A stretch of 51,329 bases of DNA from NCBI GenBank assembly GCA_025058535.1, contig JANXEL010000008.1:1-51329 (forward strand), in the 5' to 3' direction. The position numbers and the translations under genes were made by a program. This DNA comes from Ignisphaera sp. (GTDB lineage: Archaea; Thermoproteota; Thermoprotei_A; Sulfolobales; Ignisphaeraceae). The notes beneath the pieces are model-generated. The model was not told where the DNA came from and did not search any database. It saw nothing but the letters and a program-made list of their open reading frames with translations. Of this stretch, positions 1 to 51,329 are shown one piece after another (within the stretch, counting starts at the first letter, position 1; the number at the start of each line of letters is the position of its first letter).

Positions 1-160
1 TACTTATCTGTACATCAAATATTACTGTCTCTTCTCTTTTAACACCTGGTGGAAGTGCTAACTGGGCATCTAGATTCTGGATGGTCATTGTTGAAAGGAG
101 TGCTAGAATGATAACTATGGTTATAGATGTGGAGGCAAATGTTCTCCTACGTATTAACAT
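1..160 (-). CDS. Secreted protein N-terminus, probable ABC solute-binding protein (partial)
   Basis: The minus strand opens with ATG at 160-158 and stays open for 53 codons to the window edge, so the gene is cut. The product begins with basic residues (MLIRRR), then a hydrophobic stretch (about residues 8-23), then a polar region reading LALPPGVKREETVIFDV: a typical signal peptide plus mature start. Crenarchaeal family 5 extracellular solute-binding proteins often have a similar LPPG-x-R-x-ETV mature N-terminus, so an ABC sugar or peptide receptor is inferred. A GGTG ribosome site lies about 7 nt before the ATG and a TATA box at 201-208. It is upstream of, and in the same orientation as, nothing else visible here; the neighbouring beta-glucuronidase would suit an oligosaccharide receptor. 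The family call rests on the signal peptide and a short motif only. Confidence 0.55.
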   Translation of the reverse strand, partial: MLIRRRTFASTSITIVIILALLSTMTIQNLDAQLALPPGVKREETVIFDVQIS

Positions 161-200
161 GTGTAACACCAATTCCAGTTACCTGGATGGAGGTTGCTGA

Positions 201-209
201 TATATAAGT
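201..209 (-). promoter_or_regulatory. TATA box for the partial secreted-protein gene
   Basis: The minus strand reads CTTATATATC here, about 45 bp ahead of the ATG at 160. A transcript starting about 26 bp downstream would have a leader of roughly 15-20 nt containing GGTG. Confidence 0.45.
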
Positions 210-291
210 TTTCATGAACTTACGCTTAATTTCCAATAAGTTCAGTGAATTCTATGCTACTATTGCTGCATGTAGATAAGTTTACGAAAAA

Positions 292-2031
292 TTATGCCAA
301 GAATGTGGGTATGCTTCTAAATAGTGTCGATACTACTGCTACTGAGAGTTTTGGCTGTCTATCTCTACTGTAGACTCCCTTTCTATTTAGTATTGTTCTC
401 AATGGATTTTGTGGTGTTCTAAAGTCTGCAAAATTCCATATGTGTAGACCCACTATGTAGCTTTTTTTAATCAGAGCTCCGATGTAGCTTCTTATCATCT
501 CCGCCTGGTACTCCTCTGACCACATTTGTGGGGGATCACTGTGCAGTCCTAGATAAGCATCTGCTCCGAACTCCGTCACAATTATTGGTTTCTCCGGGTA
601 TCTCTGGTGGATCTGCTCTACCTCACTCAACATAACCTCTGTACCCCTATTTATATTACCCCATTCGGAGTACCAGCCACGGTAATAGTTGAGCGATATT
701 ACATCGACGTAGCCTAGAGCGAGATCCCTAGTTGATCTATGGGAGGCAAATGTCATTGGTCTCGAGGGATCTAGCTCCTTGATTGTCTTCGCCATCCTGC
801 CTATGAATTCTGCTACCTCTGGTACGTCACTCGGTGGTTCATTAGTTATACTGTACATTATTACTGAGGGCCTATTTTTGTGCTGCTGCACCATCTCCTC
901 AACGAACCTCTTTGCCTTTGCGAAGTATTCTTCGCTTCTGAATAATTTTGAGATCTCATCTCTACTCGCTATGCGATCCAAAGCTGAGTAGCATAAAGGA
1001 GGCTCCAGAATTACCATAAAACCAAATTCGTCCGCTAGATCCAGATGCTCATTAGAGTAGGGGTAGTGCGTAGTCCTAAATGAGTTTGCACCAATCTTCT
1101 TCATTAGGTAAAAGTCTCTTATAAGAACTGCTCCAGCCATATACTTACCCAGTACTGGGAAGTCTTCATGTCTACCGAATCCCTTGAGGAATACAGGCTT
1201 TCCATTCAAATATATTCTTCCCTCCCTCACCTCGACAGTCCTAAATCCTATACGTTCATAGATTAGATCCCTTAAGACACCATCCGTATAGATCTTGACT
1301 ACAAAGGTATAGAGATTAGGATCGTCGGGATTCCATGGCTTAATGTTATCAAACCTCTTCTCGTATTTAAATACCCCAGGCCTAACACCCCTTACAATCT
1401 CCTTGTGCACTACTCTTGACATGTCCTTATCCATCAATGCGAGCTCCACATCAAACTCTCTGTCGCAGACGTTATTGATGGATGCTCTAAAGCTCCCATC
1501 AGTGTCCGCACGAATGTTGACGTCTTCAACATAACACATATCTGTGAACTCCAGATATACAGGCCTGTGGATACCCCCATAATGGAAGAAATCAAAGGCT
1601 GTTACATTAAGCTCTCTCGCGGGGGGCAGATCAAATATCGATGGGGAATTATCTATCCTTACCACAACTCTATTAAGATCGCCATACTTGATACTGTCAA
1701 CTCTTAGCCTGAATTTTGTGAACGATCCTTCATGCTCTCCAGCAAAGCTACCGTTAACCCATACTCTAGTTCTATACCCTGCACCTTCAAATACAATCCA
1801 TGCTATTTTACTCTTTAGAGTACTATCAACGTAGAAGTCCCTCTGATACCAGGCTACACCTGTGAACTGATCCCAGTCAGGATTCTGCTCATTCCATGAC
1901 GATGGAACGTATATGAGATTATCCGAATTAAAACCTCTAAACCACTCATCTTTATCACCAATCAGCTCTCCATCTGTCCTAAACTTCCAAAAACCATCGA
2001 GAAAGATTTTGACTCTAAACCACGACTTCAA
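292..2031 (-). CDS. uidA: Beta-glucuronidase, glycoside hydrolase family 2
   Basis: Hydrolyses beta-D-glucuronides to free glucuronate. The 579-aa protein has the GH2 order: sugar-binding domain (about 1-170), immunoglobulin-like domain (about 170-270) and TIM barrel (about 270-579). The acid/base Glu is E398 in SITNEPPS and the nucleophile is E487 in VTEFGADA. The C-terminal stretch around 534-561 (NFADFRT, then NRKGVYSRDRQPK) matches bacterial GUS closely, including the N-x-K pair (N549, K551) that recognises the carboxylate of glucuronic acid, so glucuronidase rather than galactosidase or mannosidase. It lacks a signal peptide and should be cytoplasmic, implying uptake of glucuronides. The start is TTG at 2031, with a TATA box at 2066-2076 giving a very short leader. 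It lies 79 bp downstream of the uronate isomerase-like gene on the same strand. Confidence 0.93.
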   Translation of the reverse strand: MKSWFRVKIFLDGFWKFRTDGELIGDKDEWFRGFNSDNLIYVPSSWNEQNPDWDQFTGVAWYQRDFYVDSTLKSKIAWIVFEGAGYRTRVWVNGSFAGEHEGSFTKFRLRVDSIKYGDLNRVVVRIDNSPSIFDLPPARELNVTAFDFFHYGGIHRPVYLEFTDMCYVEDVNIRADTDGSFRASINNVCDREFDVELALMDKDMSRVVHKEIVRGVRPGVFKYEKRFDNIKPWNPDDPNLYTFVVKIYTDGVLRDLIYERIGFRTVEVREGRIYLNGKPVFLKGFGRHEDFPVLGKYMAGAVLIRDFYLMKKIGANSFRTTHYPYSNEHLDLADEFGFMVILEPPLCYSALDRIASRDEISKLFRSEEYFAKAKRFVEEMVQQHKNRPSVIMYSITNEPPSDVPEVAEFIGRMAKTIKELDPSRPMTFASHRSTRDLALGYVDVISLNYYRGWYSEWGNINRGTEVMLSEVEQIHQRYPEKPIIVTEFGADAYLGLHSDPPQMWSEEYQAEMIRSYIGALIKKSYIVGLHIWNFADFRTPQNPLRTILNRKGVYSRDRQPKLSVAVVSTLFRSIPTFLA

Positions 2032-2065
2032 CTCCGTTCACAGTAACTGCTGCAGGAAAGGATTA

Positions 2066-2076
2066 GATATATAAGG
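2066..2076 (-). promoter_or_regulatory. TATA box for beta-glucuronidase
   Basis: Minus strand reads CCTTATATATC, centred about 40 bp ahead of the TTG start at 2031. The predicted transcript start is near 2044, so the gene has its own promoter despite the upstream co-oriented gene. Confidence 0.45.
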
Positions 2077-2110
2077 TTTGCTCTAACATTACCGAGGTGG
2101 CCGTGATGAA

Positions 2111-3394
2111 CTACATCAAATTGTATAGAAACTTTGCATTGCTGCTCAGCAGCGCTTTTGCTACTTCAAGTGCTGTTCCCCTATCCATAAACCCCTCTTT
2201 AACAAATTCAGCTAATACGTGTGCAAGCTGACTCTTGACCAGTACTGCCTTTCCATAGACCCAGTCTGCTACATATGCATCACTGAAGAACCCACCTATT
2301 TTATTGTATGGAAGCATCTGAAGCCTTAAGCGGAGATACGATCTGATTATCTCTGGGTACATGGCGTACCACCAGTATCCACTTAAATAGACGTTGGGAT
2401 AGTTTTTAGCTATTACTGTAATTGGATGATTCAGTAGCATATCCGCAATAAACACATCAAATTTTACAGCTGGGTATGCTGAGAACAATCTCGCTAGATT
2501 GAGGATCTGATTAGGATTGAACAGCGTTATGGCATAGTCTGGTGGGGATGCGCCTGCCACAGGTCTCTTTACGCCCAGCATAAACTGAACCGCTAGCTTC
2601 TGATTTTCACAAAACTCAAGCACGACTCTGAGAATGTACGATGAAATGGTGTTTTTAGCTAGAGGATCTAGAGAACCTTGGGACCTTAGGACGCTTAAAT
2701 ACGTATCTACGGTAGACTTATCACTTCGGCTAATAGATAGGGAGATGAATTCGTCGTCCGGCTGAACATTTATCGTAACGGCTACGATGCTCCCTGCAAA
2801 TCCTCTGAGTAGAGTTGTAACCGCTTCCTCAAGAGTGCTAGAATTCATTATCTCCAGGGATGTGATCTCCTCTAAACGCCTTAAATTTGAATAGGTTAGG
2901 TTAGGCAGCAATGGATCCATTCTTAGCGCTCCCGTAAATAGATCCCTATCGTGCTGAACTGGTTTCTCCAGAGGATTTAACGTTAGAAAAGATTTTTCCA
3001 CTGGGACTTTATTCTTTAGGATGTGTTTAGCCCACGCCTCATCATTGAATTTTTGCTTTACTACATTGACCATCTCCTCTACACCATCCGGTTCTAGGCT
3101 CTTCAGATCAAATCCATATAGATCTCTAAGTATAGATTTTAGACACCAGAAGGTGGAGGTATTTCTTATGTACTTGATATAGTTTACTGCCACCTTTAGT
3201 CTGTCAATTCCTTTGCATTCCTCTATGAGCCTCCTTGGCATACCAGAGGACACCAGCTCTGTCACTATGTAGTGATAGAATACAATATCATCAATGCTTT
3301 TAGCTGAAAGTGATGCCGGATTCAAATGCTGGTGCACATCAACAACTGGTATACCCTTTATTTCATCAAATAGTTCGCTGTAGATAGCTGACAA
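2111..3394 (-). CDS. uxaC: Uronate isomerase-like amidohydrolase-fold protein
   Basis: Probable glucuronate/galacturonate isomerase (aldouronate to ketouronate). The N-terminus carries the metal-binding HxH as VVDVHQHLNP (H21, H23), followed by YHYIVTEL and an IRNTS segment as in divergent uronate isomerases. Later come the YLSGYWWYAM strand, comparable with the conserved G-WWF stretch of UxaC, and GGFFSDA near the C-terminus, comparable with the M/L-TDSRSF strand carrying the last Asp. The strand that usually reads LHIG reads VQFMLGVKR here, so one classical His seems absent; the family is likely but substrate and activity are less certain. Length (427 aa) is normal. Start is TTG with a GGTGAT ribosome site about 10 nt upstream. 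It sits between the transaldolase-like gene and beta-glucuronidase, which would supply its substrate. Confidence 0.72.
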   Translation of the reverse strand: MSAIYSELFDEIKGIPVVDVHQHLNPASLSAKSIDDIVFYHYIVTELVSSGMPRRLIEECKGIDRLKVAVNYIKYIRNTSTFWCLKSILRDLYGFDLKSLEPDGVEEMVNVVKQKFNDEAWAKHILKNKVPVEKSFLTLNPLEKPVQHDRDLFTGALRMDPLLPNLTYSNLRRLEEITSLEIMNSSTLEEAVTTLLRGFAGSIVAVTINVQPDDEFISLSISRSDKSTVDTYLSVLRSQGSLDPLAKNTISSYILRVVLEFCENQKLAVQFMLGVKRPVAGASPPDYAITLFNPNQILNLARLFSAYPAVKFDVFIADMLLNHPITVIAKNYPNVYLSGYWWYAMYPEIIRSYLRLRLQMLPYNKIGGFFSDAYVADWVYGKAVLVKSQLAHVLAEFVKEGFMDRGTALEVAKALLSSNAKFLYNLM

Positions 3395-3442
3395 GGGAGC
3401 GTATCACCAAGCATATTACTAATCTAGTGTGAAGGAGATTGG

Positions 3443-5584
3443 TTACGAAATTTTCATCTTTTTAATAAGATCCACGACTTTCGATCTGAATGCAAGATAC
3501 TCATTAGTGAACTCGTTCATCGTCTTTACACACGATCCGTACTTTGGCCAATCTACCGGACTAACACCCCTGTTTCCATAGTCTTTATCTATACCAACCT
3601 TTTTCAGAAGATCGTTCAACTCTGGAGAGGATTCATATGCCCTTACGAAATCGTCATACTGCATTAGTATCTCTAGGTACCTGCTATCTAAGTGCTGGAA
3701 TATGGATTCTCTTATTTCATCAAGCTCTATACCCTTTTCAGCAACCTCATTTACAACCTTTAGCTGATGGTCGGGAAACTCAGTGTTCGTCACATTTCTA
3801 GATGCAAATGTATAGAGTGTGTCGATAGGTTTTCTCTTAGATGCTGGAAGAAGATCTATTCTATCTATTACTGTCTCTGCCTGCTCTCGAGTTACTCCTA
3901 CTTCCTTAACAAGGTAATCTACCCACTTTTCACGGTTCCATGGCGAGAACAGTATCTCATAAACTCTCTGAGCTACAAAGGTTCCCGAGAGCTCTATAGC
4001 TTCTTCAAGCATTTTAACGTTTCTTAAAGTGTCTTCTCTAGAACCATACACACCCAGATCGGTTAGAGCATCTATGTACGGATCTCTCACCATATTCCTA
4101 CCTAGCACTCTATGGCTACACAGATAGTCTACAACTGCTTTCAAATCCCTTCTCTTTATCTCGTTCCACACATCCTCCTTTACCCCTAAACCCTTAGCCA
4201 ACCTATCTAGAACTACCCACCTTCTGTGTTCATCTACCTTCTCTAACCCACGTAAGAGAAGTCTAGACGATATGTCTTCTCTAAGGTGATCCTCTAGTCT
4301 ACCACCCATATTGGTATCGTAAGTCTGTGTCGGTGCTATACCCTTCTTTATAGCCTTTGCCATACCCCTCATGGCAGCAACCCCTATTAGAACCTCCTGA
4401 CTAACTGTGTAGCTTACAGTAATGTTCTGACCCACACCCATTTCATTTATCTTTTCAGCAATTTCGATTGCTGCAGGATATGCTGCTGCTACCTTTATAA
4501 CTAGGTCCGGCCTCCCCTTTTCAGCAACACTATACCCCCACCAGAGGTATTCATCATACACCACTAGATCTCTCTCTAGTCTGGTGGCAAAGATTTTAAC
4601 AGCCTCAACACTTCTTTCAACATCATGTGCAATCAGTGGATTAAGTTGGTAGCTTACCAGACCATCATGATATTTTGATAGGATGAAAGGTATTCTAAAT
4701 ACGTAGAAGTTCTCCAATAGTGCAAACCTTGTTGCTTCCATGGTTATATCATCAGCATATCTCTCTGGATCCTTAAACCACTCTGGATGCTCTTTTACGA
4801 GAACCTCTTCTGCGTACTTCCTAAATCTATTCCACAATTCCGGATCATCATCATAGGCTCTAGCTGCTAGGACAGGATTAGTTGAAACCTGGACGAATCC
4901 TAGATGCCTCAAGAATCTCAGTCCAAGCGCATAGTCATTGCCAAACTTACATAGATTTAGATTGTATGCCTTTCTATAGAAGTTATTTCTGATCTCGTTT
5001 ACCATGGCCTCTATGTAGCTTCTGGCACAGCCAGATTTTGATACGCTATTCATGACCCTCTGTGCAATATCCGCAACAAGGCTTCTACCTTTATTGACCT
5101 TCATTAGCTCCCTGAGCTGAAGCTCAACGACAGCTTTGAGGATTGCTGGTTCACCAAGTTCTTTTCTTTCAATTTCTTCCCATTCATCAAACGCATTCTT
5201 AATTGCTGTTATAGCTTGTTCAACCATATCTAATGAGAAACCTGCCCATCTACTTTCAGCACCAGCTAAATTAAACAATATTTCAAACATTGTATCGTAC
5301 AGTCTCGCTCTCCTAATAATTCTCTCCTCAACACCAGGTTTATCATCTATTCTCTCACTTCTAATAAGCAAGCCTATCCTCCTGATGAGAGAACCTATAA
5401 CATCTGTCAGACAGCCAGCCATTTCTGGATGCATGAGATGGTCGGCCGCGAGTTTTGTCCATCCCATTAAAGCTGTTTTAATTATGTGATCAGCGTGATC
5501 TATGCGTGGCTCAATTGGTAAGACTAGGCTCTCCACCCTAGCTCTTTTTAGAATATCCATCACGTCCTCTTTCAATGACTTCAT
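3443..5584 (-). CDS. Large transaldolase-like protein
   Basis: A protein of 713-718 aa whose middle resembles the transaldolase TIM barrel: VSTNPVLAARAY (about 238-249, compare TTNPS-L), VIKVAAAYPAAIE (367-379) with K369 as the likely Schiff-base lysine, and NITVSYTVSQEVL (392-404, compare N-x-T-L-x-F-S-x-x-QA). Numbers are from an ATG at 5599; I prefer the ATG at 5584 because GGTGG lies 8 nt upstream of it. Ordinary transaldolases are 210-340 aa; this one has about 230 extra N-terminal and 270 extra C-terminal residues, mostly helical in appearance. The uronate gene neighbourhood suggests an aldolase or aldose-transfer step in sugar-acid breakdown, but the substrate cannot be read from the sequence. 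There is no sign of fusion to another known enzyme. Confidence 0.68.
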   Translation of the reverse strand: MKSLKEDVMDILKRARVESLVLPIEPRIDHADHIIKTALMGWTKLAADHLMHPEMAGCLTDVIGSLIRRIGLLIRSERIDDKPGVEERIIRRARLYDTMFEILFNLAGAESRWAGFSLDMVEQAITAIKNAFDEWEEIERKELGEPAILKAVVELQLRELMKVNKGRSLVADIAQRVMNSVSKSGCARSYIEAMVNEIRNNFYRKAYNLNLCKFGNDYALGLRFLRHLGFVQVSTNPVLAARAYDDDPELWNRFRKYAEEVLVKEHPEWFKDPERYADDITMEATRFALLENFYVFRIPFILSKYHDGLVSYQLNPLIAHDVERSVEAVKIFATRLERDLVVYDEYLWWGYSVAEKGRPDLVIKVAAAYPAAIEIAEKINEMGVGQNITVSYTVSQEVLIGVAAMRGMAKAIKKGIAPTQTYDTNMGGRLEDHLREDISSRLLLRGLEKVDEHRRWVVLDRLAKGLGVKEDVWNEIKRRDLKAVVDYLCSHRVLGRNMVRDPYIDALTDLGVYGSREDTLRNVKMLEEAIELSGTFVAQRVYEILFSPWNREKWVDYLVKEVGVTREQAETVIDRIDLLPASKRKPIDTLYTFASRNVTNTEFPDHQLKVVNEVAEKGIELDEIRESIFQHLDSRYLEILMQYDDFVRAYESSPELNDLLKKVGIDKDYGNRGVSPVDWPKYGSCVKTMNEFTNEYLAFRSKVVDLIKKMKIS

Positions 5585-5687
5585 AAAGCTAACCACCATG
5601 TTTTCAAATTTGAAATAGAAAATCTTGGCTTCCCTTAAAAATTTATCTCTAGTTACATAATAGTTAAAAGTGTATATCGAAATTACT

Positions 5688-6494
5688 CTAAATTAAATTC
5701 GAACTGTTGAGACATCCTTTCATAAAGTCTATATATAGGGGTATTACTGTATCCGGATCTTCAAGATCAGGATGCCACATCTTCTCCCATTCAATAGAGA
5801 TATAACCCTTGTAGCCCCTTGATTTAAGATCGTTTACAACTCTACAAATAGGCACAATTCCTTCCCCGGGCCTTACAAAGACCCTCTTACCCTCGACAAT
5901 AATAAAGTCCTTTATATGCACATGCACTATCCTGTCTGCAATTAACGGAAACACCTCCTCATGCTTCTCTCCAACCATGATCATGTTAGCTACATCGTAT
6001 ACTATTCTTATATTTGGATCTAATCTTTCAAGAAGCCTCAGTAGTATTCTAACTCTTGTCAGCTCGTCGTGAGTCTCTATGGCTATATATACATTGTGTT
6101 CATATGCGTGCTCTGCCATTCTATTTAAACTCTCAGCTATTCTTCTGATCGAACTATCCACATCATCTGGAAACTTACCGGCATAGACCCTTACAGCCTT
6201 TGCTCCAAGTTCTTCAGCCATTAGGACGAGAACCTTTAGCAGATCCTCGTTCCTTCTCCTCTCCTCATCCAGAATGGCTGAGAACCTTGCATATCCAGCA
6301 ATAGAGGCTATCCTCACACCGCTTTCCTCTACGATCTTTATGTAGCTCCTATCAATGGGATAGTGCGGTTTAAGATGAATACCATCATCAGCCACTCTCA
6401 GCTCTATTGCATCTAAACCAAATTTTCTAGCTCTTCCGAGAACCTCCTCGATTCTTAAGTGAGGGTATGCAAGAGTAGTGAAGGTGAATTTCAT
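5688..6494 (-). CDS. Sugar phosphate isomerase/epimerase family TIM barrel (AP_endonuc_2)
   Basis: A 268-aa xylose-isomerase-like TIM barrel. All four usual metal ligands are present: E140 (IAIETHDE), D167 (IVYDVANM), H193 (HVHIKDF) and E235 (YISIEWE). The family includes isomerases, epimerases, dehydratases and 3-keto-glycoside eliminases, so the reaction is open. Its ATG overlaps the stop of the upstream oxidoreductase by 4 nt (ATGA), meaning the two are translated in concert and probably act on successive intermediates. Cytoplasmic; no signal peptide. Confidence 0.82.
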   Translation of the reverse strand: MKFTFTTLAYPHLRIEEVLGRARKFGLDAIELRVADDGIHLKPHYPIDRSYIKIVEESGVRIASIAGYARFSAILDEERRRNEDLLKVLVLMAEELGAKAVRVYAGKFPDDVDSSIRRIAESLNRMAEHAYEHNVYIAIETHDELTRVRILLRLLERLDPNIRIVYDVANMIMVGEKHEEVFPLIADRIVHVHIKDFIIVEGKRVFVRPGEGIVPICRVVNDLKSRGYKGYISIEWEKMWHPDLEDPDTVIPLYIDFMKGCLNSSNLI

Positions 6495-7561
6495 AGTATT
6501 CCATCAGCCTCCAGTGGAAGTTTTACATGGGTTTTCCTCTTACTCGAGTAGTATATAGCTCTAACTACCTCAAGACTCTTCAACCCCTCCTCACCTGTTA
6601 TCGGAAAATCTTCCTCGTTGAGTAACGCAGTAAAGAAGTCTTCAAATAACTTCCTGTGGAGCCCTCCTGGAACCTTTATTGTTTCAGTTGAATATCCTGG
6701 CCTCCTCTCTATAGATACACCATTTTCACTCTTTAGCAGTATCAACTCATTATCCCACAGCTCAGCCTGTCCCTTTGAACCAAATATTCTTATCCTCCTA
6801 TACTGATGCGTATTGGGTTTTGTAAAGAGGTTTGCCGTAAGAACGCCGTAACCTTCCTTTCTATACTTTATCAATCCTATACCAACGTCCTCTACATCTA
6901 TCGACGGATGCGAGAGGTTGTCGATGTACCCGACCACTTCATCAGCTTCACCTCCAAACCACAGCATCAAGTCTATTGTATGTATAGCCTGGTTTATCAG
7001 CGCCCCTCCACCCTCAGTAGCCCACATACCCCTCCAGCTCCTAGCGAGTTCGTCCTTAAGATAGTACGCCTCTTGGTCCCTAAACCACATCATTTCACCT
7101 ACGATAAGTAGTGGCTTACCAATAATATTATCGTCTAGATGCCTCTTGAGCTCCCTTACACCATCCGCATAACGTCCCTGGTAAATCACGCCCAGTTTAA
7201 CTCCTTTACGCCTAGCCTTCAACACCATCTCCTTTGCAGCCGTTACCGTCGTTGCAATAGGCTTCTCGACAATGACGTGCTTACCGAATTCTATAGCATA
7301 CATAGCCTGCCAGGCATGTAGATAATGTGGAGTTGCTATCGTTATAACATCTACCTCGGGATCCCGAACAACATCATCATAGGAGTAGTACCCCTTGCAA
7401 CCGTATCTAGATGAAAATTCATCTATATGGACTCTACTTAGGGAGGTAATGCCAATAAGTTTCACATACTCTGTAGACCTCTCAAGATCTTTAATAGCCT
7501 CAACATGCACACGTCCGATAGCTCCAATACCCACCACTGCCACGCCTATCTTACGGGGCAT
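6491..7561 (-). CDS. Gfo/Idh/MocA family NAD(P)-dependent sugar oxidoreductase
   Basis: Rossmann-fold dehydrogenase of about 356 aa. The N-terminal VAVVGIGAIGRVH is the dinucleotide-binding loop, and VEKPIATT is the family EKP motif whose Lys takes part in catalysis; the second half is the usual alpha/beta substrate domain with a GGGALINQAIHTIDLMLW segment (G-G and H residues typical of the active site). In-frame ATGs exist at 7582, 7573 and 7561. A TATA box at 7592-7600 is too close for 7582 to be used; 7561 has GGGTG 5 nt upstream and is chosen. Candidate roles are ketouronate reduction or 3-oxidation of a glycoside. It overlaps the downstream isomerase by 4 nt. Confidence 0.85.
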   Translation of the reverse strand: MPRKIGVAVVGIGAIGRVHVEAIKDLERSTEYVKLIGITSLSRVHIDEFSSRYGCKGYYSYDDVVRDPEVDVITIATPHYLHAWQAMYAIEFGKHVIVEKPIATTVTAAKEMVLKARRKGVKLGVIYQGRYADGVRELKRHLDDNIIGKPLLIVGEMMWFRDQEAYYLKDELARSWRGMWATEGGGALINQAIHTIDLMLWFGGEADEVVGYIDNLSHPSIDVEDVGIGLIKYRKEGYGVLTANLFTKPNTHQYRRIRIFGSKGQAELWDNELILLKSENGVSIERRPGYSTETIKVPGGLHRKLFEDFFTALLNEEDFPITGEEGLKSLEVVRAIYYSSKRKTHVKLPLEADGIL

Positions 7562-7591
7562 GAAAGCACCCATTGTACCCATTCACTACAG

Positions 7592-7616
7592 ATATATAAA
7601 TTTTTAAAATTTTAAT
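7592..7616. promoter_or_regulatory. Divergent promoter region with back-to-back TATA boxes
   Basis: Very AT-rich segment between the oxidoreductase (minus) and a TIM-barrel gene (plus). Minus strand reads TTTATATAT at 7592-7600; the plus strand has a run ending TTTTAATA near 7616, and the 12-bp palindrome TTAAAATTTTAA lies between. It supports coordinated expression of the two divergent sugar genes. Confidence 0.4.
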
Positions 7617-7686
7617 ACACTCTGTCTGTATGTCACGAAGCTGTTAGCACAGGAGTGGGTGGGCACCACTGTCAAATCTATCGATA

Positions 7687-8478
7687 GTGTCTGACGAAAT
7701 TTCGCAGGATTTTGAACACGCCCTAAAGGTTATTAGAGAGCTTGGAGCTGGATATGTCGAGCTTAGAACATTGTGGAATAGATATGTTGTAGAGTTATCT
7801 GACGTGCAGATTCACGACATAAAGAGTCTCATAGACAGGTATGGAATTAAAGTCTCACATGTATGTTCCCCTACATTCAAGATTTACATCAATGATGAGG
7901 TGGGATATAGGGAGCATCTAGCTATATTAAGAAGAGCAATAGAGATATCAAAATTCTTCAACCTAGGATACACAAGAGTATTTACATTTTGGTGGCAGGG
8001 ATCCTTAGATCTATATATTGATAAGATAGTTGAAAAGTTTCAGCCTGCCATAGAATTAGCCGAAAAAGAGGGTATCTTTTTAATAATAGAAAATGAGTAC
8101 TCGTGTTTCATAGGAACTGGTAGTGAGCTTCAACAATTTCTAGAGAAGTTAAAGAGTAAATGGGTGAAAGTGTTGTGGGACCCCGGCAACGCATTTTTTG
8201 CAAGGGAGACGCCGTACCCATATGGCTATAATAAAATTAAGGATCACGTGCTCTACATGCATCTAAAAGACGCCTCGGTGGAGAATGGTAAATTTGTATT
8301 TAAACCTATTGGAAAGGGTATGATAGACTATGAAGGGCAGCTAAAGGATGTAATAAATAAGGGCATTATACTGTCTCTAGAGACGCACTACACACCACGA
8401 TCTGGGAGCAAAGAGGAGGGAACTAGAGAATCATATACAGGATTAATTAATATAATAAAAAAGATTGAGGGCGGGTAG
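7687..8478 (+). CDS. Sugar phosphate isomerase/epimerase family TIM barrel
   Basis: Second xylose-isomerase-like barrel of the cluster, about 263 aa from GTG 7687. Metal ligands: E135 (LIIENEYS), D165 (VLWDPGNAF), H192 (LYMHLKDAS) and E232 (LSLETHYTP). The GTG falls inside what looks like the first beta strand: reading the frame upstream gives PLSNLSI ahead of VSDEIS, back to a stop at 7645-7647, without any ATG, GTG or TTG. The real start may therefore be CTG at 7669, which has GGTGGG at 7658-7663 just before it. Divergent from the Gfo/Idh gene and convergent with the GNAT gene. Substrate unknown. Confidence 0.82.
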   Translation: MSDEISQDFEHALKVIRELGAGYVELRTLWNRYVVELSDVQIHDIKSLIDRYGIKVSHVCSPTFKIYINDEVGYREHLAILRRAIEISKFFNLGYTRVFTFWWQGSLDLYIDKIVEKFQPAIELAEKEGIFLIIENEYSCFIGTGSELQQFLEKLKSKWVKVLWDPGNAFFARETPYPYGYNKIKDHVLYMHLKDASVENGKFVFKPIGKGMIDYEGQLKDVINKGIILSLETHYTPRSGSKEEGTRESYTGLINIIKKIEGG

Positions 8479-8514
8479 TGGCCAGGATTTCATAATCCTT
8501 CGAAATTATTTTTA

Positions 8515-9468
8515 TTATATGGTTTTAACCATTATGTGATAGTGTTTAACCCTACATACACCTGGTACTTGAGTGTAGAAGAATAGATGCGATGTCCACG
8601 GTATCACTGCATATCTGAAACCCAGTTGCTTTAAATCATATAGTGCTTTAAATAGTAGAATTGTACCAACACCACGCCTCCTCTTACTCGGATCTACTCC
8701 CGTAGGTCCAAATTCATTCCGCTTCATACGGAGATACACAGCAAAACCTATTGTGTCACCGCTCTGATCTGCAATCCATATTGTAGGAGGCTTACTGTCA
8801 AAGGAGTGTAGCACCTCTAAGCGCCAGAACGGATTATTAAACGTCTTACCAACCCATTCACTTATGAGTACAGCCTCTTCCTCCCTTCCCCTTCTGAATG
8901 TTATGCCCTCTGATAAAAGAGTCTGTTCGATTTTTCTAACGCGTGACGGATAGTAAAACTCCGCCAAATTAACTTCATAGCTAACTGTGTCCTCTTGTTT
9001 TCTAAAACCATATAGTTCAAAAACTTCAACGTAATTTTCATAAAGTATGTTTATTCCTGGCATGAAATAGTATGGTGCATAGGCATGGAGTACAATACAC
9101 TTCTTACCGCGTTTCTTCACCATCTCTTCAAATATCGATAGTAGATTCATAAAAACCGCTCTCCAAGTATCTGGAGGTAATGTAGGGTCTATCGCTAGAT
9201 CCTTTATCCAGATGTACTCCTTAAATTTCTCCACTGCCTCTTTAGGTTCTTTAACAATTTCAACACCCAGTAAGAATCCCCTCACTCTGTTTTCTTCATC
9301 AACTGCAAACAGATTGAGTTCTTGATCAAAGTTTTCATCATTTAGTGTGAATGATGTATATATATTGCACTCCACACAATCATAGGGAAAAGCAGTGTTG
9401 TGAAGTCTACAGGACTGATCTATGAGCCTAACATCTTTCTCTTCTTTATATGTAATCACATTGATCAA
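8515..9468 (-). CDS. GNAT family acetyltransferase, two GNAT-like halves
   Basis: A 317-aa protein. The C-terminal half has the acetyl-CoA pyrophosphate loop RRRGVGT (263-269) after the strand ending PTGVDP, and finishes with typical GNAT strands. The N-terminal half (about 1-160) has GNAT-like features (LFAVDEENRVRGFLLGVE, then IKDLAIDP) but a weak loop, suggesting a degenerate duplicate. Start is TTG 9468; GTG at 9459 is an alternative. It sits inside the sugar region, but its acceptor is not evident. Confidence 0.7.
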   Translation of the reverse strand: MINVITYKEEKDVRLIDQSCRLHNTAFPYDCVECNIYTSFTLNDENFDQELNLFAVDEENRVRGFLLGVEIVKEPKEAVEKFKEYIWIKDLAIDPTLPPDTWRAVFMNLLSIFEEMVKKRGKKCIVLHAYAPYYFMPGINILYENYVEVFELYGFRKQEDTVSYEVNLAEFYYPSRVRKIEQTLLSEGITFRRGREEEAVLISEWVGKTFNNPFWRLEVLHSFDSKPPTIWIADQSGDTIGFAVYLRMKRNEFGPTGVDPSKRRRGVGTILLFKALYDLKQLGFRYAVIPWTSHLFFYTQVPGVCRVKHYHIMVKTI

Positions 9469-9541
9469 GATGCCCCAGAAGTATGAATTTAGGATCTAGT
9501 TTAAAAGTACTATAGTTGCCACAGCTATACACTTAGTCTCG

Positions 9542-10483
9542 CTATAGTATCATATCTAGATATAGTTGAAATGCCCTTAATAAGACACCCTTTCCAGAGT
9601 TCAGTACCTCAAATGGGTTTTGATCCTGTTCGGGTCTTATTTCAAAACTAATGGAGCCTCTATACCCTATGTCATGCAGCACTCCTAGCAGCTTTGCTAC
9701 ATCTACCTCCGTATTGAGTGCTCCCGGTCTGTAGAAGCCCGGATGTGTATCCAATAGCTTATCGCCTACCCTCTTTCCGCATCCTATATGTATGTGACCT
9801 ACAAATTCAGGATATGATCTTAATACACTAGGATCTTCATTCAGCAGCGGTGCGTGGCTCAGGTCCCACATAATGTAGATGTTCTTGGCACTATCCCTTA
9901 CTCTTTCTACAATCCTTACAGTATCTGGTAGTAGTCCAGCAAGTCTTTTTCTATCCCATGCGGTATCAAAGGTCTCTAAAAATACCTTCATGTCATACTT
10001 AGAAGCTTCACTGCTTATCTCGACGAGGCTTTTGATGAGAGCCTCTGTAGCAGCTTCCTTGTTGGGGCCTTCTACATTAGGTCCTGAACACAGACCTACA
10101 GCCTTTAGCCCTCTCATACCTGCTCTACGAATTTCACTAATCACAAATTCTACAGCTCTCCTCCTCTCTTGCTCGTCTACCGCATTTATATTAATTCCTT
10201 TATTAATTATAAGTGGTTGGAGTGCCAATGCAAATTTCTTTCTATAGCTCTTATTCAATTCCACAACTTTATTCCACTCCAAATCGTCCGCTATGGGAGT
10301 CATTTCAATTAAATCAAAGAATGGATCAGTAATTAAGGGCTTTAACCTCTCGCTGAAGTCTCTGGTTGATTGCATTAGATCCGGAAAAATCATGAAGGCA
10401 ACAATACCTACATCCCAGGGAAACTTAGCTACAATTTCATGTCCATCTTTAATAACATAGCCATATAGCATGTTTCTTCCCAT
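9542..10483 (-). CDS. Sugar phosphate isomerase/epimerase family TIM barrel
   Basis: Third xylose-isomerase-like barrel, 313 aa from ATG 10483, preceded by AAAGGAGT 5-6 nt upstream (a TTG at 10498 lies within that leader and is rejected). Numbered from the TTG, the metal ligands are E175 (VFLETFDT), D212 (IMWDLSHAP), H237 (GHIHIGCGK) and E286 (ISFEIRPEQ). Longer than the other two barrels, with an extra segment at about 60-110. Divergent from the UxaE-type epimerase gene, so it may act on the same sugar acids. Not recognisable as mannonate dehydratase, although a role in that position cannot be excluded. Confidence 0.8.
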   Translation of the reverse strand: MGRNMLYGYVIKDGHEIVAKFPWDVGIVAFMIFPDLMQSTRDFSERLKPLITDPFFDLIEMTPIADDLEWNKVVELNKSYRKKFALALQPLIINKGININAVDEQERRRAVEFVISEIRRAGMRGLKAVGLCSGPNVEGPNKEAATEALIKSLVEISSEASKYDMKVFLETFDTAWDRKRLAGLLPDTVRIVERVRDSAKNIYIMWDLSHAPLLNEDPSVLRSYPEFVGHIHIGCGKRVGDKLLDTHPGFYRPGALNTEVDVAKLLGVLHDIGYRGSISFEIRPEQDQNPFEVLNSGKGVLLRAFQLYLDMIL

Positions 10484-10500
10484 TTGTACTCCTTTCAAAA

Positions 10501-10510
10501 TATTTAAAAG
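10501..10510 (+). promoter_or_regulatory. TATA region between the isomerase and uxaE
   Basis: Plus strand TATTTAAAAG, followed by the 10-bp palindrome AAAAGCTTTT (10506-10515). The position fits a start near 10531 for the uxaE gene, leaving GGTG at 10537-10540 in a short leader. Confidence 0.4.
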
Positions 10511-10545
10511 CTTTTAGTTAGTGAACTCTCGTATGCGGTGTCAAG

Positions 10546-12003
10546 ATGTACCTAGGTAAGATGCCTCGACCTGCTTTTGGAATCAGAATACCAGAGATCG
10601 TGGTACCTGCAGTGCTTAAGAGTTTTAAAGAATTGAATATTGCTGGAACACTGATGCTCTCGTTTAATAGAGAAACCGCTCCAGAGAAGTTCATATCTTC
10701 TCTAAATCCCAAGCACTTTTACCTGGGCCACACAGGGACATCAATCAGTAGGTACATAGCTAGTGCCACAGACTTCTCTAAACAGTTTTCAATACCAATA
10801 GAGATTGAAGCGGACCACGTATCCATTATGGGTAGCGTTGAGAGAGCTTTGAAAAGAATTGCAGGTGTGGCAATAGAGGAGAGCTTAAGTGATAGCGAGA
10901 TAAGCGAATCCCTAGGTTACATTGAAGAGGAATTTAAGGAGGTGTCCAGAGCTGGGGGTGTAGACTTCGTAACGATAGATACTTGCGAACTTGTAGGTAC
11001 AAAAATTGAAATGCTTTCTAATGAAGACATCTTGTATTTGTATGAAAATAGGATTGAGCCTGACTATAGGAGGTCTCTTGAAAATAGATTTCTACGAAGT
11101 TTCAACTTTGTCTCAGATGATAGAGTGCTCTTCATCAAGTTTACTAGGATGGACGTAGCTAAGCTTGCATTGAAGTACGATAAGAGCATAAGATACATTG
11201 AAAAGGTGGTGGATATAGTTAAGAAATATAACGAGAGGGAGTTTGGAATAGAGGTAGCGTTGGACGAACTTCCGCTAAAAACCGGTGTAAAGGATGCACT
11301 ATTCTACGCAGCAGAGCTGATACACCGGGGAATCAATATAGACTTTCTGGCACCAAATATAGGGTTTAGAAAGAGGGAAGATTACACAGAAGATCTCTCT
11401 ACGCTTTACGAACATGTTAGGAATCTCCATACGGTGCTTTCATCAATTGGTGTGTACATATCAATACACTCTGGCAGTGGTGCTCATCCATACTCTGATA
11501 AGGGTGCTGGAGTGTGGGAGGTCGTTAGGAGGGCTACAGGTGGTTTAGTAAAGTATAAGATGTCCGGAGTTCTGATACAGCTTCTCCTTGAAATTCTATA
11601 TCAATCGGAACTCGGAACAAAACCTAGGAGAATATATGATGAGATTTACGATTCTGTACTCGAACACATATACTCTGTGGTAAAGTCTAAGGACGGTATC
11701 TATTCCCCTGAGCTGGAAAAACTCTTGAAAGCATATGAGGAGAGTAGCGCTAGAGATCCAACGTACAAGAGAAACCCCAGGGCAGATGTATTTAGACACT
11801 ACTTCTATCTGTTTCAAACAATTAGAGATGCAGGGGGCTTTAGGAAATTAAGAGAAGAACTAATCAATCTGCTTGAGAGCGATGCCTATGTTAGGAAGAA
11901 GTACGAGGTTGAGGTGAATAACCTCATAGATAGGTTTTCCAAGGCTCTAGGCTTTACTAACAATATCAATAAGTATAAAGTAGTGGTGATGCCAACAGAA
12001 TAG
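10546..12003 (+). CDS. uxaE: UxaE-type tagaturonate/fructuronate epimerase
   Basis: A 485-aa protein matching the general pattern of the UxaE (tagaturonate epimerase) family, which interconverts D-tagaturonate and D-fructuronate. Supporting stretches: FYLGHTGTSISRYI (58-71), EIEADHVSI (87-95) with D90 and H91 as likely metal ligands, LAPNIGFRKREDY (268-280), and IHSGSGAHPYSDKG (307-320), followed by RRATGGLVKYKMSG. The H-S-G-S-G strand and the T-G-G-x-x-KYK-x-SG motif are the parts I rely on most. Start ATG 10546 has GGTG 5 nt upstream. With beta-glucuronidase and the uronate isomerase-like protein, this lets gluc- and galacturonate converge on one ketouronate. It is divergent from a TIM-barrel isomerase and followed by a decayed region. 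Confidence 0.75.
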   Translation: MYLGKMPRPAFGIRIPEIVVPAVLKSFKELNIAGTLMLSFNRETAPEKFISSLNPKHFYLGHTGTSISRYIASATDFSKQFSIPIEIEADHVSIMGSVERALKRIAGVAIEESLSDSEISESLGYIEEEFKEVSRAGGVDFVTIDTCELVGTKIEMLSNEDILYLYENRIEPDYRRSLENRFLRSFNFVSDDRVLFIKFTRMDVAKLALKYDKSIRYIEKVVDIVKKYNEREFGIEVALDELPLKTGVKDALFYAAELIHRGINIDFLAPNIGFRKREDYTEDLSTLYEHVRNLHTVLSSIGVYISIHSGSGAHPYSDKGAGVWEVVRRATGGLVKYKMSGVLIQLLLEILYQSELGTKPRRIYDEIYDSVLEHIYSVVKSKDGIYSPELEKLLKAYEESSARDPTYKRNPRADVFRHYFYLFQTIRDAGGFRKLREELINLLESDAYVRKKYEVEVNNLIDRFSKALGFTNNINKYKVVVMPTE

Positions 12004-12049
12004 TTGCAAGGAATGCTGATCTGAGCAACCGATTTATTCAATATTATGT

Positions 12050-13360
12050 AGCGTCTATCATTGTATTTCTTGTCAACACCTAGCTAGGTAGCTCTATTCA
12101 TACCATACCATCAATTAGATGGCCTATATTGCAGGGGTTCAGAGCATCGTTCAGCACCTTCCTACTGAGGTATTGTTACCTCCTATCTCCTGAACCTGCT
12201 TAAGAGTGCCTATGAACACCACAATTAATTTAGGTAGACACACATTAGACTTTCTTAACGTTTGGTTATACATCTATATCCAATGAGTAGCCCTACATAA
12301 AGTTGCCGTGCAAGTTTTCTAACATTTTCTATTTCTAATAACGCATCTGCAACACTCTAGTATTGCTCCTTCTCACTATCTATTTCACTATCTACTGAAC
12401 TAAAGCTTCATTGCAGCGAGTTTTAGGATCTCCACCTATACTGGTGCTAAAATTTCAATTTTTCAATTACTAAATCTAATTGTGAAAGCATTTCTGTGCC
12501 CTTAACTAGTAGGATGATAGCATAACTATCTCTGGAATTTGATCTTATTCAAACCTACCAACCCCTATTTAATCTGCAGCACCAAATGTTCTAGAAAGCC
12601 CGGTAGCAAATGACTCCCAAGCTGACACTACCAAAAAGTTTCTTCAATCCCTCACGAGGTTTAGAATGACAACCCTCGCTCCACACCCATCTAGGGTGGC
12701 AAGGATCTAGCCGATACAGCTTCGCAAATACCTTGAGTCATAGAAATTCTATGCAGCATATTCTGATGCATCTATAAAATGAATTCTCCATATATGGATA
12801 TATGGTGTAGCACTTGCATTCTGCACGACCAGCCTTACTTCATCACTCTTTCTTAACCAAAATCCTTGACCACCGAACATATCGTAATCCTCGTTAATTT
12901 TCAGCTAGTGAGCCGACCTCCTTTTTTCACATTAGCATTCTCCATTATATCTACGCCAAACTCCTTCATTGTGCACCACTTCAAATGTCAGCCTTTCTAT
13001 AGTGAGTAGCACATATATGGTGCCTGTGGCACTCCTGCACATATTTATTGCTATCTAGAACTTTTGAACTTTTTCAAACCCCTCTAGACTCTAACCTTCC
13101 TAAGCAGAGCCTCGGCAATTTCGATTATAAGAATAGCCGTTGCTCTTCCTCCCTCCTCTTAGAGTATATCTAATATAGCAGTGTTGTTGCCGACAATAAC
13201 ACAGTCAAACCTAGCACCTCTTACTCTAGTCATCTTTATTGCAGTACTAAAATCCGCAACACTCCGTGCGACTAGTTATTGCAGTGAAAACACCCACATC
13301 ATTTGCTACTTCTACTTACGACACCGACGCGCCTATGGGTGATGCTGCACTTAGATATAA
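12050..13360 (-). pseudogene. Decayed gene, M20 metallopeptidase-like relic
   Basis: The whole 12,004-13,677 gap lacks an intact gene, but its minus strand still carries protein-like pieces broken by stops and frameshifts. At about 13,250-13,316 it reads VEVANDVGVFTAITS; after a shift, about 13,160-13,250 reads GARFDCVIVGNNTAILDI, a stop, then GRATAIL. The order F-T-A then VIVGEPT then G-RGRA is that of M20 peptidases (ArgE/DapE/CPG2), with EPT here read as NNT. A 47-codon open piece lies at 12,752-12,892 (EDYDMFGGQGFWLRK), and a later one reads VADALLEIENVRKLARQLYVG. The first recognisable piece (LSAASPIGAS) begins at 13,354. Identification as M20 is tentative; that this is an eroded gene is more certain. 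Confidence 0.5.
12078..12089. repeat. 12-bp perfect palindrome
   Basis: ACCTAGCTAGGT, in the relic region just after uxaE. No protein or promoter context makes it an obvious operator. Confidence 0.3.
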
Positions 13361-13677
13361 TTGACTATTCTTATTAATGAAATATAGTAATATGGTATGA
13401 ATGAGTTGAACTCTAATCGGCAGGGTTGATGTCTAGGGTTTTACTATTAAATTCTAAATAGCAATTTAATGCTCATCACAGTCTTCTGCGTATGGTCATC
13501 ACAGTGGTGCAAACTCTACCAACAACACCTAGATTTGACCAGAAAACCATTCAGGTCAGGTTTCTTAGGAGCTCCAGAGTTGGTGCCACTAAAGTTTCTA
13601 TTATTTAATTTACAATCAAGCGTGAATGATTAAAGGTAAAGATGTAAACCAGCTCTTAACTACTTTATTCACTGTTT

Positions 13678-14556
13678 TTAGAGAGATGCCTTAATCCTCT
13701 CTTCAAGCTCTCTTACCAGAGGCTCAACGAATGACAGTATTTGGCTTGAGTACCTCACTTTACCCCTTATAACCCTAATCATTCTCACATTTTCGCTTTC
13801 ATCAAATGGTAGGGCTCTTATATCAGCAAGCTTTGGATGAGCATAGAATACGCTGTTGAATGTATATGATTGTACCTTTCCCTCGAGCTCCCATTTCATT
13901 GCCATTGATCTGTATGCCTCATCTACAATCCTTTTAACTCTTCTTCTATACAGCTCAATATTTAGAGTTTCGTTTCTCCTAAATCTTGTCAGCACTGCGC
14001 CTAGGAATGGAGGTCTTTCGTTTGGTGGGATACCTCTAATGTCTCTAATTAGATAATATAGTGCTGTGAGAGCAAAACTTGTTTTCGTTACGGGAGTTAT
14101 CAAAGCATCGGCAATCTTTATTAGAGGCCCGATGAGGCCGTACATCTGAGGCGGGAGGTCTAAGACTATAAATTCAAACTCTTTCAACTTTTCATCAATT
14201 TCCTTCCTGAGTTCCCGAATCCTCTCTGCTGGAACTATCAAGAATTTTGCCAGTCCAATATATTCGGGCTTTGATGGAACTATGGTAAGATTATCCGTGA
14301 TACTATATATCATCGGCTCTCCAGAGCCTACTATCCACTCTAAAGAGAAAACCCTTCCCTGAGTCTTAGCATAGTGGGAAATCTTATCAAAATCTATAGA
14401 GGAGATGAACACCTCAGTAATATTGGATTGCGGATCTGCATCAATAATTACAGTTTTTCTCCCAAAACGTTCAGCAAGCGTAGCAGCCACGATGCTCGCT
14501 AGCGTGGTCTTGCCCACTCCACCCTTATAGTTAGCAACTGCAATTGTTATGGGCAC
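13678..14556 (-). CDS. ParA/Soj-family P-loop ATPase
   Basis: A 292-aa ATPase of the ParA/MinD class. Deviant Walker A KGGVGKTT at 11-18 with the signature first Lys, and VIIDADPQSN at 36-45 as the switch; FIVLDLPPQ is the Walker B equivalent. The C-terminal third (about 190-290) is longer than in minimal ParA proteins. Such proteins position DNA or protein complexes by ATP-driven dimerisation. No ParB or centromere-like repeat array was seen next to it, so it is an orphan ParA here; partner and cargo are unknown. It is flanked by the decayed region and the nitroreductase. ATG start at 14556. Confidence 0.85.
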   Translation of the reverse strand: MPITIAVANYKGGVGKTTLASIVAATLAERFGRKTVIIDADPQSNITEVFISSIDFDKISHYAKTQGRVFSLEWIVGSGEPMIYSITDNLTIVPSKPEYIGLAKFLIVPAERIRELRKEIDEKLKEFEFIVLDLPPQMYGLIGPLIKIADALITPVTKTSFALTALYYLIRDIRGIPPNERPPFLGAVLTRFRRNETLNIELYRRRVKRIVDEAYRSMAMKWELEGKVQSYTFNSVFYAHPKLADIRALPFDESENVRMIRVIRGKVRYSSQILSFVEPLVRELEERIKASL

Positions 14557-14713
14557 AATTCACCACTTTTCCATAATATTAAATTCTTAGTCCGGATATA
14601 AATCTTTATAGAAAGAATATTGTATGATACACGTAGCTATTGCCTTGCTTCTCAATTCACGATTTAAGTAAAAAATGGATTGTCTCCGTGTTACTTTCCA
14701 ACAGTTGCGTAGA

Positions 14714-15250
14714 TTATGGCTGAAGGGCAGCACCGTATTTATTTAAGAACGCTATATCCTTTAGTTCCTTCCTAGATTTTGCTGTGGGTTGCTCATCTGG
14801 GTAACCAATAGCAAGCATCGCTATGGGTACATAGTTGCTTGGGAGATTCAATATCTTCTGAACATCCTCTATATTTCTAAGAGTCTGCAGCCAGACAGTT
14901 CCCAACCCTAAAGCATGGGCAGCAAACATTATGTACATAGTTGCACATGCACAGTCAACCTGGTAAGATTCTGGTGATATATCCTTGTTGCATGCTACCA
15001 CTACTCCCAATGGTGCGCTCTCTAGCGGGTATGCCCACCTGTGAATCTTTGCAAGTCTATCCTTGACCTCCTTATCTGTAACCACTATAAATATCCACGG
15101 CTGCCTATTACCTGCACTTGGAGCGTATCTGGCCACATCAAGGATCCTCTTAACAGTATTCATGTCTACGGGTACTGGCTTGAATTTTCTAATGCTCCTT
15201 CTAGTTAGTAAGAAGTTTAGCTGCTCATGACTTATCGTCTGCATATTCAT
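14714..15250 (-). CDS. Nitroreductase family FMN oxidoreductase
   Basis: About 178 aa from ATG 15250. Family features: RRSIRKFKPVPVD near the N-terminus (FMN phosphate-binding Arg pair), ARYAPSAGNRQPWIFIVV (P-S-x-N-x-QPW), AAHALGLGTVWLQ and AIGYPDEQP near the end. An in-frame ATG exists upstream at 15331, but its 27 extra residues are unlike the family, and a TATA box (TTTTATATCC on the minus strand, 15285-15294) lies inside that extension, predicting a transcript start near 15263. Physiological substrate unknown; such enzymes reduce quinones, nitro compounds or act on flavins. Confidence 0.85.
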   Translation of the reverse strand: MNMQTISHEQLNFLLTRRSIRKFKPVPVDMNTVKRILDVARYAPSAGNRQPWIFIVVTDKEVKDRLAKIHRWAYPLESAPLGVVVACNKDISPESYQVDCACATMYIMFAAHALGLGTVWLQTLRNIEDVQKILNLPSNYVPIAMLAIGYPDEQPTAKSRKELKDIAFLNKYGAALQP

Positions 15251-15552
15251 AACCCTCACATAGAAGGTCTCTCTTGATGAATAGGATATAAAAGCTTTGT
15301 GAAAAGTGCTAGGAATATGGCTGGAATGCATCTATTTTGATGGTGAAAAACATCATCTATGCTAAGCAAATTCTATTCTGTATTGATGTTGATAAGATTA
15401 AAGCAGTAACAGCAGCCAAGTACTATGCATACGTATCATAACAATGACCTTCTAACTTGCATGCACTCAATTCTCTAGAGCATGCTGTGCCGTCTGCTAT
15501 TTTGAGCTACAAGAGCATCATCCTTAGTTTAGGTTCACAACATTTTTATTTT

Positions 15553-15591
15553 TACTGTACCTCTACACTTTTAATAATGATAGGTACAGTA
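15553..15591. promoter_or_regulatory. Promoter bracketed by a perfect 10-bp inverted repeat (candidate operator)
   Basis: TACTGTACCT at 15553-15562 and its exact reverse complement AGGTACAGTA at 15582-15591 bracket a TATA-like TTTTAATAA (15569-15577). The TATA element is correctly placed for a nearly leaderless transcript of the gene starting at 15605. A repressor dimer or two dimers bound here would block TBP. The rest of 15,251-15,552 contains only the nitroreductase promoter and no ORF I can support. Confidence 0.6.
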
Positions 15592-15604
15592 TCGGCGCTT
15601 ATTT

Positions 15605-15991
15605 ATGAAGTTAAAGAGTCTATTTAATATTGAGGAGGGTGTTAGAGCTGCTGTAGAGATAGATAGCGTAGAAAGGTCGGTGCTGAACAATGTGTATGGT
15701 GTTGATGTGTGTACCTCTAGGTACAGAATTGTTAGGCTACTAGAGTTTTTCAACAGTCTAAGAGCTTCAATGGCGCTCTACAAATCGTCCATAAGAAAAT
15801 ACGAAAGTGGCTGTTTTATAGTTTTAAGTGAAGATGGTGTAGGATGGAATATGGTAAAAGCTTTTTGTAAGGATAAAGGGTTTGAGGATGATGATGGCTG
15901 CATCAACCATCTCATAGACATATTAACCGAGTTTCTACACACTATTGCTATATTTCAGCAAATGGGGTTGGCTAGAGGTATTGAGCATTGA
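15605..15991 (+). CDS. Hypothetical protein (128 aa), first gene of exporter operon
   Basis: I do not recognise this protein. It is 128 aa, soluble, mixed alpha/beta, acidic toward the C-terminus, with Cys at about 36, 69, 87 and 98. No signal peptide or membrane segment. Its stop overlaps the start of the LysE-type exporter gene (TTGA, 15988-15991), so both are translated from the same message and coupled. The shared promoter carries a striking inverted repeat. A sensor, ligand-binding or accessory role for the exporter would be reasonable but is inference only. Confidence 0.7.
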   Translation: MKLKSLFNIEEGVRAAVEIDSVERSVLNNVYGVDVCTSRYRIVRLLEFFNSLRASMALYKSSIRKYESGCFIVLSEDGVGWNMVKAFCKDKGFEDDDGCINHLIDILTEFLHTIAIFQQMGLARGIEH

Positions 15992-16638
15992 CTACGCTCT
16001 ATGGACTTGCTATTCAAACACTAATGATATCACCATCAGGTGCTCTAAGTCCCGGTCCTCTAACTTTTGCAGCAATGGCACTGGGTGTTGATGGTGGTTG
16101 GAAAAGAGGTTTGTATGTTGCTCTGGGTCACATGTCGTTTGAGCTACAATACATAGCGCTATTAGCACTGGCAATGAACACTATCAGAGATCTTCTGTCA
16201 GGTTTTATAGGAGATGTGGTTGCGGTTGCTGGTTCAGGGGTAGTCCTATTCTTTGCATCATTACTCATCAGAGACTCTATAAGAGGCTCTAGTAATAGCT
16301 TTAAGAATAGAAGTATTAATGGTGTAGCCAACGCGTTTATTACAGGATTTCTATTTACTTCACTAAACGTGTTCTTCTTGCTATGGTGGCTGAGCGTGGG
16401 ATTCAGCCTAATATTAACGGCTCTCGAGCTAGGGTTTACGGGGCTTTTGACAATGTTTCTCGCTCACATCTGGATGGACTTTCTATGGCTTTCTTTGGTT
16501 GCTGAAGCTGGGAAGAGGGGTAGGATTCTACTTGGAGGAAAAGGTTATAGGGTAATGCTGGCCGTATTTGGTATTCTGCTGCTATTTTTTGGTATAAATA
16601 CTGTATTGAAAAGATTTCTCTCTATATCACTGCTATAA
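15988..16638 (+). CDS. LysE/RhtB-type membrane exporter
   Basis: A 216-aa protein with about six hydrophobic segments and the family signature near the N-terminus: SPSGALSPGPLTFAAMALG (15-33), matching the P-G-P motif of LysE/RhtB amino-acid and small-molecule exporters. A second half-repeat begins at about 115. Start is TTG 15988, overlapping the upstream stop; no ATG is available in frame nearby. Exported compound unknown: members move amino acids, cations or other metabolites out of the cell. Confidence 0.82.
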   Translation: MTTLYGLAIQTLMISPSGALSPGPLTFAAMALGVDGGWKRGLYVALGHMSFELQYIALLALAMNTIRDLLSGFIGDVVAVAGSGVVLFFASLLIRDSIRGSSNSFKNRSINGVANAFITGFLFTSLNVFFLLWWLSVGFSLILTALELGFTGLLTMFLAHIWMDFLWLSLVAEAGKRGRILLGGKGYRVMLAVFGILLLFFGINTVLKRFLSISLL

Positions 16639-16718
16639 ATTTTTAAATTTTTATATTCAGCAAAGCTAGCAATACTGTATAGAGTAAACCTGGTTCCGCA
16701 GTAAGGTGGTAGGCGTTT

Positions 16719-17870
16719 GTGGAGCTAGGTACAGTGTCTGTTACACCATGGGAGGCAGAAGCATTTGTAGACTACGATAGACTCATAAAAGTTTTCGGGG
16801 CAAAGCCACTCACAGACAACGAAATAAATATGCTAAAGAATGTCACTGAAGAACTGCACATAATGATCAGTAGAAGGGTGTTCTACTCACATAGGGATTT
16901 TGATAAATTTTTAGAAGCGTACAAATCAAGTAGAAGGTGTGCTCTCTACACAGGTAGAGGACCTTCAGGAAACACGCACCTGGGCCATATGCTTCCGTGG
17001 ATTTTCACCAAGTGGCTTCAAGATAAGCTTGGGCTAGATCTATTCTTCCAAATGACTGACGATGAGAAATTCTGGCATACTGAAGAAAGAGAATTTGAGT
17101 ACTTCAATAGTCTTGCTTATGAGAATATACTCGATCTAGCTGCACTCGGTCTAGATCATAGGAAAACCCATGTAATAATAGATTCAGAGGATATAGGGTA
17201 CCTCTACCCAATAGTTATAAAAATAGCGAAGAAGATTACATTTTCGGTCCAGAGAGCAACCTTCGGCTTTACAGACTCCACAAACGTTGGTATGATATTT
17301 TACCCCACACTACAGATGGCTGTAGCATTCTTACCCTCTGAACTATTTAGAGAGCCTATCGAAGTGCTTATACCTGCTGGTATTGATCAAGATCCGTACT
17401 GGAGGATTGCAAGGGATATCGCTACGTCGCTAGGATATCCCAAACCCTCCCAAATTCATAACAAGCTCCTCCCAGGACTTGGTATAGGTGGTAAAATGTC
17501 TTCTTCAAAACCTGAGACTGCTATCTATACTACAGATCCTCCTGAACTAGCCTACGGTAAGGTTGTAAAGGCCTACACTGGTGGTCGGGCTACTGCAGAA
17601 GAGCAGCGAAAATTCGGGGGAAATCCCGATGTCTGTCCAGTTTACAAAATGTATGAAATGATGTTTGAAGAGAATGATATGAAATTGTACGAGAGGTACT
17701 ACTCGTGTAGAGGTGGGAGTCTGCTGTGTGGTGAGTGTAAGACCGAGTTAGCTGAAAGAGTTGCAAGATTTTTAAAGGAGCATCAGAGTAGGAGAATTAG
17801 GGCTGTAAGTCATACCGAAAAATACCTTATCAGGAACAAGTTTGATCCACCAATTATAAAAAGAACGTAA
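16719..17870 (+). CDS. trpS: Tryptophanyl-tRNA synthetase, archaeal/eukaryotic type
   Basis: Charges tRNA-Trp. Class I signatures are present: GPSGNTHLGHM for HIGH and GGKMSSSKP for KMSKS. The order and length (383 aa) follow archaeal/eukaryotic TrpRS, with FFQMTDDEKF and GIDQDPYWRIARD as the expected Trp-binding and dimer stretches. A C-terminal pair of CxxC-like Cys (LLCGEC) may bind metal. Start is GTG 16719, with GGTGG about 10 nt upstream. Monocistronic, converging on the ABC permease gene. Confidence 0.95.
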   Translation: MELGTVSVTPWEAEAFVDYDRLIKVFGAKPLTDNEINMLKNVTEELHIMISRRVFYSHRDFDKFLEAYKSSRRCALYTGRGPSGNTHLGHMLPWIFTKWLQDKLGLDLFFQMTDDEKFWHTEEREFEYFNSLAYENILDLAALGLDHRKTHVIIDSEDIGYLYPIVIKIAKKITFSVQRATFGFTDSTNVGMIFYPTLQMAVAFLPSELFREPIEVLIPAGIDQDPYWRIARDIATSLGYPKPSQIHNKLLPGLGIGGKMSSSKPETAIYTTDPPELAYGKVVKAYTGGRATAEEQRKFGGNPDVCPVYKMYEMMFEENDMKLYERYYSCRGGSLLCGECKTELAERVARFLKEHQSRRIRAVSHTEKYLIRNKFDPPIIKRT

Positions 17871-17879
17871 ACCGTATCA

Positions 17880-17949
17880 GAGTAGAGGTAGAGTGGAATT
17901 CGGTGAGACTGGTCCCTAATCCTAATTCATCTACATTCCACACCTACTC
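17880..17949. terminator. Imperfect inverted repeat between convergent genes
   Basis: GAGTAG (17880-17885) can pair with CTACTC (17944-17949), and GTGGAAT (17893-17899) with ATTCCAC (17935-17941), around a loop of about 35 nt. It spans the short gap between the ends of trpS and the ABC permease gene, so it could form a 3'-end hairpin for either transcript. No U-run follows directly, so a classic terminator is not shown. Confidence 0.3.
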
Positions 17950-18714
17950 AACTATTCTATTCAATATTTTTACAGCTATCACCGTTGCACCAGCTACAAA
18001 CATTGAAACTGCGGCTATATCATTCAGGATTTCATATGAATTGTATACAAGCAATTTTCTGAGCATGTCAACAATGTAAGTCAGGGGGTTTGCCATAGCT
18101 AGATGTTTTATAATTTCGGGCATCATATCAATTGGATAAAGCGCGTTACTTGCAAAGAATAAGGGCATAGTTACGGCCCCAATCACCCCCATAAATCTTT
18201 CACGGCTTTTCATAGTTATTGCTATGATCATAGATAGGGATGTAAAGCCTATGCAGCCATATACAAGGAAAATGTAGCCTAGAAATAAATTTATCGGATT
18301 GCTAACAACTTTGGCCCCTACCACCATAGCTGATAGGAGCACTATAATGTATTGAGTAGAGGCTCTTATACCGCCTGCAAAGGCTCGTCCAATAACTACG
18401 GAGCTTCTAGGTATTGGTGATGTTAGTAGCTTCTTAAGAATTCCCAGATCTCTTTCAAATACAAGTGATATTCCATAAGCTAGCGCAATAAATGTTGACG
18501 ACTGCATTATGACACCTGGTGTTATGAATGTTACATAGTCCCCAACGCTTGGAAATGCCCTAACTCTAGCCATTACAACACCAAATACTGACACCCAGAG
18601 TATTGGCTGGATAGCCCTGGTGATAATTTCAAGCGGATCATGTCTAAGTCTTCTGAGCTCCAATTCGATCATTGCCAAGATAGATGATACGGTGTTTCGA
18701 TACCCTCGGCACAT
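17944..18714 (-). CDS. ABC-2 type transporter permease
   Basis: A 256-aa membrane protein with about six hydrophobic segments and the ABC-2 order: an N-terminal amphipathic stretch (LELRRLRHDPLEIITR), first membrane segment, then GILKKLLTSPIPRSSVVIGRAFAGG, the conserved cytoplasmic loop typical of DrrB-like permeases, and a C-terminal PLTYIVDMLRK motif. It starts 1 nt after the ATPase gene, so the two form one exporter. Substrate (drug, lipid or polysaccharide) not determinable. Confidence 0.9.
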   Translation of the reverse strand: MCRGYRNTVSSILAMIELELRRLRHDPLEIITRAIQPILWVSVFGVVMARVRAFPSVGDYVTFITPGVIMQSSTFIALAYGISLVFERDLGILKKLLTSPIPRSSVVIGRAFAGGIRASTQYIIVLLSAMVVGAKVVSNPINLFLGYIFLVYGCIGFTSLSMIIAITMKSRERFMGVIGAVTMPLFFASNALYPIDMMPEIIKHLAMANPLTYIVDMLRKLLVYNSYEILNDIAAVSMFVAGATVIAVKILNRIVE

Positions 18715-18715
18715 T

Positions 18716-19720
18716 TCACATCAATCCTCTTCTAATCATCTTCCTCGTAGTAATGATCTCTCTATATCTGCCAAGCTCTTTTTCAGATAGCTTTCTACCG
18801 GTGAGTTTTATAAAAACATCATCAAGGGTTGCTTCACGAATCTTTATTTCATAGACTTTGAGATCATTTTTAAATAGCTCCTCTAGTATTTTCGGTAAAG
18901 TACGTGATGCACTGGATGCTGAAAATTCTATTGTATCACCATTAACTTCTAGGATTGTGATTCCTTCCATCCTGCTAAGTATACTAAGTGCACCACTGAT
19001 ATTCATAGCTATCTTCAACGTTATTCTGTCCACATTAACGTTGTGCTTAAGCTCTTCAGGTTTCCCCCTAGCTACTATCACACCTCGATTCATAAGCGCT
19101 ATATAGTCTGCGTATCTATCAGCCTCATCCATATAATGGGTAGCAAAAAATATCGTCATATTGTAATCTTTGCGGTATTCTACTATTTTCTCCCACACAA
19201 ATTTTCTAGCCGCTGGATCCAAACCTATTGTTGGTTCATCAAGAACTAGCAGCCTTGGCCTGTGCATTAAAGCTATTGATATTTCTAATCTTCTAATCAT
19301 CCCTCCTGAGTACGTTCTGACCATTCTATTAGATGCTTCTCTTAAATCCATAAAATCCAAAAGCTCTTCGATTGTCTTTCTTCTGATACTGGAAGGTATT
19401 CCATAAATTTTAGAGTAAATTAGCATATTTTCATACCCTGTCAACTCACTCCATAGCGACATTTCCTGAGGAACATAGCCTATTAGTGATCTAACGCTGG
19501 AGCCTTGGGTGGACGTATTGTATCCAAAAACTTTAACGTAGCCATATGTCTGACGTATCTGTGTAGTTACAATTCTGATCAATGTAGTCTTTCCAGCCCC
19601 ATTTGGCCCTAGAAGTGCATATATGCAGCCCTCATCAATATCTAAATCAATGCCGTCTAATGCTTTAACCTTCCCTGGGTAGATTTTAGTCAGCCTACGA
19701 ACTTCAACTGCTAAGACCAT
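18716..19720 (-). CDS. ABC exporter ATP-binding protein, DrrA type
   Basis: A 334-aa ATPase: Walker A GPNGAGKTT (38-46), Q-loop GYVPQEM, signature YSGGM (137-141), Walker B LLVLDEPTIGLD (157-168) and the switch His in FATHYMDEADR. A C-terminal tail of about 100 residues, with DDVFIKLTGRKL, matches the DrrA-type domain that contacts the ABC-2 permease. It is directly followed by the permease gene. ATG start at 19720 with its own upstream region of about 90 bp. Confidence 0.94.
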   Translation of the reverse strand: MVLAVEVRRLTKIYPGKVKALDGIDLDIDEGCIYALLGPNGAGKTTLIRIVTTQIRQTYGYVKVFGYNTSTQGSSVRSLIGYVPQEMSLWSELTGYENMLIYSKIYGIPSSIRRKTIEELLDFMDLREASNRMVRTYSGGMIRRLEISIALMHRPRLLVLDEPTIGLDPAARKFVWEKIVEYRKDYNMTIFFATHYMDEADRYADYIALMNRGVIVARGKPEELKHNVNVDRITLKIAMNISGALSILSRMEGITILEVNGDTIEFSASSASRTLPKILEELFKNDLKVYEIKIREATLDDVFIKLTGRKLSEKELGRYREIITTRKMIRRGLM

Positions 19721-19814
19721 CAGATCTTCATCTCAAGATAAAAATATTGTGATAAAAATATTGGGATTACGGTTAGAAGGTAGGGTATAAAAGTCTTACT
19801 GAAATGGTCTACAC

Positions 19815-21422
19815 CTATAAGGGTGTTAGAGCTCTGTAGTACGCATATGTTCTTGCCTTTTCATAGCAAGATCTTAGGAGGTCTCTTAATCTATTTTCCC
19901 TAAATCTACCATCAACCCATCTGGTGGCATTTTCCCTCACGTTAATCTGAGGATTTTTAGCCACTAAGTCTATGGCCCACGGAGTTCTAAGATCATTTAG
20001 AATATTTCTATCACCAGCATCTACGAACTCTGTTAGATGTGATAGATCATTTATGGCTTGACCCATACTCTGCAAGTCGTTAGGTTGAACAGCTACACCA
20101 CTGCCATCGACGGGGTTGTGCCTCAAGTCTAAAACCGTTTCTGGAAGTCCTCCAACAGAATTTACAACAACAGGTGTACCTAACGCCTGAGCCTCTATAG
20201 ACACAATTCCAAAGGGCTCGTATCTAGATGGGACCACAAATACGTTTGATGCATATATTGTAATCTTCAGAATGTCTTGGGTTACCTGATCCATTACAAC
20301 TAATACTCTACCCCATCTACTACTGGCAATATTGGAAAGAAATCTCTCGTACTCAGAATCCCCTATGGGGATACCCATTACTATTGCACATACCTCCCTC
20401 CTCGCGTAGTTCAGCGCATCAATGAGTATGTCGAAGCCCTTGCTCCAGGTGATCCTTCCTGCAGCAACCACAAGAAATCTACATCCATGTAGCTCACCGA
20501 GCTTCCTTATACGCATTTCTCTGCCCAGCAGATCCATTATATTCCTTCTAACTTCACGACGGCATTTGGTGCCAAATAGCTCTTCCACCTTCTTCTCGAC
20601 ATCCTCAACCTTCCAATCAGTGACGTTATGTATAACAAACGTTTTCTCCTCCATCCATCTACCAAACCTGTTGAGAATCTCAAACATATAGCTCCAACTG
20701 TTTGACACCAGTACGTCAGACTCTATTGCAGCGTACTGATCAACGTTGCCGTGTGTGCTGTCCCAGAGGATTCTTGTACCAATGATTTCATGCACGTTAG
20801 ATTTCCATACTCTGTGCAAAACATCAGGTACCCCGGACCAGTCGCTAGAGGCGTAGTGCCACGGAAACGATTTCCATGATAGTAAGTGGATTGAGTATAC
20901 AAAGGGTATTGAATAGCCCCTCATCTCAAATAATAGCTTTAGAGCCACGCCACCTAAAGCCGTCGTCCAGTCGTTCGAATGTATTAACTGAGGAATTTCA
21001 TTAACTCTATCAATCCAGTGTATAAGTGCTCTAGTATAGAGAGAGACTTTCTCCTCAACATACGCATAGATGTGCATATTATCGAGAAACCTGCTGGTAT
21101 CAGCATTCAGCCCCTTAAACAAAATCACCCTAGCACCATCAATATTAGCTTCATCAGCACCTATACAATACCAATACTTATTACCATCAATACCTACTCT
21201 ACTTCCACAGGCTTTGAATTCGTCGATAGATCTGGCAGCCCACGCATCTCTAGAGAGGTGCCTACCGTGGGAGGGCATAAAAACTGTAACCCGATAACCA
21301 TCTTTTACAAGACTTTTTGCATACATTGCAACAGCTCTTCCAAGACCTCCCAAAGAAGCTATACCATCGTACTCGAAGGTTAGTAGCCACACATCCTTAA
21401 CCTGAGTAGGTGCTACGATCAA
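19815..21422 (-). CDS. glgA: Glycogen synthase, GT-B glycosyltransferase
   Basis: Elongates alpha-1,4-glucan from NDP-glucose in the cytoplasm. The 535-aa protein has the GT5/GT4 layout: N-terminal SLGGLGRAV (the glycine loop, in place of bacterial KTGGL), a central IHSNDWTTALGG helix, AAGRITWSKGFDILIDAL (KGFD-L motif) and PSRYEPFGIVSIEAQALGTP, with the E-x7-E retaining-transferase pair (E of YEPFG and of SIEAQ). Archaeal glycogen synthases are of this length. Start is TTG 21422 with GGTG about 12 nt upstream and a TATA box near 21460. The GH57 enzymes and sugar nucleotidyltransferase further right would belong to the same metabolism. Confidence 0.85.
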   Translation of the reverse strand: MIVAPTQVKDVWLLTFEYDGIASLGGLGRAVAMYAKSLVKDGYRVTVFMPSHGRHLSRDAWAARSIDEFKACGSRVGIDGNKYWYCIGADEANIDGARVILFKGLNADTSRFLDNMHIYAYVEEKVSLYTRALIHWIDRVNEIPQLIHSNDWTTALGGVALKLLFEMRGYSIPFVYSIHLLSWKSFPWHYASSDWSGVPDVLHRVWKSNVHEIIGTRILWDSTHGNVDQYAAIESDVLVSNSWSYMFEILNRFGRWMEEKTFVIHNVTDWKVEDVEKKVEELFGTKCRREVRRNIMDLLGREMRIRKLGELHGCRFLVVAAGRITWSKGFDILIDALNYARREVCAIVMGIPIGDSEYERFLSNIASSRWGRVLVVMDQVTQDILKITIYASNVFVVPSRYEPFGIVSIEAQALGTPVVVNSVGGLPETVLDLRHNPVDGSGVAVQPNDLQSMGQAINDLSHLTEFVDAGDRNILNDLRTPWAIDLVAKNPQINVRENATRWVDGRFRENRLRDLLRSCYEKARTYAYYRALTPL

Positions 21423-21458
21423 TAAATAGCACCTAGGTACTCACTCAAAAATTTCAGA

Positions 21459-21467
21459 GATATAAAA
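21459..21467 (-). promoter_or_regulatory. TATA box for glycogen synthase
   Basis: Minus strand TTTTATATC, about 40 bp ahead of the TTG start. The intergenic region to the divergent DUF763 gene also holds CTTATAAAC (around 21508-21516), suitably placed for a nearly leaderless DUF763 transcript. Confidence 0.45.
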
Positions 21468-21540
21468 TTAATGTTTCCCATAATAGTTTTGATAGGGCGC
21501 CTATTCTTATAAACTCCTTTAAATTAAGATAGTAAAGCTG

Positions 21541-22761
21541 ATGACCATGTTAGTAAACGGCTCTGCAGAGCTTCCTCTTCACTATGGACGTGTCCCACAA
21601 GAACTTCTCTACCACATGAAGAGGCTAGGGAAGGCAATAGCGCTGTATATCATTGATGTTTTTGGACCCGAGGAGCTCGTTAAGAGGTTGTCGGACCCTG
21701 TATGGTTTCAAGCCTTCAATAATGTAATTGGTATGGATTGGGACAGTAGTGGCTCTACAACCATAGTTCTCTACGTCCTTAAGGATTTTGCCAATGTGAC
21801 CACCTTCCACGATGTGGGTCTAGCAGTGCTTGGAGGTAAAGGTAGGGACTCTAGACGGGTAATAGACGAGCTGGCCATCCTAGATAGAATTGATAGAATG
21901 GGCAGCATCGATTTAGACAAGATTAGTTATACTAGCATTCTATCTGCTAAGATCGATGGTGTTGCACTGCAAGATGGCTACTCTCTGTATGTTCATAGCA
22001 TTATACTGTCACAAAATGGTTTATGGACCGTTGTTCAACAGGGAATGAATACAGATGCTAAGGTGGCGCGTCGATATCACATACACAACATGATCACAGT
22101 GGAGAGAGATCCTCATAGCGGTATTGCGTGCAACTCCATCGGTAAAGCAGTAAATCTTATTGATTACTCCTCCGAAAGCACTAGAAATACAATTGTTGAT
22201 ATAATCAATTCAACTCCATTGAACGCACTGGTTAGAAGCATTGCTGATATAAATCGTATTCTTAAGAACAATCGGTCTCTTGAATGCTGGATTAGCAGAG
22301 GTAGCATTATGCAAAACCTTGATTCAAACACGATCAGGAATGCTAACCTTAGTAAAAACCCTATGCTCTATAGACCCATTATTGACACAAACCGGGTAGA
22401 ACGGGCTCTAGCCATATTAACAAGCATTAAACCATCAGATTTTGAGGAGCTCTTAGTAGTAAAGGGCGTAGGAGCTGAAACGCTAAGAGCTCTAACACTC
22501 GTTGCAGATATAATATATGGCGAAAAGCCATCTTTCAAAGATCCTGTCACACATACACTAGACCCATTTGTGTACTCCTTTGCACACGGAGGTAAGGACG
22601 GTATACCCTACCCCGTTAAGCTCGATGTTATGAAAGAGACCATAGAGTTCCTTGAAGAGGCTTTGGAGGAGGCAAGAGTAGATATAAAAATTAAGCGGAA
22701 AGCCCTTGAAAGACTTTCTAAACTCTTTAACAAAATGCTGGCTAAGCGTGCTTCTCATTAA
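21541..22761 (+). CDS. DUF763 family protein
   Basis: A 406-aa member of DUF763, a conserved family of unknown function. Diagnostic stretches: GSAELPLHYGRVPQELLYHMKRL at the N-terminus, LSDPVWFQAFNNVIGMDWDSSGS, LAVLGGKGRDSRR, ILSAKIDGVALQDGYSLYVH, and WTVVQQGMN followed by ARRYH and ERDPHSGI. The run of conserved H, D, R and Q residues suggests an enzyme. Family members are found mainly in archaea and thermophilic bacteria. It is divergent from glycogen synthase and followed by an unknown gene and glmS; no operon partner with an informative function. Confidence 0.9.
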   Translation: MTMLVNGSAELPLHYGRVPQELLYHMKRLGKAIALYIIDVFGPEELVKRLSDPVWFQAFNNVIGMDWDSSGSTTIVLYVLKDFANVTTFHDVGLAVLGGKGRDSRRVIDELAILDRIDRMGSIDLDKISYTSILSAKIDGVALQDGYSLYVHSIILSQNGLWTVVQQGMNTDAKVARRYHIHNMITVERDPHSGIACNSIGKAVNLIDYSSESTRNTIVDIINSTPLNALVRSIADINRILKNNRSLECWISRGSIMQNLDSNTIRNANLSKNPMLYRPIIDTNRVERALAILTSIKPSDFEELLVVKGVGAETLRALTLVADIIYGEKPSFKDPVTHTLDPFVYSFAHGGKDGIPYPVKLDVMKETIEFLEEALEEARVDIKIKRKALERLSKLFNKMLAKRASH

Positions 22762-22889
22762 CTACTATCCCCTCCAGCAATCACCTCAGTATGATGAGTT
22801 TGCCTCAATACTACTCTCTGATTGATGTTACAGCTTAATAGAAAAGAGTTGCAACCCACTTGTTAGAATCGGCTGGGTGAACAGATATT

Positions 22890-23567
22890 GTGCTAACTGA
22901 TCTTATTAGCAGAGATAGAGTGATTGTGATTTCACCATTCACCAATTTTAATGTTATACTAGGACTAAATATAGCCTACACACTGATGTGTTCAAACTGT
23001 AGGGAAATCAGCATAATAATATCGTACAGCGTCTCTTTAAGTGTAATCAGAGAGGTAATTAAAAACGATAAGGGTGTTCTCTTCACTCGTGAGTTTAAAT
23101 GCTTAGACAACTTGTGTGCATGTGTAGTAGTTTCTAATAGCATTGAAGCTGAGAAATTGCTGTACTGTTTTAGAAAAACAAGTAAGGTCTTTGTGCTTGT
23201 GAATAGAGTTCACCAACTTCATAAGCTGAGAAATAGTGCATGGAATACTTACAGGGTTAGGAGGGTGGACCCAAATACATACAGCCTAGTGAGTACAGAT
23301 GGAGATGCGCCAATTATACTAGGGGTCAAAGGCTACTCTATACACCAGACGGCGATTCCAGAAGATGCTCTGCTCATATACAGAGAAGTCACGAATTATG
23401 TAAAGGAGTTTGGCACCATAAGGGCATCTGATCTCGTTAGGTATATGGTTAAGATTTTAGGATATGACAGGGATTTTGTATTAAATGCTGTTAGAAAGTC
23501 CATTGCTATAGGCATTATTAGATATCAATCCGGCTATCTAATACCAGCTTCGTCAATTAGCATCTAA
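22890..23567 (+). CDS. Hypothetical protein (225 aa)
   Basis: Not recognised. A 225-aa protein starting with GTG 22890. The first half is strand/helix alternation with several Cys, including CSNC and CLDNLCAC (about 34-37 and 73-80), possibly a metal or disulfide site. The last 60 residues (REVTNYVKEFGTIRASDLVRYMVKIL, then AIGIIRYQSGYL) look like a winged-helix domain, so a DNA- or RNA-binding role is possible. It lies 61 bp upstream of glmS on the same strand and is probably co-transcribed with it. Confidence 0.7.
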   Translation: MLTDLISRDRVIVISPFTNFNVILGLNIAYTLMCSNCREISIIISYSVSLSVIREVIKNDKGVLFTREFKCLDNLCACVVVSNSIEAEKLLYCFRKTSKVFVLVNRVHQLHKLRNSAWNTYRVRRVDPNTYSLVSTDGDAPIILGVKGYSIHQTAIPEDALLIYREVTNYVKEFGTIRASDLVRYMVKILGYDRDFVLNAVRKSIAIGIIRYQSGYLIPASSISI

Positions 23568-23628
23568 AATTTTATTAGGAATGACCTCTACTAGTATTTT
23601 AGCTACCAAACCCTCTTGAGATGGGAAC

Positions 23629-25455
23629 ATGGGCGGAATTTTTGGCGTTATTTCACGCAATGAGCAGAATATCATCAATGCGATAATTCGAGGTCTCAAA
23701 GCTCTGGAATGCAGAGGATTTGACGGCAGTGGAATAGCAATACCAGCAGGAGGGGTTGTTAAAATGGTTAAAGACGCGGTGAAAATCAGCGTCCTAGTAG
23801 AGAAGTATAAGTTGAATGAGCTAGCTAGTTGGATAGCACTAGGCCACACAAGGTATGCCACTCACGGAAAACCTCACATGGAGAATACACAACCCCACAG
23901 TGACTGTAGTAATACAATAGCAGTTGTTGGGGATGGTGGAATAGCAAATTACGAAAAACTAAGAGATGAAATTATTTTTAAAGGACATAAAGTTGTCTCG
24001 CGTTGCGATTTCGAGATCGCTGCCCATTTAATCGAGGATGAAACTAAACACTCATCTAAATTTATAGATGCAGTGATAAGAGCTGTAAGAAAGATTTCGG
24101 GGTTCTATAGTATTGCAGTACTCAATTCTAAATGCAACTGCATTGCTGTGTACACCACATTGATGCCAGTGTTTCTAGGAATTTCAGATGATCAATTTGT
24201 GGTTTCTTCAAGTAAAAGCGCACTCTATGGTGTTGCAAAGCGATATGCTGCATTAAAGAAAGATGAGGTAGCGTTAGTCACCAGAGATGGTATTGAAGTT
24301 TACAGTGTCTCAAATGGAAGTAGAGTAGGAGAGTCTTTTATTGATCTCGATGTAAATCCTGACTACATTGATAGGGATGGCTATCCGCACCACATGCTTA
24401 GAGAGATATATGAGATTCCATACTCAATTCTCAGAACTCTAGCTTCAGTACAAGAAAGGTATCTATCGTTTGCAGCACGACTCATCTCTGATGCTAAGAA
24501 CATTTTTATAGTGGGTAACGGCACGAGCCTCCACGCAGGTTTGATAGCATCCTACTACCTCTCCGAACTCGCTGGTATTAATTCAATTGTTGTAAGTGCT
24601 GCTGAGTTCCCACTATACTATGTGGATAATGTTTCTCCAGGTACGGTTGTTATAGCCATTTCACAATCAGGTGAAACGAGGGATGTTATACAGTCCGTCT
24701 TTGAGGCTAAGGTTAGAGGTGCAACAATTATGGGCATAACGAACTACATAGGGTCTAAGCTCGCCAATCTATCCAATCTCTATCTACCTGTTGCAGCTGG
24801 TCCCGAAATCGCTATACCTGCCACAAAAACCTTCACATCAACGCTCACACTTCTCTATCTGATATCCATCCAGGTGTCTAATTATGTTGGAAGAATTCTC
24901 GAATCTGAATGCAAAGAGCGCGTAGAAAGAGTGCGGTTTTTCGCCGAGGCGTTACTAAATTATATGCAGAGAATTGATGAAGAAGCATCGAAGGCCGCTG
25001 AATCTATAGTGGGCTGCAGAAGTGGCTACATAACATCAAGAGGTATAACGTATCCGATAGCCTTAGAAGGAGCTCTAAAGTTTAAGGAGACAGCGTACAT
25101 TCATGCTGAGGGTGTAGAAACCGGAGAGTTTAGACACGGTCCCCAGGCCCTGTTAGAAGAGGGTATATTTGCGATATTCATCACACCGGCTGAGAGGTCT
25201 GCCATTCCATCCACCTATGAACTCATACAGCTCGCAGTCGACAGAGGTGCAAGGACTATTGTAATAGGCTTTGACACAGATCAGCATATAGATAGTTTAA
25301 AACAGATTGTTGCGGTTCGCACCATTTATTCTGAAAGACATCTCGCCCCTATAGCCACGACCATACCGCTTCAGTTTATGGCATATAGAATGGGTGTGTT
25401 GTTGGGAAGGTCTATAGATACTCCAAGATATTTAACGAAAACCGTAGCTCACTAG
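23629..25455 (+). CDS. glmS: Glucosamine-6-phosphate synthase (GlmS-type) lacking the catalytic Cys
   Basis: Fructose-6-phosphate to glucosamine-6-phosphate, first step of amino-sugar synthesis. The 608-aa protein has the full architecture: Ntn glutaminase-like domain (1-220) and two SIS domains. The isomerase part is intact: GNGTSLHAG, ISQSGETRD, GPEIAIPATKTFTS, ALKFKETAYIHAEGVETGEFRHGP, ERHLAPI, and a terminal PRYLTKTVAH with the C-terminal Lys. The glutaminase part is not: it begins MGGIFGVI where the family has MCGI, so the N-terminal nucleophile is Gly, and the oxyanion-hole HNG reads GDG (101-103). GHTRYATHG and D127 remain. The enzyme probably uses free ammonia or another partner. No upstream in-frame start would supply a Cys. 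Confidence 0.88.
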   Translation: MGGIFGVISRNEQNIINAIIRGLKALECRGFDGSGIAIPAGGVVKMVKDAVKISVLVEKYKLNELASWIALGHTRYATHGKPHMENTQPHSDCSNTIAVVGDGGIANYEKLRDEIIFKGHKVVSRCDFEIAAHLIEDETKHSSKFIDAVIRAVRKISGFYSIAVLNSKCNCIAVYTTLMPVFLGISDDQFVVSSSKSALYGVAKRYAALKKDEVALVTRDGIEVYSVSNGSRVGESFIDLDVNPDYIDRDGYPHHMLREIYEIPYSILRTLASVQERYLSFAARLISDAKNIFIVGNGTSLHAGLIASYYLSELAGINSIVVSAAEFPLYYVDNVSPGTVVIAISQSGETRDVIQSVFEAKVRGATIMGITNYIGSKLANLSNLYLPVAAGPEIAIPATKTFTSTLTLLYLISIQVSNYVGRILESECKERVERVRFFAEALLNYMQRIDEEASKAAESIVGCRSGYITSRGITYPIALEGALKFKETAYIHAEGVETGEFRHGPQALLEEGIFAIFITPAERSAIPSTYELIQLAVDRGARTIVIGFDTDQHIDSLKQIVAVRTIYSERHLAPIATTIPLQFMAYRMGVLLGRSIDTPRYLTKTVAH

Positions 25456-25518
25456 CAAGTATAATAGAGATTTTTTCTTTTAAATTTCCAATACCAAACT
25501 TTCTTCCAGGGCTAAACA

Positions 25519-25995
25519 ATGATACTCTCTCCAGAAACCCTTTTAGAACTATTCAACCTCAGAATTGATGACATAGACTGTGCTGGTCTGAAACTTCATT
25601 TAGATAAGATCTTTATCTTTAGGGACGGGGGTAGAGTATTTAGAGAATCGAAAAGGCTGCCTGAGGTAGAAGAGGTTAAGCCTAATGAGCAAAACATCTA
25701 CAGACTCAGCCCTGGGGCATATAGAGTAAGGTATAGAGAATTAGTGAAAGTCCCCGATAATGCAGTAGCACTAGCAATACCAAGGTCTACTCTATTGAGG
25801 GCGGGTGCAACGATATATACGGCTGTATGGGACCCTGGGTACAGTGGTAGAGGTGAGGGTCTGATGGTAATCTTTAATCAAAATGGAATTGAAATTGAAG
25901 CGTCCGCTCAAATAGCACAACTCGTATTTATATACATGGATAGAAAAACCAGCTTCACTTATAGGGGGAGCTATCAGTATGAGAACATAGTATGA
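25519..25995 (+). CDS. dCTP deaminase/dUTPase-fold protein, probable dUTPase
   Basis: A 158-aa trimeric-dUTPase-fold protein. Recognisable stretches: LAIPRSTLLRAGATIY (86-101), like the P-R-S-S/T-L-x-R-x-G motif of Dcd/Dut proteins, and WDPGYSGRGEGLMV (104-117) for the D-x-G-Y-x-G-x-G motif. The C-terminus has AQIAQLVFI, matching the Q-L-V-F strand. It presumably removes dUTP (or deaminates dCTP), keeping uracil out of DNA. Archaeal Dcd-like and Dut proteins are hard to tell apart from motifs. 63 bp downstream of glmS; a T-rich stretch in between may end the glmS message. Confidence 0.82.
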   Translation: MILSPETLLELFNLRIDDIDCAGLKLHLDKIFIFRDGGRVFRESKRLPEVEEVKPNEQNIYRLSPGAYRVRYRELVKVPDNAVALAIPRSTLLRAGATIYTAVWDPGYSGRGEGLMVIFNQNGIEIEASAQIAQLVFIYMDRKTSFTYRGSYQYENIV

Positions 25996-26556
25996 CTATC
26001 CATTTAAAAGCTCACAATACATGCATCAACAGTGGATTGCATAAGCTGTTTGATGAAGGATCTCTACGCATATTAACCTCTATCCTTTAGTCTTAAAGTA
26101 TGGAAAGTGCGCATCGGTTGGAATTTTCATGGCAAGGCTCATTTGATTAGTATTCCACAGTTTAAAGCACTAATAATAGTGACCTAGTCAGACCGGAGTG
26201 CATATCCTAGTAAATTAGCGTGAGATTTAATAGTATGTGTGCACCTGTATAAAAGCTAACTCCACATCCATTTGCTCTAAATTTAATCCTGTAGCTGTCT
26301 TGTAGAATACTCGTTAACAGCGTCAACACTTAGTATGTCCATGAGCCTTCATCAAGCTTAGGGCTAAATTTCTCATCCCACGAGCTCGTCAACAACTGCA
26401 GCTTAGCAGTTTTCAATCAAAGCTCCTTCCGAGGTGCTTAGGGTGCTACAATCTTAAGGTGTTCTAGCACTAGCGCTTCGTAAAATCCATAGGTGCTCCT
26501 ATAATTAAAAATACTCTGAACAATCTACTTAAGCTCTATTGAATTTCAGTTGAGGT
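25996..26556. other. Gene-poor stretch with possible coding relic
   Basis: No intact gene seen in 561 bp. On the minus strand around 26,220-26,340 there is an open piece of about 35 codons reading YRIKFRANGCGVSFYTGAH, without a usable start, surrounded by stops in all frames. It could be an eroded gene fragment; the family is not identifiable. No tRNA-like or repeat structure noticed. Confidence 0.35.
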
Positions 26557-26910
26557 CTATTCTATACTTATATCTAATCCCATGTCCTTTATTATAAGCT
26601 CCGCAATTTTCTTTTTAATCTCTCTATTCTCGACCGATAAAAGTATGTAGCCCAATGCCACTACCTTCATGTTTTTTCTGACAATTGATGATAGATTATC
26701 TATAGAATCCCTGATTTCCTTAATGCCTCGAATAACGTGTATTAAAAGATCTTGTACGTGCTCAAGTTGATGTGCTATAGCTTCAGCATTAGAAGCACTA
26801 TCTTCACCCTCACCGGGATGATGCTGGTGCATACTTTCTTCAATTTCCTCACTTATTCTCTTTACATCCTCTTCACTTTTCGGTATTTCCAGCTTGCCTA
26901 GTTTGATCAT
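26557..26910 (-). CDS. Small helical hypothetical protein with His-rich segment
   Basis: Not recognised. About 117 aa from ATG 26910, with GGTG about 10 nt upstream (a GTG at 26919 lies within that leader). The sequence is almost wholly helical: an acidic segment EEDVKRISEEIEES, then the metal-binding-looking MHQHHPGEGED, then heptad-like LEHVQDLLIHVIRGIKEIRDSI suggesting a coiled coil, and a C-terminal helix pair. No membrane segment or signal. Flanked on both sides by gene-poor DNA. Confidence 0.65.
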   Translation of the reverse strand: MIKLGKLEIPKSEEDVKRISEEIEESMHQHHPGEGEDSASNAEAIAHQLEHVQDLLIHVIRGIKEIRDSIDNLSSIVRKNMKVVALGYILLSVENREIKKKIAELIIKDMGLDISIE

Positions 26911-27448
26911 CAACAACACCCAGTTCTAGGTTAGACCTAAGGGTAATAATATACTTAAAGCAGAACACTTGAATTCATCTTGAGTAAGCTAAACTTAATT
27001 TTCAGTGTGTAACTCCTTTCCAAAGATCAGATGGTGCATAGTGTAGTTTTATTTTAAACGTAGTACCACTGCATATTTATCTAATGTTATGATAGTGACT
27101 ATATGGTATTGAAGATACCACTAGAGAAATCACTGAGAACACTAAGACTCTACACATAAAAGTTTTGCTACATCTACATTCCGGAGTGCCCTGCCCTACC
27201 AAAGGATTACAGGAGCACTAATTTTAATTTGCAGTTTAGGTTCGTAGGTAGGGTATTTGTATATTAAGAGTGGCCTTATTATTTCTGGTAAAATAAAGCA
27301 TGCCCGTTCTATAAAATGCTGCACAGCTATCTAGATCTAGCTAGATAGATTAGGGAAGCATTACCACCAGGGCATTTTACAGTAGATTATAAAATCCAAA
27401 ACTCCATTTCTATAACGATTATGTTTACACGTAGAGAAAAGATTTATA
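26911..27448. other. Gene-poor AT-rich stretch
   Basis: More than 500 bp without an ORF I can support. It holds the promoter region of the small helical gene, several TATA-like runs and the short inverted repeat listed separately. Confidence 0.4.
27327..27348. repeat. 8-bp inverted repeat, 6-nt spacer
   Basis: CTATCTAG (27327-27334) and CTAGATAG (27341-27348). It would form a small hairpin in an otherwise empty stretch; it may be a transcript end or chance in AT-rich DNA. Confidence 0.3.
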
Positions 27449-27712
27449 ATGATAGAAAATAGAGGTGGGCCTGAGTATGCTAGTCTGAATGAGCTTACAG
27501 TTAGTGCTATTAAACATGTTGCTGAAGAGATGCCTGTCTAGGAAGTTTGACTAGTAATGCAGATAAGACGATGCTATACATTATCCCATAGATAGCGACT
27601 CTATAAGAATTAAGTATGGCTGTAGCTTTACAAATTCCATTTTAAGCACAGTTATTGCTGAATTTGATGGTGCTGACATTATATGTAGAATTGATTACGG
27701 AAAGTGCGTGCA
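27449..27712 (+). pseudogene. Short coding relic, family unknown
   Basis: The plus strand opens with ATG 27449 and reads 30 codons (RGGPEYASLNELTVSAIKHV) to a TAG at 27541. About 40 nt later another frame resumes with DDAIHYPIDSDSIRIKYG, then STVIAEFDGADIICRIDYGK, and runs to the end of the tldD gene on the other strand. The composition is protein-like, so this looks like one gene broken by a stop and frameshift. I cannot name the family. Confidence 0.35.
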
Positions 27713-28993
27713 CTATGCGACAAACGCCTCAAGCCTTACATACGGCGCTTTTTCAGCCACAATCCATTCCTTTTCCCTTGATACTCTAGTTCTAACAGTT
27801 CTGGATATAGCATTTATTGTTTTTAGATTTACCAGTGGTATCTTAACTTCACGAATTCTTACAGCCTCGGACAGCTCACCTCCTTCAATAATAAAACTGG
27901 CATCAGGTATTATTCTTATATAGCCCCTCTCTAACGTTGCTACGGCTATACCCCCAATGTAAAATCCATTCCTTGTTTCACTAATCATCTCTGTCTCCTT
28001 CCAATCCCCCGGCTTAAGGATTAATGTAGTGTGAAGTGGTGTTGGCCTCTGAAATAGTCCATAGGCCGAACCAGGCTCTGAGCCGTATATAGAAGCAGTA
28101 CTTCTAGTATGATGTAGGTCTCTTACAATACCATCCTCAATCAGAGTCCTTTTCCTAGTTGAAACAGATTCATCGTCGAAGAACCTTATTGTTGTCGAAT
28201 CGTAGTCGTGGGGATTATCATACAGGTTAAAATCCTTTGGCGCAATCATGCTACCTATTAATTTCTGGCCATAGTGAAGGTGGTCTGCTTCAAGTAGATG
28301 GGATATCTCATGGATTAGTGCTGCTGCCGCTTCGTATCCTAGTACAACGTTAGCTCTTCCATACTGATAGGGTTTGAGTGTGCGTGCCCTTGAATATGTA
28401 TTGAGTTTGTTGACTGTTTCCCTAAATACAACATCTATGGTCTTAGTGACGTGCTCTCTAGTCCATGGAATTATAGCCGTGTAGCTTGTTGCAATAATTT
28501 GCGAAGTGAGGTCAGATAGCTTTAGTAAACCAATTTCAATTTCAACTATTCTTCTAACTTCATGGGCCATCTCATTATTATCTCTTGCAATCTTCCTCTC
28601 TATTGTTTTCACACCTACTATAATCTCGCACTTGACGTTGTGTAGTGTTTTTGCTTCATCACACAAGTTCCTAACTAGCTCCGCTACTTCATCTTCTTGA
28701 GGAGACTCCTTTCCTATCTCAATATATCCCTTAAACAGTGTTGCTTCAACAAATCCTCCACAACTTCTATCAAGTAAGTATTTCATTGCTTTCGCTTTAG
28801 CTGCATCAAAATCAATCGTATTGCTATCACTCTGGATGGAGGTGATGAACCAGCACCCATCTTTATTAAATCTATATCCGTGAACCGTAGCGACTAATCT
28901 GTTGCTCTCTAAAGAATCTTCCCTATATGCTATCTGGATAGCATCTTCAAAGTATTTTACCTTATCATAATAAATTGAGTGCATAGACCTCAA
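27713..28993 (-). CDS. TldD/PmbA family metalloprotease
   Basis: A 426-aa member of the TldD/TldE (PmbA) peptidase family. Family features: GYEAAAALIHEISHLLEAD (219-237) as the zinc site, FFDDE and DGIVRDLHHTR (about 270-295), and PDASFIIEGGELSEAVR near the C-terminus, matching the IEGGE segment. The zinc motif is H-E-x-x-H (H228, E229, H232) whereas TldD proteins usually have H-E-x-x-x-H; the DNA supports this reading. TldD normally pairs with an inactive TldE; no partner is in this window. Start may be TTG 28993 or ATG 28984; the latter has GAGGT very close. Confidence 0.87.
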   Translation of the reverse strand: MRSMHSIYYDKVKYFEDAIQIAYREDSLESNRLVATVHGYRFNKDGCWFITSIQSDSNTIDFDAAKAKAMKYLLDRSCGGFVEATLFKGYIEIGKESPQEDEVAELVRNLCDEAKTLHNVKCEIIVGVKTIERKIARDNNEMAHEVRRIVEIEIGLLKLSDLTSQIIATSYTAIIPWTREHVTKTIDVVFRETVNKLNTYSRARTLKPYQYGRANVVLGYEAAAALIHEISHLLEADHLHYGQKLIGSMIAPKDFNLYDNPHDYDSTTIRFFDDESVSTRKRTLIEDGIVRDLHHTRSTASIYGSEPGSAYGLFQRPTPLHTTLILKPGDWKETEMISETRNGFYIGGIAVATLERGYIRIIPDASFIIEGGELSEAVRIREVKIPLVNLKTINAISRTVRTRVSREKEWIVAEKAPYVRLEAFVA

Positions 28994-29038
28994 TCCCTGT
29001 ACCGGATGTAGACCTTCATAGTATTTTAGATGTTCAAA

Positions 29039-30007
29039 TTAGTGGCTCTGTATAGATCGATCTATGCGGGTATTAATACCGCCAGTATCGCGGTGATGAA
29101 TCATATTATATGGAATTCTCATCTGATTTACATTGATAAATGCATTCTTCAATTCATTGTAATTTGTAGTTGGTCTTAAAAATGGCTTTAGATCAATTCC
29201 ATATTCTACCATTATACATGGTTTTAGAATCCCACTAGGAGATAGTCTTATCCTGTTACAGTATGAGCAGAAATATCTATTTCCAAGCCACTTAACAACC
29301 TCAACCCTAATACCGTTACTAATCGTGTATATGGGCCGACGATTAAGTTCTCTATAAGTTTTAAAAACACTTGTAGCTTCTAGATATTCAATTATTTTAT
29401 TGGCAGATGCGTACAGCCTCTTGTACATCTCCATATCTACCATAATTGGCTCTAGCTCAATGAATCTTATTTTTGCTTCGTAGCGTTGAGCGAAATTTAT
29501 GAGCTCTTTGTACTCCTCATTGTTAATGCCATTTAGGAGTACAACATTTAGAGTTATGGGTAGTTTATAATTGTGCGCCGCCTCTATCCCCTTTAACACG
29601 TTTTCCAACCCATCCACACCAGTAATCATTCTATACTTCTCCCTACTAAGCGTTGGCAAATTAACATTTAACCTCATAAGACCCGCCTCAGAAAGAGGGC
29701 CAACCAATTTCTCGAGAAGAAAACCATTTGTTGTGATTGAAATATCTCTGGGTTTGAGCTCTCTAAGAGCTGATACTATTTTGACTATATCCTTTCTAAG
29801 AAGAGGCTCCCCACCCGTTAATTTAAACTCGTCAATGCCCAGAAATCTTGCAACAGATGAAACAGTTTGTATTTCCTCAGCTGTAAGTACGTCACTGCTT
29901 CTGTTACTCCATCCTTCATGATGACAGTAAAGACAGTTAAAGTTGCAATCGTATGTAACACTGATTCTCAAGTTCTTTAGCACTCTATTAAATCTGTCAT
30001 ACAGCAT
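29039..30007 (-). CDS. moaA: GTP 3',8-cyclase, molybdenum/tungsten cofactor biosynthesis
   Basis: Radical SAM enzyme that starts pterin cofactor synthesis from GTP. The 322-aa protein has the N-terminal SAM cluster C21-NFN-C25-LY-C28, FKLTGGEPLLRKD (the GGEP motif), and the second cluster C247-SY-C250 with C264 (CSYCNRIRLSPSGILKPC), which is diagnostic for MoaA. MoaA usually ends in a Gly-Gly tail needed with MoaC; here TGG (308-310) is followed by about 12 more residues. ATG 30007 is probably leaderless, with a TATA element 15-30 bp upstream shared symmetrically with the divergent radical SAM gene. It implies tungsten- or molybdenum-dependent oxidoreductases in this organism. Confidence 0.93.
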   Translation of the reverse strand: MLYDRFNRVLKNLRISVTYDCNFNCLYCHHEGWSNRSSDVLTAEEIQTVSSVARFLGIDEFKLTGGEPLLRKDIVKIVSALRELKPRDISITTNGFLLEKLVGPLSEAGLMRLNVNLPTLSREKYRMITGVDGLENVLKGIEAAHNYKLPITLNVVLLNGINNEEYKELINFAQRYEAKIRFIELEPIMVDMEMYKRLYASANKIIEYLEATSVFKTYRELNRRPIYTISNGIRVEVVKWLGNRYFCSYCNRIRLSPSGILKPCIMVEYGIDLKPFLRPTTNYNELKNAFINVNQMRIPYNMIHHRDTGGINTRIDRSIQSH

Positions 30008-30021
30008 TTAACCTTCCCCTA

Positions 30022-30072
30022 TAGCATAAATATAGCTGTATTTTAACTGTTTTACAGAAGCTATATATGCTA
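30022..30072. promoter_or_regulatory. Symmetric divergent promoter of moaA and the B12-radical SAM gene
   Basis: The two promoters carry nearly identical boxes facing away from each other: minus strand AGCTATATTTATGCTA (30022-30037) and plus strand AGCTATATATGCTA (30059-30072). Each box contains the TATA element at the right distance from its gene. Identity beyond the TATA core (AGC and GCTA flanks) suggests co-regulation. Confidence 0.5.
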
Positions 30073-30106
30073 AACTTCCGCAAACTCTATTGTAGAATTA
30101 AGGTTA

Positions 30107-31435
30107 ATGGTTGTTGTGGAAATGGAGAATTGCTTTGTACTTATTTTTAGTAAAGATAATAAGTATAGCTCAAATATACTGCTAGCGGGAATAGAGCCTA
30201 AAGTAAAAGACTACTCTATTTATCTATTTCAGTGGGACTCAGATAGGTCATTCATCCACGAAATAGTTGATATTGGTAGAAAATGTAGGAGAATCGTTAT
30301 AGGATTCACATTCATGACCCCTCAGCTACTCATTGCTAGAGACGCCGTTGAGCTGTTACGTAAACATTTGAACAATGCAATCTTCGTAGCCGGGGGACCT
30401 CATGCTACGGGAGATCCTCTTGGTACCTTGACCAAACTTGGATTTGACTTGGTGGTAGTTGGTGAAGGTGAGGAAACTCTAGCTGAAGTTCTAAATGCAG
30501 TTTCCTCATGCGATGAATTCAGAGTATGTGGAACGGCCTTTATCGAAGATGATAGGCTTATCATAAAAAGAAGGGTTAAACAAGTTGATCTAGATCACCA
30601 CGCTCCCTTTCCGTACTGGAGAAACAGGTTCAATCCTATAGAGATTATGCGGGGCTGTTCATCTGCGTGCCACTTTTGTCAAGTTACCTACACATTTGGT
30701 ATGCCACGATACAGAAGTGTTGATAGCATAGCTCGGTATTCTAAATTGATGGTCTCTAAAGGTTTGAAGGATATTAGATTTATAGCGCCGAATTCACTAG
30801 GTTATGGAAGTCCAGACGGTATAAAGCCAGGTTTTGAGGCAATACCCCACCTACTAGAGAGGCTCCATAATACAATAGTAGAAAATGGCGGTAGAATTTT
30901 CTTTGGAACCTTCCCAAGCGAGGCTAGGCCTGATTCTGTATCAGATGACATAGTCAGAGTGATGAAGAAGTATGTTAGTAATGATAGAGTTATTATAGGT
31001 GTTCAGAGCGGATCTAATAAGATTCTTAAGACTATACGCAGAAATCATACTGTTGAGGATGCGGTGACGGCTATACAAGTATTAAATAGATATGGATTTG
31101 CAGTGGATGTGGATTTAATCTTTGGATTCCCCTTTGAAGATGCTGATGATCTCGGAGATACACTTAGATTTATTCAAGAAGTTAGGAAATTTAATGTGAG
31201 ATTCCACTTGCATACATTTATCCCACTTCCTGGTACACCGTATTCAGATCTAAATCCTAAATTTCTCGATAGCGAGATGAGAATAAGGATAGCCAAGCTC
31301 GTGGGTTTAGGTAAAGCATACGGTGAGTGGCACAAGCAGGAAAGTATAGCCAAACTTATCATGGAACTCAGGAGTAGAGGGTTCATCTACAGCTTTAAAG
31401 ATGTTATAAAAGCTTCAAGAACTTACACTTGCTAA
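30107..31435 (+). CDS. B12-binding domain/radical SAM protein
   Basis: A 442-aa protein with an N-terminal cobalamin-binding-like Rossmann domain (about 1-150, with AIFVAGGPHATGDP and DLVVVGEGEETLAEV) and a radical SAM domain with C184-SSA-C188-HF-C191, then VIIGVQSGSNKILKTIRR and DLIFGFPFEDADD as typical barrel strands. It resembles the archaeal MJ1487-like group of B12-radical SAM proteins of unknown reaction; methylation of an unreactive carbon or a cofactor-assembly step is possible. Start ATG 30107. Divergent from moaA with a mirrored promoter, which hints at a cofactor-related role. Confidence 0.85.
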   Translation: MVVVEMENCFVLIFSKDNKYSSNILLAGIEPKVKDYSIYLFQWDSDRSFIHEIVDIGRKCRRIVIGFTFMTPQLLIARDAVELLRKHLNNAIFVAGGPHATGDPLGTLTKLGFDLVVVGEGEETLAEVLNAVSSCDEFRVCGTAFIEDDRLIIKRRVKQVDLDHHAPFPYWRNRFNPIEIMRGCSSACHFCQVTYTFGMPRYRSVDSIARYSKLMVSKGLKDIRFIAPNSLGYGSPDGIKPGFEAIPHLLERLHNTIVENGGRIFFGTFPSEARPDSVSDDIVRVMKKYVSNDRVIIGVQSGSNKILKTIRRNHTVEDAVTAIQVLNRYGFAVDVDLIFGFPFEDADDLGDTLRFIQEVRKFNVRFHLHTFIPLPGTPYSDLNPKFLDSEMRIRIAKLVGLGKAYGEWHKQESIAKLIMELRSRGFIYSFKDVIKASRTYTC

Positions 31436-31506
31436 CACCGCAGTTTATAGCCGTAGGATCGATTTAGTTTAAAAAATTAGCTAATTTGACTATTTCACTT
31501 AGTTAG

Positions 31507-31737
31507 CTACTCGACAACAATGGAGCCTGTTGGACATGATGAGGCCGCATTCTTCGCTGCATCTGTAAGTGCATCAGGTATCTCTCCTATACTCTCTTTC
31601 TCATTATCGTTCTTTACATAAGGTTCTCTCACTCTTGTCTTGCCAGTAGGCGGATCTAGCTCAAATAGATCTGGTGCTAACGCCCAGCATACACCGCAAG
31701 CTATACATGAGTCTTTATCCACTCGTATTCTAGCCAT
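31507..31737 (-). CDS. Single-cluster [4Fe-4S] ferredoxin
   Basis: Small electron carrier, 76 aa from ATG 31737 (GGTG about 9 nt upstream; an ATG at 31752 adds five residues). Numbered from 31752: C16-IA-C19-GV-C22 and C73 in SSCPTGSIVV form one cubane cluster, as in Pyrococcus/Thermotoga-type ferredoxins. Between them an acidic, extended segment (about 30-60). It would serve fermentative oxidoreductases such as aldehyde and 2-ketoacid oxidoreductases. Monocistronic in appearance; the 250-bp region to the right shows no ORF I can support. Confidence 0.92.
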   Translation of the reverse strand: MARIRVDKDSCIACGVCWALAPDLFELDPPTGKTRVREPYVKNDNEKESIGEIPDALTDAAKNAASSCPTGSIVVE

Positions 31738-32000
31738 CTTCCACACCGGCATTATGCTAAACAGAGAGAGGGATTTTTAACTTTTACTTAGCTAAATGTA
31801 TTCTATTTCGGTGTACGTTTTGTACGGCGCCTCACAGAATCGTCTCCGACCTTTAAATGAATGAGGGTCGCCGTGATGGGCAGACAAGAGTTCTTTATGC
31901 TAGCATAGAAGATTCTGCCTCGATGTGATTGGCTTGCTGAAGGTAACAAATACGCTTAAATTAAAGGAAAACTTTTGCTGTTAGATCTCAAATCTTCATA

Positions 32001-33272
32001 CTACTCTAAACTGATGCTATTTCCTCCATACTTTCTTATATGTGCGCTGTTAATGTCTATCTTAGCTCTTGAGATCGTTCTTAACCATGGAATTTTAAAT
32101 GGCATCAGCGCAGTAAGTGCTATCACACCTTGAAATATCCAGTTTATGGGCTCTAAGAATACTACGGGATCTGCGTATCTCATATTTAACACTACATATA
32201 GTGGTGCTAAAGCGATCGATAGAAGCTCTACTTTTGCAACAAGTAGTGTAATGTACGGTACATCAACTACTAGAGATGAGAGTACTACTATGACTGAGAT
32301 AAACGGTGCGATCAATGCTACTGGCTGAAGATACGCTATAGCGAGCACCACTAATGTCCTCCCTTTAACTTGGCGTCTGTGTTTGGTTATGATATCCTTA
32401 AAGCACTCTAATGTTCCTCTGTACCATCTCATCCTTTGTTTCACATAGCTAGCAATTGTAGATGGTGCTCCTTCAAATATGACACTATCTAAGAGGGCTA
32501 TATTCCTATTTTTCGAAACAGCTAGTATTGTGAGATACGCATCTTCAGCTAGCACTTCCGGTAGCCCTCCAATTTCCTCCAGAAAACTCTTAGAGAAAGC
32601 CAGTCCTTCACCACTAACAAGTGGCACTTTCATAAATTTTACGAGCCCAGGTAGACCAACATTATACCATAGAAGCGTATCAACATAGGATAGTCTTCCA
32701 ATAGCGTTGCTGCTTACCCTATAGACCTTGGTCCCAACTACACTGTATCCGTGGTTCGATATCAGATAGGCAACTTTGTGTAGATACATATCGTCTACTA
32801 CCCTATCTCCGGCATCAAGTACGACAATTATATCCGCCACTCCCTTGAAAAACTCTATTGCCTTATTTATTGCAGTTGACTTGCCTCTCCTTTCCGAGGT
32901 GTTTATAACTATCTTGGAGGCTATGCCGGCATTTGACAATATGTTTAAGAGATCTGAAACACTGCTGTGTGTTTGCTCATCATTATTTTCTAAGACTATC
33001 AGCACGTGGATTTTTTCACGCGGGTACTTCTGTTTAACTATGCTAGTAAAAGTCTCTTCAATAGAATTTCTATCCTCTCTGTAGAAAGGTAGAATTACGA
33101 GAATTATTGGTAGATCAGAGGGTTTCTTACTACTGTTTTTACTGCTAGAGAAATTTATATTTATCCAGACAACCCTCTTAAGATCTTGAATAATGCTATA
33201 TAGAGAAGGTATGCCGTAGATGAATGAGAACACTATTATCGATGCAGAAATACCCCAAATGAATTGGAGCAT
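32001..33272 (-). CDS. Membrane glycosyltransferase family 2
   Basis: A 423-aa processive-type GT2: an N-terminal membrane anchor (about 5-27), GT-A domain with VLDAGDR (the D-x-D, 153-156), LAEDAYLTIL (ED, 243-244) and the QRMRW motif (279-283) that binds the growing chain, then three or four C-terminal hydrophobic segments (about 305-385). This layout is that of cellulose/hyaluronan-synthase-like enzymes polymerising or transferring sugars at the membrane. Sugar and product unknown; surface polysaccharide or glycolipid is likely. Divergent from valS. Confidence 0.88.
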   Translation of the reverse strand: MLQFIWGISASIIVFSFIYGIPSLYSIIQDLKRVVWININFSSSKNSSKKPSDLPIILVILPFYREDRNSIEETFTSIVKQKYPREKIHVLIVLENNDEQTHSSVSDLLNILSNAGIASKIVINTSERRGKSTAINKAIEFFKGVADIIVVLDAGDRVVDDMYLHKVAYLISNHGYSVVGTKVYRVSSNAIGRLSYVDTLLWYNVGLPGLVKFMKVPLVSGEGLAFSKSFLEEIGGLPEVLAEDAYLTILAVSKNRNIALLDSVIFEGAPSTIASYVKQRMRWYRGTLECFKDIITKHRRQVKGRTLVVLAIAYLQPVALIAPFISVIVVLSSLVVDVPYITLLVAKVELLSIALAPLYVVLNMRYADPVVFLEPINWIFQGVIALTALMPFKIPWLRTISRAKIDINSAHIRKYGGNSISLE

Positions 33273-33468
33273 ATGATTCCACCTCAGGCAGATATCCGCT
33301 AAAACCAGGCATAAAAGTCTTAATAGTTCCCTGAACCATCAGGTTATCAAGTTAAGGTAATTCCTCTATATAAGCTCATCACATAAGCTAAAAAGTGTAG
33401 TACAATTTATAATTTGACATTGCATCTTTTTAGTTTCAGAGCTCTAAAACAGATTTGAGTGTAGTGCG

Positions 33469-35943
33469 ATGCTGGATCAAAAATTCAAGCCAAGGATTGA
33501 AAATACCAGGTGGAAGCCTGAATTTGAGGAATCGCTGGTAAAGCTGTGGGAGAAGGAGGGCTTATTCAGATTTAGCTATATTAATAGAAAACCCACACTT
33601 ATAATCGATACCCCACCCCCGTACATTTCAGGCAAACCTCACGTTGGTCAGGCAGCCCACTACGTTCAAATAGATATGGTCGCTCGTGCATATAGAATGC
33701 TGGGCTACAATGTTTTGGTGCCATTCTATGCAGATAGAAATGGCTTGCCGGTTGAGGTTTTCGTTGAGAGAGTGTATGGTGTAAATCCGCATGAAGTTGC
33801 AAAAACAGTAGAAGGTAGGGAAAAATTTCTTCAACTGTGTAAGAATCATCTTGATGAAATTGAGAAGGAATTTATTAAAGTGTGGAGAAAACTCGGCTGC
33901 ACTTTTGAGTACTGGCAAGAAGGCACAGATAGTGAGAAGTACAGGAAAATTACACAGAGCACATTTATAGAAATGTGGAGGAAGGGGTATATATATGAGG
34001 CTGAGAGGCCTGTTATATGGTGCCCTCGCTGTAGAACATCACTAGCTGAGGCGGAAGTTGAATACAAAAAAGAACGTGCTGAGCTTTACCACATAAGTTT
34101 CCAGACCTTTGATGGAGAGCTGATTACAATAGCTACTACGAGACCCGAGCTCCTTGGCGCGTGTGTGGCCGTTGCGTACCACCCAGACGATGTGAGGTAT
34201 AGGCACTTAAGGGGTAGGAAGATCATTGTGCCACTCTACGGCTATATCGTTGACGCTATAGAACATAAATCCGTCGATCCACTGTTTGGAACAGGGTTAA
34301 TGATGATTTGCAGTTATGGAGATCAAGCTGATGTTAGAGTTATTAGAGAGCTTGGTCTAAAAACTAGGCTGATAGTAAAGGATGATGGTACCATAAATGA
34401 TGGTATGAACATTCTGGTCGATCTTAAAGTTAGGGAAGCAAGGAGTCGCATTGTTGATCTTCTAATGAATAGAGGCCTGCTTGTAAAAATTGATAAAGTT
34501 GAGAGGAATGTACCCATATGCTGGCGTTGTGGTACACCAATCGAGTTCATTCATACTCGGGAATTCTTCCTGAAACAACTCGAATACAAGGATGCGCTGA
34601 AGGAAGTCATTAAGAATTCGAAATTCATACCAGAGGAGCACAGAAGGAAACTACTAGATTGGATAGACTCTATAACAATGGATTGGCCAATATCTAAAAC
34701 AAGATACTATGCAACTGAAATACCGGTGTGGAGGTGCAAGCTATGTGGACAAATTCTAGTACCTGAGCCAAAGAGATACTATAGACCATGGAAGGAAACT
34801 CCTCCATGGAATTCCTGCCCCAACTGTGGAGCTTCAAGGGAACACCTAGTTGGAGAAACCAAGGTGTTCGATACATGGTTCGATTCCTCCATCTCAGTTC
34901 TTTATGCTGCAGGTGCATCAAGGTATCAACACATATTTGAGCTGTATATAAGTAATAGAGCGGAGGCGCTGAGACCTCAAGGATATGAAATTATTAGGAC
35001 GTGGCTATACTATTCACTATTAAGAATCTATCAGCTATTTGGAAAATGTGCATTTAATCATATTAGAATAAATGGTATGGGGCTTGATGAGAAAGGTGAA
35101 GCTATGCATAAGAGCAAGGGGAATGTTGTCTATCCAGAACCATACGTAGAGAAATATGGAGCTGACGCCTTTAGATTTTGGTCTGCCGCCGCCGCAAAGC
35201 TTGGCAGCGACTACAGATTCTCTGAGCAGCTTTTAAGAACAGGAGCCTTGTTTGTAACAAAACTTTTGAATATAGCACGCTTCATCTCGGCGGTTCCATT
35301 TATTAAAGATGTAGATGCCACTAACCTATATCCACTGGATCTAGCAATCTTGAATAGAATGAATGATATTATAGAAGATGTGAGAAAGAGTTACGAAGAA
35401 ATGGACTTCTACAGACCCATACACATACTGTACCACTTTGTATGGGATGAAGTGGCTGATAACTACATTGAGATGGTCAAATCGCGGATATATGATGTGG
35501 AAGGCATATTCAGCGAAAATGAGCGAAGAAGTGCATGGTTTACATTACATACATTACTGAAAAATACGCTCCTCCTTCTGGCACCCATACTCCCATTCAT
35601 TACTGATTATATATGGAGGAAAACATATGGAGAAAACTCAATACATTTTGAAACTTTGCCAAAACAATTAGATGTGCCTAAGACTGAATTAAAAGAATTG
35701 CTTCCATATCTCTACAATTTAAACAGTTTAATATGGAAATATAAAAAGACTATAAATATAAAGCTCACACAAGAATTAGAGGCCGTGCTCTACATACCTG
35801 AAAAACTTTCCGTATTTGTTAAGGACATTAAGTACTTGCATAGAGTTAGAGAGATAAGATTTGGTAAGCCTGACGTTCAGAACTATGCTGATTTAGGTAA
35901 TAATGTCTTTCTGGTACCTTTCAAAACAGATGATCTACGATGA
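33469..35943 (+). CDS. valS: Valyl-tRNA synthetase
   Basis: Charges tRNA-Val. The 824-aa class I enzyme has IIDTPPPYISGKPHVGQ (HIGH as HVGQ, 58-61), YADRNGLPVE (the N-G-L-P form typical of ValRS; IleRS has C-H-G-L-P), an editing domain with ATTRPELLGACVAVAYHPDD, several Cys pairs for zinc (CPRC, CWRCG, CKLCG, CPNC), and MHKSKGN for KMSKS. FDTWFDSSI precedes the catalytic half. Start ATG 33469. It overlaps the next gene by 4 nt and heads a three-gene unit. Length is slightly short for archaeal ValRS because the C-terminal domain is reduced. Confidence 0.92.
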   Translation: MLDQKFKPRIENTRWKPEFEESLVKLWEKEGLFRFSYINRKPTLIIDTPPPYISGKPHVGQAAHYVQIDMVARAYRMLGYNVLVPFYADRNGLPVEVFVERVYGVNPHEVAKTVEGREKFLQLCKNHLDEIEKEFIKVWRKLGCTFEYWQEGTDSEKYRKITQSTFIEMWRKGYIYEAERPVIWCPRCRTSLAEAEVEYKKERAELYHISFQTFDGELITIATTRPELLGACVAVAYHPDDVRYRHLRGRKIIVPLYGYIVDAIEHKSVDPLFGTGLMMICSYGDQADVRVIRELGLKTRLIVKDDGTINDGMNILVDLKVREARSRIVDLLMNRGLLVKIDKVERNVPICWRCGTPIEFIHTREFFLKQLEYKDALKEVIKNSKFIPEEHRRKLLDWIDSITMDWPISKTRYYATEIPVWRCKLCGQILVPEPKRYYRPWKETPPWNSCPNCGASREHLVGETKVFDTWFDSSISVLYAAGASRYQHIFELYISNRAEALRPQGYEIIRTWLYYSLLRIYQLFGKCAFNHIRINGMGLDEKGEAMHKSKGNVVYPEPYVEKYGADAFRFWSAAAAKLGSDYRFSEQLLRTGALFVTKLLNIARFISAVPFIKDVDATNLYPLDLAILNRMNDIIEDVRKSYEEMDFYRPIHILYHFVWDEVADNYIEMVKSRIYDVEGIFSENERRSAWFTLHTLLKNTLLLLAPILPFITDYIWRKTYGENSIHFETLPKQLDVPKTELKELLPYLYNLNSLIWKYKKTINIKLTQELEAVLYIPEKLSVFVKDIKYLHRVREIRFGKPDVQNYADLGNNVFLVPFKTDDLR

Positions 35944-36467
35944 ATCTATACGCTCTAGTCACCATTATTCCAAGGAATCCCTACGAATTTGCTAAAATAG
36001 TAAAGAGATTGACTGTATGTAATGTTAGGAATTTAAGAGCTAATAGTGCTGACAACAATATCCATTTTAAAGTAGAGAACGTAGATGCGCTAATTGGATG
36101 CCTAGAAGGATTTGATGAAGTTTTTTTAACGGTGGACCTAAGGCTGCGCTTAAAAGTATTGGGCGATAGACTAAATGAGCTCATAGCTGTATTAAACGCA
36201 AAAAGAATGCCAGCGTTATATCCATACAGAATTATAGCTGTAATAAGTAGTGGAGATTACCATCTAGCTATACAGAGAACCTCAAATAGAAATATCTATC
36301 TAATCAGATGTTTAAGAGCAAAAAACTTAGACGTAGTATTATCACCCTCTACATTCCTACTTGCTGGCACCTTAGATACTATAAAAAACGATATTAACAG
36401 ATGCAGCAAGCTGCTAAGCAGAGCGTTATTACAGTCAAATTGGTTAACTAATGCAGTGAATGGATGA
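35940..36467 (+). CDS. Hypothetical protein (175 aa) coupled to valS
   Basis: Not recognised. A 175-aa soluble protein overlapping the valS stop and the following HD gene start by 4 nt each (ATGA), so it is translated between the two. Predicted alternation of strands and helices: LYALVTIIPRNPYEFAKIVKRL, DEVFLTVDLRLRLKV, and YPYRIIAVISSGDYHLAIQR. The N-terminal pattern recalls small alpha/beta RNA-binding folds, but without a definite motif. The tight coupling to a tRNA synthetase suggests a translation- or tRNA-linked role, by context only. Confidence 0.75.
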   Translation: MNLYALVTIIPRNPYEFAKIVKRLTVCNVRNLRANSADNNIHFKVENVDALIGCLEGFDEVFLTVDLRLRLKVLGDRLNELIAVLNAKRMPALYPYRIIAVISSGDYHLAIQRTSNRNIYLIRCLRAKNLDVVLSPSTFLLAGTLDTIKNDINRCSKLLSRALLQSNWLTNAVNG

Positions 36468-37267
36468 AACCTATGGTTACAGTTTCCCCGGATCTACTAT
36501 ACAAACATATAAATGCTTTTCCCATTATTAGAAGTGCACATCAAGTTATTGAAGATGATCTCGAGCTTACTGAGCTATTGAAAATGAGCAATCTTATGGC
36601 TGTTTCTAGACTTAAATATAATGACCATGGCATTATACATGCTAGAATTGTAGCAGGTACAGCTTTAGAACTTGTTGATATTCTGTATAACGCTGGAGTT
36701 GAAATGTCGTGTATAAGAGATGGTGTAGCTAGTGGTATCGATGAGGTGAAAATAATGGTGCTCATTTCCTCCTACCTGCACGACATCGGCAATTCTATTC
36801 ATAGAATAAACCACGAATTGTTGGGCGTATTGATTGCAAGGAATATTATAGATAGAATCTTAGTTAAGTTAGGCTTTGATAAACGTAAGGTGGTAGATAT
36901 GCGCCAAGAAATATTGCATAATATCTATGCCTCTGACCACAATATTCAGTGCCTATCTGTAGAGTGTGGAATTGTAAAGGTCAGCGATGGTCTTGACATG
37001 GCTGAAGGGAGAGCACGCATACCATATAAGTTGGGCAAACTAGACATGCATGCCATCTCAGCAATAAGCATAAAAAGGGTTGACATTGAGCCTAATCGGG
37101 ACTCTAGAAGACCTGTAAATATTGTAGTCTACATGAGTGAAGCCGCAGGACTGTTTCAACTGGAAGCCGTTCTCATGCCAAAAATTAAGAGTAGCGGTCT
37201 TGAGAATCTACTCAACATCTATATAGACATTAACACTAAATTGATAAGATATCATCCAAAAGAATAG
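36464..37267 (+). CDS. HD-domain metal-dependent phosphohydrolase
   Basis: A 267-aa HD-superfamily protein. Metal ligands are visible in order: H55 or H59 (NDHGIIHARIV), H106-D107 (SSYLHDIGNS), H113/H117, and D175 (GIVKVSDGLDMAEGRAR). The C-terminal 70 residues form a separate strand-rich segment. HD enzymes hydrolyse nucleotides, cyclic nucleotides or RNA ends; the substrate is not clear here. It is the third gene of the valS unit, with a 4-nt overlap. Nothing in it points to a defence cassette. Confidence 0.85.
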   Translation: MKPMVTVSPDLLYKHINAFPIIRSAHQVIEDDLELTELLKMSNLMAVSRLKYNDHGIIHARIVAGTALELVDILYNAGVEMSCIRDGVASGIDEVKIMVLISSYLHDIGNSIHRINHELLGVLIARNIIDRILVKLGFDKRKVVDMRQEILHNIYASDHNIQCLSVECGIVKVSDGLDMAEGRARIPYKLGKLDMHAISAISIKRVDIEPNRDSRRPVNIVVYMSEAAGLFQLEAVLMPKIKSSGLENLLNIYIDINTKLIRYHPKE

Positions 37268-37281
37268 CAGTGTACTAGAAA

Positions 37282-38031
37282 CTAAATGGTTAGTACATAT
37301 AATGATTCAAATTTGATCCCTTCTAATGTTTGTCTAGCTGCCATCTTAAGGCTGTTTATAAGAAGCTCGAATTTCTCGTACTCTTCAATCGTAAACGCCT
37401 TCTCACGTAGGATGCAGAGTGAACCTCCTACTGCAGTGACACATGATCCTAGACCTCTCTTTGATACAACATCTAGTGTAGCCATTAGATCCTTGCGGGA
37501 GAATACTGGTTGATACACTTTTGGATGTGTATGAGCAATCAATAGTACGTTTTCTAGTGTTGGAATGGTTATGGATTTCTCTAACCCCTCTAGCAGCAGT
37601 GCTACTCCACTAGATAGGATCAACATTAGATATTCCCTATCGTAATATAAGTATACACTTAAACTCTTTATTGTACTCTTTATGATTCTCAGCTCCAAAA
37701 CCCTGTATATTTCCGGTACAGTAAAGCCGTTGCCCTTACCGCAATTGAAAAGTATTTCAGTATCCTCAAAAACTTCACCATATCCACAAATACTTTCTAT
37801 CCCCTTCCCGTAAACCACGACCTTGCTTACTCTGTTGCTTAACAACCCATCTACTCTAATTTCTATGTCCGACGTTTCTTCCTCGCCATAGTTCATTTCA
37901 ATCAGATCTTCAATACGAAATAGTATCCGCAGCCTCATTGCTGCGTCTCTTATATACCGATCCTCTATGATTTCATAATGATATTTTACATGCCTACCAA
38001 TACCCAATGATGATCCCATAAAGTTTCTCAT
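37282..38031 (-). CDS. JAMM-motif (JAB1/MPN-like) protein
   Basis: A 249-aa protein whose C-terminal half contains AHTHPKVYQPVFSRKDLMA (166-184): H167-T-H169-P, seven residues, S178, two residues, D181. This is exactly the JAMM zinc-peptidase spacing H-x-H-P-x7-S-x2-D; E148 or E151 upstream could be the catalytic Glu. Surrounding strands (VLLIAHTHP and CVTAVGGSLCILR) fit the MPN core. The N-terminal 120 residues are unlike known JAMM proteases and may be a separate domain. Archaeal JAMM proteins remove ubiquitin-like SAMP/Urm1 tags or act in cofactor sulfur transfer; no ubiquitin-like gene is in the window. Convergent with the HD gene. Confidence 0.62.
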   Translation of the reverse strand: MRNFMGSSLGIGRHVKYHYEIIEDRYIRDAAMRLRILFRIEDLIEMNYGEEETSDIEIRVDGLLSNRVSKVVVYGKGIESICGYGEVFEDTEILFNCGKGNGFTVPEIYRVLELRIIKSTIKSLSVYLYYDREYLMLILSSGVALLLEGLEKSITIPTLENVLLIAHTHPKVYQPVFSRKDLMATLDVVSKRGLGSCVTAVGGSLCILREKAFTIEEYEKFELLINSLKMAARQTLEGIKFESLYVLTI

Positions 38032-38085
38032 TTCGTAGCCAGGGTCAAACGTTTTATTTCTGAATCCACGATATAGTGGAATTTG

Positions 38086-39675
38086 TCAAAGAGGTATTAA
38101 CCCATGTTTTTTGGGTGGGGGTCTGATCCTTATTTCCCTCTTTGTTATTAGGAATTCCAACGCTTTTGCAAGAATTGGTCTTGTTTCACTCGGTTCTACT
38201 ATGGCGTCTATATAGCCTCTCGATGCTGCATAATAGGGGGTAGTGAGCTTCTCCCTATATTCAGCAGCAAGTTTCTGCAGCATTATCTTTCTCTCACTCT
38301 CATCATTTACTGCCTGTATCTCCCTACGCCATATTATCTCAGCTGCGGCTTCCGGTCCCATTACAGCTACTTCTGCTGTCGGCCATGCAATTACGAAATC
38401 GGCCCCTAAGTGTCTTGAACCCATAGCTATGTATGCCCCTCCGTAAGCCTTTCTAACAATTACCGTAAGTTTAGGCACTACCGCCTCAGCGTATGCATAA
38501 AGTATTTTTGCTCCATGCCTAATTATCCCTCTGTATTCTTGCAGTGTACCTGGAACAAAACCAGGTACATCGACTAGGGTAACTATTGGTATATTAAAAG
38601 CATTGCAAAATCTCACAAATTTAGCAATCTTGTCAGAGGAATCTATATCTAATGCACCCATGTAGTATAGGGGTTGGTTGGCAACCACCCCAATTGTATA
38701 TCCATGCAGTCTTGCGAAGCCAATTATAGCATTTTTAGCAAAGTCTTTCTGGACTTCAAAAAATGTTTTGCGATCTACAATATTTTCTATTACAGTACGC
38801 ATATCATAAGGTTTTGAAGCATCTTCCGGAACTATGCTGTTGAGTAGTTGGGCTGTCCGCTGTGGATCGTCTCCTGTTTGAACTCTCGGAGGAAGCTCCA
38901 GGCTGTTTGACGGTAGATAGGATAGAAGCTTCTTAACAATATTTATAGCCTCCCTCTCATCATCAGCTACAAAATGAGCCACGCCACTCTTGGCAGCATG
39001 TATCTCTGGTCCGCCAAGCTCCATTTCAGTGACCTCCTCCCCGATTGCTGCTCTTACAACCTTTGGTCCTGTGATGAACATGTACGAGATCTTATTAACC
39101 ATGATTACAAAATCCATTAATGCAGGTGAATAAACCGCACCACCTGCACACGGCCCCATAATCACAGCTATCTGTGGTATAGAACCAGATGCCATAACAT
39201 TTAGGTAAAATATATCGCCATAACCTTTTAATGAATCTACACCTTCTTGAATCCTTGCACCACCGGAATCGTTGAGAAAGACGACAGGTACGCCTACAGA
39301 CATAGCATAGCCCAGAGCTTTTACAATTTTAGCTGCATGCATTTCACCTACGGAACCACCCATAAATGTAAAATCTTGAGCTATGGCTACAACCGATCTA
39401 TTGTTGATCTTGCCAAAAGCTGTTACAACACCATCACCGTAGGCCTTCTTTGCATTCATACCAAATTCTGTAGCCCTATGTGTTACAAACATGTCTAATT
39501 CTGTATAAATCCCATTGTCAAACAGTATTTCCAATCTCTCTCTCGCGGTAAGCTTGCCTGCTGCGTGCTGCCGATCTATTGCTTCTTGTCCACCACCAAG
39601 CTTAACCATATTAAGCCTTTCTCTTAGCTCTTCAATCTCTTTCCTCTCTATCTCCTCTCCAATCATGTAAATCAT
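38086..39675 (-). CDS. Acyl-CoA carboxylase, carboxyltransferase (beta) subunit
   Basis: A 529-aa protein of the propionyl/acetyl/methylmalonyl-CoA carboxyltransferase family, which moves CO2 between carboxybiotin and acyl-CoA. The two crotonase-fold halves are clear: RQHAAGKLTARERLEILFD, then FLNDSGGARIQEGV and GPCAGGAVYSPAL in the first; LVDVPGFVPGTLQEY and RKAYGGAYIAMGSRH in the second, the latter giving the G-G-x-Y-x-A-M oxyanion loop. ATG 39675. Divergent from the biotin carrier gene. A biotin carboxylase subunit is not in the window, so it could serve either a carboxylase or a membrane decarboxylase; propionyl/acetyl-CoA carboxylase is the usual archaeal role. Confidence 0.92.
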   Translation of the reverse strand: MIYMIGEEIERKEIEELRERLNMVKLGGGQEAIDRQHAAGKLTARERLEILFDNGIYTELDMFVTHRATEFGMNAKKAYGDGVVTAFGKINNRSVVAIAQDFTFMGGSVGEMHAAKIVKALGYAMSVGVPVVFLNDSGGARIQEGVDSLKGYGDIFYLNVMASGSIPQIAVIMGPCAGGAVYSPALMDFVIMVNKISYMFITGPKVVRAAIGEEVTEMELGGPEIHAAKSGVAHFVADDEREAINIVKKLLSYLPSNSLELPPRVQTGDDPQRTAQLLNSIVPEDASKPYDMRTVIENIVDRKTFFEVQKDFAKNAIIGFARLHGYTIGVVANQPLYYMGALDIDSSDKIAKFVRFCNAFNIPIVTLVDVPGFVPGTLQEYRGIIRHGAKILYAYAEAVVPKLTVIVRKAYGGAYIAMGSRHLGADFVIAWPTAEVAVMGPEAAAEIIWRREIQAVNDESERKIMLQKLAAEYREKLTTPYYAASRGYIDAIVEPSETRPILAKALEFLITKREIRIRPPPKKHGLIPL

Positions 39676-39885
39676 CCAGTGAATTCTTCTAGCTAATATA
39701 AATATTGATCCTAAAATCTGTATTGCTCATCTTAGCTGGGATTCCTCAGCTAAATAAGAGTTGCGTAACCTTAACGGTATAGATGCTCCAAAAGCTTGGA
39801 TGCTCTTTGAGCAACAAAACTCTTATCTAACCCTGGCTGCATATTCATACAGTTAAAGAGTGAATACCTAAGAGCTACTTCAAGC

Positions 39886-39900
39886 AGGTGGTACTTTATA
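39886..39900 (+). promoter_or_regulatory. Ribosome-binding site in front of a probable AUA start
   Basis: AGGTGG at 39886-39891, six nt before ATA at 39898-39900. The site decides the start of the biotin carrier gene: no ATG, GTG or TTG lies in frame between the stop at 39808-39810 and this point, nor before the GTG at 40012, which is too far inside the protein. Confidence 0.5.
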
Positions 39901-40350
39901 GCATCTAAGCACAAACTAATAATTGAGATAAATAACAGAAAATACGACGTTGAGATATTTGAAGAACAGGAAAGCAGCCTTAGAATAAGAATAGGATCTA
40001 AGGAATACATAGTGCACGTAATCGAAAACGGTAATGACATCTCCACAAAATTGGAGGATGAAAACAGGTACACAAAAGTTGATGAACATGTCAATATGAT
40101 TCAAGGCACTGCGGCATTAGAGCGGCATTCTCTTGGAGAGAATGTGATCTGCTCTGAAGTACCAGGTCGTATTGTTAAGGTATTTGTGAATGAAGGAGAT
40201 AGCATAAACAAAGGAGATACCGTTGCTATAGTAGAATCTATGAAGATGGAGATAGAGATTAAAAGCTCTAGAAATGGTGTTGTGAAAAAAGTTTTTGCTA
40301 AAAACGGTTCGTACATTAATGTGGGTCAGCCAATAATATTACTTGAGTAA
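39898..40350 (+). CDS. Biotin carboxyl carrier protein
   Basis: Carries carboxybiotin for the neighbouring carboxyltransferase. The C-terminal 75 residues form the biotinyl domain: SEVPGRIVKVFVNEGDSINKG, then VESMKMEIEI with the biotinylated Lys, and NVGQPIILLE at the end. The frame upstream of GTG 40012 is clearly coding (KLIIEINNRKYDVEIFEEQ, then SSLRIRIGSKEYIVHV), the usual N-terminal strand-rich part of such carriers. It has no standard start codon; AGGTGG six nt before ATA 39898 makes AUA the best candidate, giving about 150 aa with the target Lys at about 116. Using GTG 40012 would give 112 aa and remove a conserved domain. Divergent from the carboxyltransferase gene. Confidence 0.85.
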   Translation: MASKHKLIIEINNRKYDVEIFEEQESSLRIRIGSKEYIVHVIENGNDISTKLEDENRYTKVDEHVNMIQGTAALERHSLGENVICSEVPGRIVKVFVNEGDSINKGDTVAIVESMKMEIEIKSSRNGVVKKVFAKNGSYINVGQPIILLE

Positions 40351-40370
40351 ACATACACTCACTACTATTT

Positions 40371-40475
40371 CTACTTCTTCGGCTTCTTCTCCTCCTGTTT
40401 CTTTTCCTCTTTCTTAGTTCCCTTTGCTTCGGGCTTCTTTGACACTTCTTTCACCGTAATTACACCATACCGCAT
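40371..40475 (-). CDS. Tiny Lys/Glu-rich protein (27-34 aa)
   Basis: A short minus-strand ORF from ATG 40475 to TAG 40371: MRYGVITVKEVSKKPEAKG followed by TKKEEKKQEEKKPKK. A TATA-like TTTTAAATTAAT at 40478-40489 would place the transcript start near 40460, so GTG 40454 (27 aa) may be the real, nearly leaderless start. The highly charged, Lys-rich composition recalls the tails of archaeal ribosomal or nucleic-acid-binding proteins. It sits between the biotin carrier gene (convergent) and the PRT-fold gene. Could be chance, but promoter and composition argue for a real gene. Confidence 0.45.
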   Translation of the reverse strand: MRYGVITVKEVSKKPEAKGTKKEEKKQEEKKPKK

Positions 40476-40518
40476 ATTAATTTAAAACCTTTTGTTCCAC
40501 TGATCATAGATACACATA

Positions 40519-41238
40519 CTATTGAATTACATGCAGATAGTAAAGAACGCCTGTATTGTATTCTTCCAAAATTTTTAAACAGTCCTTTGATATATATATA
40601 GTCGAGAACCCTAAAATCTCAACACCATTCATTCTCATTAATGTCGTAACCGACTTTACCCTCTCGATATCCTCCATAAATATATCGACAACATATACCT
40701 TCTTATCCCTATGGATGCACTCCCTTGGTATCAACATGTATTTGTACTCCTTTTCACTATGTGAGTAGTACCATATGATCTTTGCTACATCCTCCTGAAT
40801 ATTTCTGTTTACTAATGGAAAACATATCTCTGTTCCAAGCTCTAATGCTAACGAGGTTGCTATGGGGATTCCCTCCTCCGATAGTGCAAACACATAATCT
40901 ACATCTGTATCAATTTTTTTTAATTTTTCATCCACAGCTAATGCAAATAACTCTATAAATCCTGTATTTTTAATTAAGTTATAGTAGTTGCTATTGCTAC
41001 TTTTAGCCATTTTCACTAGCGTGCTTTCTATAATTCTTAATTTAGAGATTTTCTCTATAATTTCATTCGCTATTTCGTCACTTGGAACCCCGATAAAGTT
41101 TACATACCTCCAGAGACTTTGGAATGGAATACTCAGCATTTCTTCCAGTTCTCTTAGACTATAGAAGGAATTTAACGCTTTGAGTATCTTTAGAATTCTT
41201 ATCTTTTCACTCCTCTTAATCGCTTTATTATTGAGCAT
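40519..41238 (-). CDS. HTH plus phosphoribosyltransferase-fold protein, probable regulator
   Basis: A 239-aa protein. Residues 1-55 look like a helix-turn-helix (ILKALNSFYSLRELEEMLSIPFQSLWRYVNFIG); residues about 110-239 resemble a type I PRTase, with VDYVFALSEEGIPIATSLALELG as the early strand-loop and KVYVVDIFMEDIERVKSVTTLM where the PRPP loop (VDDVxTTGxT) should be. The loop is degenerate, so enzymatic activity is unlikely. The layout matches archaeal orotate-phosphoribosyltransferase-like regulators (GfcR/PurR-like) that sense PRPP or a nucleotide. Target genes are unknown. Confidence 0.65.
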   Translation of the reverse strand: MLNNKAIKRSEKIRILKILKALNSFYSLRELEEMLSIPFQSLWRYVNFIGVPSDEIANEIIEKISKLRIIESTLVKMAKSSNSNYYNLIKNTGFIELFALAVDEKLKKIDTDVDYVFALSEEGIPIATSLALELGTEICFPLVNRNIQEDVAKIIWYYSHSEKEYKYMLIPRECIHRDKKVYVVDIFMEDIERVKSVTTLMRMNGVEILGFSTIYISKDCLKILEEYNTGVLYYLHVIQ

Positions 41239-41326
41239 CTAGTATCTACACCAATAACCTTAATACAGCTACAAGTAGCTGGGAAAATAAATTTTATTTT
41301 CTACCCGCCTAGAATTGTTTAATGTT

Positions 41327-42373
41327 TTAGCTTAGATGCTCAAAGAACCATTTAAAGTTCGGCACACTACTTCTACTTACATTATCTTCATAAACTGCAT
41401 GCGCAATTAGTGGTAGGGCTATTGTAGCATCCACATAGACAACTCTCTTCTTTGCCTTTTGAGCAACCTTGCCCCAACTCACAGCCTCCTCTAAAGTTGC
41501 CCCCGATAACCCTCCCCACTGTGGTGAATCCATTGTTATTTGGACCACGTATTCCAGTGGTTTATAGTAGTCCCTCAAGCCCTCCTTTTCGGCTAGTAGT
41601 GTCTGTGCTACAGTAACAAGGTTAATGTAATCCTTTGGCACGCCACCACCGATATATATTGCAGCCATCTTTGCTGCCCTTCTACCTATTTCGACAAGCT
41701 GATCAAAATCCCTAACCATATCCAGCACTACTCTGTGGTTGCGTTCCCTCGATGCTAACAGTGCTGCAATACCATATCCACTATCTACTAGAGCGGGCGA
41801 AAACACAGGTACATTAACCCGGTATGCCGCTGCAACTATGCTATCCACTTTTCTATTGTTTAGATATTTTCCAAATAGGTGAAGAAATTCCGCTGTAGAG
41901 TAGACTGAACCATTGGGAAGGGTGTGTATAAAATCCCTTATTAGGTTCTCCATCTCCCTGTATGCAATTTCGCTAGCGAATACATCATAAAATCTGTCAA
42001 TTTTATACCTCAGTAGCTCGCTATCGTCAACGTGTGGAGTACCCTTATAGTAACTGAATCCCATCGCCTCATATATATCCTCTGAAATGTTTGCTCCCGT
42101 GGACACAAGAACATCTATATACCTATTCTCAACAAACCATTTTACTATTCTCCACATACCAGCAGTGCTCATAGAGCCCGCTAGACCCATGAATATTACC
42201 ACATCAGGATCTGTCAGCATACTAACAATGATGTTGTAGACCTCTCCTAGGGCACGGCCCTGGTAAGCTGTATCGCTCATTGCCTTTAAAAGCTCGCTTA
42301 CCCCTCTTTTCCTAACGTCTATTGCTGCCAGCTTCTCTATGAAGTAAGGATTACTGAAGCTTTCTTTCACCAT
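41327..42373 (-). CDS. dys: Deoxyhypusine synthase
   Basis: Transfers the aminobutyl group of spermidine to a Lys of aIF5A, the first step of hypusine formation. The 348-aa protein has GLAGSMSTAGMWRIVKWF (63-80) and DVLVSTGANISEDIYEAMG (87-105) for NAD binding, and WGGLSGATLEEAVSWGK (286-302), where K302 is the conserved Lys that forms the enzyme intermediate. The gene for aIF5A is not in the window. ATG 42373; divergent from the GH57 amylase with TATA-like elements between them. Confidence 0.95.
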   Translation of the reverse strand: MVKESFSNPYFIEKLAAIDVRKRGVSELLKAMSDTAYQGRALGEVYNIIVSMLTDPDVVIFMGLAGSMSTAGMWRIVKWFVENRYIDVLVSTGANISEDIYEAMGFSYYKGTPHVDDSELLRYKIDRFYDVFASEIAYREMENLIRDFIHTLPNGSVYSTAEFLHLFGKYLNNRKVDSIVAAAYRVNVPVFSPALVDSGYGIAALLASRERNHRVVLDMVRDFDQLVEIGRRAAKMAAIYIGGGVPKDYINLVTVAQTLLAEKEGLRDYYKPLEYVVQITMDSPQWGGLSGATLEEAVSWGKVAQKAKKRVVYVDATIALPLIAHAVYEDNVSRSSVPNFKWFFEHLS

Positions 42374-42461
42374 TTTACACCATTCTAATTCTCGTTACAC
42401 ACATCTATTAAAAACTTATATAATCATTCCATCTACTTTCACAGAGGTATGGGCGTTTTAA

Positions 42462-44009
42462 ATGCCAGACGTTGTATTCATGTTTGAAGTTCACCAGCCA
42501 TATAGGCTGAGGGATAATATCTTACTCCACTTAATTAAGGGTTCCTTTAAGCAATTTTCGGGCGAGAGATCTCTGCATAGTATTTTATTTGATGAAGAAT
42601 TGAATAGGAGTATATTTGAGAGAGTGGCATCAAGGTGCTACATTCCAGCGACAAAAATTCTAATCGAGGTAAATAGGAGGCTTAGAGAAAATGGCAGGCC
42701 CTTTAAGTTCTCACTTAGTATAAGTGGTGTTTTCATTGAACAGGCTTTAAAATGGAATAGAGTAGTTATAGATGTGATCTCTGAAGCTGTATCTGAGGGT
42801 ATCGCGGAACTTGTTGACCAAACTTACTACCACAGTCTTGCATCTCTATTTCCTGAATATGATGAATTCATTGAGCAAGTTACGATGCACAGAGGTCTGC
42901 TTCACGACATATTCGGTGTAAATCCTATTGTTGCTGAAAATACCGAGTTTATATACAATAACAGCATAGCTCATCTCTTTGCCAAACTCGGCTATAAGGT
43001 TATTCTAACTGAGGGCGCCGAACAAGTGTTAGGCTGGAGAAGCCCTAATTACGTGTATAGAGCGTGGGGCTCCGATGCAAGAGTTCTGTTGAGAAACTAT
43101 AGGCTTAGCGATGATATAGGCTTTAGGTTCTCAGATAAAAAATGGGATCAATATCCACTCACGGCAGAAAAGTACGCTAAATGGCTATCTAGAACACATG
43201 GCGATGTGGTGCTCATAGCCATAGACTACGAAACGTTCGGAGAACATCACAGCATTGATACGGGAATCCACGAGTTTTTAAGATGGCTTCCAGTAGAAAT
43301 CTCGAAGCACCACAACATAGTTACAGAGTTTCCATCTACAGCCGCATTCAAGCATCCCGTAAAAGATGTGTACAACGTTCAACCCTGGAACACCATAAGC
43401 TGGGCTGATGAAAGGGATCTCTCTGCTTGGTTGGGCAATGAAATGCAGAAGACTATTTTTGAATTCTACACCTTTTTAGAACCGTACGCCAGGGCCGTGG
43501 GCGGTGAGTATCTAAAGATCTGGAGAATGCTTGGTTCCAGCGATCATCTGTATTACATTTCTGTAAAAGGAGGTGCTGCTGGCGAAGTTCACGCCTACTT
43601 CTCCCCATATAAAGACGTGTCTACAGCGCTGAGGGTCTATACCGAGGCAATAACAGTGCTTACCTCAATGATATCTAATAAAATAGCTGAGAACCCCCGT
43701 AGGTACGCATATAACATTGTCTTACCTTCACTCTACGCATTCCATTTTTATTTAATGCCCGGAAAACCCCTTAACTTAAAGGTGCGCAGCATTCCAGAAC
43801 TCGCAACCATACTGGAGAAGGTGCCGATAGAATCAATTATATATCATCTCAGAAGAGGCGATCTAGCTAACTGGATAAAACACTTCTTTTTCATGGATGA
43901 AGTTGCACTCCAATTAGAGGAGCTGACTATGAGCATTGATAGCATTGATAATTACGAGAAGCTGAGGGAGATAGTAGTATCAATCCTACATAAATATGAA
44001 CAGCAGTAG
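42462..44009 (+). CDS. GH57 alpha-amylase-type glycosidase
   Basis: A cytoplasmic (no signal peptide) 515-aa GH57 enzyme of the archaeal alpha-amylase subfamily related to MJ1611. Conserved regions: EVHQPYRLR (9-17), GVFIEQ (89-94), AENTEFIYNN (158-167) with E162 as nucleophile, and AIDYETFGEHH (253-263) with D255 as acid/base; the E-to-D spacing of 93 residues is as expected. It likely degrades intracellular glycogen or maltodextrin. Start ATG 42462. It forms a co-oriented pair with the next GH57 gene 90 bp downstream. Confidence 0.9.
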   Translation: MPDVVFMFEVHQPYRLRDNILLHLIKGSFKQFSGERSLHSILFDEELNRSIFERVASRCYIPATKILIEVNRRLRENGRPFKFSLSISGVFIEQALKWNRVVIDVISEAVSEGIAELVDQTYYHSLASLFPEYDEFIEQVTMHRGLLHDIFGVNPIVAENTEFIYNNSIAHLFAKLGYKVILTEGAEQVLGWRSPNYVYRAWGSDARVLLRNYRLSDDIGFRFSDKKWDQYPLTAEKYAKWLSRTHGDVVLIAIDYETFGEHHSIDTGIHEFLRWLPVEISKHHNIVTEFPSTAAFKHPVKDVYNVQPWNTISWADERDLSAWLGNEMQKTIFEFYTFLEPYARAVGGEYLKIWRMLGSSDHLYYISVKGGAAGEVHAYFSPYKDVSTALRVYTEAITVLTSMISNKIAENPRRYAYNIVLPSLYAFHFYLMPGKPLNLKVRSIPELATILEKVPIESIIYHLRRGDLANWIKHFFFMDEVALQLEELTMSIDSIDNYEKLREIVVSILHKYEQQ

Positions 44010-44099
44010 AGCATTAAGAATCTGGTTATCATACCTATCACATAGCTATAACTGCTTTTTACTTATGTAGGTGCATAGAACTTACACTGGAGGGCTAGA

Positions 44100-45653
44100 A
44101 TGAGCTTATCCGTGCTACCAAACTCAATGGCGTATACGTATGGCGATGACGTCTCTGTTGAGGTCTATGTATATAACGTACACAGCTGTAGCGATGCTGA
44201 AGTAGAACTTAAAGCTAAAATAGTGAGTAAAAGTGATAGAGATTTTGATTTGTATAGGGATAGAAGAGCCGTCAAAATCACTAACGGCTCTACTGCCCGT
44301 ACCATATTTGAATTTTCATTGCCGTACCGCACATATGGTGATTCAGAAATATTCATAGCCTCTAAAGCCACTATCTGTAACAATGTTACCGAAGAGTCTC
44401 TTCAAGTAGAACTATTCGAAAGAGCATCAAGGCTTGTGGAGACGGTTATTGTATGGCATCACCATCAACCACCGAACTATCTTCCAGACGGAAAGTACTT
44501 TTCAGATTACCCATTCAAATGGGTTTGGCACAGCCTTTTTGAACCATACACCGTAGGCGGCCCCTACTATGTGCACGCCAAGACATATCTAATGTTCCCG
44601 GATGTGAAGACTACAGTTCACCTATCTCCGAGTTTGTTATACCAGTGGAAATCTGTAGCAGAAAACGGTTACACAAGCGAAGACGGCTTAATCATACCTA
44701 GTAGTGATGTAAAGGTGGAAATGGTGAAAGAAACTTTGAGGACGTTTAAGGATCTAGCATCAATGAACTCCATAGAAATCCTTACATCTGTTTACGCTCA
44801 TACAATTCTAGGCTATCTATTAGATAAGTTCGATATGGAGGACATAATTCAGGAGGAACTCGATTTAGGTGTAAGGCTAACCTACGAAATTATGGGAGTT
44901 TCTGCAAAGGGTGCTTGGACCCCTGAGATGGCGTGGCACGACAAGCTTGTAAAGATCTATGATAATAGCGGTATAGAATACACAGTATTATGCGGCAAGA
45001 GCCACTTCTCCAGGGCTATCGGAGACAGGGGTACAATATATGAGCCATATGAAATCGTATATGAGGAAAGCGTGTTGAAAATTCTATTCAGAGATCAAGA
45101 GGTAAGCGATACAATAGGTTTTAGTAATAATTTTCCCACCGAGCCACACGCAATTAAAGGCGCTCAAACCGTTATATCTAAACTCCTCAAGAAAAGAGGT
45201 ATAGTTACAATAGCACTCGATGGCGAAAATTGGATGATCTTCTCTAAGTACCCTAGAAACACTTATCCATTCCTTTATACAATGTATAAATACCTAGATG
45301 TGCTCCAAAAGAAGGGATTCATGAAAATATCAACAATGGGTGAAGTGATTAAGAGCAATACACAATTTAGAAAACTTCTACATATACCAGTTACATCGTG
45401 GTTGAATGGTTTCTATAAATGGGATGGAGAAATTCATGAGCAGCAGACTCTATGGCATGAAGTTTCTAGGACGTACGATATCATCCGACTCTATAAGATA
45501 ATATCAAAGAATGAAGCCCACCTAAGGAATGCTCTATGGTCATTCTATCACGCACTTGATAGCGATTATTGGTGGACAGAATTTTGGAATCCTAGGATAA
45601 TAAAATCGTGGTTAACAGAGACGTACGCTGCCTTAGCTAAGTTAGCGTTTTAG
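44100..45653 (+). CDS. GH57 glycosidase with N-terminal beta domain (amylopullulanase-like)
   Basis: A 517-aa GH57 protein. Residues 1-110 form a beta-sandwich-like domain (SVEVYVYNVHS and TIFEFSLPYRTYG), possibly glucan-binding or structural. The catalytic barrel has VIVWHHHQPPNY (116-127), VYAHTILGY (231-239), GAWTPEMAW (271-279) with E276 as nucleophile, and IALDGENWM (371-379) with D374 as acid/base, the pattern of amylopullulanase/debranching-type GH57. No signal peptide, so cytoplasmic. A strong GGAGGG site precedes ATG 44100. With the upstream amylase and glycogen synthase it would turn over storage glucan. Confidence 0.9.
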   Translation: MSLSVLPNSMAYTYGDDVSVEVYVYNVHSCSDAEVELKAKIVSKSDRDFDLYRDRRAVKITNGSTARTIFEFSLPYRTYGDSEIFIASKATICNNVTEESLQVELFERASRLVETVIVWHHHQPPNYLPDGKYFSDYPFKWVWHSLFEPYTVGGPYYVHAKTYLMFPDVKTTVHLSPSLLYQWKSVAENGYTSEDGLIIPSSDVKVEMVKETLRTFKDLASMNSIEILTSVYAHTILGYLLDKFDMEDIIQEELDLGVRLTYEIMGVSAKGAWTPEMAWHDKLVKIYDNSGIEYTVLCGKSHFSRAIGDRGTIYEPYEIVYEESVLKILFRDQEVSDTIGFSNNFPTEPHAIKGAQTVISKLLKKRGIVTIALDGENWMIFSKYPRNTYPFLYTMYKYLDVLQKKGFMKISTMGEVIKSNTQFRKLLHIPVTSWLNGFYKWDGEIHEQQTLWHEVSRTYDIIRLYKIISKNEAHLRNALWSFYHALDSDYWWTEFWNPRIIKSWLTETYAALAKLAF

Positions 45654-45707
45654 CCTCTAATTAAATAGAGAGGACGAGGCATAGATAATTTAAGGGATGG
45701 CAAACAG

Positions 45708-46949
45708 TTAGCTAAAAATCATGTTCTCCATATGTGAATTCGGAGAAATCTCTTTATGCGGCCACACCTTCGTATTCACAAGAACAACATTCTCCCCAAT
45801 GATCGCATCGTCACCTATAACACTATTGACTATTTTAGCATTCCTATGCATTTTAACATGCCTACCTATGATGCTGTTTGATACATAGGTTTTGGCACCC
45901 ACCCTGCATCTATCCATAATCACACTTCTATTAATCGTTACATCATCTTCGATGATGGTATAGTTGTCTACCACAGAATCTGATAGCGAGACATTCCTTC
46001 CTATTTTTACATGTCTGCCTATGAGAATTTCATTATCAGCCTTTATCTCTCCTCTGATAATTTTTGACAGTATCTCCTGGTGTAGCATGATAGATTCTCT
46101 ACTCTTTCCTTGAACCTTAACATTGTGTATCAAGGTTTTTGCTTCCAATTCCTCTGATGCCATATGCCGAAGAAGGTAGAACACGGCTTCGAGATACCTC
46201 TCTGGTGTTCCTATGTCAAACCAATATCCTTTCAATTCATAAGCATAAACGCTGCCAAACATCTGTATAGCTAATGGAATTATATGCTGACCAAAATCCA
46301 TCATATTTCTTTGCCTCATATAATTAACTATATCACTATTCAAAAAGTCCCTAAAACTTTCTGAGAGTATGTAGATTCCTGTGTTGATAAAGCGACTCGG
46401 AGCCTCTCTAATCGTCTTTGGCTTCTCAACAAACCTTCTGATTCTTTCTTCTGAATCTATATCAGCTACGCCAAATTGAGGTAACTCCTCTTCCCTCTCA
46501 AGATATTTTACAGCTATGGTCATAAAGCTATTCTTCTTTGTATGAAATTCCCACATACCATGAAGATCTAAATCGAATAGAAGATCTCCTTGTACAACCA
46601 GCACAGGCTCTCTAATATCATAGTAATCCATAATAATTCTAGCACAGTCCGCACTGCCCACACTCTCTTCGTTGGGTTGGTATCTTATTCGAACATTTGG
46701 CAAGTCATACTTCAATCTGATCTTCAGCCCTTCACCAAAATAATCGTAAACCTCCCTATAGTTCAGATAGCCGCTCACCCCCATGTAGAACTCTGTTACT
46801 CCCTGTTTAGCTAACCTAACAATGGTGAATTCTATGAGTGGTCTATTGAGAAATCGGACTAAGGCCTTTGAAGTTTCAACTGTAAGTGGACGCAACCTGG
46901 TGCCTAGACCTCCCAAAGGAATTACAGCTTTACGTAACAATACATCCAC
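45708..46949 (-). CDS. Sugar-1-phosphate nucleotidyltransferase with left-handed beta-helix
   Basis: Forms an NDP-sugar from NTP and a sugar 1-phosphate. About 413 aa from GTG 46949 (419 from ATG 46967; TTG 46940 is also possible, with GGTGG 6 nt upstream). The NTP-transferase signature AVIPLGGLGTRLRPLT is at 14-29, LVVQGDLLFD carries the metal-binding Asp, and VEKPKT and GYWFDIGTPERY follow. Residues about 330-410 form hexapeptide repeats (IGRHVKIGRNV, IGDDAIIGENV). Substrate is not certain: ADP/UDP-glucose or GDP-mannose. Glycogen synthase in the window makes a glucose nucleotide attractive. Convergent with the GH57 gene, next to galT-galK. Confidence 0.87.
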   Translation of the reverse strand: MDVLLRKAVIPLGGLGTRLRPLTVETSKALVRFLNRPLIEFTIVRLAKQGVTEFYMGVSGYLNYREVYDYFGEGLKIRLKYDLPNVRIRYQPNEESVGSADCARIIMDYYDIREPVLVVQGDLLFDLDLHGMWEFHTKKNSFMTIAVKYLEREEELPQFGVADIDSEERIRRFVEKPKTIREAPSRFINTGIYILSESFRDFLNSDIVNYMRQRNMMDFGQHIIPLAIQMFGSVYAYELKGYWFDIGTPERYLEAVFYLLRHMASEELEAKTLIHNVKVQGKSRESIMLHQEILSKIIRGEIKADNEILIGRHVKIGRNVSLSDSVVDNYTIIEDDVTINRSVIMDRCRVGAKTYVSNSIIGRHVKMHRNAKIVNSVIGDDAIIGENVVLVNTKVWPHKEISPNSHMENMIFS

Positions 46950-47052
46950 CGTATAATTATGGCGCATTTTTAGTTAATAAACATTTTACTCCATATTTAT
47001 GCTACATTATAGAAATTTGAATTAGGAGGTTCCTAGAAGTGTGGGAGCAGAT

Positions 47053-48039
47053 CTACTCTTCACACTTTGTATCTATTATATTACGTAGTATGTGTGCTGC
47101 CTCCTCTGGCGTGCTATCGTATGTGAAGTTCCCTCCGCCTGTCTCCATTCCAGCTGCGTACTTTAATTTTCCAACTACTCTGTAAATACCATATATTTCT
47201 ATATGCATGTGGTAGAATTTGTAGGTTCCTCTTAGTGGTGCTTGATGTAATGTCATCATGTACGGCATAGGTTTCTCAAATACTTTTTTAATTCCACACA
47301 GTACCTTCCTCACAATTCTGGCCATGTCTTCAATGACCTCTGAATTCAACTGTGGTAATACTTGGACATGTGTAAGAGGGTATATGTGTACTTCGAATGG
47401 CCAATGCGCATAGAAAGGTAGGAATGCAATCCAGTGGTCTGTGATTGCTACGGTTCGCTCTTTACCATTTCTCTCTACATTTATTATATCACAAAATAGG
47501 CATCGTCTTTTCTTGCTGTAGTACTTGTTAGAATTTATCAATTCTCTTAAAATTTTGCTCGGTATAAATGGTGTCACATATATCTGTGAATGCGGATGTG
47601 TTAAAGAAACGCCTATTTCCTTACCCTTATTTCTAAAGAAGAGAAAGTATACCACCTTAGGATCTACCATCTCCTCTTCCTGCTTCTTCTTAATACTCTC
47701 AAGTACCCTGTAGATCTCAGCAGTGCTTAGGTCGCTTATATCGTCGATATCATGTTTTGGCGTCTCTATCACTACGTAGCACTTACCGTAAGAGGGGGCT
47801 GTAGAGTAGAATTCGTGCTTCTCAGGTAGAATAGGTTCCTCACTTAACATAGGAAACCTGTTCTTAAGTATAAGTACATCCCATCCAACTCCAGTTTCAG
47901 GTGCACCTGGACAGAATGGGCAGAAGCTCTGAGGCTGCCATGGTCTCAAATCCCTGATATTTGAGACCATTACCCACTCTCCCAATACTGGATCCCATCT
48001 AAGTTCCTGCACCTTTTTATGCTCCACAATTCCCACCAT
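47053..48039 (-). CDS. galT: Galactose-1-phosphate uridylyltransferase
   Basis: Leloir-pathway HIT-superfamily enzyme exchanging UMP between UDP-glucose and Gal-1-P. The 328-aa protein starts with ELRWDPVLGEWVMV, has the structural zinc Cys pair CPFC (40-43), NRFPML, and SLTHPHSQIY (145-154), where H150 of H-P-H-S-Q is the nucleophile that carries UMP. A second Cys pair (CLFC) and VHIYPLTH follow. Six nt downstream of galK on the same strand: one operon. Archaeal members can be lenient for the sugar 1-phosphate. Confidence 0.93.
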   Translation of the reverse strand: MVGIVEHKKVQELRWDPVLGEWVMVSNIRDLRPWQPQSFCPFCPGAPETGVGWDVLILKNRFPMLSEEPILPEKHEFYSTAPSYGKCYVVIETPKHDIDDISDLSTAEIYRVLESIKKKQEEEMVDPKVVYFLFFRNKGKEIGVSLTHPHSQIYVTPFIPSKILRELINSNKYYSKKRRCLFCDIINVERNGKERTVAITDHWIAFLPFYAHWPFEVHIYPLTHVQVLPQLNSEVIEDMARIVRKVLCGIKKVFEKPMPYMMTLHQAPLRGTYKFYHMHIEIYGIYRVVGKLKYAAGMETGGGNFTYDSTPEEAAHILRNIIDTKCEE

Positions 48040-48045
48040 CTACAA

Positions 48046-49293
48046 CTAATGCACCACTGCCCCTCTATCAATGTTAACCATATATCCATTGGCTGCATAG
48101 CTACCTACTACTCTATCAAGTGCTTTTCTACCTATTTCAAAATCCTTCACTAGCCCTATGACTGCTCCTCCCAGTCCAGCACCTGATAGTTTTGCACCAT
48201 ATGCTCCAGCATCTGTTATCCTCTCTACTATTTTATCTAATTCCGGTAGGCTCACATCATATAGTTTACTTAATAGTTTGTGCTGATACAGCATTATAGT
48301 GCCAATGGCTCTCAAATCCCAATCATCGACATTCAGAATCATCTCAGCGCTTTCTCTATCAATTTCTATTGCTGAGCTCATTTCATCCACATTAATTTTC
48401 ACACCCTTCATAATTTCTATAGCCAGCATTGTTGATCTATGCATTCTTAATGTGAATAGAATTCTATTTAGAGAAACCCTATCTATACTTTCAAGATAGG
48501 GCTTCAGCTCATCTTCGGACAATTCGTCCCACCTTGGCTCCCAGAATCTATAGCCGAGCCTACTCCTAATGTGACCTGGCAATTCCATCGATAGAAGTTT
48601 CTTAAGGCCTTCCTCAATCTCTCTCTGCCTATTAGGATGTATATCGGCAGTTGAGTGTCTAATCCCTGAATCAACAACTACGAACAATCCTTTGCCAAAG
48701 TCTAGTTCACTAACACTATATGGGGGTTTTGTATTAATTAGAATCACTCCTCCGTACGATGATGCGTACTGATCTAGCCTTCCACACGGTATTCCCATCA
48801 CCTGGTTTTCAGCTTCAAAAGCGAGCTCTGCAATGTCTCTTCTAGATAGCTTAAGATCAAACTCAGCATTTAGCGCCATTATGAAGGCGACTGTTAAAGC
48901 AGCACTGCTACCTAAACCTGATGCAATTGGTATATCGCTATGTATGTAAGCTCTAAAGCCAGTCACATTGTATCCGTGATTCTTTAGAGCAATTATAGAT
49001 GCCCTTAGGTAATTACCAAACCATTTTCCTTTAACGAGTTTAGCATCAACAATGCTGAATTTATCCTCAAGACCTATGTTCTCTGAGAAAACTTCGCAGG
49101 ATTTACCTTCAATTCCTTCAATTGCTATATATGTTCTCAAATTTATCCCAACAGCTACAACAGGCAGCCCTTTGTAGTCTTGATGTGTATTTAAAAAGTC
49201 TAAACGCCCTGGCGCAGAAGCTACAGTACTTGGTTCCCGGCCATACCTCTCCCTGAATCTTTCAACAATACTTTCAACAATACTTACTTCCAT
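48046..49293 (-). CDS. galK: GHMP-family sugar kinase, galactokinase-like
   Basis: Anomeric sugar kinase of about 415 aa (ATG 49293; GTG 49299 upstream). Motif 1: SAPGRLDFLNTHQDYKG (28-44); motif 2: ASGLGSSAALT (126-136), the GHMP phosphate loop; motif 3: AKLSGAGLGGAV near the C-terminus. The D-Y and His of the galactokinase signature are kept, but GEHTDY reads NTHQDY, so the Glu that recognises the O6 hydroxyl of galactose is Thr. Linkage with galT supports galactose, yet another hexose or a uronic acid is possible. First gene of galK-galT. Confidence 0.87.
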   Translation of the reverse strand: MEVSIVESIVERFRERYGREPSTVASAPGRLDFLNTHQDYKGLPVVAVGINLRTYIAIEGIEGKSCEVFSENIGLEDKFSIVDAKLVKGKWFGNYLRASIIALKNHGYNVTGFRAYIHSDIPIASGLGSSAALTVAFIMALNAEFDLKLSRRDIAELAFEAENQVMGIPCGRLDQYASSYGGVILINTKPPYSVSELDFGKGLFVVVDSGIRHSTADIHPNRQREIEEGLKKLLSMELPGHIRSRLGYRFWEPRWDELSEDELKPYLESIDRVSLNRILFTLRMHRSTMLAIEIMKGVKINVDEMSSAIEIDRESAEMILNVDDWDLRAIGTIMLYQHKLLSKLYDVSLPELDKIVERITDAGAYGAKLSGAGLGGAVIGLVKDFEIGRKALDRVVGSYAANGYMVNIDRGAVVH

Positions 49294-49386
49294 TACCACC
49301 TACCAAATATAGGTATTACCACTGCAGTATAGTACAATTTAATTTATGGTTTAAAAGCTCTAAGAAGCTACTATTCTCAACAACTG

Positions 49387-50271
49387 TTAGGTGGTGTACA
49401 TTAACGATTTCTCCTTTATGTAGTTAACTAGAGACAGCACTATAAATACTGCCTCCTCAGTTCGGATGCTCTCTACCCCTTGACGAGGTACAAAGTTTAC
49501 TATATAGCGGCAATACCTCTTTATATCGATACCTCCATTCGAAGCTATTTCATCTATGTCTGACCTAGGTCCTCCAAATAGTAGTAGTAGCCTTTCCGCC
49601 CCTACCAAAGTGCGCGCCAATTCATTTTCAATCCTGTACAGCATTACCCCCTTTTTCGATGCTCCTACAATCATGTAGTTGCGGCGCATCGAGTGTTCTA
49701 CGAGACTGCGAAGCGAGTCGAACTTCTTAACAGTGAATCCCCAGTAAATCTCAACGTCACTCTTACTAACCGGCTTAAGGATGTAGTATCTCTGTGTTTC
49801 TCCAATAATTTTCGCAGTGATTCTGGTTTTTACAGGTAGAATAGAACCGTATATAACACCTTTTTTACCTAAACCTATATCGACTACACTCTTTACTTCA
49901 TCATTATGCTCTACTACCCCATCCCGAGCATCTAAACCATAGACTTCGGGATTTATATGGCTTGGGATTTTAAGAGGAGGAATTATACCGGCATACTTTA
50001 AAACAGGATCTCTACTAATAATCCTCCTTTTCAAGTACGGTGGGGCTTCCTGGTATTCTAAAATCTTTAGAATAGTTTCTGCATTCTCGTCACTGTCATC
50101 TACATAAACCATAATTTCCTCGGCACGAAAAATAGCAGCTGAACGCCCAATATACCCAACTTTACGCGTCTTTTCCCTCAGATCCGGAGCCTCTGATACG
50201 AGTGATGATGGAATTGCTATTGATATGAGTGGTTTATTGCGCAGAGGATATAATTCACTCCTAGGATCCAC
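49387..50271 (-). CDS. SPOUT-class RNA methyltransferase (PF02598 family)
   Basis: A 294-aa protein of the archaeal/eukaryotic RNA methyltransferase family also known from SPOUT1/C9orf114. Supporting stretches: ISIAIPSSLVSEAPDLREKTRKVGYIGRSAAIFRAEEIMVY in the first strand/helix (17-57, key residues P21, S22, K40, R47), YQEAPPYLKRRI, and the C-terminal SAM knot with LLLLFGGPRSDIDE (228-241) followed by NFVPRQGVESIRTEEA. It probably methylates rRNA or tRNA. Start GTG 50271, nearly leaderless. Monocistronic between galK and the PfpI gene. Confidence 0.88.
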   Translation of the reverse strand: MDPRSELYPLRNKPLISIAIPSSLVSEAPDLREKTRKVGYIGRSAAIFRAEEIMVYVDDSDENAETILKILEYQEAPPYLKRRIISRDPVLKYAGIIPPLKIPSHINPEVYGLDARDGVVEHNDEVKSVVDIGLGKKGVIYGSILPVKTRITAKIIGETQRYYILKPVSKSDVEIYWGFTVKKFDSLRSLVEHSMRRNYMIVGASKKGVMLYRIENELARTLVGAERLLLLFGGPRSDIDEIASNGGIDIKRYCRYIVNFVPRQGVESIRTEEAVFIVLSLVNYIKEKSLMYTT

Positions 50272-50340
50272 ATTTATAACCTAGAGATCTAAAAATACCA
50301 TGGTTTAAAATTATACCAACTATTCTACAGTTTTACACCG

Positions 50341-50952
50341 CTATTTTGAGGATAGAGCTTCTATTATTAGCTGGCAAAATTCTGGTAAGTCGTCAGGAAC
50401 CCTACCAGTAATTATGTTACCGTCTCTCACAGCCGGTTCGTCAACAAATATGGCTCCAGCATTTATTAAGTCATCCCTTACTGCTCTATAGGCAGTAACC
50501 TTTCTACCCTTTACAAGACCAGCTGATATCAGTACGTGCGGTCCATGACATATAGCCGCCACTACCTTGCCAGCCTCATATACATCCTTTACAAACTTTA
50601 GAACCTTCTCATTTATTCGCAGAGAGTCCGGCGAAAATCCACCCGGTATTATTAGGGCATCTATCTCGTCGTGCTTAACTTCATCTAAATTCTTTATTAC
50701 ATGTCTCACACCCTCTCCGAATACCATTAGCGGTATGGGAGTGCCAAATCTACCAGTAACAGGTTTGTCAGGAATTGCTGGGCGCGGATGTAAACCTGTT
50801 CTAACAGGAATTATTATCACCTCAGCTCCTTCTTCACTTAGCCTCAGAAATGGATAGAGTAGTTCAACATCCTCAAATTCATTGGCCGCTATTATGGCAA
50901 CCCTTTTGTTCTTTAACCGCGTTCCAGGACCAGTTCTTTTAACAAATCCCAC
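50341..50952 (-). CDS. DJ-1/PfpI family protein
   Basis: A 203-aa class I glutamine-amidotransferase-like protein. The acidic residue of the elbow is in ANEFEDVELLYP (about 24-35), and the nucleophile Cys is in AAICHGPHVLISAG, the canonical PfpI C-H-G form; the preceding IIPGGFSPDSLR is the strand-turn before it. The family includes proteases, deglycases and stress proteins, and hexamers are common in hyperthermophiles. Start is GTG 50952, with GGTG about 9 nt upstream. Confidence 0.92.
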   Translation of the reverse strand: MGFVKRTGPGTRLKNKRVAIIAANEFEDVELLYPFLRLSEEGAEVIIIPVRTGLHPRPAIPDKPVTGRFGTPIPLMVFGEGVRHVIKNLDEVKHDEIDALIIPGGFSPDSLRINEKVLKFVKDVYEAGKVVAAICHGPHVLISAGLVKGRKVTAYRAVRDDLINAGAIFVDEPAVRDGNIITGRVPDDLPEFCQLIIEALSSK

Positions 50953-51065
50953 AGGGGGACACCCACAAATTGCTATCTATGAGGGAGTTTATATGCTGAT
51001 ATGTTCTGCTGCAGATCTAACATGCTTAACGTTTACAGCCATGTAGCCCTCCACGTGTATAAGGT

Positions 51066-51117
51066 TTCAGATGGTTGATCTTTCATCATCCTTAAGATCC
51101 TGAGATCACCTCCATCA
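51066..51117 (-). ncRNA. Candidate C/D box guide sRNA
   Basis: In the otherwise empty stretch 50,953-51,329 the minus strand shows the archaeal C/D layout: C box ATGATGG (51117-51111), 15 nt, weak D' CTTA (51095-51092), 3-nt spacer, C' ATGATGA (51088-51082), exactly 12 nt (51081-51070), and D box CTGA (51069-51066). An AT-rich TATA-like run at about 51,158-51,172 would start a transcript about 20 nt upstream of the C box. The D' box is degenerate and the first guide long. The rest of the stretch shows no ORF. Confidence 0.45.
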
Positions 51118-51329
51118 TCATCACATCCTTGCATCATCTAGTGTGTGGATATCCACTTTATTAAACTTTAATTTTTAGATTACCAACCATGTTGCGAACG
51201 TCTTTAGCATAATAAATAATTTCAAACAAGTTTAGAGCGCCATTTCAACTACGTGCTATACACAGTGAAGTGCAAAGTGTGTTATGTAGACGAGTGTAGA
51301 GCGAACACAACTCAATGAGAGTACTTTAT

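Follow-up and report, generated by a model that had tools for sequence, protein, structure and literature searches.

The locus raises the question of how hexuronate breakdown is finished in an archaeon that seems to enter the pathway in the familiar manner. The window, i.e. the whole stretch of 51,329 nucleotides that was analysed, comes from an Ignisphaera genome, the source of a uronate cluster whose genes, as listed in a sequence-only reading, were all confirmed at their positions by family and profile searches. The GH2 beta-glucuronidase (292–2031, minus strand) scored 226 bits against Glyco_hydro_2_C and 431 bits against PRK10150, and its uronate N-x-K motif is present as N-R-K within ...LNRKGVYSRDRQPK. 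The secreted receptor-like N-terminus noticed beside it was identified as the open reading frame 2–172 (minus strand), the beginning of a secreted ABC solute-binding protein of family 5 truncated by the contig end. Its start, QLALPPGVKREET, also opens a full-length SBP_bac_5 transporter protein (L020:3873-6236, 157 bits) adjoining the glucuronidase in genome G005. The product is probably a component of a glucuronide/oligosaccharide importer.

Three AP_endonuc_2 domain proteins and one Gfo/Idh protein are encoded in the window. Family searches assigned four accessory genes, namely an AP_endonuc_2 TIM barrel (5688–6494, minus strand), a Gfo/Idh/MocA oxidoreductase (6491–7582, minus strand), a further AP_endonuc_2 TIM barrel (7687–8478, plus strand) and a GNAT acetyltransferase-like protein (8515–9468, minus strand). 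These four are common only to the window and its closest relative, G008, and lie outside the conserved core; the GNAT gene is probably unrelated to the pathway. The expected co-conservation of the cluster in related genomes was confirmed. The remaining genes include a 718-residue transaldolase-like protein (TAL; 3443–5599, minus strand), a UxaE-type tagaturonate/fructuronate epimerase (10546–12003, plus strand) and a 318-residue sugar-epimerase/hydroxypyruvate-isomerase-like TIM barrel (TIMc; 9542–10498, minus strand), a core partner of TAL that is present at 16 loci.

The entry enzymes are recognisable but divergent. The UxaC-like uronate isomerase (2111–3394, minus strand) obtained only 16.7 bits by itself, below the Pfam cut-off of the general UxaC model. 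In contrast, its family profile matched PDB entry 4i6v (5e-57), the uronate isomerase BH0493 (3e-21) and TM0064 (1e-11), which places it close to the BH0493 type. The epimerase, a divergent archaeal form in the family alignment, met family membership with 82 bits against PF16257 (cut-off 27). At other loci the entry role for the TAL-UxaE pair is taken by inositol genes (IolG-M-N-O), canonical UxaC or KduI. The entry is like that of Thermotoga maritima, in which hexuronates and inositol are degraded by UxaC, UxaE, UxuB, UxuA, KdgK and KdgA and by IolG-M-N-O: a uronate isomerase and UxaE stand in the cluster, and relatives carry the full IolG-IolM-IolN-IolO route to tagaturonate. The lower half, however, is different. 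In family searches with positive control genomes, UxuA (PF03786), the UxuB/UxaB C-terminal domain (PF08125) and Eda (PF01081) were each found in 0/12 TAL genomes, which instead have TAL and glycerate enzymes; UxuA appeared in one of 15 further TAL genomes. This result supports the proposal that fructuronate is reached in the same way and consumed differently. The window's genome does have one DHDPS/KDG-aldolase-type protein. Such proteins occur in seven of the 12 TAL genomes, and their identity as KDG aldolase is not established. None was found in the near-complete genomes G003, G004, G006 and G009. The alternative ending, which the sequence-only reading had not named, is probably TAL together with the glycerate enzymes.

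TAL belongs to a family of about 720 residues found in thermophilic archaea and several uncultured bacterial lineages. It scored 33 bits against PF00923, above the cut-off of 27, and this cut-off was passed in 12/12 genomes. Single-sequence and 12-sequence searches against PDB sequences gave no match; matches came only from the profile of 45 rows and from comparing folds. A first structural model from 12 rows, with a poor barrel and weak fold matches, was superseded by an AF2 model from 45 rows, which has an eight-strand barrel and a pLDDT of 94.3. The top 33 Foldseek matches of this model were transaldolase/FSA-type folds and its best PDB matches were all transaldolases (best E 1.5e-7, probability 1.00, TM by target up to 0.71). 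TAL shares with the PF00923 family the TIM barrel, the Schiff-base lysine position and the TNP, N-x-T and A-S-x-R motifs, and differs from it by an N-terminal helical domain and an insertion of about 140 residues between strands 6 and 7. D222, N241, Q318, K369, N392, T394, R434, S587 and R589 are unchanged in 45/45 TAL sequences. In the profile alignment K369 falls on the Schiff lysine of transaldolases (3r5e, 7oey) on strand 4, and Q318 on the catalytic glutamate. Lys369 is thus the putative Schiff-base lysine of TAL, an assignment without an assay. A hhalign profile-profile comparison with small archaeal TAL/FSA gave no match, so the residue mapping rests on long-type transaldolases and motif spacing. 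Transaldolase proper (EC 2.2.1.2) requires a glutamate (E96 of TalB) where all 45 sequences have Gln318, and this criterion is not met. The criterion of fructose-6-phosphate aldolase, a glutamine at that position, is met throughout the alignment; Q59 is the wild-type residue in the FSA Q59E structure entry 4rxg. The residue that usually makes FSA an aldolase is a tyrosine. The corresponding position (F178 of TalB, Y131 of FSA) is Met431 in TAL, as judged by a gapless motif alignment only, a point that counts against the proposed aldol split; an invariant Tyr427 lies on the same strand.

The genomic neighbours of TAL were compared over about 60 loci. UxaE is present in 30 of them, and the two genes overlap by 4–23 bp in seven, including bacterial ones. 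Over the order (147 genomes), TAL and UxaE occur together in 13, UxaE alone in three, TAL alone in two and neither in 129 (p 4e-14), i.e. 13 of the 18 carrier genomes have both. The glucuronidase adjoins TAL in six loci, the glyoxylate/hydroxypyruvate reductase GyaR is found in 14 TAL loci and glycerate 2-kinase in five. The gene orders are also suggestive: an apparent operon GlyK-TAL-TIMc in G009, a TIMc-GyaR pair in L047, a bacterial operon GyaR-UxaE-TAL-UxaC in L060 and the order IolG-IolM-IolN-IolO-TAL-UxaE-GyaR in L077. PfkB proteins lie close to TAL in L017 and L025. GyaR and glycerate 2-kinase are, however, general enzymes present in most of these genomes, which weakens the argument for the pathway. 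Several Bathyarchaeota TAL loci have no UxaE, GyaR or uronate isomerase within 10 kb; therefore, TAL may act on other substrates there.

From the genes observed, together with the fold, the residue conservation, the co-occurrence and the lack of UxuA, UxuB and Eda, we infer that a hexuronate pathway with a C3+C3 aldol split as its lower half is likely, with no enzyme assayed and every reaction of TAL and TIMc deduced. Glucuronate liberated by the glucuronidase would be converted by the UxaC-like enzyme into D-fructuronate, and UxaE would channel D-tagaturonate, arriving by galacturonate or inositol routes, into the pathway. TAL would form a Schiff base with fructuronate through Lys369 and cut between C3 and C4, yielding tartronate semialdehyde and a dihydroxyacetone unit. 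TIMc, or an IolO-like stand-in, may turn tartronate semialdehyde into hydroxypyruvate, which GyaR would reduce to D-glycerate and glycerate 2-kinase would phosphorylate to 2-phosphoglycerate. TIMc obtained 39 bits against the hydroxypyruvate isomerase model TIGR03234 (cut-off 353, not met) and is only a superfamily member; its closest PDB entries are D-tagatose 3-epimerase (5e-10) and TM0416. That C3 sugar epimerases stand nearer to it than do proven hydroxypyruvate isomerases counts against the proposed role.

The fate of the dihydroxyacetone unit is likewise inferred. It could be released as dihydroxyacetone for DhaKL. Alternatively, TAL could act as a strict transaldolase that hands it from fructuronate to glyceraldehyde-3-phosphate; the products would then be fructose-6-phosphate and tartronate semialdehyde, and no dihydroxyacetone would be set free. 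This second option modifies the pathway and does not replace it; provided that the pathway is right, transfer is a serious possibility that falls somewhat short of an even chance. Release is favoured by the invariant glutamine and by G008, in which an intact DhaK-DhaL dihydroxyacetone kinase adjoins UxaE. In the window the same place (12003–13678) holds a decayed pair; an unannotated gene in this gap was considered and rejected. The dhaL remnant (12334–12498, minus strand) is collinear with the intact dhaL of G008 (L030; blastn 71%, E 3e-13), and the dhaK remnant (12617–13312, minus strand), broken by stops and frame changes, matched G008 DhaK by tblastn (E 4e-9) and by blastn at 13052–13312 (70.5%, E 1.5e-23). 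This decay beside an intact TAL, the presence of DhaK in only two of the 12 TAL genomes and the long-type transaldolases as nearest folds speak for transfer. So does the sulfo-TAL pathway for sulfoquinovose, in which the isomerase SftI is followed by the sulfofructose transaldolase SftT (PMC11659671); a strictly transferring TAL would be the exact analogue of SftT. In that route, as in the one proposed here, a 6-acidic aldose becomes a ketose, and a transaldolase-fold enzyme then detaches carbons C1–C3 as a dihydroxyacetone unit, so that an acidic C3 aldehyde remains. However, the proposed substrate of TAL bears a carboxylate instead of a sulfonate, TAL has about 720 residues with extra domains against about 220, and its acidic product would be fully usable via glycerate.

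Three other readings were weighed against the C3+C3 split. TAL might be employed elsewhere and a KDG route run on unrecognised enzymes, with fructuronate reduced by the Gfo/Idh protein, mannonate dehydrated by a TIM barrel and KDG cleaved by the DHDPS-family protein, all three being available in the window or its genome. This is quite unlikely: the Gfo/Idh protein and the two TIM barrels are in the clusters of two genomes only, no UxuA or UxuB family was found by the family searches, DHDPS-family proteins and Eda are missing from four near-complete TAL genomes, and it is TAL, not these proteins, that constantly accompanies UxaE in both archaea and bacteria. It is unlikely, too, that the substrate cleaved or converted by TAL is tagaturonate or a different epimer instead of fructuronate, with UxaE supplying tagaturonate from fructuronate, even though most glucuronide clusters keep UxaE where fructuronate is already available. 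UxaE is absent from G003 (99% complete, with UxaC and TAL) and from G006, and it is frameshifted in G009 beside an intact TAL, which fits fructuronate as the substrate. Known enzymes of the transaldolase/FSA fold are 3S,4R selective (PMC3962226), the configuration of fructuronate and not of tagaturonate. Finally, the very divergent sequence, the large helical N-terminal and inserted domains and the conserved residues Y427, E607 and H611, untypical of transaldolases, would suit a catalytically altered homologue whose role in this pathway is isomerisation or epimerisation and not aldol chemistry. We regard this as very improbable, since every core transaldolase catalytic position is invariant and the glycerate- and dihydroxyacetone-handling neighbours require a C3+C3 split.

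A literature search pairing fructuronate with either transaldolase or tartronate semialdehyde, limited to open-licence papers, found no description of such a route for uronates. The C3+C3 split would be a further lower hexuronate route and the counterpart, for a carboxylate, of transaldolase-type sulfoglycolysis. It is fairly probable that a new lower pathway for inositol and uronates spans the two domains: in thermophilic archaea and several uncultured bacterial lineages, a giant enzyme of the transaldolase family would break unphosphorylated fructuronate into two C3 units, so that the KDG branch is not needed. If true, it would account for the use of glucuronides and inositol by archaea without UxuA, UxuB and Eda, and would assign a function to an as yet uncharacterised family of enzymes in archaea and bacteria.

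The uronate genes lie in the first 13.7 kb of the window, a single contig (C69) of the Ignisphaera genome. Gene calls and HMM searches recovered there the whole set listed by the sequence-only reading: a beta-glucuronidase, a UxaC-like isomerase, the 718-aa transaldolase-like protein TAL (3443-5599, minus strand), a UxaE-type epimerase, three xylose-isomerase-like TIM barrels and one Gfo/Idh oxidoreductase. A GNAT protein is also encoded. Although the UxaC-like protein scored weakly with a single-sequence HMM, profile comparison identified it as a BH0493-type uronate isomerase. The receptor-like N-terminus cut off by the contig edge corresponds to the beginning of a solute-binding protein of family 5 that adjoins the glucuronidase in a relative. 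The trio TIM barrel-Gfo/Idh-TIM barrel at 5688-8478, found only in the window and its closest relative G008, is reminiscent of gene sets that cleave glycosides oxidatively (a 3-dehydrogenase with an AP_endonuc_2 protein). A close homologue of its Gfo adjoins a DHDPS-family protein in G005 (L090).

On comparison with 14 stretches of relatives and 54 named loci, the cluster shrank to TAL, UxaE and TIMc, a 318-aa TIM barrel (9542-10498, minus strand); the genes that supply this core vary and are glucuronidase, UxaC, KduI or the inositol genes. Co-conservation of the cluster held for this core; the Gfo/Idh and GNAT genes and those of TIM barrels a and b are common only to the window and G008. Of 10 same-genus relatives, 8 carry TAL; across the order it is scattered. 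Among 147 genomes of the order, 13 carry TAL and UxaE, three UxaE alone, two TAL alone and 129 neither (Fisher p 4e-14, indicative only because kinship makes the genomes non-independent). The link holds in distant lineages: the two genes overlap by 4-10 bp in Deltaproteobacteria/Thermodesulfobacteriota and by 23 bp in the Thaumarchaeota locus L077. In G012, a divergent paralogue (29% over the barrel, 270 aa) replaces TAL beside UxaE and TIMc (L028, L029). In Thermofilaceae, a DeoC/LacD-family aldolase (FBA/ADH-synthase-like) is encoded immediately upstream of TAL (L035:9108-9914, L038:1648-2481, L039:9118-9951); an IolO-like TIM barrel is present and UxaE is not near. The ordinary small FSA-type transaldolase of G008, G004 and G001 (L110-L112) belongs to a separate sugar pathway; beside it lie an FGGY-like kinase gene and one for an ABC sugar-binding-like protein.

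Family searches with positive controls found UxuA, the UxuB/UxaB family PF08125 and Eda in none of the 12 TAL genomes searched, although draft genomes may conceal genes. UxuA was found in one of 15 further TAL genomes. A DHDPS-family protein is present in 7 of the 12, though in none of four near-complete ones, and therefore KDG aldolase cannot be excluded in every TAL genome.

The TAL model from 45 rows contains an eight-strand barrel (pLDDT 94.3, pTM 0.91), and its nearest solved folds are transaldolases throughout (best E 1.5e-7). Profile alignment placed Lys369 at the Schiff lysine and Gln318 at the catalytic Glu position. Fructose-6-phosphate aldolase shares this Gln, and the fold matches 4rxg and 4rz5 are mutants at exactly these Gln/Glu positions. 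All 45 TAL sequences are identical at D222, N241, Q318, K369, N392, T394, R434, S587 and R589. In TalB, two Arg and one Ser hold the phosphate (PMC3962226). R434, S587 and R589 correspond to them by motif (x-x-R after strand 6, A-S-x-R after strand 7), and by inference would hold a carboxylate in TAL.

We propose that glucuronide is converted through glucuronate to fructuronate, which TAL would split into a dihydroxyacetone (DHA) unit and tartronate semialdehyde. TIMc would isomerise the latter to hydroxypyruvate, although it could be a C3 epimerase instead. The reductase GyaR would then form D-glycerate and the kinase GlyK 2-phosphoglycerate; both are encoded outside the cluster (C23 and C1, respectively). 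The halves expected from a C3-C4 cut would be exactly glycerate and DHA, as the neighbours handle. GyaR (L022 602 bits, cut-off 455; L077 488 bits) and a DUF4147-MOFRL glycerate 2-kinase are recurrent neighbours of TAL. In G009, presumed to be Ignisphaera aggregans, GlyK-TAL-TIMc form an apparent operon (gap of 36 bp, then overlap of 4 bp). Bacterial L060 has the run GyaR-UxaE-TAL-UxaC, in which UxaC is a glucuronate isomerase of the canonical type (499 bits against a cut-off of 387). In L077 and L036, it is Thermotoga-type inositol genes that feed into this set of TAL, UxaE and GyaR: IolM (546 and 521 bits, cut-off 450), IolN (302 and 242, 245), IolG (286 and 372, 355) and IolO (271 and 224, 300). 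In L044, L045, L046 and L048, TAL is followed by genes for an IolO-like protein, a uroporphyrinogen-decarboxylase (UROD)-like methyltransferase and glycerate 2-kinase. In L044, L046 and L048, GH42 genes also follow, and L044 has another UROD-like gene upstream of TAL, together with one for a radical SAM protein. Seven bathyarchaeal TAL loci (L054, L055, L056, L062, L063, L065, L069) have neither UxaE nor GyaR nearby and remain unexplained by the proposed pathway; several adjoin an alpha/beta hydrolase and a beta-CASP exonuclease-like protein.

It is undecided whether the DHA unit is released free or transferred to glyceraldehyde-3-phosphate. Gln318 speaks for release, as do the intact DhaK and DhaL adjoining UxaE in G008. 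On the other hand, DhaK is rare (2 of 12 genomes), and at 12003-13678 (1.7 kb) the window holds only a decayed dhaL-dhaK, exactly syntenic with the intact G008 genes (L030), which supports transfer. These remnants mark a recent loss of the kinase by the window species, with the rest of the cluster kept intact.

In its configuration at C3 and C4, fructuronate resembles fructose; its epimer at C4 is tagaturonate. DHA enzymes of the transaldolase type select for 3S,4R (PMC3962226). Glucuronate should therefore not need UxaE, and the inositol and galacturonate routes should. UxaE is absent from G003, which has UxaC and TAL, and from G006 (both 99% complete), and is frameshifted and split in G009 (L026:7514-8966), where TAL is intact. 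These losses favour fructuronate as the TAL substrate. Beside the broken UxaE, a GH4 glycosidase gene (13543-15067) is also apparently split. At the place beside TIMc that UxaE occupies in other Ignisphaera, G006 encodes what by eye is an L-fucose/arabinose isomerase-like protein (L019:10814-12223), with an FGGY-type kinase nearby.

The sulfo-TAL pathway (PMC11659671) follows the same logic as the fructuronate route, which has a carboxylate instead. A 2019 review of hexuronate catabolism describes isomerase, oxidative, fungal and animal routes, and no aldol split of fructuronate was found in the part of it available (PMC6353982). A search of open-licence papers gave no description of fructuronate with transaldolase or tartronate semialdehyde. 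Since I. aggregans, the presumed source of G009, is cultured, the pathway claim is testable.
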